Assembly (NCBI RefSeq): GCF_021917145.1
Contig: NC_061081.1
Coordinates: 4,236,966-4,300,965, forward strand
Length of the DNA stretch: 64,000 bases
Reading direction: 5' to 3'
Source: Hypomesus transpacificus
Taxonomy: Eukaryota; Chordata; Actinopteri; Osmeriformes; Osmeridae
Part shown: piece by piece, positions 1 through 64,000 of the stretch
Layout of the letters: each line of letters opens with the position of its first letter
Numbering within the stretch: the first letter of the stretch is position 1
The notes under the pieces: generated by a model
Told to the model about the DNA's origin: nothing
Seen by the model: the letters and a program-made list of their open reading frames with translations, nothing else
Database searches by the model: none
Position numbers and translations under genes: made by a program

Positions 1-953
1 CAAGCCCTGTATCCAAATCATAATTTAATGTCCAGTTACAAGTACACTGACGTAACTGGTAAATTTAACAACAGTCGAGCCCAAGTATTACAGCGTGGAA
101 TCGTGTCAGCTATTTGGAATTTCTTTCCAACCGATCAGAACTATTCAATTGGTGGCCCGCGGGCCGAATCTGGCCCTTTAACAACCTCAAACCTGCCCTT
201 TGATCATTTATAAATATGGGAGATAATTTTATGTATTCCGGTTTATCAACACAACTCATGCTAGTAACAGAGCACTGACGTCAATTCACATTCATCAATC
301 TTACCATTAGAGCTAAAGTGCTAACCAAGAATCCTAAAGCAGTATAGGATAGCCCGATTGGCATGCGAGCATCCTCTGCTCTAAGGGAGGCGCTGTAGGA
401 AGTGTTGCGTTCTGGACAGAGCAGATTCACAAATTCAAGAAGGTTGGCAGTTATCCTGCTTACCCCTTTAGGATCAGCGTAGACGTGGTTTCTCACACAA
501 TGCCATTAAAACGAACAATCAATCCTTTGACAAATGATCACCTTCACTGTCTGCGGATTGCTCCGACCACAAACGAACCAAACTTGTACAATCCAAAAAG
601 TGTCATTTCTGGCAGATTTTTTTAAAGTTTAATAAATGCCAATTAGGTACAGTAGTGAGACTTGGCTCCATTTCATATTTAAAACAAGCTAATTACAGCA
701 CAAACAACGACAGGCAAGAAGTTTAACTGAATTTATAGACTGTTAAAAGCATTATCCTTGTGTTCTCATTAAAATACGTTGTTATTCTCTCAAAAGTTAT
801 GGGTTTGACTACAAGACAGTTTGACTACAAGACGAAAAATGTTATACAGCCCATACACTGGTTCAGAAGTGTTTTCAAACACAGAAATACTTATTTATAT
901 AAAATGTAAGGCCCTATTCAAAGCAATTGAATAGGCCGGTGATAGATGCTTAC
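1..953 (-). other. hspa5 intron following first coding exon; no exon recognised
   Basis: This stretch lies downstream of the splice donor that closes the first hspa5 coding exon, so it should be intronic. I looked on the minus strand for the next HSP70 ATPase-domain exon and did not find it. The remaining hspa5 exons must lie to the left of the window. No transposon ends were recognised here. Confidence 0.5.
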
Positions 954-1066
954 CAGGAATAAGTGGTGCCGAGGTCGATTCCTACCACTGTCCCAACGCT
1001 TTCCCTCTTGTCGTCCTCGGCAAACGCAGTGCCGGTAACCAAAAGTACCACGCACAATAGCCTCAT
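954..1066 (-). CDS. hspa5: HSPA5/BiP (GRP78), first coding exon, partial
   Basis: BiP is the HSP70 chaperone of the endoplasmic reticulum lumen. It binds unfolded secretory proteins with its ATPase cycle and is the master target of the unfolded protein response. The ATG at 1066 opens a typical signal peptide, [16 protein letters not shown], then a short acidic linker EDDKRESVG, then [11 protein letters not shown], the first phosphate-binding motif of the HSP70 nucleotide-binding domain. The exon gives 37 codons plus two bases and ends at a GTAAGC donor (953-948), splitting the Cys codon expected after TTYS. Upstream at 1103-1104 is a strong acceptor (pyrimidine-rich tract, then CTCCTAG), so the start codon sits in the second transcribed exon. 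The signal peptide plus GIDLGTTYS with the ER linker separates it from cytosolic HSP70s. Only the N-terminus lies in the window. Confidence 0.93.
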
Positions 1067-1655
1067 GTTCAACGCTTCACTCAACACAGGAAATCTTATG
1101 ATCTAGGAGACAACAAAAGGTGTTAATGAATCTAGTGGCTAATTCAATTAGCCAAACAGTCCGCCCCTCACTAGCCCTGGTTAGACCAACGTCAAAGAAA
1201 TCCAATGGGTGGAGACGGTGGGACTAGCTAACTAGCAAGCTAACATGCGTGCGTTCATTTAGCATTACACGGGTGCAAGTCAAGCTTAGACAATATAGAT
1301 AATCTCTATACCCCTACAACACGTTAAAACGTACTTATTACGCTAGCCAACTAGCTAGCAAATGTTGCAAGCCGGTACTCCTTATTTGACTACAGTAGAC
1401 TATTGTATCAGGCAAGATAGTCTGTAATTAGTAGAGTAGAACTACCTAGGATTTCTAGAGTAAGTACAGTACCCTACTGTAGGTTGAAAAAAAATCGAGC
1501 TGAGAAAACTAGCGTTTACATTAGAGTTATGTCACATACCTTTATGGACAATCTTATTGGAGATTTTATCCCACTTCCTACTTCGTTTCACGGTCGGTGT
1601 TTTACTCTAAAACGCCAACAGAGAGAGGTCTTTCCTGAATTTGCAAATCTGTAAA
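1067..1655 (-). other. hspa5: hspa5 5' UTR with one intron
   Basis: On the minus strand a donor reading AAAG|GTATGTG lies at 1540/1539 and a strong acceptor at 1104-1103. This predicts a noncoding first exon (about 1655 down to 1540), an intron of 437 bp (1539-1103) and a coding exon beginning at 1102. The transcription start is inferred from the TATA-like box at 1683-1690 and is approximate. Confidence 0.6.
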
Positions 1656-1682
1656 ATGATCTTGAATGATTGTTGTGCGCGG

Positions 1683-1727
1683 TATATAAGCCGTCACTTC
1701 TTCTCCATCGTGGAGGCTTACTATTGG
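1683..1727 (-). promoter_or_regulatory. hspa5: hspa5 core promoter: ERSE plus TATA-like box
   Basis: Read on the minus strand, 1727-1709 is CCAATAGTAAGCCTCCACG. This is a perfect CCAAT-N9-CCACG ER-stress response element, the site for NF-Y together with ATF6/XBP1. About 20 bp further toward the gene is a TATA-like TTATATAC (1690-1683). Such an ERSE is the hallmark of BiP promoters, so it independently supports the hspa5 call and predicts induction by ER stress. GRP78 promoters often carry several ERSEs; only one perfect copy was found here. Confidence 0.88.
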
Positions 1728-2247
1728 TCAAGCGGCAGTTTGTTGGAAGGATTTAATTGGTGCCAGCAGACATGCTGGCCAGCGCTGATTTGCACACGTT
1801 TGGCCAAGTAAACGTCATGACCAGAGCCATTGAAAGAGTTTTTCAATCAAAACATATTGAAAGAAAATGTACAGACAATATAGATCTGATTGTGTGCGTG
1901 TGTTTGTGCGTGTGTTTGTTTGTAGCAGGGTTTGCATTTTATGTTCATACGCTTCTACCAGAATAACATGAACTACATCCTGAAGGAAAGGAAAGAGAAA
2001 GAAAGAGGAGGACAGCAAACCCAGCCCAGTCAATAGTATGAACCTGCAGAGCCGGAGACCCCGGCACCCGATACAGAATGAATCAGTCGATTTAATCGCA
2101 GAAAATCACACAAAAATCACCCATTTGAATCAAGTAGAAGGACACCTCCTGTCCCACCAGTAGTTTAGAAGGTTGGAATTTCTCGATTTGTCTAATGATA
2201 TGCCAAGCCGTGTGTGTTAATAATGAGCCAACCTGGACCTTAAACAA
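1728..2247. other. intergenic, GT-rich low complexity
   Basis: No gene was recognised. A degenerate TGTG/CGTG-rich tract occupies about 1890-1922 and a purine-rich stretch about 1980-2012. The open frames here are short and resemble nothing known. Confidence 0.5.
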
Positions 2248-3706
2248 CCCTTACAAAAAAGAAGTATATAAAGTAAACTATAAGTATACTAAAATATGGA
2301 TAGTATACTTTTAGTTCACTTGTGATATACTTTTAATAAGTATGCTTAGAAAATAGTTCACTTTTAATATACTTTTAAGAAGTATACTTAGAAAATAGTT
2401 CACTTTTAATATACTTTTAAGTATGCTTTGAAAATAGTTCACTTTTGATACACTTTTAAGGAGAATACTTAGAAAATAGTTCACTTTTGATGTACTTTTA
2501 AGTATGCTTTGAAAATAGTTCACTTTTGATATACTTTTAAGAAGTATGCTTAGAAACAGAAAATGGTATACATTTCTTATAGAGTAAGATGTAAGTTTTC
2601 TATTATTATACAGCAAAAGCAGTCAAAATAATTTAAAAGTACATTACAGGTTACATTTTTTAGAACCATCTCATTCTAATTATTAATGTCTATGAAAATC
2701 TATTATGCATTGCACATTGAATCTTTTTTTGTTACTGAAGCTGTAACCTTAATTACTGCCAAAACATTCTGAAGCCCTATACTCTTATATATTATCTATT
2801 GGAGTATTAATGGAAAAAAAAACAGAAAAAGCTACTTGAGAATTTGAAGGTTATACTGTCAAACTGACTGAAGAACGAAATAACGACGTGAAATAATGAA
2901 GATAGTGTGGCTCATTGGCTAGTCAATTCCCATGATGCAAGGCGGTAAATAGTGTAAAAATGTGCTGATAAGTTTGCTGTTTGTTCGAAATACAAATGTA
3001 ACTTCATGAATTTCGTTTTTAAATGTGTCTGCTTAGAATGTAGTGTTTTTTTGCGTGGTAATTGTCATTGTTGTGCTGGTTTACCATTGTAACCATGAGT
3101 TAATGACTGTTACGTTTCATAAGAAGAGCTGGATTCATGAACATGTATGTGCCGCCAGTAAGTAGCTTCTGTCAGAATCTGCGGTGTGACATTGTGAGGG
3201 GCCCCGTTGTCGCCACGTGACGCTGGATGTGAGGTGTCTGAGGGGCCCCTAAACATTTTAATTTATTAGAAAGTCATAGTAACATTTAATTTATTAAGTT
3301 TATTTTTGAGGTACTTACATTAATTGAAAGTGCACTTGAAAGTATTGCAAAGTATACTTTGAGGCTCTTTAGGAAGTATACTTCCTGAACTGAAAGTGCA
3401 CTACACAGGCTACTTTAGAGTAGTCCAAAGTATACTTTGAAGTACTTGAGGAAGTATACTTGATGAACTGAAAGTGCACCACACAGGCTACTTTGCAGTA
3501 TTCAAAAGTAAACCTTGAAATACACTATAAGTGTACTTTAAAGTGTACTAAATGACCTACAAAGTGGGCCAATTTAGTTTACTTAGTACAAAAAAAGTAT
3601 ATAAATAAGTACACTGCTAGTATCGTTAAGTAACATGATAATAGTATACTTTTTATACTAAGTATACTTACAAAATAAACTTGAAGTATACTTTTTTTTG
3701 TAAGGG
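2248..3706. mobile_element. non-autonomous DNA element, 1.46 kb, TIR CCCTTACAAAAAA
   Basis: The left end reads CCCTTACAAAAAAGAAGTAT and the right end, reverse complemented, reads CCCTTACAAAAAAAAGTATA, so the two ends form terminal inverted repeats. Inside, AGTATACTT-like palindromic motifs recur many times, most densely at 2290-2570 (tandem units of about 60-80 bp) and 3300-3700. No transposase frame is visible. No unambiguous target duplication was found, so the superfamily is open. The regular minus-strand frame at 2311-2616 is a by-product of the tandem repeats. Confidence 0.7.
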
Positions 3707-4480
3707 AAGCAGAAGGGCAGTAGATTACAATCGCCCGTTTCATATAGTGTCCCAGTCACGAAAAATAATCTAATATTTCGTGACACATTCACGAAATTAG
3801 CACTTTTTTCGTGACTATGCCACGTTTTTTCAACCAGTGCATTTCAATGGAGAGAATATTTTGTGACCTCGCATGTTTTAATTTGCCTACCCAATTCATT
3901 TCAATGGAGCAACAATAGTGAAATGTTTTCGTGTTCATTTAAGGTTTTGTTCCAATTTTTAAGCGATAAAAAACGAGTTCATAATATAACTTGCCGTGTT
4001 CTTTTTTAAGAGGTAGGCTATAGAATATTTATTCTAATAATACCCTAACCTATTAAAGCCTACTACTTAACTACTGATCCGTGCTTTTATGTATCCTTTA
4101 CCAACCGTATTCAACCGATCTTCCTATTTATAACCAAGAAAGGACTTAAACAATCGAGGAAATATAGAATGTCATACATAATGGAACGAGACCTGGACAA
4201 CGAGAGCAAACCTGGCTGGTTACCCTGGCTACTATCTACCACGCTATTTTAACTTTCAGTGCGACTTCATCCCTTTCCTGGTAAGTAGCATAATCAACCT
4301 GCTCGATTTTTCATGTGCAGTCTACGTTTTGATGAAGTTATTAGCCATTATAAAACAATTGTTTTTTTTCGACTTAAATAGCTGTTTCTGATTGGACCAG
4401 AGACGTTCCACGAGTTGAATTATCCCACAACAACCGACTCTGAGTTTTCACTCCAATACTAAATCACTCCGCGATGAAAC
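3707..4480. repeat. intergenic with TCACGAAA inverted motif cluster (3755-3830)
   Basis: Between 3755 and 3830 the motif TCACGAAA/TTTCGTGA occurs about four times in alternating orientation, making short stem-loops. It looks like the end of a dispersed fish repeat whose other end I could not place. The rest of the interval is AT-rich with no gene seen. Confidence 0.4.
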
Positions 4481-4489
4481 ATTTGCGTT

Positions 4490-4760
4490 GATACAAATAA
4501 GTAACCATAACAACGGGGACGAGTCAAAGCCTCCATTTACAATTTTGAAAGACTTTAACAAGCTAACTTGTATTTACAACAATGAGTGACTTCAATATTA
4601 TAACGTATTTGAAAAAAAAAAAAATTCAGAATGTACTGTGTCAGTGTCACGTAACCGCTCATCTCACATCCCATTCTCTATTCATCTCACTAGTCTAGTC
4701 AATCTACTTCAGACGGGCTGCGGCCAACACGACAGCAGTAGCAGCAACTGGCCAATTATT
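4490..4760 (+). repeat. dispersed repeat copy (also at ~41830-42100)
   Basis: Blocks such as CTTGTATTTACAACAATGAG and GTGTCACGTAACCGCTCATC recur in the same order and orientation near 41905-42010, with small insertions and deletions. A related piece, with the GATGCGATCATCTCACA block, occurs near 42215 and 55000. The short open frame through it is not a gene. Confidence 0.6.
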
Positions 4761-4859
4761 TTCTTCTTAAAAATCTTGATAAAATCTCAAAGCAAAACAG
4801 CTATTTATCAACTTGCCTTTCAGGTCCACAACCCCTGGTACCCTGAATTTGCCAGCCTC

Positions 4860-5060
4860 CTAGCCCTACCTCCTGCTCTGCATCCAGCGCTGGTCCCAGC
4901 CTTCTTCCACTAACCCCTGCTCTGCATTCAGCACTGGTCCCAACCTCCTGCTCTGCATCCAGCACTGGTCCCAGCCTCCTTCCACTAACCCCTGCTCTGC
5001 ATCCAGCGCTGGGCCCAACCTCCTGCTCTGCATCCAGCGCTGGTCCCAGCCTCCTACCAC
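4860..5060. repeat. minisatellite, CTGCTCTGCATCCAGC units
   Basis: The phrase CTGCTCTGCATCCAGCGCTG followed by GTCCCAGCCTCC recurs about five times with alternating spacers (some carrying TTCCACTAACCC), giving a higher-order period near 70-75 bp. The minus-strand frame through it (WDQRWMQSRR-like repeats) is a by-product. Confidence 0.8.
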
Positions 5061-6190
5061 TAACTTCTTCCCAGAATCCAGGAGGTAAACTAATAAACTA
5101 TATATAACTACAGTTAATATACAATGGCATTCACATAATAGTCTTGTTTTTAATTTAATTTATCCCAATGTTAAATAATTCACCATAATAATACTCTGTG
5201 CACAAACTACACCTACAAATGATACTGTTGTTCCTATTTCCCCACAGACTGTGTTGGTGTAACCTAAAGTAAACACCCTCTACCCATCCACCATTACAGA
5301 TGTAGAAGCCCAGCAACCCTGGCAAGTTGGGCAAGGTCACCCAGGACCATCAGGAGGCGCATGCATCCCAGTGTAACAAGACTCTCACCTCTGCACATGC
5401 TCACTTCAACAAGAGCAACTGAAAGCTGAGTGTATAGGTGTGTATGTGTGTGTGTGTTTGTGAAAGAGAGAGAGAGAGAACAAGTATGGTCGGGTTGTGA
5501 TTAAAAGAGAAAGTCTGTATTTGAAATAATACATTTGCATTTGTTTTGATTATCTGTGTATGTGTATTTGTGTTGAGGACAGGGAGGGAGAGAGGGCAGC
5601 AGACGCCCCTTTAGAGCGCCCTCTGTAAGACAAGCCCTGGATGCCAGCAGCCAGACAGTCAAAGAGAAGCACAGATGACAAGGACAAAGCCAACAACACC
5701 TAAAGCCAGGCCTCCGACAGCGAATGGACAGACCCTTCATCGGGACAGACCCAAGAATAGACACCAACAATAATTGTATTGAATAACTAATGATACATAA
5801 TTGAATAATAATTTGATTAAATAAAAAATCTTTATTAATATGTTGATACCACAGAGCTGTTGATTTAAGTCCCCTCAGCTACTTTTTCTCCACAGCTCCA
5901 CCCTCACCTCCACCACCTTATATCACCCTTTATATTTGTGTTATTTGGAATACATTTGAAAAGTAAAGATTTATTATTATCAACTTGAAATAGTCATTAA
6001 TTTCCATTCAGTATTCCTCTTTTGTTTTGGCAAGAAATGTACAATTTATGTAGGTAAGGACTATTAGAAAAACATTTTTTTTTTACCATGATGGGGATCC
6101 ATTAGTAATTGAAGATTCACTGTATTTAATAGTGGGCTACTCCAACAAGTTTTTAAAGTAATTTCATATTTAATAACTTTATATTATCTG
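5061..6190. other. intergenic, one microsatellite
   Basis: There is a GT then GA microsatellite at about 5434-5480. Otherwise the interval is AT-rich with short random frames and no recognised gene. Confidence 0.5.
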
Positions 6191-6199
6191 CGCTACAAC

Positions 6200-6660
6200 C
6201 AAAGTAAACAAACCAAACTACAAATATGGTGCCTATTATCATTCAAACTTGTTGCCAGCGATTTGAGAAATGTAGTTTTCTTTTTAAACATCTTTGTCAA
6301 CAATTAAAAATATACATACAAGCCACAAATGATCAATACTCAACAAGTCAAAATTTAACTGTGTTTATATGTAACCTTCACCTAGCATTATTTCACATCA
6401 TCTTCAAAAGTGGTTCCGACATTATGTGAAGAGTATCAATATTGGTCTAAATACAAAATCCCAGACAGGGAGTTGTATTTAGTCCCAGGTTGAATCCTCA
6501 ACAACAATAGTAAGTTAAAACATTTATATCATTAAGGAATTTAGCCACTATACACACTAAATCAAATTTTATGCATTTCACCTTTTCATGCCACTGTGAA
6601 ATGTGCGCCAGACACAAGGTCTAGTCCAGCAGGGTGAAAATTAAAATGTTGTCATGCGAC
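6200..6660. repeat. dispersed repeat copy related to 12640-12780 and 22490-22560
   Basis: The block around AAGGAATTTAGCCACTATA (6533-6552) recurs near 12738, with similar flanks including TTGAATCC...AACAACAATAGTAAGT. The block around ATATTGGTCTAAATACAAAA (6438-6460) recurs inverted near 22515-22540. These are copies of one old mobile family. Confidence 0.5.
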
Positions 6661-6793
6661 TTCACCAAATATGTAATTGGAAAGGGGCAATTCCACGCAA
6701 AGGTCACCCTTACCATAGAAAAAAAAAGTTGTGCCCACACAAATATTACTGTTGTTAAAATGTTCACTTAGGTCTATATTTTGTTGCATGTAA

Positions 6794-9700
6794 GGTCCGT
6801 GTACCTTGTGGCCATTGGTTTTTCTATTTTGCAACCTGTGTTGACAAACGCAATATAGGGCCGTAATATCGTTTTGTCATTTTAGTAACTCAAACACACA
6901 TTTAAGTATTACGGCTTGTTTTTGGTTGTTTCGTTTTTTTTTTTAATAATGAAATAACCATATAACACAAATGGTATAACGAGCCATAAATCGTTGTTTT
7001 GATTATTCCATATCCTTTATGCTAATATCTGCAACAACAAAAAAATAGCCTCGTAATATCGATTTGTTCATTTTGGATGTCAGAACCAGATTATGGGGAA
7101 AGGCTTGGTTTCCGTTGTTTTGTTTCATTTTGGAATTACGGAATATCCATATAACACAAACGGTATAACGAGCCATTTAGCCTACTCGTTTGTTTGATCG
7201 GCCGTATTGTGCACGATTGGGACGTGTTTTTACTTCCGAACACCAGAGGGCAGCAACGACCTGTGATCTGTAGGCCTACACTCTTGACGACATAGCAGCA
7301 GGTTCTTTAGTAGAAGACCCACACCAAACTGGAAGCACATGTTGACCGAGTTTGCTACTTGCTACTTAGTTAATAAATCTTTGATGAACCCAAGTTTCTT
7401 TAATATATATTAGAAACATTACAAGACGGGGCTCCAGTGTGTGTTCAAACAAGGCCAAAAGGGCCCGATGGTATCAGTTAAAAAAGACAATCACACCTGT
7501 GCAAGAAACCCTCCCCAACCATCCCTCCCCCCACCTAAATTACCTTTCAGCTCTGTTGTACGTTTTAATGAAGTGCATTGAGGCAATCAGTGAGGAAATC
7601 TTCCCTTTTAAAAATAAAAAACATAATATTTTCCATCAATGTACAACACTACACTTGTTTAGCCAACATCAATGCATTCCCGCTGTTACACACCATTTTA
7701 AAATGTCCTGAGAAAGGAAATTACTGTTCTGCTTGTGACGATTCGTATAGTAGCCTATACTTCTGTGCTTAAAGTTAGTATACTAGCTTGAGACCACCGT
7801 AGCCACAGGAATGAGAATGAATGCAATTAGAAGGGCGGCTGTGTCTACATACAATTTTTCTTGTTGTTTGTTCGTAATTTAAATATTAAGTTAGTTCCAA
7901 CCAAGTAGGCCTACTTTAATTGTACAGGAGGCATTCCATGAGTGCTGATATTTGACAGCCTCAGACAGCATGTCTGCCACTGGGCCTTATGAAAAGGCTC
8001 TTGTCTTGATTTGCAATGTAGCTAGGCGAGGTTCTAGACCATGAGGGGGGGGGGGGGGCAGTTACATTGGGGCCAGTGGTGCTGTTAGAGGGGCCAGTTA
8101 CATTAAACATTATTGTTGTCATATCGTTTTCTTCATTGCAGTGCAAGCATAAACAGGCAAAAGCAATGGCACCCCCAGGAATGTTTTATAGGAGTGGCCA
8201 GATGGGGCCACTGAAATCTTGGGGTGGCACTCCAAAATCAAAAGCCATATCTGAATTTCAGGGATTGTATTATGCTGTTGTAGTATATAAATTAGTTGAA
8301 AACAGCAGTGGGCTGGGAAAGGGTGATGGGATCTCAGTGTGGAGAGATATATGGATTGATATGCCGGATTGTTTTGATATACAGTACACAGTCATCTTTT
8401 ATGCAGGATACAGAGAGAATAGAGTATAGAGACTTAAACAATTGGAAAGCGTGAGAAGGTAAAGTGAGTGGAGAAAAAGAGAAGCAGAAAAGTGCAACAC
8501 CCTCCCATTACCATTATCTCTAATTCACTCTCATCTGTGTTGTATGTCTGCAACCTGCTATAGCATGGGCCTACACACACGTTATTAAAGTCATTGGACT
8601 TGTGTGGGGAGGATTTGACAAGTGTGATGACTGTATTCCTCCACAGATACCATGGGCTTGGATATGGAGTTGGACCAGTTACTATTCACTTTGACTTGAT
8701 GCCTGTGACCTGTGAAGAATGAATGGCACCATTCAATGGTGAAGGGCTATAACCCAGGGTTGATTGCAACTGGTGTTGGAAAACACATGTAGTAGGGCAG
8801 AATAGAAGAACTGGTTGGTTCCCTGGTTAGTCCTCAAAAATGTTGCAGAAACAGCTGAAAATATGACATAGCATTGCATCAAGGCCCAATTGGAGCAGAA
8901 TTCATAGGTTATTTACAATTGTAGTAGGCCAAAAGATTTGTTTTAAAAGTTCAGGGGTGTAATTTGTTGGATATAAAAGGTGTAGCACAGACAAATGAAA
9001 TCTGATTTTCCTGGGAACCCTCTCGTTGCTGCTCTGTGTTGTTTATGGACTTTGAAGAAGTTGAATTTGGACATTGAATATGTTCAGAACTTTGAAAACA
9101 ATATCCACAACAGTGCCTCTGTCAGTTGTGTGTCTATGTAAAATGCAAAGGTAGCCCTCATGACCTCAACTTGCTCACTATGATTGCGTGGAGTGTTTCT
9201 TGCAAGGGTATGATTATCTTTTTCAACCGATGCCATCTGACACTTTTGGCCTTGTTTGAACACACACTGGAGCCCTGTCTTGTAATGTTTCTAATATATT
9301 TTAAAGAAACTTGGGTTCATCAAAGATTTATTAATTAAGTAGCAACTAGAAAACTCGGTCAACATGTGCCTCCAGTTTGGTGTGTGTCTTTTACTAAAGA
9401 ACCTGCTGGTAATTCTTCAAGATTGTAGGCCTACAGATCACAGGACATTTTTTTTTAGCTAGTCGTTGCTGCCCTCTGGTGTTCGATAGTAATAACACCC
9501 CCAATCATTACACGTCTCTCCCCCTCTCTCTCTCTTTCACTTGTGCCAGTGTGCATAATACGGCCGGTCAAACAAATGAGTAAATGGCTCGTTATACCGT
9601 TTGTGTTATATGGATATTCCGTAATTCCAAAATTAAACAAAACAACGGAAACCAAGCCTTTACCCATAATCTGGTTCTGACATCCAAAATGGACAAAACG

Positions 9701-9963
9701 ATATTACGAGGCTATTATTCATGTTTTGCAGATATTAGCATAAAGGATATGGAATAATCAAAACAACGATTAATGGCTCGTTATACCATTTGTGTTATAT
9801 TGTTATTTCATTATTCCCAAAAAAACAAAACAACCAAAAACATGCCGTAATACTTAAATGTGTGTTTGAGTTACTAAAATGACAAAACGATATTACGGCC
9901 CTATTTTGCGTTTGTCAACACGGGTTGCAAAATAGAAAAACCAATGGCCACAAGGTACACGGA
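6794..9963. mobile_element. 3.2-kb element with ~730-bp inverted arms
   Basis: The left arm (about 6794-7520) and right arm (about 9170-9963) are inverted copies. Matching landmarks include GGTCCGTGTACCTTGTGGCC at the outer ends, the CCGTAATATCGTTTTGTC block, and GAACCCAAGTTTCTTTAA near the inner side. The 1.65-kb middle carries no convincing coding sequence; it includes a G homopolymer (about 8045-8058) and a nearby GGGGCCAGTTACATT repeat. The arms differ by scattered substitutions and indels, so the element is not young. It resembles a foldback-type or long-TIR non-autonomous transposon. Confidence 0.7.
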
Positions 9964-9999
9964 CCATGTAACCACTCTAATCTAAATTTATAGACAATT

Positions 10000-12640
10000 G
10001 CACTCTTTTACATAATATACAAGTTGTGCACTCATGCAAAAAAAACATTTGTCAAGTGGCCGTTTTGTACCATTTCAAGAACGGGGTAAATTGATAAAAT
10101 GTTACCATTTAGCATTTTCCTGATTGACAAGGGAATGATAGAGCTTTGTGTATACTCAGCTTGAGGTAAAAGCACAACTCCTTAAATGCATTAAGCCTCT
10201 TGTTTATGAGTCAGTGAGTTCCATGGCCAAGTCACGTCCGTAACGTTTTGTAGAATAAGTTTATGCCTATCAAACAGTGCCAATGCTACAACATCCAAAG
10301 TTTCTGTGCAAAGCATATTTATACCAATGGTTAGTTTAATAAAATCTTGCCCCTTTGTTACTTTTAAAAACTTGAATGATGTGTTATGGACGTGACGTTA
10401 CGGACGCTACACAATGTAAATCTTCACAATACACTGTTCACAACACAATGGAAATGTTCTCAAATGAAACGGCAAAGCTAACAATCGTGTTTTCGGCTGT
10501 TATAACCCCTTTCACCGACGTGTTTCAGTGAAACAGACATTCCAGTCATGGTTATAGTCGGAATCATGGGTAACATATAGCCTAAACATCTTCAACGATC
10601 GACATCTTCTCCAGTGATACTGACATTTCGAGTAGCCTAATTGTCTTGCCGTAACTGTCTTTGCCATAACCTCGATCCCCGCTCAATGTTTGTAATATTT
10701 ACTTCCTACTAGAGAGGCAACTCGAAAATGCTCGAGGGATTCGATTGGTTTAGGCATTTAAGGGGGCGCTCTGTAATTTGCTCACGATACCTGTTGGATC
10801 AAGCTGAGGTAGAATGGACCAGAGCCATAGAAAAAGAAATTTTTCTAAAAAAAGAATATATTTTTCTATGGTTCTGGAATGGACAGCTTCGATCAAAGAT
10901 GTCTTAAAGGGGTCATTGACTGTGTTTTGGGGGTATTTGAAACAGTTTATTTGTAACTCAATGATTTTAATTTTAGTGCTTAATTATTAGTTTAATGTTG
11001 AAAATCATTATTCATGTAGGCGTTTTATGTATTTTGCAGAAGACTGGTCCAGACGCGTCACATCCATGACGTTCAAACGTCATATCCGAAATGCTGGTTT
11101 CCCAAAAAGACAAATATAAAAAAAAAAAATTGGCAACAACTCCATCTAAAAAAAGATAAGGGGTCCTTTTCTTGTACCCAGCGCAATTGACTTTGTACAC
11201 TGACGCAAGTATCATTCCTATTTTGCACTGAACGCAAAGCGGACTTTTCCCCTTCACAGACGCACGTCGGTAAATTAGGGAATGAACTTGCGCCCCCAGG
11301 GCAGTTCAGCGAAAAGAGGGGGCGTGTTCCGGCGCAAACGTTCCTTGGTGTTATTTTGCAGTTTGCAAAAACAATTCCGCCACAGACCAGGAAAAAGTTT
11401 GTCTAAAGTCAATGGCGCGTTATTCAGATGCTATTTTAAGGGTGCATGCTTAGCCTGTGCGCACTACTGGCGAGGCCAGGCTCCTTTTCCTGCAAGCTAC
11501 GTTACATTTCTTCCATGTCAATGATTGAAAATAGTTTCATGAGTCTCTGTGTGTGAACTTGATTTGTAACAATTGAGGCAAATTCCGTTATAATAGCAAT
11601 CCGCAAGAAAACAAGCGCGCCTGCTCTTAAAGGGAATGTGAGATGTTGCTCTGATTGGTTTATTGCACGTTACGCCCAAACCACACCTATGAGCTACTTC
11701 AGACCAACTCATTTTAGATTTGCACCAGGCGCAGAGTCCTTTATCCCGCCGGTATAAAAGCAACAGCGCCAGAGTCCCGCCCACAAAGTCACTTTTTGAT
11801 ACTTACGTTTCAGATTGTTAAAATAGGGCCCAAAATGCCATTATCAATGCTATTTTGGTGGCCATCTTGAAAATCTCCAGTGACATTTCAGATGGTTTTC
11901 TTAATGTTAAAACTAATTCACAAGTTATTTTAGATGTTGAGAAAAGCGCGGTGAAAGTTTGATTCTTGATTTCCCAACAGATTCTGTGTGCATTTCAGAC
12001 ACGTCACATCCATAACAGAATAATGTCACATCCATAACGCAAGTTTTCCCTCATAAAATTCTGCATAAAAGACTACATGTTTTAAAAATGGCTATTTTTA
12101 TGTTCACCTAAAACTCCATGATCATGTCAATATCAAACTTTCTACATTTGATTTAAGGGTTCACAGAGTTACAGAAAAAAGTACAGTCTCCAGAAAATGA
12201 CTGTCATTTCTCGTCACATCCATAACGCAGGTGTTTTAGTAATAATTTAGTGTCTGAAAAATATTTATTCTACCCATTGAGTACTTTCAGAATATGCATG
12301 ACTAATTTAAATATTGTAAGAAGCTTTGTTTTACTGATACATTTTTCTTGTCATTTTGAGTACAAATGTCACATCCATAAAGCTGGAATTGCCCAAAGGT
12401 CTTGATCAGGAGAGTAAAACAATGCCAATCTGAAGGTTCTATTTGGTTCCTGGTGTGAAATATGGACATCTGAACTTCTGGATTCTAGGTGGCGCTGTTG
12501 ACACCCTGTTGGTACGAGGGTTATTGAAAGATTGTGTTTAACTAACCCCAATTATTCACTGTAATAAGTCATGACTATGTACCATAAAGGGAACTCAAAA
12601 CCCTAACCCTAATTTTGGACCAAAACTGCATGTCTGACTG
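10000..12640. repeat. region with recurrent GTCACATCCATAACG motif
   Basis: GTCACATCCATAACG or close variants occur near 10230, 10390 (inverted), 11058, 12003, 12028, 12213 and 12367, separated by unlike sequence. A 17-bp imperfect inverted repeat, CCAGAGCCATAGAAAAA, lies at 10819-10835/10861-10877. No gene was identified. The end near 12470 (AGGTGGCGCTGTTGA) matches a family also seen, partly inverted, at 21805 and 22440. Confidence 0.4.
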
Positions 12641-13309
12641 CAACCCTGTACTTGTATTGTACATTTGCTTAAAAGTTGGATTTGGCCCCATGTTGAATCC
12701 TTAACAACAATAGTAAGTAACAAAATATATGTAATTAAGGAATTTAGCCACTATATACACTAAATCTAATTTTATGTAATAGATAAGTAGGTAATAATTC
12801 AATAGGAGCCTGCAAAGAGCTGAAGGTAAATACGAGTGTCTGCTAAATGACTAAATACAGAATACAGAGTTACACTCCCTCAAGACTAAAGCTGTTGGAT
12901 CTTCAATTCCCCATGTGTCACACATAGGAGGAGCATGGGAGAGAATGATTGGAGTTGCCCTTTATATCTTGGATGCCTTGTTACTTCAAAAGAGCTGCTC
13001 ACTTCGTACTGTAGAAGTGACAATCGTGAGACGGGGAATTTCAACAGTAATGATTAGCTCGGCTTGTTTCACAATAACTTTTGCTCCTGTCAGAATAGTC
13101 ATAGTGGTATAGGCTACTGTAATGACACGTTATACCAGGCAAGGAGTGAACTGTCTATTCATTTAGACTGGAAAAAGTCAATTGCAATGTATAATGCTTA
13201 TACCTGTGTTGTATTGAAGTGTTTTGTCACTGTGATCTTGCACTTAGTTCAAAAATATCTTAAAATAACCTAGAATATTTGGAACCCCAACTAGGCTATT
13301 AGGAATAGC
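12641..13309. repeat. repeat debris left of the hAT element
   Basis: The first part (12641-12860) is the repeat family shared with 6480-6570. It ends in GTCTGCTAAATGACTAAATA, the tail common to tRNA-derived fish SINEs. From 12861 to 13309 I see no recognisable feature. Confidence 0.4.
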
Positions 13310-13746
13310 TTGGTCAGTAGGGATGTGCATCTCCATCCCTGAGGACGATGCGATACACATCTCGATGCACTACCAACGATCCGATACATTAAAGATACAT
13401 AAAAGCAACTACTAATGCGATACGATACGATTCACCCCTATTGCGATGCAGTGAGATTCGACACGATGCGATTCAACGAGATGCGATGCAAAATAATTCT
13501 ATGCAATTTAATATGGTATATAATGATTTATTTATTTGTCAGACAACAAATCATTAACAAAGTCTCTGACAAAAGATAACATGTATGTGTATAATGTGTG
13601 TGTAAGTGTTCTCTGAATTGAACATTTTTACACCTACACCTGGCAGTCACAACGTAGTTTGCTTCATCCTGAACATGTGGATCAACTGCCTCACACACAC
13701 AATTTTACTAATTTGTCCTATTTTAAGGTTTTTCTTTAGGAATATG

Positions 13747-15200
13747 CAACCCAATCTTATCCCAATCGTCAAATATTGACGCTTGGGCATAGCCCTTTGG
13801 CGTCACTATACCGACGCCGGGGGACGCCTTTTTCGTCGTTTTTTGACGCCTAGGGACGCCCATTGACTTCCACGTTAATATGTTCGGCTTTTCCCGTAGA
13901 AAATTGTGAACTATGGCGTCGTATTTTGACGCATTAGGTCTCCCATAGATTTTGATGAGCGGCTTTCGGATTTTTACGAAACGTCACCATAATAAGTCGG
14001 GTGATTTCGTAAAAATCCGGCCGATGTGCTTTCAACATGATTTTTTTTGTTATATCCAAGACATAAACGTTATAAATGACATAAACCTTATTTAAGGACA
14101 TAAAAGTTATTTATAAAATGGACTGATACCAAATAAACCGATCTAAAAAGGTAGGCCTATATGCATAAAAAAGAAAAGAAAAATAGAATCCATCGGGGGA
14201 GGAATATCATTTTATTTTAATCATAATTTTAAGCGCATGGAAGCAATCATGTCAAATGCACTGACAGCAAAACCTATAAATTATCCAACATTATTGTAAT
14301 TTTATTATTACACACAAGTCGCCTAAAAGTTTGACGCTCAATATCTGGCTGGAACTACTTCTTGTCACCCAAACCTCCGCTCTCTCGTACTGAAAAGGTA
14401 AGCTATTATCGATGAAGTAAACGTATATTTAAGATACTATCCTACTATACAGTTTTTTTAAATTGTTTTTAGGTTGGTTTAATGTTATTATGTTTGACGT
14501 ACATTGCCCGGTGCTTTGCATCACCAATAAAAATTAATTGACTTTGTAAACTGCAAAAATAGGCTAATACACTGTGCTAGCTAGTTAGCTAGTCTAACGT
14601 TATGTCATGCAAGGTCATGAACCGGTGCACTTTCATTGGACTCAGACCAATGTTTATCTTTGCTGGCGTGGTCCTTTTTACATCTCATAGCTTGCTAGGT
14701 ATGACATTTATTGTATTGTATTTTTTATCTTTTCTTACTTGCAGCTGAAGTCACGCATTTTCTGGAAACGATATCGATATCCTTATTACCTCACCATATT
14801 ATTACCTCACCATATCCTTGTCTTACTGCCTATTTTAATAATTTGTCAGGACGTACCTGTGTATACCTGTGTCCACCTACCTCTGTCTACCTGTGTTACG
14901 CCCTCCACAGGCTCTGCCTGTCTTTCTGTTTGTCTTTCTGTTTGTCTGTGTTTGTGTGAATCTCCAGGCTCCAGTGATCCAGTCCACCCTACCTGCACAA
15001 GATCCACACCTGCGGTCCAGTTTCCCAATAACTTGCGGTGACATACCCTGGTTTGCCCTCCACTCACCGCCAGATCGTTGTTTTTACAACCTGGTACCTA
15101 CGTTCCTGGCCTCCTTGTACTTCCGAGTCTATTATCTACTATTTGTATTCAAAGTGTTCTAATATTGCACTTTCTTGTGTCCCAAAGAAACATCCCACTC
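13747..15200 (+). repeat. left terminal inverted repeat with promoter-side exons
   Basis: It matches 28324-29779 in reverse complement to CATCCCACTC at 15191-15200, where the copies diverge. The outer 200 bp carry many GACGC/GCGTC motifs and a 15-bp perfect hairpin (13967-13981/14005-14019). A consensus donor CTGAAAAG|GTAAGC sits at 14397/14398 and a strong acceptor TTTTCTTACTTGCAG ends at 14744. These predict a noncoding exon, a 347-bp intron, and a second exon from 14745 that runs past the TIR into the transposase start. Small frames in the second exon (for example 14869-15162) are identical in both TIRs because the TIRs are; I take them as upstream frames, not proteins. Confidence 0.85.
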
Positions 15201-15237
15201 GCCATCTGCCCATTTGTCTGTCTACTCTTTCAACTCA

Positions 15238-18200
15238 ATGATGAGTGATTTGCAGTTGATGGAATTGGAGGATGAGCTCAAGAGTGTAGATACATTTCTT
15301 GAACATCTCAAGACAGAAGAGGTAAAGCAGCTTCTGTTTTGTCTATAGTTAACAGTATTCCTTCTTACCAGTTCATATAAGATACATGGAGGCGTATTTA
15401 AAAGACATGAATCAGAAGGGTTACACTACTTTAACTGCTTTTTCTGTCAGTAGTCCGAAGGCATTTCCCATATTGGTAAACCTTTCTTAAACCAAGTTGT
15501 AATTCTAGACAGAGAAGAACAGACAGAAAACTAAGACCACATCACCAAAGCCTGTTCATTGGAAGAAGAGGGACCACAATGGGGACATTGTTCACCAGCG
15601 CCCACGAGCCCTTAGAAAGCAGTCAACATCACAAAGACCAGACGAAGGAAGACATGTTTCTTCTTCACCGCCATTAGACCATGGCCAACACCTAGACCAT
15701 GGTGAATAATCTTTTGTTCCAAATGCTGTATTTCAACAGTGTGTTGTGGCGATGTTGGAGTTACAATATTATTATTTTTTCTCCTCCCTTTTGAAGATTT
15801 GAATATGCGGCAGCTTGAGGACCTTCTACAGGACTAAGAGAACATGGAATCGCAAGATTTTGTTCAGCAGCCACCATTGTCCAGTTGGAGTCAAAGGCAG
15901 AAAGAGGTCCAACAATGTTGGCAACAGGCGAGGCCACAGAACCTTGACAATTTACTTTCTGCTGGGAACATCGTACAGATGACATGCAATCACTGTCACG
16001 TGAAAGAAGCTGTCATCCGTTGTGGGGAATGTATGCCCTCAGAGTGGTTTTGTGCTGAGTGTGATGGCTCGGTACATAAACACCACACTCCACACAACAG
16101 GCAAACCATCATGGATGGATTTTTCAAATACATCCCACCAACAGAGGCTGTGACACTCTGTGACACTGGAAAATACAGCATTTGTGAACAAGTTTGGCAT
16201 TTCTTTTACAATTGATTGTCAATTTTCTTAACAGATCATTCTTATCTGAAATTGAAATGTGTTATTTAAGTCATTACTCACAACCCAAACATTATTAATT
16301 GTATACCTTATGGTTCTTTGCCTTGCAGATTGTTTTCTGCCAACAGCTCTACCTCAAAGGATATGCTCCTGTGACACCGCTGATGCAGCAGTCTCTGTTG
16401 GTAGATCCATCATACTGGTTTGCATAAATGGTAGGATCTTGTTAAACTGTTGAATTTTTTTATATTACTAACACGTCACTTTGGTTTCATGTTATTGATT
16501 TGCCTTTCATGTGCTTTCAGGCCGTTATGATCTTCACGTTCCGGTGCTAACATGCAAACATTGCAACCAGAAATGGGCTCCAGAAGTCAGTGACTTTGTA
16601 AAGAGTGGTTACTGGCCTGCTACCATGCAGGCACAGACACTGTTCCACCAAGATCTCTTCCATTCCTTTGAGGCTATGAAGACAGCAGCTCCAGGAATGT
16701 CCAGACAAGCCTTTACAGCAATGTTGGACCAGAGAACAAAGCAATATGGAAGCGTAAGTAAAAAGCAGTTCAAGGTCCACAAGTGGCTGTAGTAGGTAGT
16801 ACATATTTCAGATTATAGACTGAAGACCTTACCACACAAAATAGTCATTTGCATCCTTATGGATTTGAAAAGTTGCATACAAAACACAAAACATACAAAG
16901 GCAAAGATGTAGTTTATCGTTTTTGAAAGCTGTATTATATTATTTTCTTTAGACTTGCAAAGTGAATGCAGATGCATTTCAGAGAATTTTTCTGCAATTT
17001 GTGTACTGCAACTATGAAGAGAACCAACTTCTTGGAAAGGAGCCATTGGTCTGTCCAGCCTGTAGCCCTGAAATGGTGGCTGTTTCTGTGGATGGCAACA
17101 GAAAGTTGTACAGGTTCCAGAAAACAAACCAGTGAGTTCTGTGCACACATTATGAACAGCCAATGTAGTTAATATACAGTATGTCCAGCTGTTAATGACA
17201 CTGTTAATGTCAATGTTTTTTTGATAAGTGCTACATAAATAAAAGGTCCTATTACAAAGGTAGTCCATAATACATTGTCTTAAAGGAGTGAAGAGCCAGG
17301 GTTCTTCGATGGAGTGTTTTTAGCCCGAGACTCTGAGGTGTCCAGTTTTGTTGAGGAGGTCCGGGGAACTGTCAAGAGTGTACGTTTTACATTATTCTGA
17401 ACAACATTTATTGGGATTATTTTGTTCTAATTAAAGTTAAAGTAGAAAACACGATTGCCTTTGGAGAAGGGAGTCTATGATCAGGTGGGGATACAGCACT
17501 ATATTCTTATCCAGGGGGCACAGTACATTCATATTGCATATTGCTTTATCCTTCAAATGTAAGGTCAGGCAATGACAAAATCTTGACAGTTAAAGTTTGT
17601 GTGTTTGCGTGAACAGTCCTGCAATCTAGTGTACTTGAATTAACTATTGTCATGTTCAAATGATTTACTTTGGTAGACCGCAGGAAAAGCGATGTGTGGT
17701 GACACCCAATGGAATGCAGCAAGAGAGACTTCAAAGCGGGCCAACAAGTTGGATGAAGAAGGTGTGGAAATTGCTGTGTGTAGACATGGATTTCTTCTCA
17801 AAGGTTGGTATGGGTCTGATTAAGTAGTAGTAAAAAATGATCTAAAGCCTCTTTCATGTGCATTGTGCTTTTTTTAAAGGTCTGAATATGTATAGAGGAG
17901 AAATCTTTGCATATCCAATGTTTCTTCAAAAAGAGTTCCAGAGTGCTACATTTTTGGCCATGGATGTGACCTGCCGATATGTGCCATACTTGACAAAAGT
18001 GTCAGAGGCCCTGACGCATCTTCAACCCCTTCAGGAAATGAGGCATTGCTTGTCTGTGATGCATGCCAAAGCCCACAATACAAAATGCGAGGTGATGCTT
18101 TTAGCTACTTGACCATACATTTTAGAGTATGATGTGGCAAACTGAGTGTAAAATGCCATAATAAAAGACAATAGCCATACCACAGTGGTCTGGACTGACC

Positions 18201-20052
18201 CATACAACAACCTAGGAGTGTATTTAAAGTTTTTCTGTAGCCCCTAAGTACTGCCCTCTAAAGTTGGTAATCTCAGGATATGCTTCAATAACGTGTGTCC
18301 ACACCGCTTTACACATTATCTTCTTCCTGTAGATTCTGTGGACTGCAAGGAACCAGGAGGGCGCCGGCACCACTCTCGGTGAAGAAGTAGAGCAAGTGAA
18401 TAGTTTTCTCTCCAGATGTGCCCTTACCACCAAGTATATGGCCAAGTCAGGTTTGTAAGCTTATTTCCCCCTGCCAGCCTGCAAATGTACATGTTTTACA
18501 AAATTGTATTGTGATTTTGTTTTGTTCTTCACAGTAAGAACTGACATGCTGACTGTCCATGCTATGGGGTGGAATGAACAGAAAGAGAATGGCCTCCATA
18601 TAGCCTTGTCTTCTAGATTTAAGAAGGTATGTTCACATACTGAAGATGATTAACTTTTTAAAGCAGTTACATATAAACGTAACTTTTACTTATTATACCC
18701 AAAATGCATCAGGTTGTTATAGTACCCCCTAGTAGAAATTGTAGTGGTACAGGACCTCTGGTAGTTTAAAAGACCTTCTGTATTGTTGTTTTCAGACAGT
18801 AGAGAAGACTGTGGATGTAGCCGAGAGCCTGAAGACAATGCAGGAGCAGTTGCATTGCTGTGATGACATGCTGAAACAATGGGTTGTTGATGTCAAGCAG
18901 TGGGCCAGTAGCAGTAAGAAAAATACTTAATTCATAAACACTCTCAGTCACTTGGTTGTAATATCTGCATATCTGTAGCTTAAATGTTAAAAGTGTATTT
19001 ATTTTATCTTTAATCAAGGAAGCGCAGCACCTGGTCCTGTTGATGCTCAAAGTTTGCAGATCACAATCGAAGCACTCTTTGTGAGCATTTGTCAGAAAAA
19101 GCACTACCTTTACAGACAGAATGGTATGTATAGTGTAAACATAACTAATGCAGATAAATCTTAGGCTATACTGATATCTTCATTACCATGGCAGCTCTTT
19201 TTACGTACTATTGTTTTTACTGTATTTGCAGATCGCAACAAAAGGCGACAGAAAATAACTCAAAAGATAGCCCAGGAAAAGAAACGGTTTCTGGAAGACA
19301 TCCAGAGATACAACCAACAGCCTGATGGTGACCTTGTGGACACAGAGTTAGTTGTGCAGAAACTCTCTAACAAAGCTGCAGAGAGCATGATCTGGCCTTG
19401 GCAGGAACAGAACACAGGTGTTGCATCAAGATTTAACTTAAGTATGCATATAAAATGTCATCAAATTAGTTTATTAATGTCAAATGTTTTTATTCCTTGA
19501 CAGACGGTGTGGACATTCTCACAAAGAAGAAGCTCTTTGACCACGTAATGCTTGCCTCACGACTAAAAGAGGAAAAGCAGATCCTTGTGAAGGAGATGCT
19601 GCAGCACTGCCAGTACCTCAAGGACTCAGTGGCAAAGGTCCAGACACTGATGGGCACTGTTTTAGTGAGCACACAGACAGGAAGTAAGTGTAAATCAAAT
19701 GATCTGGCTACATGCACTTTCAAATTTATAGGTCAAACTATTTAAGTGGAAACCAATCCTGCTAGTATAGTCTTCGGTAAATAAATTTAAACATAAATTA
19801 ACAACATTTCCAGGCTTGCCAAATGGATTAACCGAGGAGGGGTCCAAGGGCCTCATCAGTGCACTAAAAAGAAGACTGCAACACCTGAGACTCCAACAGC
19901 AGACCATAGCAGGCACCTACAGATGCACTCTCAAACCAAGTAACAGGCTGGTGGAAGAGGAGGACAGGGAAATGGAAGAAGACATGGACTGGCAACGTGG
20001 CAACACCTCGGATGATGATGATAGTGATGAGGAGGAGGATGCAGAGAATTGA
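15238..20052 (+). CDS. KDZ-superfamily transposase, 16 coding exons, apparently intact
   Basis: Exons by splice consensus and phase: 15238-15321, 15509-15701, 15839-16183, 16329-16430, 16521-16753, 16953-17131, 17286-17379, 17677-17803, 17880-18091, 18333-18450, 18535-18626, 18796-18913, 19019-19123, 19232-19417, 19504-19683, 19814-20052. They join in one frame of 868 codons. Residues 142-175 form the N-terminal Cys cluster (CNHCHVKEAV ... CGEC ... FCAEC then HKHH) typical of KDZ proteins. Then come CPACSPEMVAVSVDGNRKL (Asp366), CGDTQWNAARE (417-427), ATFLAMDVTCRY (Asp481), MHAKAHNTKCE (513-523) and GAGTTLGEEVEQVN (533-545). Asp366, Asp481 and a Glu near 540 are candidate DDE catalytic residues. 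The C-terminus is coiled-coil-like and ends in a Glu/Asp-rich tail. The exon-3 start is a choice: an acceptor at 15796 would include a TAA (15835-15837), while one at 15838 avoids it in frame. The exon-3 donor (16184) is also uncertain. The nuclear protein would bind the TIRs and catalyse excision and insertion. Confidence 0.85.
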
Positions 20053-20259
20053 ATTCAAGTCACTTGGATCTGAATCACTCAGTCACAGCTGTAATCGCCT
20101 GAGACCTAACTTGATATACTGTAATGTATACTGTGTGTTCTCTCCCTTTGATCTCTACCTGTAATGGCCCAGGCGAGTCAATTGCAACAGAGGCTGCCTC
20201 CAGAGCATGACTGCAGCAGAGCACAGAGCATTATTTGTAAATGAGTGGTAGAACATAAC

Positions 20260-20484
20260 ACTTAACTTATAACATGGGTGAGTTAGTGACCAAGCTAACG
20301 TTTTCGGGTTTTTGTTTTAGATTCACTGTTAGGTAAGGGAGCGCGCTGGCTCCGCCTTCCCATTGCGGGGAGGGCCAGCGGCTCCCAGGTTTTGGTTTTA
20401 TTTTCACTAACTCAGTCTTGTTTTTCTGTTCAATAAACTTTCGTATTATTTTTTACATACATTGACTTGCGTGGTTGGACTCAA
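20260..20484 (+). terminator. 3' UTR / poly(A) module, left copy of inverted pair
   Basis: This is the downstream end of the transposase gene. AATAAA lies at 20432-20437 in CTGTTCAATAAACTTTCG. The whole ~225-bp block, including a GC-rich stem region (GAGCGCGCTGGCTCCGCC ... about 20340-20390), is repeated in reverse complement at 23236-23457, where it serves the convergent gene. Confidence 0.75.
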
Positions 20485-23235
20485 TTTATGTTGGCTGGCA
20501 GATTGGGCAATTGGGAAATGATGGGGATAAATTATTCATTTATTATTCATCATATATTTATTCATCATATATTTCAATTATCCAGATTGTTTTTGAAAAA
20601 TTCTGATTTAACTCTGTATAACTCGAGACAACTATCATCTCAATATTTAATATTGATTAGTGACCATTAGTGAAAATCTGAGTCTGGATGAGGTTGAAGT
20701 TCTGTGTGTAATATAAGGTGCGTTCGACTTCATGCAGCGCCGGCGTCGCCTGCAGCCCGGCTGACATGACGCAGCCAATGGTATTCTCAGATTCAAGGCA
20801 GCCGGCTGTCGACGCCGCCGGCGCTGCATGAAGTCGAACATACCTATAGACGCATTTTCTGTTGATAGAAATGAGTGGGAATATTTGGCGTATAAACCAC
20901 GCAAATAGGGATCCTCCCAACGGAACCCTGAGTTAGCTGAAAGCTACTGATAGCTAACTGTAGTTCTTTAAAACCAACGAGATTCCAAACAATCGTAAAA
21001 CGAAGTAATCGGATGGTTTCTAATTATGCGAAATTACACATGATGACAAACCAAAAAGGCTAAATATAGCTACCAACAAATCTTGCCATACACCATGATT
21101 TAAGTAGCCCTAGCCTACACAAAAGGTGTGTTCGACTTCATGCAGGGCCGGCGGCGCGGACCAGCCAATGGCATTCACTCCTTCAAGTCAGCGAGGCCGG
21201 CTGTCGGTGCTGCTGACGCTGCATGAATTCGAGTAGACCTAAAGTCAAGGCTAATCCCTCGATGCGTCATCTCATTTAAAATACTACTCCATTGCCAACT
21301 AGGGCATTTAATGCTAATATTGATTACCTCTTCAACACCTCCATTATATTATAATCTATTCATACATACTTTGTATGTGATATATCAATTGTTAAGATGT
21401 TTTCAAACCCTAAACATGTAAACTTTGAAACATGTAGGCCTAGTTGAACTACAAATATGGCGTCGTTCAACATCTCGATTCAGTGTTTAATGGAATACGT
21501 TTGTAGTTCTTTTAGTAATTTGTGTTTTACACCAATATCATCTCCAATTTTATATTAGATTGATCAGAAATGTAAAATGTACATGCATTATAGATCAATA
21601 CGCATTATATATAATCAGCACTACAAAAGTAAACTTTGGAATGTCTTTTTCTCATACTTTTTTTAAATATTAAATTCGAGTTTTGAATGTTTTTGTCACA
21701 CTGCATGGAATGTCTCAATGAAGCAACATGGAAATTTTCAGCCCGGTAGCAGCATACTTTGGAGTACAAGACACATTTTAGATTTTGAAAATGAACATTT
21801 CAAGGTGGCGCTGTTGAGCCTCTATCTGGCTTAGAGGTAAAGCCATGTGAAAAAAAGTATTTACTCGTCCAAAATATTCGACAGGGCAAGCCACGAACAT
21901 GTACCACCAAGGACATCAAACCCCTAACCCTAGCGCTGTCTGTTCAGACCATGTCTTATGCAGAGCAACTAATCATCTTTTAAGTTTGGGGATAAACAAA
22001 TGCACAAGTGGTTCTGTACCCTGGTTCTGTTTGTGCTAAACCAGGACTATGTGCCACCAAAACATAATTTGACTTTGACCACTGATGTTGTCTATTTAGA
22101 TTGTGAATGGTCTTGGAATCTATACTTGTAAAGATACCACACTGCAATGGCAGATTTGGATTTTAATAAGACTGTCGTACAACAACGTCAAACCCATTTT
22201 TGGAAAGGTCTTAGCTTGCGGGTTCATTTATGTAAATTTGACACATTCCTGTAAACCCTTATCTGATATATTGACCTTTGAACCCTTGCCAGGGGTCACC
22301 TTAAAGCCCTATATTTAGTAGTAGTATGGTAATTAGGGTTCCTTTCATGGCACATAGTCCTGGCTTGGTACAGTGAATGACTGGGGTTAGATAAACTGTG
22401 TCTTTTAGTTTCATAACCCTAGCCCCTACAGGGGATCAACAGCGCCACCTAGAAAAGGTAATTTTTCCTAAAATTCAATTCAATTTTCTTTCCTATCTGA
22501 AGCTAGGATCATCCTGGGATTTTGTATTTAGACCAATATTGACACTCTTCACATCATACTGGAACCATGTTCGAAGATTATGATGTCAAATAATGTTAAG
22601 TAAAGTTTACATATAAAGATATTTAAATGTTGACTTTTCGAGTACTGATACATTTTGTCTTTCATAAAAGACCAATGAATGTATATTTGTCATATTAAGT
22701 GATTTAAATGTAACTGAGGACAAAGATCTTCTAAAAAAATTAATTTTTAAATTGAAAGTAAAAAAGAACTACATTTCCCACAACCCCGCCAATATGTTTT
22801 AACGATAATATGCGCCATATTTGTAGTCCACGTAAGTTTGCTATGGTTATCATTTTAGTTAAGTGTAGCCCACATTATTTAATGACCTATTCAATTACTT
22901 TAAAAACTTGTATAAGTCTTACCACGTGTCAACATGGAAAAAAATAGAATATATAATGTATAATTCATATAGCCTATCTTCATGCCATCACCTTTATTAA
23001 GGCATGGATTATTCTGAATGTGACGTCATCGCGCCACACTCCCAGTACAGATTATTCATATTCAGCCAAAAGGAATCCATCATTTAACATTGTATGTAAT
23101 GTGGTGTTAATAAGATAACACATTTACATCTGCTTGTGATGGCCTAACTTTTAATCTAAGTTTTCTCTTCATAGGTAGTCTACTCTTACCTCCACCAAGC
23201 AAAGGATCAGACGGTTGCTTGTAGGCTAACATAAG
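20485..23235. repeat. central spacer of the 16-kb element, filled with MITEs
   Basis: No coding sequence was recognised. Two short palindromic MITEs of one family (TGCGTTCGACTTCATGCAG ends) lie at about 20718-20856 and 21126-21240. A 1.4-kb element with ends ACTACAAATATGGCG (about 21452) and CGCCATATTTGTAGT (about 22827) contains two copies of the GGTGGCGCTGTTGA-type block. These are secondary insertions between the two poly(A) modules. Confidence 0.6.
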
Positions 23236-23457
23236 TGAGTCCAACCATGCAAGTCAATGTTTATAAAAGTAATACCAAAGTTTATTGAACAGAAAAACAA
23301 GACTGAGTTAGTGAAAATAAACCAAAACCTGGGAGCCGCTGGCCCTCCCCGCAATGGGAAGGCGGAGCCAGCGCGCTCCCTTACCTAACAGTGAATCTAA
23401 AACAAAAACTCGAAAACGTTAGCTTGGTCACCAACTCACCTGTGTTATAAGTTAAGT
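23236..23457 (-). terminator. 3' UTR / poly(A) module, right copy of inverted pair
   Basis: This is the reverse complement of 20260-20484 with about 3-5% differences by eye. On the minus strand its AATAAA is the complement of TTTATT at 23281-23286. It would end transcripts of the accessory gene coming from the right TIR. Confidence 0.7.
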
Positions 23458-23640
23458 TTTATGGAGGCAACCATAAATCGATGCCTAGAACCCAGGAAGT
23501 GATTAAATGACTAAATGTAAATGTAAGTGGATAACAAACAAAACTTGAACTGAGAAAAAGATTGTGGCCGTAACAGTATCACAATAAGCTCATAACATGT
23601 TACAGTGTATATCAATAACAAATATAGAATTAGGAACTCT

Positions 23641-26600
23641 TTAAACAATAACCAGGCAGCTAGGCACAGAAATATTAACAGCAGACTTCCAGGTATCCTC
23701 CCATTCTTTTACACTGTGAAAAGAAATACACATCAGAATCAGAATATGGTTTATTCACTATGTATGTGAACAAACACAGAATTTATGGTGGCAGGGAGGG
23801 GCAAACAATAAACATACGGATCTTAAAGTAAGTAAAAGTACAAAAGTTTAACTATTTCTTAGAACTAAAATCTAAGAATAAAACAATTTAAATATAAAAT
23901 ATGTATAAAAATAAGAGTAAGACTAAGTAAGTACAATTTTGATAACATAGTGGTTACTTTATCAAAAGTTAGTGAAATACAGTGATCAATGTTATCTGTT
24001 TTTACAATTTCACCATGAGATTATGTGACTTAAGTTAAAGGTCCCCATGGCATGCTGTTTTTGGATGCTTTTATATAGGCCTTAGTGGTCCCCTAATACT
24101 GTATCTGAAGTCTCCTCCCGAAATTCAGCCTTCGTGCAGAATTACAGCCACTACGAGCAGTCCCACAATGAGCTTTCCTCAGGATGTGCCGTTCCTGTAT
24201 CTGTAGTTTTAAATGCTATGAGGAGGAGAGAGGCGGGGCTAACTGCCATGCTTCGGTCGTTTGTAAGCCATGATGTCTCTCGAGGAAAAAACAATATCCT
24301 GCTTGCACAGTCGTAGCTAATTTTATCATTGGCGGGCCATATTCTTTGGACGGGCAAAGCAGAGTAAGGGGAGGTAACCTTTCCACCTTATAACGCATAA
24401 GAGGAAAATTCCAGATGGGCCCATCTGAACTTTAATTTTCTCAAAGGCGGAGCAGGACATCCAGGGCTTGGTTTACACATATCGCAATTTCTAGCCACTG
24501 GGGGACCATAGGTAGGGGTTTGGAGAAGCACATTTTGTCGTATTGGCTTAAATACAATTCTAATCCTAATAGTAATCAAATCAAATGCTTGGACAGTAAT
24601 ATGAATCTGGTATCTGTGGCCGTTACAGGACTATAATTAACACAAAGAATAACGAATCCTTATTGGATACTGCAGTTCTTTAGTAGAGTAGAAGTTAATT
24701 TCTCTGATTCAAGTTGGTGATAGTTTCTCCACAGAGGCAATGTATGTTTAATGATAAATGTTCAACTTTTAACAACAGGAACTATAGGCTTTTCACAAGT
24801 TGCTTGTGATGAAAAATGCTGTTGGCTACATTTCAGATGGAGGAAAGAACTTGAGATATAGCCAAAAGATAAGAGTACAGTCTCTTAGAGTTCGATGGGC
24901 CTAAATGTTAACCTGACAAGTCAGATAGTTTGTTGCACAGAACCACCTGGGGAAGTCATCCTTGGAAACTGTTAGGAAAAGGGCAGGCGCTTTTACCCCT
25001 AAAATTGCAAGGGATTTTATCTGTCTATTAGGGCCGGGCGGTATGACGGTATATACCGTGCGACGGCAGAAACCGGGAGAGTTTTGGCTATACCGTTTCA
25101 ACCGCGGTATACTTTTTGACTACTTTTAAATGTTTTGGGTTGGGCAAAAAGGGCTTGCATCTAAAGTCTTTACAAATTTGTGATATTTTTGTATTTCACG
25201 TCAATTAAATGTCTGGTTGTTGTATTGTATATAAGCCATTGCATAAATCGTATTCCTTCAATATTTAGAATTGTAGTTTAACTTTTATTTGATTTGCTAT
25301 TTTCGTTTGACCTTGATGCAGATTTGCGTTGGTCTGACAGAATTTTTGATGTGGAGTACATTCATGCCGATGCTAATTAATTATATATTTGATGACCCAT
25401 TCTGCAGGTAACCAATTTGATTTGTTGCTCAAGTTGTATGTCTCATGCTGTAAAATTATTGTTGTAAAATTACACTGGTGGCGTTGCTAGTATTCTTGAT
25501 TTAGGATGACTAGTGAAGGCTAGCTACTGACTAATTGAGAGTGAGGACATGCCGGGAAATATCAAACTGAGGCTTTAACGTATCGACCGAGCTTTAACAA
25601 GGTTGATACGCCGACACCGAAGTTAGATATGGATAGTAAAACTCTGAGCTGTGAGTACGTCACCATGCGGATGGCATGACTGTGCATCCGCCAATCGGAA
25701 CGCTCGTACTGTCGTTGCCTTTAAATAATAGCCAGTAACGTCTTGTAGTACATGCAATACCGTTTTTTCCACCACACTAGTGGCACTGGTAAAATTTCTT
25801 AACTGACTTTACAGAACAATTACTATACCGTGATAAATACCGTAACCGTGATATAAAATTACTCATACCGTGATAGAAGATTTTGGCCATATGGCCCACC
25901 CCTATCTATCACTCTCTATCTAAGGCCTGTAGCTGCCAGGAGTTCCTCTGTAGGATGATAATTCGTTTGGCCACAAGTGCATTACTTCAGACGGCCTAAG
26001 GTCAGATGGCTGAGCGGTTAGGGAATCAGGCTATTAATCAGAAGGTTGCCGGTTTGACTTTTGGCTGTGCAAAATTATGTTGTGTCCTTGGGCAAGACAC
26101 CTCACCCTACTTGCCTCGGGGGGAATGTCCCTGTACTTGCTGTAAATTGCTCTGGATAAGAGTGTATGCTAAATGACTAAATGTAATGTAAATGTAACTT
26201 GAAGCCTGGCAAGATGGATTCATGGACAAGCTAACTCAAAAAAGCTTTAATAATAATTAAACCCCCACTAAAAATAATTTAAATGAAACACAATCGCATG
26301 CATCTGAGCTTACCTGCTTTAAACGTCCCACTTTTTAAACAGGAAATTGCAGCCTGAAAATATATGAACAGAGGAATAACAAATAAGTGCCTGATTTTTT
26401 TGGGGTCATTACAAGAAAAGATTATTCATAATGCATAAGCATATGACCCTTACATAAGACAACCTTTACCTTAAATTATTTTTCTTTTTCCCGGGGAATG
26501 ATTTTTGGGAAGACCTTGAGGAGAAGAGATGTGGGAAGAAGTAGAAAGTGGGTACCATAGAGAGAGGGTTGGTGAAGGAGGTAAAGAGAGCGAGGGACTG

Positions 26601-28093
26601 GGGAAAGGAGGTGCGGAGAAAGAATGGGAGGGAAGAGCAGGAGAACAGAAAGAGTGGGAGGGAAGAGGAGGGGAAGAGAGAGAGGGAGTCATAGGATGTG
26701 AAGAGAGAGAGGGAGTAGGAAGAGTAGATGAAGAGAGAGAGGGAGTAGGAAGAGTAGATGAAGAGAGAGAGGGAGTAGGAAGAGTAGATGAAGATAGAGA
26801 GGGAGTAGGAAGAGTATATGAAGAGAGAGAGGGAGTAGGAAGAGTAGATGAAGAGAGAGAGGGAGTAGGAAGAGTAGATGAAGAGAGAGAGGGAGTAGGA
26901 AGAGTAGATGAAGAGAGAGAGGGAGTAGGAAGAGTAGATGAAGAGAGAGAGGGAGTAGGAAGAGTAGATGAAGAGAGAGAGGGAGTAGGAAGAGTAGATG
27001 TAGAGAGAGAGGGAGTAGGAAGAGTAGATAAAGAGAGAGAGGAAGTCATAGGAGGTGGGTGGGGGACCGGGACAAGGTTAAGGGTGAAGGTTTGATCCTG
27101 AGTGGAGGCAGGGGATGTTGCTTCTGGTGTTTCTTCTCTTGTTTCCTCACCAGCTGTGGCAACGAGGCTATTGTGGTCTGAGAGATAAAGACAAATAAGT
27201 AAATGTAGAGGGAAGCAATATGTTCTCTGCTCCCAGCTTGAATCTAACTATAACAGCCGCACAAATGAGGTTAATTAAACAGAAACAGGGTCTAATCTGG
27301 GAATATTTACTCATCAACAATATTCTATTAGTATATTTTATGTTACATAACGTGTTTAGAAACTAAATGTAAATGCAAAGTTATAAAAAAGCATGTCCCA
27401 ATGCAAAATATGTGTTCTTACATTTCAGATAGTATTCATAAAGGGTTGTCATTTTTTTAATGATCTCCCTCACAGGCCCCTCTGGTATGAAGCCTATGCC
27501 TGCAATGACCTTTGCTGTAAACCCCCCCCCCTCTCTTCTCTTTCCCCATGAAGAGCAGGGGCTTTAAGTCCAGTTCATGCAGCTTATTGACCTAAAAAAC
27601 AGACATTAACAAGTTATCAGGCTTTGTCCTCTGTATCAGCTCTCTTGCCATCTGATCAACTACTTTTGAAATGGTATCATACTTCTTCCTACTTTTCAAA
27701 GTATCTACTATACTTCTTTTCAAATTGACAAAGCTAGGGGTCCTTACAGGAAGACTATAAGATGTGATGCTGCTATTGATTAAATGATATGGCCTGATAC
27801 CAATGAAACTGGCATTGATATCAAGTTCCGACCATTATAGTATGGATCTGAATGGAACCGTAACCTAAGACCTCCACATTCTCACTCACAGATATGCGGG
27901 CTGAATCTATCACTCTGCCTGCGTTGCGGTGCTTCTTCACATTCTCCCCCCAGTCACCAACATGCCAACTCTCCTCCTTGGACTTAATCCTCTTTTTTTG
28001 TGAGAGGCTTGCAAAAAATGAAAGGCATGTTTTGCGGTTGGCAGTATTCATGACCTGGCAGTGAGGGCAAGGCCTGCTTTTGGGTTTGGTCAT
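23641..28093 (-). CDS. accessory gene of the KDZ element: zinc-ribbon/Ser-Pro-rich protein, multi-exon
   Basis: I do not recognise a named family. The noncoding exons are in the right TIR. The first coding exon (acceptor ending at 28097, ATG at 28093) gives MTKPKSRPCPHCQ then NRKTCLSFFASLS, a CxxC...C zinc-ribbon-like start, then AGRVIDSARIS before a GTGAGT donor at 27889; read-through would add VSENVEVLGYGSIQ. Further coding blocks are about 27834-27664 (FVNLKRSIVDTLKSRKKYD), 27591-27422 (VNKLHELDLKPLLF then GFTAKVIAGIGFIPEGPV), and 27177 to about 26473, which joins in phase and encodes HNSLVATAGEETRE followed by about a dozen LPTPSLSSST repeats. A possible last exon starts at 23713 (VKEWEDTWKSAVNISV, stop at 23641). 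A frame change near 27840 and a 10-G run at 27522-27531 break the simple frame, so this copy may be damaged or the exon calls incomplete. Its role is unknown; its place inside the TIRs suggests a transposition helper or cargo. Confidence 0.55.
24035..24640. repeat. dispersed repeat, GGTCCCCATGGCATGCTG start
   Basis: AAGGTCCCCATGGCATGC, followed by GTGGTCCCCTAATACTGTAT and later TCTAGCCACTGGGGGACCAT (about 24492), is a phrase order familiar from many fish genomes. The ends are approximate. The overlapping small frames are not genes. 23718-24034 and 24641-25028 hold nothing recognisable. Confidence 0.5.
25029..25904. mobile_element. hAT-like MITE (TAGGGCCGGGCGGTAT ends)
   Basis: The ends TAGGGCCGGGCGGTATGAC and, inverted, TAGGGGTGGGCCATATGG are TIR-like and resemble those of the element at 53522-54425. 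Internal ATACCGTG/CACGGTAT motifs cluster near both ends. No exact target duplication was found. No transposase frame is seen in its 876 bp. Confidence 0.65.
26001..26196 (+). mobile_element. tRNA-derived SINE
   Basis: The head reads like a tRNA-Leu-type gene: GATGGCTGAGCGGTTAGGG (A box) then GGTTGCCGGTTTGACT (B box, one change from consensus). The body contains TCCTTGGGCAAGACACCTCA, and the tail has CTCTGGATAAGAGTGTATGC followed by AAATGACTAAATGTAATGT repeats. This layout is standard for teleost tRNA SINEs. It sits in an intron of the accessory gene. Confidence 0.85.
26700..27045 (-). repeat. 30-bp minisatellite coding for LPTPSLSSST repeats
   Basis: About twelve tandem 30-bp units (GAGGGAGTAGGAAGAGTAGA plus ATGAAGAGAGA on the plus strand) are nearly identical, with single-base variants in a few units. 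The unit is a multiple of three, so every unit reads as the same ten residues in the minus-strand exon. Both strands are open by chance; the minus strand is preferred because the exon begins at a good acceptor (27179-27178) in matching phase. Confidence 0.85.
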
Positions 28094-28323
28094 TTTCTGC
28101 AAACATAAACACATTGACATGTTATAAGCATTACAAGTAGGAATATGAGTAACACACATTAGATAATAATTATTCTTACATTTCATTCCTATGGCTTATG
28201 GGTATTGTAGTAAAGCATGAACTTCGGCATGAACATGGAAAGAAGTAATGTATATATTTGTCTCACAAACACCGAGGCAGGTAGCAAGCAGAGCGCGTAG
28301 GCAGGCAGATGGAGAGTTGGGGT

Positions 28324-29779
28324 GAGTGGGATGTTTCTTTGGGACACAAGAAAGTGCAATATTAGAACACTTTGAATACAAATAGTAGATAATAGACTCG
28401 GAAGTACAAGGAGGCCAGGAACGTAGGTACCAGGTTGTAAAAACAACGATCTGGCGGTGAGTGGAGGGCAAACCAGGGTATGTCACCGCAAGTTATTGGG
28501 AAACTGGACCGCAGGTGTGGATCTTGTGCAGGTAGGGTGGACTGGATCACTGGAGCCTGGAGATTCACACAAACACAGACAAACAGAAAGACAAACAGAA
28601 AGACAGGCAGAGCCTGTGGAGGGCGTAACACAGGTAGACAGAGGTAGGTGGACACAGGTATACACAGGTACGTCCTGACAAATTATTAAAATAGGCAGTA
28701 AGACAAGGATATGGTGAGGTAATAATATGGTGAGGTAATAAGGATATCGATATCGTTTCCAGAAAATGCGTGACTTCAGCTGCAAGTAAGAAAAGATAAA
28801 AAATACAATACAATAAATGTCATACCTAGCAAGCTATGAGATGTAAAAAGGACCACGCCAGCAAAGATAAACATTGGTCTGAGTCCAATGAAAGTGCACC
28901 GGTTCATGACCTTGCATGACATAACGTTAGACTAGCTAACTAGCTAGCACAGTGTATTAGCCTATTTTTGCAGTTTACAAAGTCAATTAATTTTTATTGG
29001 TGATGCAAAGCACCGGGCAATGTACGTCAAACATAATAACATTAAACCAACCTAAAAACAATTAAAAAAAAACTGTATAGTAGGATAGTATCTTAAATAT
29101 ACGTTTACTTCATCGATAATAGCTTACCTTTTCAGTACGAGAGAGCGGAGGTTTGGGTGACAAGAAGTAGTTCCAGCCAGATATTGAGCGTCAAACTTTT
29201 AGGCGACTTGTGTGTAATAATAAAATTACAATAATGTTGGATAATTTATAGGTTTTGCTGTCAGTGCATTTGACATGATTGCTTCCATGCGCTTAAAATT
29301 ATGATTAAAATAAAATGATATTCCTCCCCCGATGGATTCTATTTTTCTTTTCTTTTTTATGCATATAGGCCTACCTTTTTAGATCGGTTTATTTGGTATC
29401 AGTCCATTTTATAAATAACTTTTATGTCCTTAAATAAGGTTTATGTCATTTATAACGTTTATGTCTTGGATATAACAAAAAAAATCATGTTGAAAGCACA
29501 TCGGCCGGATTTTTACGAAATCACCCGACTTATTATGGTGACGTTTCGTAAAAATCCGAAAGCCGCTCATCAAAATCTATGGGAGACCTAATGCGTCAAA
29601 ATACGACGCCATAGTTCACAATTTTCTACGGGAAAAGCCGAACATATTAACGTGGAAGTCAATGGGCGTCCCTAGGCGTCAAAAAACGACGAAAAAGGCG
29701 TCCCCCGGCGTCGGTATAGTGACGCCAAAGGGCTCTGCCCAAGCGTCAATATTTGACGAGTTGGGATGAGACTGGGTTG
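28324..29779 (-). repeat. right terminal inverted repeat with promoter-side exons
   Basis: This is the mirror of 13747-15200. On the minus strand the same donor occurs at 29128/29127 (AAAAG|GTAAGC) and the same acceptor at 28781-28780 (TTGCAG). The accessory gene should therefore use the same promoter and first exons as the transposase, but oriented inward from the right end. The hairpin arms are at 29506-29520 and 29544-29558. Confidence 0.85.
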
Positions 29780-29786
29780 GAATATG

Positions 29787-32020
29787 AGTTGATCCACATG
29801 ATCAGGGTGAAGCAAACTGCGCTGTGCTGTAACTATGTCACCAGCTGTGCCGAACATTCTTTCAGAGGATACACTTGTTGCTGGGATGGACAGGTAGCTC
29901 TTTGCCAAGGCTGAAAGTAGTGGAAGATCCACTTGTTTTTTCCACCACTGCAACATATCACCACTCAGAGCTAAAGAAACCCTCTCTCTGTACTGATTTC
30001 TGCCCTAGCTCTCTCCCTTGTGGTCTTCATTGGTGCTCTTGCAGTGAGGAAATCCCCAAACATCTGGTCCAAGGCTGTCTTCTTGGGGGGGACATCTTCT
30101 GGAATGGAACAGAAGAGCAGAGTGGATTATCAGTTGTGTTAAAAAATATGATGTCCAAATTATGATTTACAATCTATCTACTTATCTTACTATGTATGAC
30201 TCTTACTATATATGTATTTAAATGATACTATACAACTATATATAATACATGCATCTTTAAACAAACATTGTTTTAAAACTTTTGGCACAGTTCCTATCAG
30301 AACAAACCTCTCTCTTCCTCTATGTGGGGGTTCCTGTCAACTTCTGTTTCATCTGCCTGGCCCTCATTCAGTGTGCCACTGTCACTTGCTTGGCCCTCAT
30401 TCAGTGTGCCACTGTCACCTGCTTGGCCCTCATTCAGCGTGCCACTGTCACTTGCCTGACAAAAATCTGTATAATGGAGACTAGCTGCTAGATTTCCTTT
30501 TCCAACTTAAGCAAGGCACAAGTAAATTAACAAATAGAGAGTTTAGCTACGGTATGGAGTGTATTCTTACCTCTCCATCCATCATCACCACCTCTGCTGT
30601 TATCTTCATGAATATCATGTCCTTGGTGCTGTGGTTTTCCAAGAAAGCCAGGTCTTTGAAACTTGGATCAAGTGCTGTGGCATTGTAGAGGAGGTCTTGG
30701 AGATATGTGTAGCGACCATTAAAGTCCTGTCTGAACTGCTCCTTCATCAGAGAAATTATCAGTTGATGGTTCTCATCTGGCTGGAAATGCTTCTGCAGTT
30801 TGGCCTGGATTGGGGAGATCTTGAGATGGTGGGGTTTTTTTCCTCACTGAGGAGTGTGGTTGCCACTTTTGGAGGGGACATCAATTTGATGACCTCTGGG
30901 ATCAGTGTCATGTCTTCCTCTGTCAGGCTGGCTAATCCTTCTCCCCTCTTTATCTTCCTTGACAGCAGGGAGTTCAACACAGCAGGCTGCTGCTCCCAAA
31001 AACGCTCCAACATGTCAAGGGAACTGTTCCATCTTGTGGGAACATCGTGGACGAGCTTGTGATTTGGCATGTGTAACTGGGCCTGCATTTCACGTAGAAC
31101 CTCAGTTGCTTGTGGGCTTCTGTGAAAAAAAGTTGTCATCTTCCTCACTTTCACCAGAAGCTCTGACATCCTATCCACCTTCAGGGATTTTTGCGTGGCC
31201 AGATTGAGTGTGTGCGCGATGCATCGCACATGGGGGTTAATCCCTGCATGAACTCCAGCCAGTATCATGTTTTTTTGCGTTGTCCGTGACCAACACTGGG
31301 TTCTTGTCTTTGATCTTCCACTCGCAACAAATGTCCTTCAGTAAAACTGCTAGATTAATCCCTGTGTGAGCCTCGTTGAACACTTTGGTTTGTAGAACGT
31401 GGTTTTGCAAAACCCACTCGTCATCAATGTAGTGTGCCGTGACTGTGACATACGAGTCAGTGGCGCAAGACGTCCAACCATCAACTGTTAATGCAACTCT
31501 TTGAGCATTGCTCAATGACTCAGCTGATTCTTGTTTTACTTTCTCGTACAGAAGAGGGATTTGTTTCTCTGTGAATAGTTTTCTATTTGGAATGTGGATC
31601 CTCGGCTCCAGTATGTTGAGGAGGTATTGGAAGCCCTCGTTTTCTACAACACTGTAAGGCTGGATATCTTTACAAATAAAGAAAGCAATGGCTTCGGTTA
31701 TTGCCTAAGAACGAGCTGAGTTAGTAGCCATCGGGGCATGAAAAAATACTGGCAATACTTTGCTCAGTCTGCTTGCTAGGTCTACCGGTGGAGCTAGCCA
31801 CTGTAGCCATAACTGAATCCGAGGCAGACGTATCACCATGTCGCCTCTTCAGGTGAGTAGCTAAATTAGTCGTGCTGCCGGTGTATTTTATGGCAGCACA
31901 ACATATTTTGCAGATTGCATTGGTCTTATCGAATTTACCATCTTTCTTCGGAAATCCAAAATGCTGCCAAACCTGGGATTTATTACAAGTTGTAGGGATG
32001 TGTAACTCTTCATCCGCCAT
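29787..32020 (-). pseudogene. hAT transposase pseudogene (BED finger to dimerisation domain)
   Basis: The likely start is the ATG at 32020 (MADEELHIP), although a frame is open from 32089. In order I see: a BED zinc finger with ICKICCAA and THLKRRHGD (about 31930-31840); a transposase core with VALTVDGWTS (about 31490); the RCIAHTLNLA block (about 31220); VPTRWNSSLDMLERF (about 31030); and the C-terminal hAT dimerisation block with SIPATSVSSERMFGTAGD (about 29890-29840). Frames change near 31730, 31265 and 30810, and a TAG stop lies at about 31707, so this copy is dead. The last codons (IFLKKNLK, about 13739-13640) are stranded on the far side of the nested element. hAT transposases cut and paste with 8-bp duplications and an RNase H-like DDE core. 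Confidence 0.85.
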
Positions 32021-32345
32021 GGTAACACTTCCGAACATGCCTCCAACTCGCGCGAAACTTGGCCGAGAGACTTCACGAGAATCGGCCACTGACAGCAGTG
32101 GAGACCAGAGCGCGCTTAAGAACTATCTAAATATAAAATTATTGGTCACAAATCATTGGTCAAATAAAAAAATAAAATAAAGGTGTTCGCATGCACATAA
32201 TTCTATATGTATACATCGGATTATACCGATGCAAAGATGTTAGAAACGATGCATCGCGATTTCATCCCACATTGTATCCGGGCCATCGCATCGAGAGTTT
32301 TTATGTGGATGCGCCGATGCGAATCGGTGAATCTTCCCATCCCTA

Positions 32346-32690
32346 ATGGACATGTTGATTTTGTGTTCAGAGCCTGCGAATGACTGACCTGTTAAGTGAA
32401 ATGCAGCAAGTTGATACAATCGTTAATAACTGCTGTGTCTTATCAAAGGTTAACTCTCCTGCTGTTAAGCGCTTTCCTAAATGCTTTAGCTACACCTCGC
32501 TAGCCCACATTGGCAGTCTTAACCAACACTAAAATAACACTGTTGATAATCTCATTTGAATAACTTACATGTCCTGTAATGACATACATGTGTTTTGCCT
32601 CTAGATGCCATATCTTGGTGTCATTCACCCATCCTGCAACTGCGTATTGATATGCATCTGTACTTTCGAAAGCCTTCAGGCTATCTCCGG
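32346..32690. other. unannotated intergenic
   Basis: No repeat end, RNA gene or coding sequence was recognised between the hAT element and the next MITE. Confidence 0.5.
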
Positions 32691-33441
32691 TAGTGATGTG
32701 TCGTTCGTGAACGATTCGTTCATTTTGAACGAATCCTTATAAGGACTCGGGAGTAACGAGTCCTCTCAACGAGTGATTCGTTCATTTCCCGACTCGGTCT
32801 TTCTACGAGTCTTTGGATCATTTTTCACGTGACCTGCATAGGCTCTGTAGCTAGAGGAAACGAACGATTCGTTCCTTTCCCGACTCGGTCTTTCTACGAG
32901 TCTTTGGATCATTTTTCACGTGACCTGTATAGGCTGTAGCAAGAGGAAACGAACGATTCGTTCCTTTCCCGACTCGGTCTTTCTACGAGTCTTTGGATCA
33001 TTTTTCACGTGACCTGCATAGGCTCTGTAGCTAGAGGAAACGAATGATTAGTTCCTTCCCCGACTCGGTCTTTCTACGAGTCTTTGGATCCTTTTTTCAC
33101 GTGACCTGCATTGTATTTTTTAGTAGAGGAAACAGTTTCCTTATTCCCTTTCGCGTGGCCGCTGTTTTAGTAAGACGTGAATGAATTATATTCGCTCAAG
33201 TCATCATACTGACTGGTTTTGTTATTTTCACTCTACATTTACACTTACAGTTTAGTGCAGTGTTTGACGTGATAATTAAATGCTAGTGTGATAATACATG
33301 ACCAAATCATACAAACTCATGATACATTATTTTAATGCAGGAATTTATTTTGAAATAGTATTTGCTGGTGCACATGTCATGCACTAACCTACAGTGGACG
33401 TATAGGGGCTATACGTCCTTTGCAGTGGACGTATAGCCCCC

Positions 33442-33480
<39 letters not shown>

Positions 33481-33579
33481 TCCTGAAATGAACAAATGAC
33501 TCGAAAAAAGATTCGTTCATTTTACTGAACGAGATTCAAAGAACCGAATCAGTAAAAAGAACCGAACTTCCCATCACTA
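32691..33579. mobile_element. hAT MITE with 90-bp tandem units and poly-C tract
   Basis: The ends TAGTGATG and CATCACTA are flanked by a perfect 8-bp duplication ATCTCCGG (32683-32690 and 33580-33587), which identifies a hAT-type insertion. Inside are about four tandem units of ~90 bp built on GACTCGGTCTTTCTACGAGT and TTTTTCACGTGACCTG (about 32788-33110), and a run of roughly 35 cytosines at about 33443-33477. Subterminal AACGATTCGTTC motifs are abundant. It has no coding capacity. Confidence 0.9.
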
Positions 33580-34339
33580 ATCTCCGGTGTTACAAGCCAA
33601 CTGGTTTTCAAGCCAACTGGTTTCCCAGCTGTGCGTGCACCTATCTGTCCGCCTCTATCACCAGATTCGTCACAAATTCACAAACATATTACTGGCGATT
33701 TTCAAGTCGGATCTCATATTTGCTGCGGCAAATATGAAAGTAGGCCAATAGGCTACGTGCGCACTACATTAGGCTACCATTTGCGACAAAATAAATGGAG
33801 ACAAAATAAAACATTTGCAGGCTCGCATGAAGTGGGATTCGATCCCACTAGACGCAAAAAGACGTGCACACGTAAGTCCGTTGACTTACACCGCGTGCCA
33901 TACCAGCTCTGAAATGTTGGCAATATGATTACGTACTTGTTAACTACGTTGGCCCTCGGGTCACATTTTGATTTGGCTTCTTCTGAATCAACTGGTTTCC
34001 ATAGACACTACCCGAATGTAGGCTACTAATCACGTATTTGGGGTTGTTCCGAGGCAATAGCCGTATTTACCACGACATAAAAGCTCCTTCTGACACCACA
34101 TATTAAAAATTCATACGAAGAACGTCGCTGCTACCCAGACAATACGATCAAAATACGCGTAACACAACATGGAAACATTCGTTTCCTATGCGATTTGTGT
34201 AGCCTATGGCTGAGTGTTTCTTTGCTATATCTTTTGAAATCAATTCATTTCATAATTGAATATTCTGAACAAATGTAATGAGCGCTACATTACAGCCAAG
34301 CACACCATAATAAATGGAAGCTAAGAAAATAAAAGAATC

Positions 34340-34412
34340 GAGTTGGATTCGATCCCACGAGCAAAAACACCTGCATCTTTACTTATCATTGCATTACACG
34401 GTGAGCCACTGA
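34340..34412 (-). other. tRNA-like sequence in palindrome centre
   Basis: On the minus strand TGGCTCACCGTG (A-box-like, 34409-34398) is followed about 45 bases later by GTGGGATCGAATCC (B-box-like, about 34357-34344). It is related to, but clearly diverged from, the modules in the two arms. Confidence 0.45.
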
Positions 34413-34949
34413 AACACACACCCCGGTCACGAATTTGATAAGTAGGTTGGCCTTCAGGCAACATGTTGTTTTGGTTCTTTTGAATCAACTAGTTCCGTAG
34501 ACACCACCCGAATGTAGGCTACTCATCACCTATTTGGAGTTGTCTCAAGGCAATGCTTGGCTGTAATGTAGCGCTCATTACATTTGTTCAGAATATTCAA
34601 TTATGAAATGAATTGATTTCAAAAGATATAGCGAAGAAACACTCAGCCATAGGCTACACAAATCGCATAGGAAACGAATGTTTCCATGTTGTGTTACGCG
34701 TATTTTGATCGTATTGTCTGGGTTAGCAGCGACGTTCTTCGTATGAATTTTTAATATGTGGTGTCAGAAGGAGCTTTTATGTCGTGGTAAATACGGCTAT
34801 TGCCTCGGAACAACCCCAAATACGTGATTAGTAGCCTACATTCGGGTAGTGTCTATGGAAACCAGTTGATTCAGAAGAAGCCAAATCAAAATGTGACCCG
34901 AGGGCCAACGTAGTTAACAAGTACGTAATCATATTGCCAACATTTCAGA

Positions 34950-35028
34950 GCTGGTATGGCACGCGGTGTAAGTCAACGGACTTACGTGTGCACGTCTTTT
35001 TGCTCTAGTGGGATCGAATCCCACTTCA
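34950..35028 (+). other. tRNA-like sequence in right palindrome arm
   Basis: TGGCACGCGGTG (34957-34968) resembles a pol III A box, and GTGGGATCGAATCCCAC (about 35009-35025) is a T-arm-like hairpin with a near-consensus B box. The inverted arm repeats it at about 33830-33910 (minus). Acceptor and anticodon stems are not convincing, so it is tRNA-like rather than a tRNA gene. Confidence 0.5.
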
Positions 35029-35272
35029 TGCGAGCCTGCAAATGTTTTATTTTGTCTCCATTTATTTTGTCGCAAATGGTAGCCTAATGTAGTGCGCACG
35101 TAGCCTATTGGCCTACTTTCATATTTGCCGCAGCAAATATGAGATCCGACTTGAAAATCGCCAGTAATATGTTTGTGAATTTGTGACGAATCTGGTGATA
35201 GAGGCGGACTGATAGGTGCACGCACAGCTGGGAAACCAGTTGGCTTGAAAACCAGTTGGCTTGTAACACCGG

Positions 35273-35690
35273 TGTATGGGGATGGATTATGAACAAGATA
35301 AATATATGTCGGGAAAGGACAGTTGGGGCAGACGTTTTGCAGACTTTAAGGGATCAAATAAAGTTGACGGTAATAAATATGGATCGCAGCCAATAATCAA
35401 TGTTTTTTCTAAATATCGTTGTTTTTCTGCTTCATTCAGATGTGCTATGTTCGTACTCATGACTATTCGTTGGCTAACTATGAAAGCTAACTAACCACTA
35501 TAATTTGACAATACTACTTTTAAAAAGTCTAAATTTGAAAAAACTATCAATAGGAAACAACACTATAATTATATTTCTATTATTATTGTTATATTATTAC
35601 TATATATTAATATATGACTAACTAGCTACTATTGGGTACTAATACAATGGGTTGAGTCAGACACAAAGATGGTAGCAGGCTTCACGGAAG
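35273..35690. other. unannotated intergenic
   Basis: AT-rich sequence with no feature recognised. Confidence 0.5.
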
Positions 35691-35694
35691 TGAC

Positions 35695-38660
35695 GTGTTT
35701 GGCACCATGAATTGCAAGTGCTCCCTCCTCAGGCCCCTCTAAACCGGAACTCTCTCCTCAGGCCCCTGAAGCCGGGACCAGAGAATGTCTAATAATGAGA
35801 GAACTCCCACTCTCGGGAAACGTCCGGGTTCTGAACTGGTTGCAGTTCCACTCAAGTTCCATATGAGGGCGCTAACGGTCGAGTGCAGAATGAATGGAGG
35901 TCTATAGAACTATACAGTGTTTCCCACACATAGACTAATTTGTGGCGGTGCGCCAGAGTCAACATAGGCCGCCACATATTGCGTTTCGTTATAAAAAATG
36001 TTTTAACGCTATTTAAAACATGCAGCGTATTTAGTTAGTTTAGTTCAGCTGCATTTCCTTTCTGCTCTCCCTCCGTCTCTATGTCACTCATGCGTCTCTC
36101 ACATACACACACACACACACAGAGAGTCACAACGTCACCACAAGTTAGCAACGACGCTATGCGATATTAGCGAGCCTTCAGCATTAGTGCCGTAGATAAA
36201 AGTCTAGGAAAGTTTAGGTTATTTTTCGCTAGGTACCTACGAACATGTCTTAATCTGCTAGACAAGTGAGTTCCCCATCGTTCTTTTGGTGAGCTGTCTC
36301 ACGAGCCCTACTTACCCGGAGTCATGGAGCTGACCAGCTAAATAGTTATTTAGCACAAGCGTTGCTACATGCATATATGCAGAAATTGTTTACAATATTT
36401 TCAGGCTTCAACCAGTGCTGCTCAAGCAGAAAGACGGGGTCAGGGAGAGAAAGAGATTCGTCAGGCATTGAAGTAATAGTAGGAGAGGAGGACAGCATCC
36501 AACATAATACATATTTAATAAAAACAAAATACATTCTGTGTAACGAATTATTAACGAAGAAATTATGTTAACCCCCCCCCTCCCCCCGCCACAAAAAACG
36601 TTCTAATCTGTGGGAAACACTGCTATACCCCTCAAAATCCACTTTTCTCAGGATATAATTTTTTGTCTAGTAATTTGAATTCTGAAATTGAAAGGGGAGG
36701 CAAAAAAAATACACACCACTGGGTGTTGGATTTTTTTAAAAGTCGCCTTTCTGTTCTAAAAAGCCTTTGAAAATGGCATTGACGTCACACACATCGTACG
36801 ACCAGAGCTACTGCTTGACGGCAAGCTCTGGTTACTTCCACTTTACTCTCAAGGCATCGACAACACAGCTGACAGGTTAGGCTCTCCCTGTCAATACACA
36901 TGCTAGAAAGAGTTTTGGCTTGCTAATGTTGTTGCTAATGTTGCTAATGCATTGACATTCTGGTTCTGCTTCGGATGCCATCAAGCGGGATCTCTGGTCG
37001 TAGTCAGTCCTTCACTAACCAATCAGCATTCGTTAGCAGAATGCTAGCGTGTTATGGGCCACAACAACTCACCATGTAAGAAATCAAAAGGACATAAGTA
37101 CTCGTACATTCAACTTTTGACCTGTAATCTATGTTGAACATGCAAAAACTATAATCAAATCTGAGATTTGTCAACGACAATCAGGCGAAAGAGACAAATT
37201 TAGCCGTTTAGCTCCATAGACTCCCATTCATTTTGCACTCGACCGCGATCACTCCCAGTGGAACTCTGGTGGAACTACAACAAAATTCGGTACAATGGGG
37301 CTTAATAGGGAGTGGGCAGGCTCTCCTTAGGTTCCGCCGGAACTCTCTCCTCAGGCCCCTTTTTTCATGTGTATCCGAGGTATTAGCGCCACCGCTGGTC
37401 GGAGGATACTGTAGGCTATTTATATTAATAGGCTAACTTACATTGAACTTCGGTTTTAGCATAAGTCAAAAGTGTTTGACAAAGCGGAAATTAGCATTGC
37501 GGCTAGCGTTACGTACAGGGTTCTAAATTAACACCCGCCAACCCGCCAAATGCAGGCTAAATTTCATTTTAGCGGGTGTCAATAAAAACTTGCTAGCCAG
37601 TTTGGCCGGTGATACATGAGGCATTTCATGAACGATACATAAGGCTATGTTCTCAGCATGGTTATTGTTAATTTATCCCCCTGCAGTTGCTTACGTTTCC
37701 CATGAACACTGTGCCGTAATCCTACGTTATTTGAATATGGAATATATGTAGTACTACACATCTTTATGATTGAGGTGGTGATTGATGAAGCAACATTTAA
37801 CATAAATACAAGGATAGATTTCAGATTAAGAGAGTAGTGTTGTTTAATTATCAACGTTAAAAAATGAATTATTTCAGAGCCGGCTCTTGTAGCCGTGGAA
37901 ACAATAAACAATAACACGAGCCAGCTGTAGCTGCTGCAAATGACCAACGGAAAAAATGTGATATTCTATAATGACCACTAGATGGCGCTAAACTGTCAAA
38001 CCTATTTTCTATGCTTGCCAGGGGCAGAACCATAGATATGTGTTTATATATATCTATGGGCAGAACAGTGGATCATGTTCGTAAAGTTAGCAATACGTAA
38101 CGCTAGCCGCAATGCTAATTTCCGCTATGTAAAACACTATTGACTTATGTTAAAACCGAAGTTCAATGTAAGTTAGCCTATTAATATAAATAGCCTACAG
38201 TATCCTCCGACCAGCGGTGGCGCTTATACCAGAGCCTGTTTAAGGAGAGCCTGCCCACTCCCTATTAAGCCCCATTGTACCGAATTTTGTAGCAGTTCCA
38301 CCTGAGTTCCACTGGGAGTGATCGCAGTCGAGTATTTTTTTTGCCTCTCCTTTCGATTTCAGAATTCAAATTACTAGACAAAAAATTATATCCTGAGAAA
38401 AGTGGATTTTGAGGGGTATAGCTCCATAGACCTCCATTCATTTTGCACTCGACCGTTAGCGCCCTCACATGGAACTTGAATGGAACTGCAACCAGTTCAG
38501 AACCCGGAAGTTTCCCGAGAGTGGGAGTTCTCTCTTTATTAGACATTCTCTGTTAATAGGCAAGGCTCTCCTTTAACAGGCTCTGGTTCCGGCTTCAGGG
38601 GCATGAGGAGAGAGTTCCGGTTTAGAGGGGCCTGAGGAGGGAGCAATGCAATAGGGGTTA
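35695..38660. mobile_element. compound inverted-repeat element (CCGGAACTCTCTCC family)
   Basis: The left part (about 35725-35905) contains GGCCCCTCTAAACCGGAACT and GAACTCCCACTCTCGGGAAA. The right part (about 38430-38645) is its inverse. An inner pair (37370-37510 and 38090-38230; CATTGAACTTCGGTTTTAGC) is also inverted. The stretch 36625-37260 is found again, inverted, at 42905-43560. The 37515-38080 centre begins ACAGGGTTCTAAATTAACAC and looks like a separate insertion. Several rounds of insertion into one long-TIR family are the simplest reading. Confidence 0.6.
35915..36622. mobile_element. hAT-like MITE, CAGTGTTTCCCAC ends
   Basis: The TIRs are CAGTGTTTCCCACACATAGA (35915 on) and its near-complement ending GTGGGAAACACTG at 36622, followed inside by GGCGG/CCGCC. 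CTATA flanks both sides. An inverted copy of the family occurs at about 48650-48985, and a fragment at about 55420-55500. It is inserted in the compound element described at 35695-38660. Confidence 0.8.
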
Positions 38661-40425
38661 TGCGGAGCGCTCAGCGTTCGAACCGGAAAACAGATGTAAT
38701 CGTTTCCGCTTCTCACTTCTGTACACATCTGCAGCGCTAGGTGATCCAAATAACTTATATTGACAGGGAAGTTCAAGGATTTTATGAGTTGTATTACTCT
38801 CTACATTAGGCTAAGTGTGACAGGAATAAAGTGATGAGTTCATATTTTAATTTACATTTATGTATTTAGCAGACGCTTTTATCCAAAGCGACTTCCAAGA
38901 GAGAGCTTTACAAAAGAGCATAGGTCACTGATCATAACAACGAGGTAGTCCCAAATCAAATCAAATCAAATTTATTTGTATAGCCCTTTTTACACGCAAG
39001 CATGTCACAGACGGCTTCACATGCGCCCATAAAACTGCCCCTCAACCAACCTAAACCCTCAAGGAAGACAAGGAAAAACTCCCAGAAAAACTCCCAGAAA
39101 AACTCCCAAACATTGCAAGCAGCCAAAACATGAAGCATACATTGTGAAAAAACTAAACAAGTGCCAAAAGGGAAGACCCATAAGAGCACTATGGCTATAT
39201 AACGTTATAATAGCCTAACGTTAGACCGTTTCCCAGGAGGTAGCACTAACACTAGCTCTACACATTAACTACAATGTTACAGTAGGCTACATAGCTACAC
39301 AACTAGTGCTAAGTTATCAATGAAATATATGAATTCAGCAAATTAATTTAAGAAGCTCATTTTAATTTAGTGTCATATCCATATCATTATTCTGGTTTCT
39401 ATAGCTAGGACCTATCGTTCCTAGAAGGAATTACGTTTACTAGCCTACTACTAGGCCAAAAAAAACGTTAAAGTTAGCAGGTGTATAAGATTACGCTACA
39501 ACAAAATTGACCTGTAAATAAATACTGTCACACTGGTAGTTGTTGCAGTTGATTGCCAAACACTGCATTCTTTGAGTCCACTTGGACTTCTACAGGTACA
39601 GTCTTCGTTTGACTGTTTTAATCGTCTGCGAGAAAAAAAAAAGGCTACTCCCCAGGGTACTCGGGGCTCTGGAAGTCCGTTTGGCAATCCTGTGTACATG
39701 GGAAATTGTAATTAAGGGTAGCTCCTTTAAACACCGGCTATAGTAGGTGGCCTTTACTACGCTGTGTTTACCTCAAAAGCGGCCGGCCGGAAGTAGTTAC
39801 ATCTGTTTTGTAGAACCCGGAAGAATGTTGCGCATAACCCCTATTGGACCCTATTGACTTTATTCCTCCGCCCAGCAGCAAATGATGCAGCGGCGTCTTC
39901 TCTTTATCATGTCTATGGTCTTCATGGCCTGAAGAGGGAGTGGCGAGGGGTGAGGACAGGCTCTGGTGAGGGTCTGGTTTGAAGCATTGAACGTCATTAA
40001 TCACGTGGTTAACGTAATTTGATACAAGCTCCAAAACACTTTTTTTATTTTTGAAAATTTTTGAAAATGTTCAAACCATACATTGCAACATTGATACTTT
40101 TTAGTACATGAAAGGTACAGAACATCTGCCAAATGGCATAATAACATTGTAAAAACAAAATACATATTTTATAATACAGGATTAATAATGGATTATAAAG
40201 GAATTATGTTGCAATGTTACTGTGTATGGCACAGTTTTTTCTCCATAAAAATTGACTCTTGAAATCATCCCCCAATTTTCAGTTTTTCTTAAATTAATTT
40301 AAATTATACCAAGTCCTTACAATTGGGAAACGGAAGAAAAGCACAAGAATTGTATGATATGCTAAAACACTTTCCCACGATGTCAACGAACCATAATCGA
40401 ACTGAATTTAGCCGTATATGTTTTA
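38661..40425. repeat. intergenic with LINE/SINE tail fragments
   Basis: At 38855-38935 is TTTACATTTATGTATTTAGC then GACGCTTTTATCCAAAGCGA, a common fish SINE/LINE tail in minus orientation. At 38960-39180 is AAATCAAATTTATTTGTATA and three CCCAGAAAAACT repeats, again a retroposon 3' part. The remainder shows no gene. Confidence 0.5.
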
Positions 40426-40429
40426 TTAG

Positions 40430-41280
40430 GTGCATTCGACATGACCCAACTTCATTCGGCGCTGCAGCCGGCTGCAGGCGGCTGACTTGAAACCAAGCCC
40501 CCACCCCTCGCTCCTCGGCTTGAAGCAACGGCCCCGGTGGATGTAGGTGGTATTGGATGTACGGTTAGGTTTCCGACTCTTCCGGTCGTTTTTATTCTAT
40601 TAACTCCATTCAACATTTACAAAACTATCTCCCCCAATAATTTTTGTTTGATTCTCGAACCTGGCTCATACTACTAGCTTTTTCATAGAATAATTTTTGC
40701 AGATTTTTGCTAAGTTTGAAACCAATCTGAAATGGGTAAACTAGCAACCCATTTATTTGCTTAGTCAATGAAAGTTGCCTGCAAATGTGCTCGCGGATAC
40801 TAACAGGGCACGAGCACAAAAGTTCACATTGGCCGATAGCCGATTTACATGAGCTCTCGGAGCTAGGGAAAAAAAGAACCACTGTTTAAAGCTAGGCCGG
40901 AAGACACGGAAGTGGAAAGATGGCCGCGTCCGGTCCCGCGCTGTCGCTTGCCTCACTGCGCCCATAGAGTTAATATAACTAGAGACAGCTACTTCTGTCT
41001 TCCAAGATGGCGTCCCCATTCATTTCTATGAACAGTGCTCAGTGGCGCAGTGAGGCAAGCGAGAGCTCCTAACGGACTGCGCCATCTTTCCAGACCGACT
41101 CGTCCGGTCTTGCGCAGAAGCTTGTTCCTAGCTCCGAAACTCGTGCATGCTTGCAACTAGCTGTATACCTCATACTTTGCGACAACCAGTCGCGAGCTTG
41201 TGAGCTGGAGCTAAGGGATTGCAGAAAACTGTCAGAATATGGTACAAGTCCGATCAAGAAGCAGATAGCCTACATGTGAA
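40430..41280. repeat. MITE fragments and GC-rich inverted repeat
   Basis: TAGGTGCATTCGACATG near 40430 matches the MITE ends at 20718, 21126 and 44510. Around 40900-41100 GGAAAGATGGCCGCG and GCGCCATCTTTCCAG are part of an imperfect inverted repeat with CACTGCGCC/GGCGCAGTG. No gene was recognised. Confidence 0.45.
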
Positions 41281-42600
41281 CTTTACGAAAATCAATACTA
41301 TTAGTACTGTAGTATTTTACGTGCAGGGCCTATACGTTGTTCTTTTTGCTTCGTGTTTATAGTTTAACTGCTGATGTATTGTGTTGGATAAATAAACTGT
41401 GAACCTGAATATCTGGCTCCGTCGTTGTTCTAGCTTTGCAAAGCAAATTAAGCCTATACCTTTGTTACTATTATATTGATGATGAGTGTTGTTTACTATT
41501 ACTAGCTTATTGTTAATGCCATCGTTGGCCTGTTAACTGACTTAGAGTTCTAACAATATAACGACCATAACAATGTTGACGTTATCAAACATGATTTATT
41601 CATCTTTGTCTTTGCCTGAGAATAACATGTCAACAATATATAATGACGCCGTAACATGCCACGATATTATAACAAATTATACCATGGTCTAGGTGAATAC
41701 TTAATTCTGATTGGCTGCAGGGGTGTACATTATAGGGTGATAAGGGACACCTACTGCGTCATTGCAGTAAAACTGTCTTTTCACCGTTCTAAATTATTCC
41801 GCTGGCTACACAGGAGCCTGTTCAAAGTATCTGAAATAAGAAACCATAACAACAGTGACGGAGTCAAAGCCCCCATTTACAATTTTGAAAGACTTTACCA
41901 AGCTAACTTGTATTTACAACAATGAGTGACTTCAATATTTATTTTAACCTATTTGAAAAAAAAATATTTTCTGAATGTAGTGTGTCAGTGTCACGTAACC
42001 GCTCATCTCACATCCCATTCGTTATTCACCTCGCTAGTCAATCTACTTACAGTGCGGCCAACACAACAGTAGCAGCAACTCTACACATGGCCGGTTATTT
42101 TTTTCTTAAAAATCGTGATTTTATCTTGGGACAATGACATGGCTCGATAGCTGGCTAGTCTTGTTAAACATACTGTCAAATTATAATCACTGTTTGGAGA
42201 AAATGCCAACTTTGATGCGATCATCTCACACCCATTTGCTATTCAACTCGCTCCACAGGCTGCGGCCATACTGTAGCCTAGTATTTGGCGATATTGTTCG
42301 TGAAAATCTTGATATTGATTTTGGGACAGTGACATGGCTGGTTAGCTAGCAAATCTTATTGTCAAACATACTGTAAAATTATATTTACTGTTTGTCAACC
42401 GTACACAATGTTATTGCCTTTAAATCTTGCTAGCATAACGTTAGCTTTTGGGCTAATAGCTAAGCCAAAGGAAAGCTATGGTTCTATGAGCTGAGCGGAC
42501 TATAAATATCAGAGTTGGCTAACGTTGAAAAACGTTAGATTTCTATTGCAAAACGCCTTAAAACATAAATTAATGCTGGTAAAAAAAATCGTTGGCAAGT
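41281..42600 (+). repeat. dispersed repeat copies (shared with 4490-4760 and ~54930-55030)
   Basis: 41830-42110 is the second copy of the 4490-4760 repeat. 42150-42260 (CTGGCTAGTCTTGTTAAACA, then GATGCGATCATCTCACA) matches 54930-55030. The frames at 41656, 41922 and 42134 are inside these repeats. 41281-41650 holds nothing recognised. Confidence 0.5.
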
Positions 42601-42604
42601 GACC

Positions 42605-42740
42605 ATGGTATAAGCGGGATAATGTCCTTCGAGGTGTCCAATATCATCTGATAATGGACTCCGCTGCGCGTCGGACGGTTCACGCCTCCACATCGTCCAT
42701 TATCAGATGATATTGGACACCTCGTCGGGCATTATCCCTT
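42605..42740. repeat. palindromic MITE, 28-bp perfect arms
   Basis: GAGGTGTCCAATATCATCTG at 42631 begins a 28-bp arm that is repeated exactly in inverse at 42696-42723. The outer flanks TAAGCGGGATAATG/CATTATCCCTTA extend the symmetry. A half copy with CCATGGTATAAGCGGGATAA lies at about 55578-55640. Confidence 0.8.
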
Positions 42741-42904
42741 ACTTATTTTAGGCTATAATTACGTTTGTCATGCCATGAGCATAATAGCGTTCATTACAAA
42801 ATGGTTAAATCTGCTTTAAAATAACTGAAATTAACTCTACAAACAACCATCATGTATGTGCAACCATCTGTAAAACGTGCTACAATAAAGGCAGGCAGCT
42901 GTAG

Positions 42905-43690
42905 ATTATCAAATCCTTCCACCGGGAAGTGATCGCGGTCGAGTGCAAAATGAATGGGAGTCTATGGAGCTAAACGGCTAAATTTGTCTCTTTCTCCTGA
43001 TAGTCGTTGATAAATCTTAGATTTGATTATAGTTTTTGCATGTTCAACATGGATTACATGTCAGAAGTTGAATGAACGTGTACTTAAGTCCTTTCGATTT
43101 CTTACGGGGTAAGTCGTTGTTGCCCATAACACACTAGCATTCTGCTAACGAATGTTGATTGGTTAGTGAAGGACTGACTACGACCAGAGATTCCGCTTGA
43201 TGGCATCCGAAGCAGAACCAGAATGTCAGAGCATTAGCAACATTAGCAACAACATTAGCAAGCCAAAACTCTTTCTAGCATTTGTATTGACAGGGAGAGC
43301 CTAACCTGTCAGCTGTGATGTCGATGCCTCGAGAGTAAAGTGGAAGTAACCAGAGCTTGCTGTCAAGCAGTAGCTCTGGTCATACGATGTGTATGACGTC
43401 AATGCCATTTTCAAAAGCTTTTTAGAACAGAAAGGCGACTTTAAAAAAAATCTAACACCCAGTGGTGTGTTTTTTTGCCTCCCCTTTCGATTTCAGAATT
43501 CAAATTACTAGACAAAAAATTATATCCTGAGAAAAGTGGATTTTGAGGGGTATAGCTCCATAGACCTCCATTCATTCTGCACTCGACCGTTAGCGCCCTC
43601 ATATGGAACTTGAGTGGAACTGCAACCAGTTCAGAACCCGGAAGTTTCCCGAGAGTGGGAGTTCTCTCTTTATTAGACATTCTCTGGTAG
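42905..43690 (-). repeat. inverted copy of the compound repeat at 35.7-37.3 kb
   Basis: TGACAGGGAGAGCCTAACCT, GCAGTAGCTCTGGTCATACG and GGAAGTTTCCCGAGAGTGGG match 36625-37260 and 35800-35905 in reverse complement. The apparent 130-residue frame at 43441-43833 is within it and is not a gene. Confidence 0.7.
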
Positions 43691-44789
43691 CTTACTCTAG
43701 GGCTGTGTCTACTACCGAGCACTTTATGAAGTACACTGCAATACAGTGCCCTGCAAAACAGTGCACTTACATATTCAGTGCACTCTGTCGCTGATAAGTG
43801 CTGTCTCAAATGGAACACTGCTACGTTAAACACTGGGTGGAAGTGACGGAAGTGCAGTGCGCCATCCTGGTACTTTCAGTGCACTGAATTATTCTGGTTT
43901 TGTGAGTGAAGCGTCCTAAGCACTGAAAGTCAGTGCTCGAAGTGCACAAGTGCGTGGTAGTAGACACAGCCTAGTTATATTAACTCTATGCTTGAAACAG
44001 TGAATTCTGGTTAGACTTTTTGTCCGACTTGATGCGGCGCCGAGGATACGTCACTATGACGTTGCCATCAAAGTACCGTGAGATCGATTCGAGAACTGCC
44101 GGCTGTGTAGCCGAGCGCATTTTCTCAAGAGCAACTGCACGGGTTCAAGTCACGACACAGGTATTTCATGATTGGCCAGACTAACACACGACAACTTTGA
44201 CGCGTGTTTTGTAATATTCGGACACCTTCAGTTTCGCCAATGCTCAAATCCGGACCAAACAGTTGAATTGAATAAAACATTTATGGAAGAAAAGGTTTTC
44301 TCCGCCTCTTCACTAACGGAAAGACTACGTTTAATTATAAATAAAGTAAAGTAAGCAAACAGCGCTTAATCGGCCGTGACCGACGTCAACGCAGCAAACA
44401 ATGAGAAGCTGAAATGTCTGACTTCACAGAGCCGTTTTCAACTCCTCCCCGGCTGCAAGCGGCCACTCTCGCCGGTCGTTTCATGCAGCCGCAGTCCATG
44501 TCGAACGCACCTACTGTTTGAGCTAACCGTGCTGTGTTTGCGACACAAGCATCGACGCGTCAGTTAGTGCCACACGTCCCAACCCGAGGAAGTAGATAGG
44601 TGCTGCCTTTTTGTTGCAGCTAGGCGACTTGAGAAAGTTAGTTAATCCATTAAAAAACTAAATTAATCTGACCGCTAATTATTCCAGTTTTAGTGTCGTG
44701 CTTGCATACTTACAGGAACATTGCGAAGTGTGCGATCAAAGCGGACCAAAGCTAACGTTAGCTAACCAGTTATAGTAGCCTACTCGGTT
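43691..44789. repeat. upstream of haus4: MITE copy with short tRNA-like stretch
   Basis: 43700-43980 holds an imperfect inverted repeat around AAGTGCACT/AGTGCACTT, ending in repeats of CAGTGC. 44100-44165 has a tRNA-like piece (CTGTGTAGCCGAGCGC ... GGGTTCAAGTCACGACACAG), too short for a tRNA. About 44450-44520 ends in TCGAACGCACCTA, a MITE terminus shared with 20718 and 40430. The haus4 promoter presumably lies at 44520-44789, with no clear TATA box. Confidence 0.4.
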
Positions 44790-47700
44790 ATGTCTGCAAA
44801 TGCTGATTGTGGGAGTGTAGGTCCATCACTTTGTAAATTGGACAACTTGCATCAGCAAGGTAATTATACCACATAATTGGAGTTACTTAGAAAGCATTTG
44901 TCACCAGCTACTGTAGGTATAATGGCTTTGTTGTAGACAACGCATCACATTCGTCACAGCTTCCAAATTGAGGCATAGCCTACATGTTATATCAAAAATG
45001 TCTACATATTGTGGTTCAGCAGTCTTTAGTTCTTTTTTATTTAAGTTTGGTATTTTCCTATCATTCCCTAGTCCTTGCCTCCTTTCCGATGTGCCAGATG
45101 ATACAGGAAGACTTGACCCAGAATCCACGATTCAGCAAGCTCCTGGCAATGCTGTCACAGCAAGTGGAATGCCATGGTCTGACTCTCAAACTGGAGAAAG
45201 AGTTGGAAATGGTATGCACAGTTAGCTAGATGCCATTTTTAGATGTCATGTCACTGCTGGTGTTGCTATTAACTCCTGTGTGTGTGGGGGGTGCTTGGAT
45301 TTTGCTCTGCGTCATTTTTATTTAGGCTGAGAGAGACCTGCAGACACAGAGGCTGAGGTGGCTGTGCTCAGAGAGCCTGCACAGGCTACTGCGAGAAATG
45401 GTCCTTGAGCACTGTGTCAGAAAGCACCTCTACAATGTCCCAACTGAGGATGACATGGTATAGTCAGTCTTTCATTTGGTACTTTCCAGTTCAATAAACA
45501 ACTCTATAACACGTTATGGAAAGCCTGTCTTAAGTAATCAGAGGACACATAGTCAAAACTTGTTTTTTTATTTGCCCAAATAATATCCATTACACCCTTA
45601 GGACAAGTCGACATATATCTTAAATAAAGCCTTATCCATGTTAACTCAAAGTATTTCCTGCTAGAAAATGCAATTTTTTCCTTTACAGTTCTATAAGACA
45701 ATGGAGCATAATTTGCTGGTTGGTCAGTGTGTCATGCAGCTGGACCTTAGTGATTATTTTAAGCAGGACTCACCCCCACTGCTAGGACTGGACGCCCAGC
45801 AGATTTTAGACCTTGCATCTACACAGAAGGTCTGCTGTCTTTATTTTTGTGTCTCTTTATCTAAGCATACACACAGTTTCTGTAATGTTTTTGTTTCATG
45901 CAGTATGGTACAGTTTTGTCCATTTTTTTCTTTAGGATTTGTTGAAAACAAGGCAAAGACTGCCCAGAGAACTGGAGAAGCATCTCCTTAAGAAGTGTTT
46001 CAGCCTTCTGTCCTACTATCACCCTGGGGGTATGGATAGATTGATCTTACATTACTTTTGAGGCACTTTTTTGCATGACTGTATTTGACCCACGTGTGCT
46101 TAAATAGTGATTCAAGTTTATCCTCTCTTTGTCCAGAAGATGAGAGAGAAGGAGTAAAGAACATGAAGCTGTTACGTCTTTCTGGGCAGCTGGATGGCAA
46201 GATAAAGAGAGTAGTGTGTTTGAAAGAGAAGAGCTATGAGAGCGCAGCCCTACTGCAACAGGAGACGTGCTGCTATATCTCTGTGAGTTGTGTCATAGAA
46301 AATTCTTAGCGGTACTGTGTAGATTTGAACATAGTCAAAATGGCGGTTTCAATATAATTTATTTAGTTTGCACAAACTTAAGAATGAATAGAGTACTCCG
46401 GACCCGTCAAAGCGAAAGACATGCAGATGTAACCTACAGGTCGTTTAAGAGAGTGGTAGAGAACTATCACACATGCACTGCCTTATATGAACTTAAACAA
46501 AGGATCTCTAGATCAGGGGTGTCGAACTCCGGTCCTCGAGGGCCGCTGTCCTGCATGTTTTAGATGTTCCCTGTTCCAACACACCTGATTCAATTAAATG
46601 GGTTGTTATAACGACCATTCATTCGAATCAGGTGAGCTGGATCAGGGAAACATCTAAAACATGCAGGACAGCGGCCCGCGAGGACCGGAGTTCGACACCC
46701 CTGCTCTAGATGTTCAATCAATCAGCAATATATAATAAATACAGCAATCTCTGTGATTGGCCAGCACTACTCAGTGACAGTTTGACTCATACCAAGTGTC
46801 CCACGGTTCTTCGATGTCACAGCTCTCTCCAGAGCAGTAGAAAATAAAGCCACACGGGTTGGCCAGCCAAATGGTCAACTGTCCTTTGTGTGGTCATCTT
46901 CAAACAGTCCTTTTAATGAACACAAACAGTACACAGTCCTTCTCTAGCCAAATTTCAGAGCAACTGCCTCAATAGGCCCTTAAGGCCGTTATATGGTACT
47001 CCGTACTTCACGATTACGGACACATGGGAAGGGCCTACGCATAGATGGAACGCCCTGAAACGTCGTCTCCGGGGCCGTCGGAGAGCTCTCCCGTGCTCCG
47101 TTGAAATTCCTGTCGATCCGTCATGCCGTGCTGTACAGCGACGGATACCCCTTGGCCGTGATTGGTCTGCTACGACATCATTTCCAAACGACATCATTTC
47201 CGACTTCGACAGAAAGGCGTTTTCTCTAAGGTCGTCTTTTTGAAAGACGTCTGTGATGAGAACTTCTTGGAGAGAAAGTTTATTGTGAGCTAGTTTATGC
47301 TCTACTCTAGCGAATTCAGAAACGTGAGTTTGTTGTCTGTGCACTGACTGCCACAGTTTAGTGACCTAGAGTTGTAGGCTACATTGTAGTTTTGACTGTA
47401 CATACAGTTTGTATGGATCTTTTTGTTTCCAATTATATCAGTCTTTTTGTTGATCATTTTTCACATTGTATTATACACTTGGTGGTGGAGAAATGAATTC
47501 ACAAAACCAGAGCCTTGTCTATATCGCAGGGATGTCAAACTCATTTTCACCAAGGGCCACATCAGCATTATGGTTGCCGTCAAAGGGCTAGTTGTAAATA
47601 CGATGTAAAAACATGGTGTTTTTGCTGTAGCTTTTGTGAACATAGGGCCTATTATGCTGCAATTGAAGTCCACCTTTTAATTCTTGGACAATCTGCTGTT

Positions 47701-50180
47701 TTTCTTGGAGGATAAATTTGCAAATTTTTCTCAGTGTTTGGTGACAAAATGCAAGCAGTGGCGTGTTCAGGGAGTGGCCTAGGGTGGCACGGGCCACCCC
47801 TGAAATCTGATTGGCCACCCCAATATCCTAAAATATGATTGGCTATATGCCCAGTCAGAGGCGGGCCACCCCTTGTGCCACCCCTATCAAAAATGTCTGG
47901 ACACGCCCCTGAATGCAAGAGCAAAACTTTTTTTGCCCTTCATTTGAAAGCAGAATAGCTTTTGGAGCTTTATGTAAAACAAACATTGCCGTTTTCCAAT
48001 TGGTAAAACCTTGTCTAATGAAGGTGATGTCTTCATAATTTCTGGCTCCAAATTGTCGACAAGGGAAGCAGAAACATGCTAGCTTGGCTGAGTACTCTAA
48101 CCAAGTTCGAGAGCGATACCAACTTGGGTTGAATGCCCGAGGACCTTGGCTGAAAATGCACATGGGGTACGTTCGCAGAACCGGCTGCATTGGAGTGCTG
48201 TCATTCAAACCATGCTCGCCTTCACCCAGTTAAAATTTGTGTTTAACACTGATGTGCATACACTGCTTTCTAGAGGCGGGATGTCGTCACTTTGCCGTAA
48301 CACAATCGAAATGTATGGTGAGAGATGTCGTTTACAACATACATATTACCCAGCAATCATCATTGCTAATCACAAAAATACCAAAGAAAATAAGAAGAAA
48401 AGAATCGTTTTTTATAGTTTCTATAGTGTATATAAGATAAGCATATCATTTTGTTATAGAGTGCTACTATTTTCCCCACAAATAATACCTACCATGATAG
48501 AGATAAGTTTGCTCTTTCAGGTGGTTATATTGCATTAGAGACAGTCTTTAATATAATATTATGTGCAGTTATTGCAGCTAATTGTGAGGGGGTAAGTCGC
48601 TCTGGATAAGAGCGTCTGCTAAATGACTAAATGTAAATGTGAGTAAGGTACCTAGCGAAAAGTAGCCTCAACTTTCCTCGACTTTTAGCTACGGCACTAA
48701 TGCTGAAGGCTCGCTGATATAGCTGTCGGTCTTACTAGAACGGCATATGTATGCATTGTTGCTACGTGTGCTGACGTTGTGACTGTGTGCATATGTAGGA
48801 AAGACGCATGAGTGACAGAGAGACTGAGGGAGAGCAGGGGAAAGGAAATGCAGCTGAACGAATACGCTGCGTGTTTTAACCTAAATAGCGATAAAAAAAT
48901 TTTTTACGAAACGCAATGTGCGGCGGCCGGTGTTGATTCTGTGGCGCACCGCCACAAATTAGTCTATGTGTGGGAAACACTGATGTGACTGCACCTGCAG
49001 CACTCATCGTCTGACTAGTGACAGCTGGTAGGAGGGTCACGTGTGATGAGAGGTGGGAGATAAACAACGACGATTTCTAACTTACAAAGACGCAACAAAG
49101 CAACGTGTTTTCGACAAAAAAACGCTTCTCCACCTACTGTTCTGGCGGTGAATTGTTTTCAGCACCCCCTAGCCTTCGGAGAACCATAAAGGCAACAGAA
49201 ATGCTAATTAATCCGTCCTATCCGGCGGCCCGCACATCCGTAGCGGAGTCTGAGTACCATACTGGCACCTTTACTCTGACTAGAGGACAGAAAGCCGTAT
49301 AAGATGCTTCACCTATCCCCCAGGGCAAACTGCCCACAGAGCCATCAGCACCTCACATTCCTTTGAACTCAACTTAATTATCTTCCCTTTCTGTTTCTTA
49401 CCAATGAACATAGAAGCTTATAGATTTCATACACATACATCTATGCATATGACCAAAATGTCTACCACAGTTGACACCAGTGGGTGTCTCCATATGGTTT
49501 GGTCACTGTCCTTTGAATTGGGATAGATAAGTAGAATCCATCACTTTTTTTCTTGACACAATTGTTGTCCTTACATCACTCACAATTGTATTTCTTAAAA
49601 GGAGCTGTTTGGGTGCATCCAGATTCTGCAATCTCTGATCCTGGACCACAGGTTGAAAGCACAGAAGGAAATAGATAAGAATAAGATTGAATACTTTGAA
49701 GCCAAATGTGAGATTGTCATCCAGAAGATCCGGTATGATCCCTAATTCTCACTTTCAATGATTACAGCAGTGTCTTTCGGCTGAGTCAGTGGTCCATTAA
49801 CTTAACTGTATTATTCAGAGCAGAGATGATGGAGATTCAGTTGGACACATACACCGAAGACACAATATCAGCCCACAGAAAAATCACGTGAGTTGTGCGA
49901 TCTGTGTACACAGGAGGAACGGAATACCCACGTTTTCCATTTTCACTGCTTCTCAAAACAGTGTCTCTCATTAAGATTGTTGTGTCTCTACTCCAGAGAG
50001 AAGCTGGAAGCAAAGCTGAAGGCCTCCCAGGGAGAGAAACATGCTGTAGACTCAATGTTGTCTTCCTTTGAATTCTTCGGCAAAGAATTTGAAGTTTTGG
50101 CAGAGGAGTACTCTAGACTGCGCCAGGAGATAGACACCAAGAATTGGGCTTTAAAAGAATTTTCCTACCCCACAAACTAG
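44790..50180 (+). CDS. haus4: HAUS augmin-like complex subunit 4, complete
   Basis: HAUS4 belongs to the eight-subunit augmin complex, which recruits the gamma-tubulin ring complex to existing spindle microtubules and drives branching nucleation. Nine coding exons with matching phases: 44790-44859, 45072-45211, 45326-45457, 45689-45829, 45936-46029, 46137-46282, 49602-49732, 49819-49887, 49997-50180. They give 368 residues, against about 363 in human. Family landmarks are EDLTQNPRFSKLLAMLSQQV (N-terminus), SPPLLGLDAQQILDL, KHLLKKCFSLLSYY, and a C-terminal coiled-coil part ending FGKEFEVLAEEYSRLRQEI then NWALKEFS, all in the expected order. The start MSANADCG is chosen as the first ATG of an exon with a good donor; the first 20 or so residues are not conserved, so this choice is least sure. 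Intron 6 (3.3 kb) is full of transposons. The gene looks intact. Confidence 0.93.
46514..46703. mobile_element. 190-bp hAT MITE in haus4 intron 6
   Basis: The ends CAGGGGTGTCGAACTCCGGT and its complement are almost perfectly palindromic and are flanked by a perfect 8-bp duplication CTCTAGAT (46506-46513 and 46704-46711). The inner part, CTGCATGTTTTAGATGTT, is also repeated in inverse. This is a very common fish MITE type. Confidence 0.95.
47916..48208 (-). pseudogene. hAT transposase fragment, TTF-type zinc finger
   Basis: The minus-strand frame contains RAFNPSWYRSRTWLEYS, then ACFCFPCRQFG and GFTNWKTA. This is the TTF-type zinc-finger layout (W-x-L/E-Y ... CFPC ... GF-x-NWK) found at the N-terminus of ZMYM1-like hAT transposases. 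Only about 100 residues remain, cut off at 47915 by a small MITE. It has no start context or downstream catalytic domain. Confidence 0.75.
48588..48642 (+). repeat. SINE tail fragment
   Basis: GTCGCTCTGGATAAGAGCGT followed by CTGCTAAATGACTAAATGTA is the 3' tail of the SINE type seen whole at 26001-26196. The head is missing. Confidence 0.7.
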
Positions 50181-50557
50181 GTGACTGACAATTGACAACA
50201 ACTTGCCAAACGCCTGTTTAGAGCTCAGACCCAAGCATCAATTTATTCACAGAAAAGGAGAAGCAGTGAAAGCTGTTGTAGGCTAATTAAAGAAGTGTTA
50301 CTAATTTAATTAGAGTTCACCCTACAAATTCATCAACACAATTGATTCTCAATTTGGCAAAATATTTCCTTGAGCAGTTAAGCTTATAGTATGTAGATTC
50401 CATACAGTATGCCAGTCATTTTGTAGTTCAGTAAACTTTACACATTCAAATCAAAGATTTAAAACTGTACTGATGAAATGCATGCATTGACCCCCTCAAT
50501 AATTTTGTATAAATTGTTTGGAATATCTCATTCAAATTGGTACCGGATATGAGTTTA

Positions 50558-50563
50558 AATAAA
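50558..50563 (+). terminator. haus4: haus4 poly(A) signal
   Basis: This is an AATAAA hexamer 378 bp after the haus4 stop codon, in GTTTAAATAAATCTG. It implies a short 3' UTR ending about 50580. Confidence 0.6.
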
Positions 50564-51433
50564 TCTGAATTAAATCAAAATGTGAGGTTTGACATTCCAA
50601 GACAAAAGAGCGACTCTCCCTTTATTTTTTATTTTTTTATTTTATTACATCTCAGAACTGTGGATTATCAGCAAAAAGTGCAGTTACAAATTTAAGCATC
50701 TCTGAATTAACAAATAAATCTCTCAAAATGGTTTGGTTAGCTTCATTAGAATTTTTAAAGAGCAGTTAGATTGTATAATGCATCCACTTAATGATTAGCG
50801 CGCATTACATTATGTGTGCTTGTATTATATTTGTTAAGAGTGTGAGCTGCTGTTGTGCGTCCAGATAAGGTTTTTACATGGGGTGAATTTGTGTAATACG
50901 TTTTTTTTTGGCATGCATTTTCTCATAGAAGCTTCCTGATTGACAATTGCCCTTCCCCTTTTTGAGATACCACACCAAGTTTTGTGATTTCAGTGACATA
51001 ACATCCATGCTAAACCTAGAGTAAAAATTCTGTGGACTAGACATGGTCATAGCAGGGGAAAAAAACTGTGGAGTTTAGGTGTCCCACATTATCAAATGTC
51101 CCAGATTACCCGAATTCATCCTAGGTCTGTTTTGCTGAAGGCTTTATGCAGAAGTTACCAAGGGTCTTGGTCTATTTGACTCATTTATTTAAAAATAATC
51201 AAATGACTGACTGGTAGGCCTCGGCATCATCGAAGGTCTCTAATAGAGTGCAGCATTTTAGCTTAGTTTGTGGTCTGAATGATTACAGTGACCTGTGTCT
51301 AAACAACTACAGCATGACAATTGAAAGTTTGTCACTAGGGAGTTTTAGCGCCTTTTAGCGGCGAGATGTTTATAACACCACGCACAGATCCTAAAGTGAT
51401 GACGTGGTGCGGTTCGCCTGCTGGACGCGAAGG
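50564..51433. other. haus4-golga2 intergenic region / golga2 promoter
   Basis: There are about 870 bp between the haus4 poly(A) signal and the golga2 start codon. The last 100 bp are more GC-rich (GATGACGTGGTGCGGTTCG), with a CRE-like TGACGTGG at about 51400, and should contain the golga2 promoter and 5' UTR. No repeat was recognised. Confidence 0.4.
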
Positions 51434-54400
51434 ATGGCCGACCAAAGCAGACAAATCAAACTTGCAGCTGCCAAGAAAAAGGTGAAATATGGTATTCTTT
51501 CTGGAATTGGCCATGTTTGTTTTGTGTAATTTCTTGTTTTCAAAATAGGTTCAATTGTCACTCCACCACCCTCTTAACTTGTAAGCAGCCGGACCCGCCA
51601 TTCTCAACTCTCATTTTACTAGCCTACTCCGACAGCCGATCTGCAAGCACACTGCGCACGCAAAACGGGGGTTTTGCATGGGCCTCGTTTAGCATTAGTT
51701 TGCCTTCTGACGAATAAATAGCATATATAGGACAGGTAACTAGCTAGATAGGAACTTGTAAGATTATGTTGACTATTGCTACATTTTTTCGTTTAAATAG
51801 CCTCAGTTGTTTCATCATGATAGATGATTAACGCTAGCTTTAGTTATGTAGCTAGAGCCACAGTAGCTAGCTACTTGATGTGATTATAACTAGGCTAGCC
51901 TGTCAACTAGCTAGGTACAGTCAGCGGAGTGGACGCAAGCTACCGCACTGTCAGTAGTCAGAGCAAGGTGTAACTTCGTAGGCTTGGCAGCCTAGCAAAA
52001 CCAAAAGTGAGCCCGGCCTTAAACTAGCTAGTTTGGCTTTCACAATCTGGAACCAACATTTTCAGTGCGCCAGCGGTGTTCGAATTCGACCTAGTACTGT
52101 AGCTAATGAAGATGGTCAGGATTTAAGGGTTTAAAGTTGGGAGCACCAAAAAAATTCAGGAGCATCAACCAAATATTAAGGAGCATCACAACAAAATGTG
52201 TTATAGATGTATTTAATTTAAAAACAACACCAGCTCTGGGGCTTTACACATTCTGCCGCTAGGGTTTGAAATTTGGTCTCCTGGCTCTCCGTTACTCCTC
52301 CATCCATCTCTACAGTAAGGCTGAGGCCAGAGAATGTCTAATAAAGAGGCACTGAGCTAGCTAGTTATCAAGCTATCTAACTAGATATCGCGCTAGTTAG
52401 CTCCCTGTCACGTGGCAACGGGGGCCAGTGACAGTGATTGAAGGCTAATTTGAACCAATCTGAATTAAAGTTACGAACGTAAAGAAGTTTAATTGGTTAT
52501 GTAACGTGGAATAGTGACCGGTCCACAATTCTATCAGCTCACAGCAGGCACATACCATGCAGTAGGCTAATTGGCGAGTTTTTGTAAATAAATTAAAACG
52601 GGTCCACCATAACGATTATTCGCACTCGCACAAATGCCTCCAAATATATTTTGAGATCGCACAGAATTAAGCAATTTCGGGAGCATACAAATATGTAATT
52701 TCGATGTGCTTGCAAATTGCGACCAACATGGTCGAGTCCTGAGTGTGCAGTTTTGACATGTAAACGCCCCACTCACCCGTTACGGTCCCAGTTTCAGTTG
52801 TGACAGGAATCTAGTTACCCATCTTCCACCATTACATGCTGTTTAAGAGAAAGTGAAAAAACGAACAAATACTGGACATACAGTGAGCATTAGCCCAGGC
52901 TTTGTATGTGTAGTTGTGGTGATCACTACATGGTTGAGATGAGATGGCATTCCCTGTAGCTATTTGTTGGACCAAGACTGCTATCTACACAGAGGCGCTT
53001 TCTCTTGTCATTCCACATTTCAAACAGCGAATGTGTGTGTATTTATCAGAGTAATACCACAGTTAGTTAAACATTCAGAGACACTATTGTCCCTCCTCTT
53101 TTTGCTTTTTTTGCCAGCTTAAGGAGTTTCAGCTGAAGAGTTCCCCAACCAATGGAGGAGTAGGGGCAAAGAAGAGGAGAAAGATGAAGGGAGGAGGCAA
53201 TGAGCCCTTGGGAGACAGACACTCTCTGGACAATGTGAGTCATGACTGCTTATATGTTGAATGTATGCACCTTCCTGCCAAAGTAAATTCCTTGTCTGTG
53301 CAAACTTTCATGGTGGTGAAAACCCCATTCAGATTAAGGGGTCTATTTGCCTTCTATTTATCGTGTAGCATTATCTATTTAACTATTCTCAACAACAATG
53401 TATATTAAGTATACCAATGAAGAGATGATAAAATATCACAATTTAACAACAACTGTTTATTTAGTGGCAGGAAACATGTTCCTGTTTCCTTTGGAATATG
53501 TTGGAACATATTTCACTCTTTTAGGGGTGGGCGGTATACTGGTATGAACGCGAATACCGGTATTGCGTTGGATTTTGCCATATCATGGATATCAGGATAT
53601 ATTAATAAATGTATTAGTAAAGTGTTTCTGTTTTGTATAACATATAAGTCAAGTGATACTGCCTAGTGGGCAAGTTCAAATTTGCATGCGCTGCACGCAT
53701 TATGCCAGCCAATGAAAGTCAACAAACAAGCTAGCGCAATTACAGTGGAAGCAAACATTCATATGTAAAAACTGCTCTTGTTAGCAAATGTAAGAAAGCG
53801 TTAATGATACCTGAAAATAACGCCAGTGGGGTTGATTTGCCGGACAACAAAGAATTGGTAAAAAAAATGTAGCCTCTGTCGTTGATGATTGATTTGGTTT
53901 CAAGTTATCCGACATCGACCAAACATTAGCCTTCTCTGTAAATTGTGTTGTCAAATTGTGCTAGCCAAAGGGGGAAACACTAGCAATCTCTTTCACCACC
54001 TGAAAGCCATGCATGTGTGCGAAAATGAATCTACCAGAATGCGTTTAACAAATCCAATGCCAGGTTGGTTAGAATTGTGAAATCTATGTTTATTCTAGGC
54101 CAACAGAATCGAGTATTCAGCCATGTAATAATTGTTTATAGCTAGAGCTAACTCTACAAATATTTACTTTTTTTGCGATCCCATAAACGTAGGCTACTGA
54201 GAAGTCGATCTTCCGCTGCAAAATTTGGAAAATTCAACTCGTGACAGTGACACACCGGAGTTACCCAATCTAAATCCGTCCGAGTGCGGTAGATTAGCCG
54301 CTGCAGTGCGGATTGCATTGTCATGACATTTTAAGAATAACGAATATATCGTGATAAATATCGGTACCGTCAGTGCTTACAAATTATACCGTGATAAACA

Positions 54401-57400
54401 TTTTAGACCATACTGCCTAGCCCTACACTCTTTCTTAGAGACGCAAGATAAACCATAGCTCAACTCTGCTAACCGTTGTTGGCAGAGTTTGCATTCAACG
54501 TTTTTCGAGTCACCTGGTACTTTGTCAATGTAAATGTACTTTAATGAAATGCCGCCATACCACAGATGTCTTTCCCATTTTGACTAATAACACTGACAAA
54601 GTAGGCTATGGCAGAGTTTGTAGTTCTGCAGCCAATTGTGCTCGTGCCGTGTGCAAAATACCAAACCAAAACAAAGCGCAGATCAACGAAAGGGAAAACA
54701 GTAACACCTTGTCTTTTAAATTATAATTTTTTCTAGTTGGTTTATTTGTCTTAAATAATATAATTTACAATTTCTGTTGAACATTTCGTTAATTCAGCAA
54801 TGATGACACAAGCGGGAATCCGATCTCACACTGCCATATGGCAGCTCGACTAAAACAATCTTAGTCGACCAAGAGCATATCGACCAGAAAATTGACTAGT
54901 CGACCAAGTGGGGACAGCCCTAATGGCTGGATAGCTGGCTAGTCTTGTTGTTAAACATACTGTCAAATTACAATTACGGTTTGGAGAATATGTCAACTTT
55001 GATGCGATCATCTCACATCCATTTGCTTATAAACTACAGTACCAGTCAAAAGTTTTGACACATTTTCCCATGTACTGTACACACGCACACATACAGATAC
55101 ACACACACTTGGGGTGGAACGGTACACTTAAGTCACGGTTCGGTTCATACCGCGGTTTAGACATCACGGTTCGGTACGAGTTCGGTACAATGGAGGGAAA
55201 AGCAAAACAAAAATGCAGACCATTTTTGCAGAGCAGGGCTCCATACTAACTACTGTACATGCAAGTCTTAGCTAAATGTCTTAAATGTATGATGCGCTTG
55301 TCGATCAGTCCTCCTACACCATGACACGATAGGCTACTTGCTGAGCAACAGCGTAAACACATGCAGGGATACAGTAGCAGCAACGCTAGTGCTAAATAAG
55401 TATTAAGACATGTTCGTAGTCTAGGTATACCGGAAAAATAGCCTAACTTTACTAAACTTTTAGCTGCGGTACTAATGCTGAGGGCTTGCTGATATCGCTT
55501 TTTTACTAGAACGTGCATTAGTCATTTATTTAGCAGACGCTCTTATCCAGATCGTCGTATCTGTATAGGTTGCCAAGTGACCATGGTATAAGCGGGATAA
55601 TGCCCGAGGAGGTGTAAAATATCCAATAATGGACGATGTGGAGGTGGTTTTTGTGACAACACTAACAACATTAACATTTATGTTTAGCTAACATTAGCAA
55701 GTTACATGTAAGCGGGGAGACTGAACTAACTTCTTTAGCAGTCATATCATGTGTCCGCAAAATGACTTGGTGTCTTGAAAGCCGGCAGCCAGGAAAGTTT
55801 CAGTGTGCTCGTGTTCACATGTACCATGAGGGGACAGAGGGGGGTGATTGACTGGGAGTGAGAGATGCTTTGCTAAAGCAATGGTGCAAAACACAATGTT
55901 AGAAATTTTATGTAATGATTTTATGCAACGCTGCCCTCAAATAAACCCCGCCCTCGAGTAAACGCTGCACCAAAATAATCAGTAAACGGTTATTTAATTG
56001 GTTACATTAAAACACTGTATTTATTACACAAAAGTAAATCACAAGTTTACTATAATTCCCTCGAAGCACTAGCAGGGACAAGTGGCTTTCTTGCTACAGG
56101 TTTATTTGAAGCTTCTCCAAATCCACCGTGAACTAAACCCACTAGCCTGACGTTGTCATACTCATAATTCTATTTAGAATATGAGTCTGATACGAAGGCG
56201 GTCGCATTTTTTCTCTCCCTCCCCTGACCTTCCCTGCTTGGCTTCTATCGTAGTGTAATGTCTTGTATATACTCGAGAGACTCTATCCGCATCACTCTCC
56301 AAAGCAAGAAGCATGGAATTGATTAGCTGGTCTCTCAACGCAATTGACACATCTTCTCGAAGAGAAGCTCGGGTTCGGGGGAATCTAATTGTCCTGACAG
56401 GACGTTCCCAGCTGTGAACTCGATGGACGCGTGGGATGGCGTGTCGTGTGCCTAGCGGCGCTCTCCGTGGAGGACGTTGAAGACATCTTTCTATTCGGAA
56501 CCATGATTACAGGCTTTCTGCTGATTGGACTGGGCTCTGGCCTGGTATATCGGAAAATTTAAGAAACGGCTGCAGCTGTCAAAAACCCCGTAAGGCTGCC
56601 CAACATGATTGATGCGGTGGGAAGAGTTGGTGGCACTCAGACTGCAACTTTAGCACTCGTTGAATGCAATTTGGATAACATCATAGAGAAGCTAGCGGCT
56701 CTGCAAAGGGAAGTGAACTGACTTGGAGGCCATAATGATGAGTAGACGTGGAATTGAATGCGCCTACTCGACCAACTACCCCAATCTTATCTGCTTTTCA
56801 GCCCCGTAACCAGTTCAGGCCGGATATATGCTTCTGCGTTTTTCGAAAAACGGACACATGGGAACGCCCTCGTCTCTGTGGAACACCCTCTACAAGCTCT
56901 CCGTCAGCCCTCGTAGAGCCTCGTAGAGCTTGACGTGCACCTCCTTAATTTTGTAACTCTTCGTTGTAGCTACGGAGAGCTACGGAAAGCTACGGAGACC
57001 CCCTTGGCTGTAATTGGTCAGTATTAAGTACCGCTTGCGTCAGGGGTAGGGGCAAGGTTGCCGTGATAGCAGGACGAACAGAATCCTTTGACCGCCATTG
57101 CTTGTAAAGTTTTTACAATTCAGATTTCAGCTAAACGGTACATGTAAATCTGAATTTGAATTAAAATGTGATGAGAAATGGGCAGTGTAGTTGCTGAAAA
57201 TGTGCGTATTTTATTGATGGAACGGCTAATTAGTAAATTTGCTCGGACTTTTCGGTAACCTAGGTAAATAAACACTCAACGACGTCTAAACAAAAAACCG
57301 TTGCGCCACCTACTCTTCTGGCGGTGAATTGTTTTCAGCACCCACAGCCTACGGAGAACCATAAACGCAGTCTATCCGTCCGTATCCGTGCGTATCCGTG

Positions 57401-60400
57401 CGCCCGCCCATCTGTAAACGGAGACGCAGAAGCATATTTCGGCCTTTAGCCAAAGCCGTTGCTGGAACAACAACTCCCCTGGAGTGAGACTCTGTAGTCT
57501 CTTCACTTCCCCCTCCCACAGACACCTGTGGATTGCGTCTCTGTCTTGGGTCATGACCAAGGATGTCTCCTTGGCAATACTATCTGCGAACTGAAAGTCT
57601 AACTTATTGTGGCCTAGGCGAAGGCACCAACCCAGGCACACTCATACACTAATGTTCATCTATTACAGATATGCTATCACACCCCTTCCCCCATCCAAAG
57701 CCTTCACCTGCTTGTTCCCCAGTGTGGCTGGCGGGTCTGTGACCAGTGCCTATTATGGCTGCAGGTTCAGATGCTGCTTGTCCATACCCCTCCCCCCCTC
57801 CCCGTTGCAAGTTATGTGGTTCTGTAATGTTGTACAATGTATGTGCTTATGTGCTGAGGTGTTTTTTGCCTGTTCCCACACTGTACTCCTCTAGGAGCAT
57901 AGTCTGGGGGTTGCCTTTTTTTTCTCCTCTCTCTCTTCATGTTATGCTGAAATGTAACCTTGTCTTCCCTTCCTGTCTACCCCCTTGTCATGTATGTGTA
58001 TTAGAAACTGCAAGTGGCAGCTCGGATCTAAGACAGATTCAAGAGACCGCAGATAGATTGCGGCTAGTTTGGTTTGTTATATGTTTTAGATCAACACGTG
58101 TATTATTGTTTTTGTTGATTTTATGTAAAGCACTTTGAGCTGCAATTCTTGTATGAAAAGTGCTAAATAAATAAAGTATTACTTACGTACTTACCTCTCC
58201 GTTAGGCTGTGAGTATATGGGGCGTGTTTCAACCGAACTCATAAAAAAATGCCTCTTAAATCAATTGGATATACCTACAGCCAATCAGAGCAAAGTAGTG
58301 TGTTGTTTTTTGCAAACAAATTAAACCCAAGCGCTCTTTGGTGACGTGGTTGATAAAATTACTGTTGATCATCTTTCCATCATCGTATAAAGCCCGCCCT
58401 GACAATTTGATTGGTCCAAACAGCTCCTGTTCGGACATTTTTTCCCCCAAAACTAGCGACCCAGTGTACCCCAGATACCCCAAATGTACCCCAGACCCAA
58501 CTTCCCGACCATTTTTTGGTGTGGGCGGGGCTAAGTTGGGCTCGCAGCCAGGCTATAAACCCACAGTATAATGAGAAAATAAAGACCACATTAGCTTAAT
58601 ATGAACTTGCATGACATGCGCAGCATGTAAATAACGTTCACCAAAGTAAAATGCGGACATAAAACAACATACCTCGTTGGCTGTAGGCCTACACAATGGA
58701 ATAGAGGTTTCCTTAGATCGCAAACATCCGCTATAACAACTTTAAACTTTTATTGGAGCATTAAATGTCCATGCTTTACTTGCTCTGTTAGCTTGTCAAC
58801 CCTCTCACTCACGAGCGTCCCAAAAGGCTTTCAAAATAAAGGCACGTACTCTTACTAAATAGTCACTTAATAATGCTGAATGCAATTATATAATTCTAAA
58901 TAATGACATAGGTTGAATTTTTTAAAATACATTATTATAATGTAATTGCGACAATTACATTTACAATATAGCGAGGTAGCTGACTTCACCACTCGCAAAT
59001 TCGCCTTTCATCAACCCCGAGTTCGCGTGCTACAGATCTGTTACTGCTGGTGAGTGCTTTCTGTCTGAAAGCTAAAGTGTAAGAACGTTTTGGCATGCTG
59101 CTTCAGATTTCTACACAATGTAGTCACACACGTGGCTTCAATTTTACACTAGGCTTTATGTTTGACCTACTTTTCCATTATTTGTCTATGGCTGCACTGC
59201 AGCTAGAATTCAATAAATCTATCTTACTAATTAAACGCCGGCCTCGAATAAACGCTGCGCTCGAATAAACGCCGCTCTGGAATAAACGCCGCACCAAAAA
59301 TGATCACTAATAAACGCTTCCAGCTATTACCTCCCACTAATAGGCATCTGTATGCAAAACAAATTCAGGCGGCAATAAAAACTTTGATTTCATTTCGATT
59401 CTATTACTCAAAACCGGTAGCACTTACAGGGATTCTGATGTGAAAGAACTTGTCACCTTTCAAAAGAGACCACAACCGTACATGTACTCCAAATTGTTAA
59501 AGAAAAGCTTTCAATTTACCTTGGGTATGCTTTGTTAAGTTGTTTTAGGCGAATTTGACAGGATTGGTTAAAAAGGATTGTAACACTAGTTGTATTAGCT
59601 TGAGTCATATTTTGACCATATACACACTGCTCTAATTCAGTAATCTTTTCACGTCAAAGTGTGTGTGTGTGTTATTAGGTCACCTGGCCATCACACCTAT
59701 ATGAGTGTCTTGTACACCTCCCACCCCCCATGACTATAACAGCTGCCTCTAAATAGTGAAGTTTTTATTGTATTTGCGGAGTCAGTTAACACAATCTTTG
59801 GTCTAAATATGAGTTGGCAAGGTAGTTCCGCTACCCTCATCTTATTTTCTAGGTTAACCTCAATTATACTGTTAATTTCATCACATTCTGTGTGTGTTGC
59901 CTCAGACTTGTGTTAATAGGGAGAACAGAGGGTCCCCGGTTACCCATCTGCTAGAGGAGTCAAGTACAGAGTTGGACACTGGCTTCCCTTTCACTGGCCC
60001 TACTAGCACTAGTACCAAACCTGTTCCTAACTCGGAGTGTGTCAGCTGTGACACTGACTTACAGGTGCGTCAATACATGTCTTCTGCTCTCTCTGTCTTC
60101 TATCTCATGTTGCCTTGTTTTTTGCCACTGTTGTTTCCGGAGTTCAGTTGCCATGTATGATCGCACACACACACACACACCATTGTCTTCCCTATATATT
60201 TAACTGGTTCTATATATTTCAGTGGTCCAAGCATTGAGGCCATACAATGCTTGGACCACTGAAATATATAGAACCAGTTAAATAGATAAGATGGGCTTTA
60301 ATGTCATATTTAAATGCCCCTTCACTCTATCATATTAGCTCATTAGTCTTTTTCTCTGTTCTACTGTCTCCTTCTCTCCCCTCGGCAGCATTGTAACTCT

Positions 60401-61041
60401 GGCACCAATGACAATGAGAGCTTGGTAGAGGAAAATAGGTGGGTGACCTCTTCAGCAACACAATCATCTGCCCTAGAGCTGGGGGATATTGTCAATGTTT
60501 TACACCACACCATATTTCTGGATATTTAAATACAATATATGCTTAGTGCATCTCTGCTTTAATTGGATAGACTGATGACAAGAACTATAGGGAGAGAGGA
60601 AATGCAGGAAAAGTTGTGATCTGGATTCAAACCCAGGCCAAGCCAAAAAATTAAAATTGGAGAGTGGCACGCAGTGCATTGATTCGCTCCCTCATCATTT
60701 CCCAGTTGTAATCTGCGCTATCAGTTACCCTCAGAAGCAATACAATATGTTTTACTGCAGTGTTGGGTTATTTATATATCTTTTGTGTGTTCTCCAGACC
60801 CCTTTCATCCACAGAGAGTCTGCGCCAGCTCTCCCAGCAGCTCAATGGCCTGCTCTCAGAGGTAAGCAAAACATTTAGGATCCAGGCTCTGTAGGCCTGT
60901 AGGCCAACCCCCCTGAGTGCACCAAAGAAAAATATCAGTTAACTGACAAATCAAGTTTCTGTTTTTGTGGCATTCCAGGCATCTACAATTTACGTGAATG
61001 GTGACCGTATTCCGTCGCCTGTCAATCAGAAAAAGCTCGAG
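51434..61041 (+). CDS. golga2: Golgin A2 (GM130), first six coding exons, partial
   Basis: GM130 is a cis-Golgi matrix coiled-coil protein. Its N-terminus binds the vesicle tether p115/USO1 and importin-alpha, and it is held on membranes through GRASP65. Exons: 51434-51481, 53118-53234, 59906-60064, 60389-60438, 60798-60861, 60979-61041; all phases agree. Exon 1 gives MADQSRQIKLAAAKKK, and exon 2 gives LKEFQLK then AKKRRKMK, the basic N-terminal motif needed for p115 and importin binding. Exon 5 encodes SSTESLRQLSQQLNGLLSE, nearly identical to mammalian GOLGA2, and exon 6 encodes YVNGDRIPSPVNQKKLE, leading into the coiled coil. Exon 3 is Ser/Thr-rich and diverged. The rest of this roughly 1,000-residue protein lies to the right. 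The 6.7-kb second intron is mostly transposon debris. Confidence 0.93.
51482..53117. other. golga2: golga2 intron 1
   Basis: It contains CTAGCTAG-rich sequence (51720-51930) and, near 52325, GCCAGAGAATGTCTAATAAA, a fragment of the compound repeat at 35.7 kb. No other feature was recognised. Confidence 0.5.
53522..54425 (+). mobile_element. 904-bp hAT deletion derivative with BED-finger remnant
   Basis: The ends TAGGGGTGGGCGGTATACTG and (inverted) TAGGGCTAGGCAGTATGG are flanked by a perfect 8-bp duplication CACTCTTT (53514-53521 and 54426-54433). A plus-strand frame near 53935-54030 reads CKLCCQIVLAKGGNTSNLFH followed by HLKAMH, the C-x2-C ... H-x4-H arrangement of a BED zinc finger. It is therefore an internally deleted hAT that kept part of the transposase N-terminus. 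It lies in golga2 intron 2. Confidence 0.9.
54780..55910. repeat. golga2 intron 2: fragments of several DNA elements
   Basis: About 54840-54922 is one end of a hAT-type element (TAGTCGACCAAGTGGGGACAG, read toward CCCTAA). 54930-55030 matches 42150-42260. 55110-55200 has GGTTCGGT-rich ends of another MITE. 55410-55505 is a fragment of the 35915-type MITE, 55515-55550 a SINE-tail fragment (inverted), and 55578-55640 half of the 42605 palindrome. Confidence 0.5.
55915..56050. repeat. CTCGAATAAACGCYGC-motif repeat, copy 1 of 3
   Basis: Short units of the type CCTCGAGTAAACGCTGCACC recur in tandem here, and again at about 59235-59335 and 61715-61830. The first and third copies share the downstream phrase GTATTTATTACACAA. 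It looks like the subterminal region of a dispersed element. Confidence 0.55.
56313..56721 (+). pseudogene. broken ORF for a small protein with one membrane segment
   Basis: I do not recognise the family. Starting at ATG 56313 the frame reads MELISWSLNAIDTSSRREAR before a stop at about 56415. Coding-like sequence continues in other frames: EDVEDIFLFGTMITGFLL, leading into a glycine-rich hydrophobic segment (IGLGSGLVY), then after a stop KNPVRLPNMIDAVGRVGG and LVECNLDNIIEKLAALQREV up to TGA at 56719-56721. Three reading-frame breaks within about 410 bp mark it as a pseudogene. It may come from a mobile element or be a processed copy. It lies in golga2 intron 2. Confidence 0.45.
56818..57444. 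mobile_element. 627-bp MITE (GGCCGGATATATGCTTCTGC ends)
   Basis: The left end GGCCGGATATATGCTTCTGC matches the inverse of the right end GCAGAAGCATATTTCGGCC. Inside, AGCTACGGAGAGCTACGGAA and GTCCGTATCCGTGCGTATCC are short tandem motifs near each end. It is a relative of the disrupted copy in haus4 intron 6. Confidence 0.8.
57445..58190 (+). repeat. retroposon-like 3' end
   Basis: The stretch ends TGTAAAGCACTTTGAGCTGC, then AAAAGTGCTAAATAAATAAA (about 58122-58178), the classic 3' tail of fish LINE-type retroposons. The minus-strand frame at 57372-57641 is of uncertain meaning, since its frame runs into the neighbouring MITE. No reverse transcriptase motifs were seen. Confidence 0.45.
58191..59905. 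other. golga2: golga2 intron 2, right part
   Basis: Around 58430-58560 is a proline- and CCCC-rich stretch. 59235-59335 is a copy of the CTCGAATAAACGC repeat. Otherwise AT-rich intron with no features seen. Confidence 0.45.
60197..60284. repeat. perfect 40-bp hairpin in golga2 intron 3
   Basis: Arm 60197-60236 (begins TATTTAACTGGTTCTATATA, ends CCAAGCATTG) is repeated exactly in inverse at 60245-60284, with an 8-base loop AGGCCATA. All 40 pairs match. It could be a tiny young MITE, a foldback remnant or a microRNA-like hairpin. Confidence 0.9.
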
Positions 61042-62760
61042 GTAGGAAATGTGATTCTAATGTATGTACAGTACGTGTTTGTTGTACAACTCATAAGTAA
61101 CTCTAGTAACACGATAAAAGAATTGTGAACATAGACTTTAGCCAGATAGGAGCAGCTTTGAAGACTTTTCCTTCACACTAGAAGCGCTGAGCCCGTTTTC
61201 CCTACTTAAAGTGCGGACAGGGGGGTCATACCCCCGAGTCTTAAGACAGGGATGTTGTCCCTGACACATAGTGATTGCTGGATGGCACTTCTTGTATGTA
61301 GCTAAGGCAAGGTTGGAAAATGAACTTGCCTTCGTTAATCTGTCAATTTCCGTGTTAGTCTGTGATTATTTTATTACAACATTTGTTGTATATTCCTTCA
61401 ATCATTCAGAACATTTTAATTTATTGGCTACAGGATGTCACACACGCTCTTCCCCAGGAAAATATGTTTCTATGGTTCTAGTGTAATGTAGGCTAACGTG
61501 AAACTAGCTCATGCTAGCGAGTTAATGAGCCGTGCCTCAGTCGGTTGCATGCCAATAGTACTATTCAAAGTTTATTTCACCAGTGCTAAACACACTAACT
61601 CGCTTACTTTCTCCGCTGTGTAAAAGCTAAGGGATTCGTCAACCTTCTGTCTTTGATATCATTGGCTCATACCGTAGCAACAGTAGGCTACAACAAAAAA
61701 TTTGAGAGGTACCGTATTTCTTCGATTAAACGCCACCCTCAAATATACACTGCCCCCCAATAAACGGTGCACCAAAAATGAACATTGTGAAATAAATGCC
61801 TCCCTCGATTAAATGCTGCACCAAAAAGAAAACCAGAAAATGGTTATTTCATTGGTTAAATTAAAACACAGTATTTATTACACAAGTAAATCTACACCTG
61901 TGCGCTTGCAGTATGGCCGCACTGACGAGAACTCCACTATTACCTAGCATTTTGTTTGTCTTGTTAGTGTAGCATCCGAGGTGTAAGGCCTAAATATCTC
62001 GTGGTATTGGACAAAAACTCAGAACTGGTAACTCTTGGAGCTCATAACCATCCCCGTTTATTTTCTTTCTCCACACTTATCCACCCTCTCTCCTCGTCAT
62101 CAACCTGCCACACCGGCCTTAGCAACAACATTATAACTGACAACACTTTGTTTCAACTCTACATTAGTGTTTGTTAGTTGTTTTGTCAATTATGCAGTTG
62201 CTCATTCAGTACGCCCAGCAAACGGGATATTCGTCACTTGGCAAGGATTATTTTCCGGAGTTCGAGCTCGGACTGCAGCGGGCTTTTTGTTCGACCGCTT
62301 TGTTCATCTGCAAGATGGAGGAGGAGAAAAAGAGGCCGACGTGCTGGAATCCTCGTCCGAACTCGGAAACGGAGCTTCAAACCTACTTTCCCATCCATTC
62401 TACTCGCTTAACAACCCTCTATGGACACAATAGAAGCTTGAGTCACCATTGGCTAGTACATTTTATTTTACTCGCCAGACTTTTTACATGAAGTGCATGA
62501 ACAGTGCAAGTACATTATCTGTATGAATTATTCTTTATGTTGCATATGGATTTAATCTACCATTTTTTAGCTTTCTCTTGCTACTTGACTTCAGCCACCT
62601 CTCAAGTGCTGACAATGGTTTATAGGCCTACTGCTGAAGCTCTGGGCCTTTTGTTGAAATAAGGATCAGGTCTGAAAGGCGTGAGGATGTGACTGAGACT
62701 GCTGCGGACATCTGATTGTATTCTCTTTTGGGCACTGAAGGCTCTTTCGCAGTTGGCAGT
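61042..62760. repeat. golga2 intron after exon 6, with repeat copy
   Basis: 61715-61880 is the third copy of the CTCGATTAAACGCC motif repeat. The several overlapping frames at 62167-62491 are in sequence I do not recognise, and none shows a domain or splice structure. Confidence 0.45.
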
Positions 62761-62761
62761 A

Positions 62762-62830
62762 GGGGTGGGCGGATCGATCTAAAGTATCGATAGTATCGAT
62801 ACCAACATTGGTATCATTATCGATCGATAC
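62762..62830. repeat. MITE end, ATCGATAC-rich
   Basis: AGGGGTGGGCGGATCGATCT followed by alternating ATCGATAC/GTATCGAT motifs resembles a hAT-type terminus. The other end is not visible. Confidence 0.4.
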
Positions 62831-62839
62831 TCCCGTGAA

Positions 62840-63490
62840 AAGTCTCCTGTCAATCACCCTGGGATCCACGACGGTGACCCCTTCATCCTCTGCCAGGAAC
62901 CTTGGAGTTACCATGGATGACGAGCTCTCCTTCACGGCCCACATTGCTGCGGTCGTGTAGATTCACCCTCTACAACATCCGGAAGATCAGGAGATACCTG
63001 TCTGAGCACTCCACCCAGCTGCTAGTCCAAGCACTTGTCCTCTCCAATTGGACTACTGCAACTCGCGGCTCGCCGGTCTCCCAGCATGTGCAACCCGCCC
63101 TCTTCAGAGGATTCAGAACGCAGCGTCTACAATCTACCCAGACGCTCCCATGTTACCCTGCTCCTCATCTCTCTCCACTGGCTACCCATCAACGCCCGTA
63201 TCAGATTCAAGACCCTGGTACTGACCTTCCGAGCAGTGAACGGGACTGCACCCAACTACATCAAGTCTCTCCTGCAACCTTACACCCCTACCCGTCACCT
63301 ACGGTCTTCTTCAGACAACCGCCTGGTGGTCCCACCGCTCAAGACCGCCCAGGCCCAACACCAGCTCTTCTCCTGCCTGGCCCCCCAATGGTGGAACCAG
63401 CTCCCCACCTCCATCAGGGACACCGACTGTCTCCCCACCTTCAAGAAAAGGCTCAAGACGCACTTGTTCCGGGAGTACAACGGCACTTAG
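62840..63490 (+). pseudogene. L2-like LINE reverse transcriptase, C-terminal fragment
   Basis: Read across frames, NLGVTMDDELSFTAHIAAV, then FTLYNIRKIRRYLSEHSTQL, then SLHWLPINARIRFKTL and FSCLAPQWWNQLPTSIRD, ending TFKKRLKTHLF, is the C-terminal thumb and tail layout of fish L2/CR1-type non-LTR reverse transcriptases. The frame changes at least twice (near 62960 and 63050-63100), and the polymerase core with its FADD-type motif is absent, so it is a 5'-truncated dead copy. Confidence 0.85.
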
Positions 63491-64000
63491 GAATGCTTGA
63501 TTGGACCTGATGTTAGTTTCCTCCAGGATCACAATGACTCTTATTGAGAGACTGGTTGCTCTTATAGGTCAGTTATAACAAAGTTAACTCTTGAACTTTT
63601 GTACTCGCTGTGAAATGTTTTACAGTTGATTGTTCTTCTACAGTGTGCAGTCTTGAAATTTTTTGGGCTCATGTTGTTTATTTTGTAACTTGTATAACTG
63701 CATGCTCTTATCAGACCTACAAACTTGTTGCTTTTCGGCGACAATCGCAGTTTTCTTGGTCAATTGGATCATTTACGTGAATAATGTAGAACCTGAGTTT
63801 GTCACATTAACTAATGTATTTAAATTCAAGCTTGTGTGGTGCGTCGCTGTCTTCAATGCCACAGGCTAAACTAGGTTAAGTCAAAACAAACGTTTTTTTA
63901 TTTTCCGGCACATTCAATGAAGTTTGGCTAACATCATCAGCTAGGCTAGCTGGCTCGTAGCTTCTTCATGCAGCTTCTCCATGCAGGGCTCTAGACTGAG
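63491..64000. other. golga2 intron, window end
   Basis: No feature was recognised except the last ~20 bases (GCAGGGCTCTAGACTGAG), which resemble the start of a common fish MITE (compare ACAGGGTTCTAAATTAACAC near 37515). Confidence 0.35.

Follow-up and report, generated by a model that had tools for sequence, protein, structure and literature searches.

Two convergent genes in a DNA transposon, both transcribed from promoters within its terminal inverted repeats (TIRs), are known from MuDR, a Mutator element of maize (PMC3440606 and PMC3310237, in their available portions). Elements of the KDZ superfamily (Kyakuja, Dileera and Zisupton) have been described from fungi, where the transposase is accompanied by accessory TET/JBP passenger genes; according to the available portion of PMC12730594, Kyakuja has CA..TG ends and 7-bp target duplications, and Zisupton and Dileera have 8-bp duplications. 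KDZ1-3 of Cryptococcus, which carry the Cys cluster CxC1, are about 9-11 kb long with 8-bp or 4-8-bp duplications (PMC12810828, available portion). Zisupton, a multi-exon KDZ element, was first described in fishes (Bohne et al. 2012, as cited in the available part of PMC9297572).

Positions 13747-29779 of the window, that is, of the whole 64,000-nucleotide stretch of Hypomesus transpacificus DNA analysed, are occupied by a 16,033-bp KDZ transposon that extends the plan best known from the maize transposon to a KDZ lineage. Like MuDR, it pairs a transposase gene with a convergent second gene, here termed gene B, and MuDR's second protein is likewise of unknown function (PMC3440606 and PMC3310237, in part). 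Unlike MuDR, it has a transposase of another family, TIRs of ~1.46 kb rather than about 215 bp, the donor and acceptor of a leader intron inside the TIR, and a second gene without a known domain. The combination of a KDZ transposase and an accessory gene is common to the fungal elements (PMC12730594, in part), although the accessory gene here is zinc-ribbon-like and not TET/JBP, and the very long TIRs differ from Kyakuja, two families of which are described without TIRs in that portion of the source. A KDZ transposase with a Cys cluster is likewise found in Cryptococcus KDZ1-3, whose TIRs are 139-241 bp and for which the available portion of PMC12810828 mentions no second gene. Since two convergent TIR-driven genes are already present in MuDR, the logic of the arrangement is known, and the suggestion in the preliminary description that the design was undescribed has to be narrowed. 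What stands as new, as far as the search extended, is the occurrence in a KDZ element, the location of a spliced leader within the TIR, and the partner gene; the literature searched described neither a KDZ element whose TIRs bear a promoter or exons nor such a partner gene, a result that falls short of establishing absence from print.

The element has the ends CAACCC..GGGTTG and, as previously reported, is flanked by a 7-bp target duplication, GAATATG, read at both ends (13740-13746 and 29780-29786). The left TIR (13747-15203, plus strand) comprises the transposon end, a putative promoter, leader exon 1, intron 1 and the start of exon 2, and the right TIR (28321-29779, minus strand) has equivalent content for the minus-strand gene. 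The near-identical repeats, estimated earlier at ~1.45 kb, measured ~1,457 bp each, with inverted arms matching at 99% (13761-14470 with 29055-29764) and 100% (14453-15203 with 28321-29071). Such near-identity of two arms would also result from an error of assembly or from one local inverted duplication. With a TIR probe, at least 44 matches were obtained from this genome, 40 of 76 candidates having been scored, and two inverted TIRs were paired at 14 places with spans of about 15.8-20.1 kb. Eleven full copies were read, including that of the window, with identities of 97.9-100%; the C1 and C134 copies have identical flanks and represent one insertion on two contigs. Among 12 distinct loci read at both ends, nine had a 7-bp target duplication, two (C2 and C15) an 8-bp one and one (C158:0.54 Mb) none, the duplications of C21 and C15 being scored by eye. 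CA..TG termini were present in all eleven copies read. The expectation that other copies would share the ends and the gene pair and be flanked by 7-8-bp duplications was thus borne out, with duplications at 11 of the 12 loci, and the element is mobile DNA. These loci, together with inverted ends in three other families (below), rule out an assembly artefact, and an origin of the TIR pair by artefact or local duplication is given almost no credence.

The copy in the window is dead: both genes are damaged and neither protein could be produced intact. It lacks, at 24508-24515, ~645 bp that are present in the ten other copies. Five of the eleven copies (C17a, C2, C17b, C158 and C26; loci L011-L016, L019-L020 and L023-L024) form a deletion subfamily, 99.7-99.9% identical, with two shared deletions, one of which takes the first part of a transposase exon while the other lies in the right TIR. 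The common deletions at such high identity suggest that this subfamily was perhaps amplified in trans.

The plus-strand KDZ transposase gene named in the preliminary description was recovered with 16 coding exons across 15238-20052. Its exon 2 (14745-15321) spans the inner TIR edge and contains the start codon at 15238; the coding exons are 15238-15321, 15515-15701, 15797-16183, 16329-16430, 16521-16753, 16953-17131, 17286-17379, 17677-17803, 17880-18091, 18333-18450, 18535-18626, 18796-18913, 19019-19123, 19232-19417, 19504-19683 and 19814-20052. Codon 104 is an in-frame stop in the window, while C1 and its duplicate C134 retain an uninterrupted frame of 880 aa. The window, C1, C134 and C7 have GT/AG at every splice site; the C91 frame is open with one donor lost. 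The spliced C1 product matched the Pfam families KDZ (PF18758, E=2e-31, profile positions 5-217 of 217) and CxC3 (PF18804, E=8e-16), and exon-level matches in the window were 4e-14 for CxC3 and 5e-6 for KDZ, in support of the proposed KDZ identity. At E values up to 1, the C1 transposase yielded KDZ, CxC3, a weak CxC2 and two chance matches, and no Mutator domain.

The PF18758 domain, the CxC cluster (CxC3) and the 7-8-bp duplications at 11 of 12 loci place the element in the KDZ superfamily. Relative to the published descriptions of Kyakuja, Dileera and Zisupton, the 7-bp duplications at nine of 12 loci and the CA..TG ends are Kyakuja-like, yet the long TIRs do not fit the fungal description of that group, and duplications that are mostly 7 and sometimes 8 bp agree only in part with the 8 bp of Zisupton and Dileera. 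The element is accordingly filed as KDZ with no subgroup given. The layout of two convergent genes is of MuDR type, and the transposase is not of Mutator type.

Gene B, the spliced gene reported on the minus strand, has three coding exons with consistent phases 0 and 1 and is unrelated to the transposase. Exon 3 (27890-28093) carries the start codon and a zinc-ribbon-like CxxC...CxxC motif, one Cys of which is replaced in the window; exon 4 (27422-27591) contains a G homopolymer of variable length; and exon 5 (26471-27177) encodes an FTLxLVPV motif, a Ser/Thr/Pro tandem repeat and a basic end. The repeat consists of 13.5 units of 30 bp (26647-27046), and the number of units varies between copies. 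As assembled, none of the 11 copies is in frame through all three exons to the basic tail. The exon-4 homopolymer puts gene B out of frame in eight copies, and in the remaining three (C6, C7 and C158) the frame shifts elsewhere; part of this loss may be homopolymer error in the assembly. A Pfam search with gene B gave nothing above the cut-off, the best match being DZR in the exon-3 part (E=0.005, 17.4 bits against a cut-off of 27.3), and in PDB no relative was found (best E 0.46), a profile search up to E 1 being empty.

The same plan, with long TIRs and with the transposase and gene B running inward from opposite sides, was found in three further, diverged KDZ families. In the C20 family (copies C20 and C13), whose transposase is 26-64% identical by segment, the TIRs are 1,557 bp with two mismatches between left and right, the ends are CAACCC and the duplication is 7 bp. 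The transposase start codon is 20 bp in from the edge of one TIR, gene B lies closely inward of the other, the intron phases agree by eye with those seen in the window family, and a different Ser/Thr/Pro repeat stands at the equivalent position of gene B. The C2:5.30-Mb family has an 18.5-kb element with an 8-bp duplication, the same plan and a stop in gene B exon 3. The C158:1.58-Mb family, of which the two outer parts were examined, has TIRs of ~0.9 kb at 85% and, by eye, a 7-bp duplication. C51, considered as a separate family, proved to be a damaged copy of this last one.

Genome searches yielded 33 matches for CxC3, 17 for KDZ, 87 for window-type gene B and 36 for C20-type gene B, which were merged by hand into 36 places for the transposase and 40 for gene B; six of the gene-B places are weak (E 0.004 to 0.99). 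Gene B lay within 25 kb of 21 of the 36 CxC3/KDZ places, and all 21 pairs were convergent. At the other 15, which include C39 with gene B 37 kb away, it was undetected within that distance, suggesting that gene B may there be dispensable, lost or too diverged. Conversely, a transposase place was found within 25 kb of 21 of the 40 gene-B places and was missing at 19, five of which belong to the deletion subfamily and lack the probed exon. Gene-B exon-3-like frames were also seen at five places with no CxC3/KDZ match within 25 kb (C33:105397, C11:1205851, C4:2630964, C23:13610312 and C17:11643743; identity 34-39%, E 0.004-0.035); these are possibly further families, orphaned gene B or chance.

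Constraint on gene B was evident between families. Identity between the window and C20 types of gene B is 23%, and four cysteines are invariant across the four aligned rows. For exon 3, comparison of C1 with the C2 family and C367 gave pN of 0.40-0.41 and pS of 0.88-0.89, values that point to saturated silent change under protein constraint. Three comparisons among C367, C8 and the C2 copy gave exon 3 dN/dS of 0.47-0.85, over codons free of stops. Within the window family, with one copy taken per lineage, mean pairwise divergence was 0.98% in gene B exons 3-4 versus 1.09% in its introns, so near to equality that the close copies alone do not demonstrate constraint on gene B; the corresponding values were 1.19% for transposase exons versus 2.39% for introns, and 1.21% for the left TIR.

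Gene B might on these grounds be a host-captured passenger that hitch-hikes without a role in transposition, as would agree with its non-detection at 15 CxC3/KDZ places, the lack of an intact gene B among the 11 copies and the weak constraint among close copies. A mere passenger would hardly be expected to be found at one position and on one strand across four diverged families, its exon phases agreeing by eye, to be constrained between those families, or to be convergent with the transposase in every detected pair, and we regard this origin as unlikely. The occurrence of homologues convergent to the transposase in four KDZ families instead indicates that gene B is a long-standing partner of the KDZ transposase, and a partner gene conserved to this extent has a role that can be tested.

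The TIRs overlap the 5' part of both genes. Within each are the splice sites that define exon 1, an intron and the beginning of exon 2: exon 1 ends at 14397 in the left TIR and 29128 in the right, and exon 2 begins at 14745 on the plus strand and 28779 on the minus strand. The preliminary description had placed one donor/acceptor pair inside each TIR, and the donor GTAAGC and acceptor GCAG|CT were indeed the same in every one of the 22 TIRs read, from 11 copies that include one insertion present twice, although at 1-2% divergence such invariance is by itself weak support. Comparison between families was more informative for the C20 and C2 TIRs, whose top match in an unguided local alignment was exon 1 with its donor (score 42, reached by none of 200 shuffles, maximum 33); the next three blocks, among them those of the acceptor and exon 2, were collinear and none was significant singly. 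The window-family TIR gave no convincing match to other TIRs outside the termini (scores of 35, reached by two of 200 shuffles, and 33, by one of 200), and its splice sites did not align to those of the other families. In the left TIR of the C2-family copy the donor is changed, and in the C158:1.58-Mb family a candidate donor was seen by eye in both TIRs with the left acceptor candidate changed.

At either end of the element the inner TIR edge is followed shortly by the start codon, and the coding sequence starts inward of that edge. This position argues against a model in which the long TIRs serve transposase binding or fold-back growth, with splice sites for the transposase gene only and gene B transcribed from an internal promoter, as does exon 2 of the C20 family, which can run from the TIR acceptor directly to the gene B start codon. 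In favor of an internal promoter, the splice of the window leader into gene B exon 3 depends on an inferred exon-2 donor that is weak by eye; taken together, we consider that model very unlikely. The earlier proposal that the TIR is at once mobility end and promoter cassette is upheld for the first part by copies with the same ends and target duplications, and the promoter is retained as putative.

The two TIRs of an element also appear to be homogenised. Counted over ungapped columns, 19 private variants occurred in the left and the right TIR of a single lineage, the deletion subfamily contributing none, and 31 were confined to one side. Left and right differ within an element at 0-18 of 1,410-1,454 compared bases, and in a TIR tree the left and right repeats of the same element clustered together in five of six lineages (C6, C7, C91, C1/C134 and the window); those of the deletion subfamily do not pair. 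Gene conversion or renewal at transposition fits as a cause, and assembly polishing is possible as a partial one.

A second inverted pair of 233 bp, absent from the preliminary description, lies near the middle of the element. One arm (20254-20486, plus strand) follows the transposase stop with AATAAA at 20432, and the other (23233-23463, minus strand; 94% identical) has a minus-strand AATAAA at 23286, making them putative 3' end modules of the transposase gene and gene B. With AATAAA in sense orientation for each gene, the pair suggests that the two genes of the window family have 3' as well as 5' modules in common. A comparison of the left arm with its counterparts in the ten other copies gave 97.0-99.1%, versus 94% between arms within the window element, and homogenisation thus seems specific to the TIRs. 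In C7 and C158 the right arm is interrupted or partial. Self-comparison of the C20 and C2 elements revealed no inner pair, and among the loci examined this repeat was found only in window-family copies.

The reading we favor, and hold to be probable, is a two-gene KDZ transposon whose homogenised TIRs are both mobile ends and promoters and whose gene B is a long-standing helper. The ~1.5-kb TIRs, as mobile ends overlapping the 5' part of two inward-facing genes, would each supply a promoter and so place both genes under one expression programme, which homogenisation would keep matched; TIRs that carry both leaders would be a simple way to hold two genes under the same control. With its zinc-ribbon-like N-terminus, Ser/Thr/Pro-rich repeat and basic tail, gene B may bind DNA or chromatin at the ends or counter silencing, a role comparable to that of the second proteins of other two-gene transposons. 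Both transcription from the TIRs and the function of gene B are inferred here from genomic sequence.

The leader of three families (C20, C2 and C158:1.58-Mb) contains a histone-like stem-loop, GGCTCTTTTAAGAGCC or a close variant, within the TIR or at its edge. A search of eight loci with the Rfam histone stem-loop model (RF00032, Histone3) gave six gene-sense matches (L040 3485-3531; L041 3664-3709 and 3779-3825; L043 1534-1579; L051 841-887; L052 1315-1359) with 17.9-32.3 bits and E values of 1.8e-5 to 4.2, all below the gathering score of 34; in the window element Rfam did not find the stem-loop. The 16-mer of the stem-loop occurs 153 times in the genome and its reversed control not at all. 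Of the 100 listed occurrences, the majority fall in dense clusters resembling histone arrays, and three lie within KDZ or gene-B genes or upstream of them, in the sense orientation (C2:5305038, C6:385938 and C8:13370913). No purine-rich element was evident by eye downstream of the stem-loop, and histone-type cleavage is therefore not predicted; the literature, as far as searched, yielded no mention of a histone stem-loop in this connection. A broader and rather doubtful extension of the two-gene reading would be an old KDZ lineage of obligate two-gene transposons, whose homogenised TIR would provide the entire 5' module, with promoter, spliced leader and, for three of the four families, the stem-loop; both proteins would then be made jointly, perhaps with a link to S phase by way of the machinery that acts on histone stem-loops. 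If functional, the leader stem-loop would link transposition to the cell cycle.

The Rfam search of the window element, at E values up to 5, gave nothing beyond a UnaL2 LINE 3' element inside the transposon (26129-26182, 44.7 bits, below the gathering score). The insertion also adjoins hAT-like sequence at 13640-13746 and 29787-31337, with a hAT dimerisation domain in a minus-strand frame at 29672-30004 and, by eye, a short similar stretch to the left of the element.
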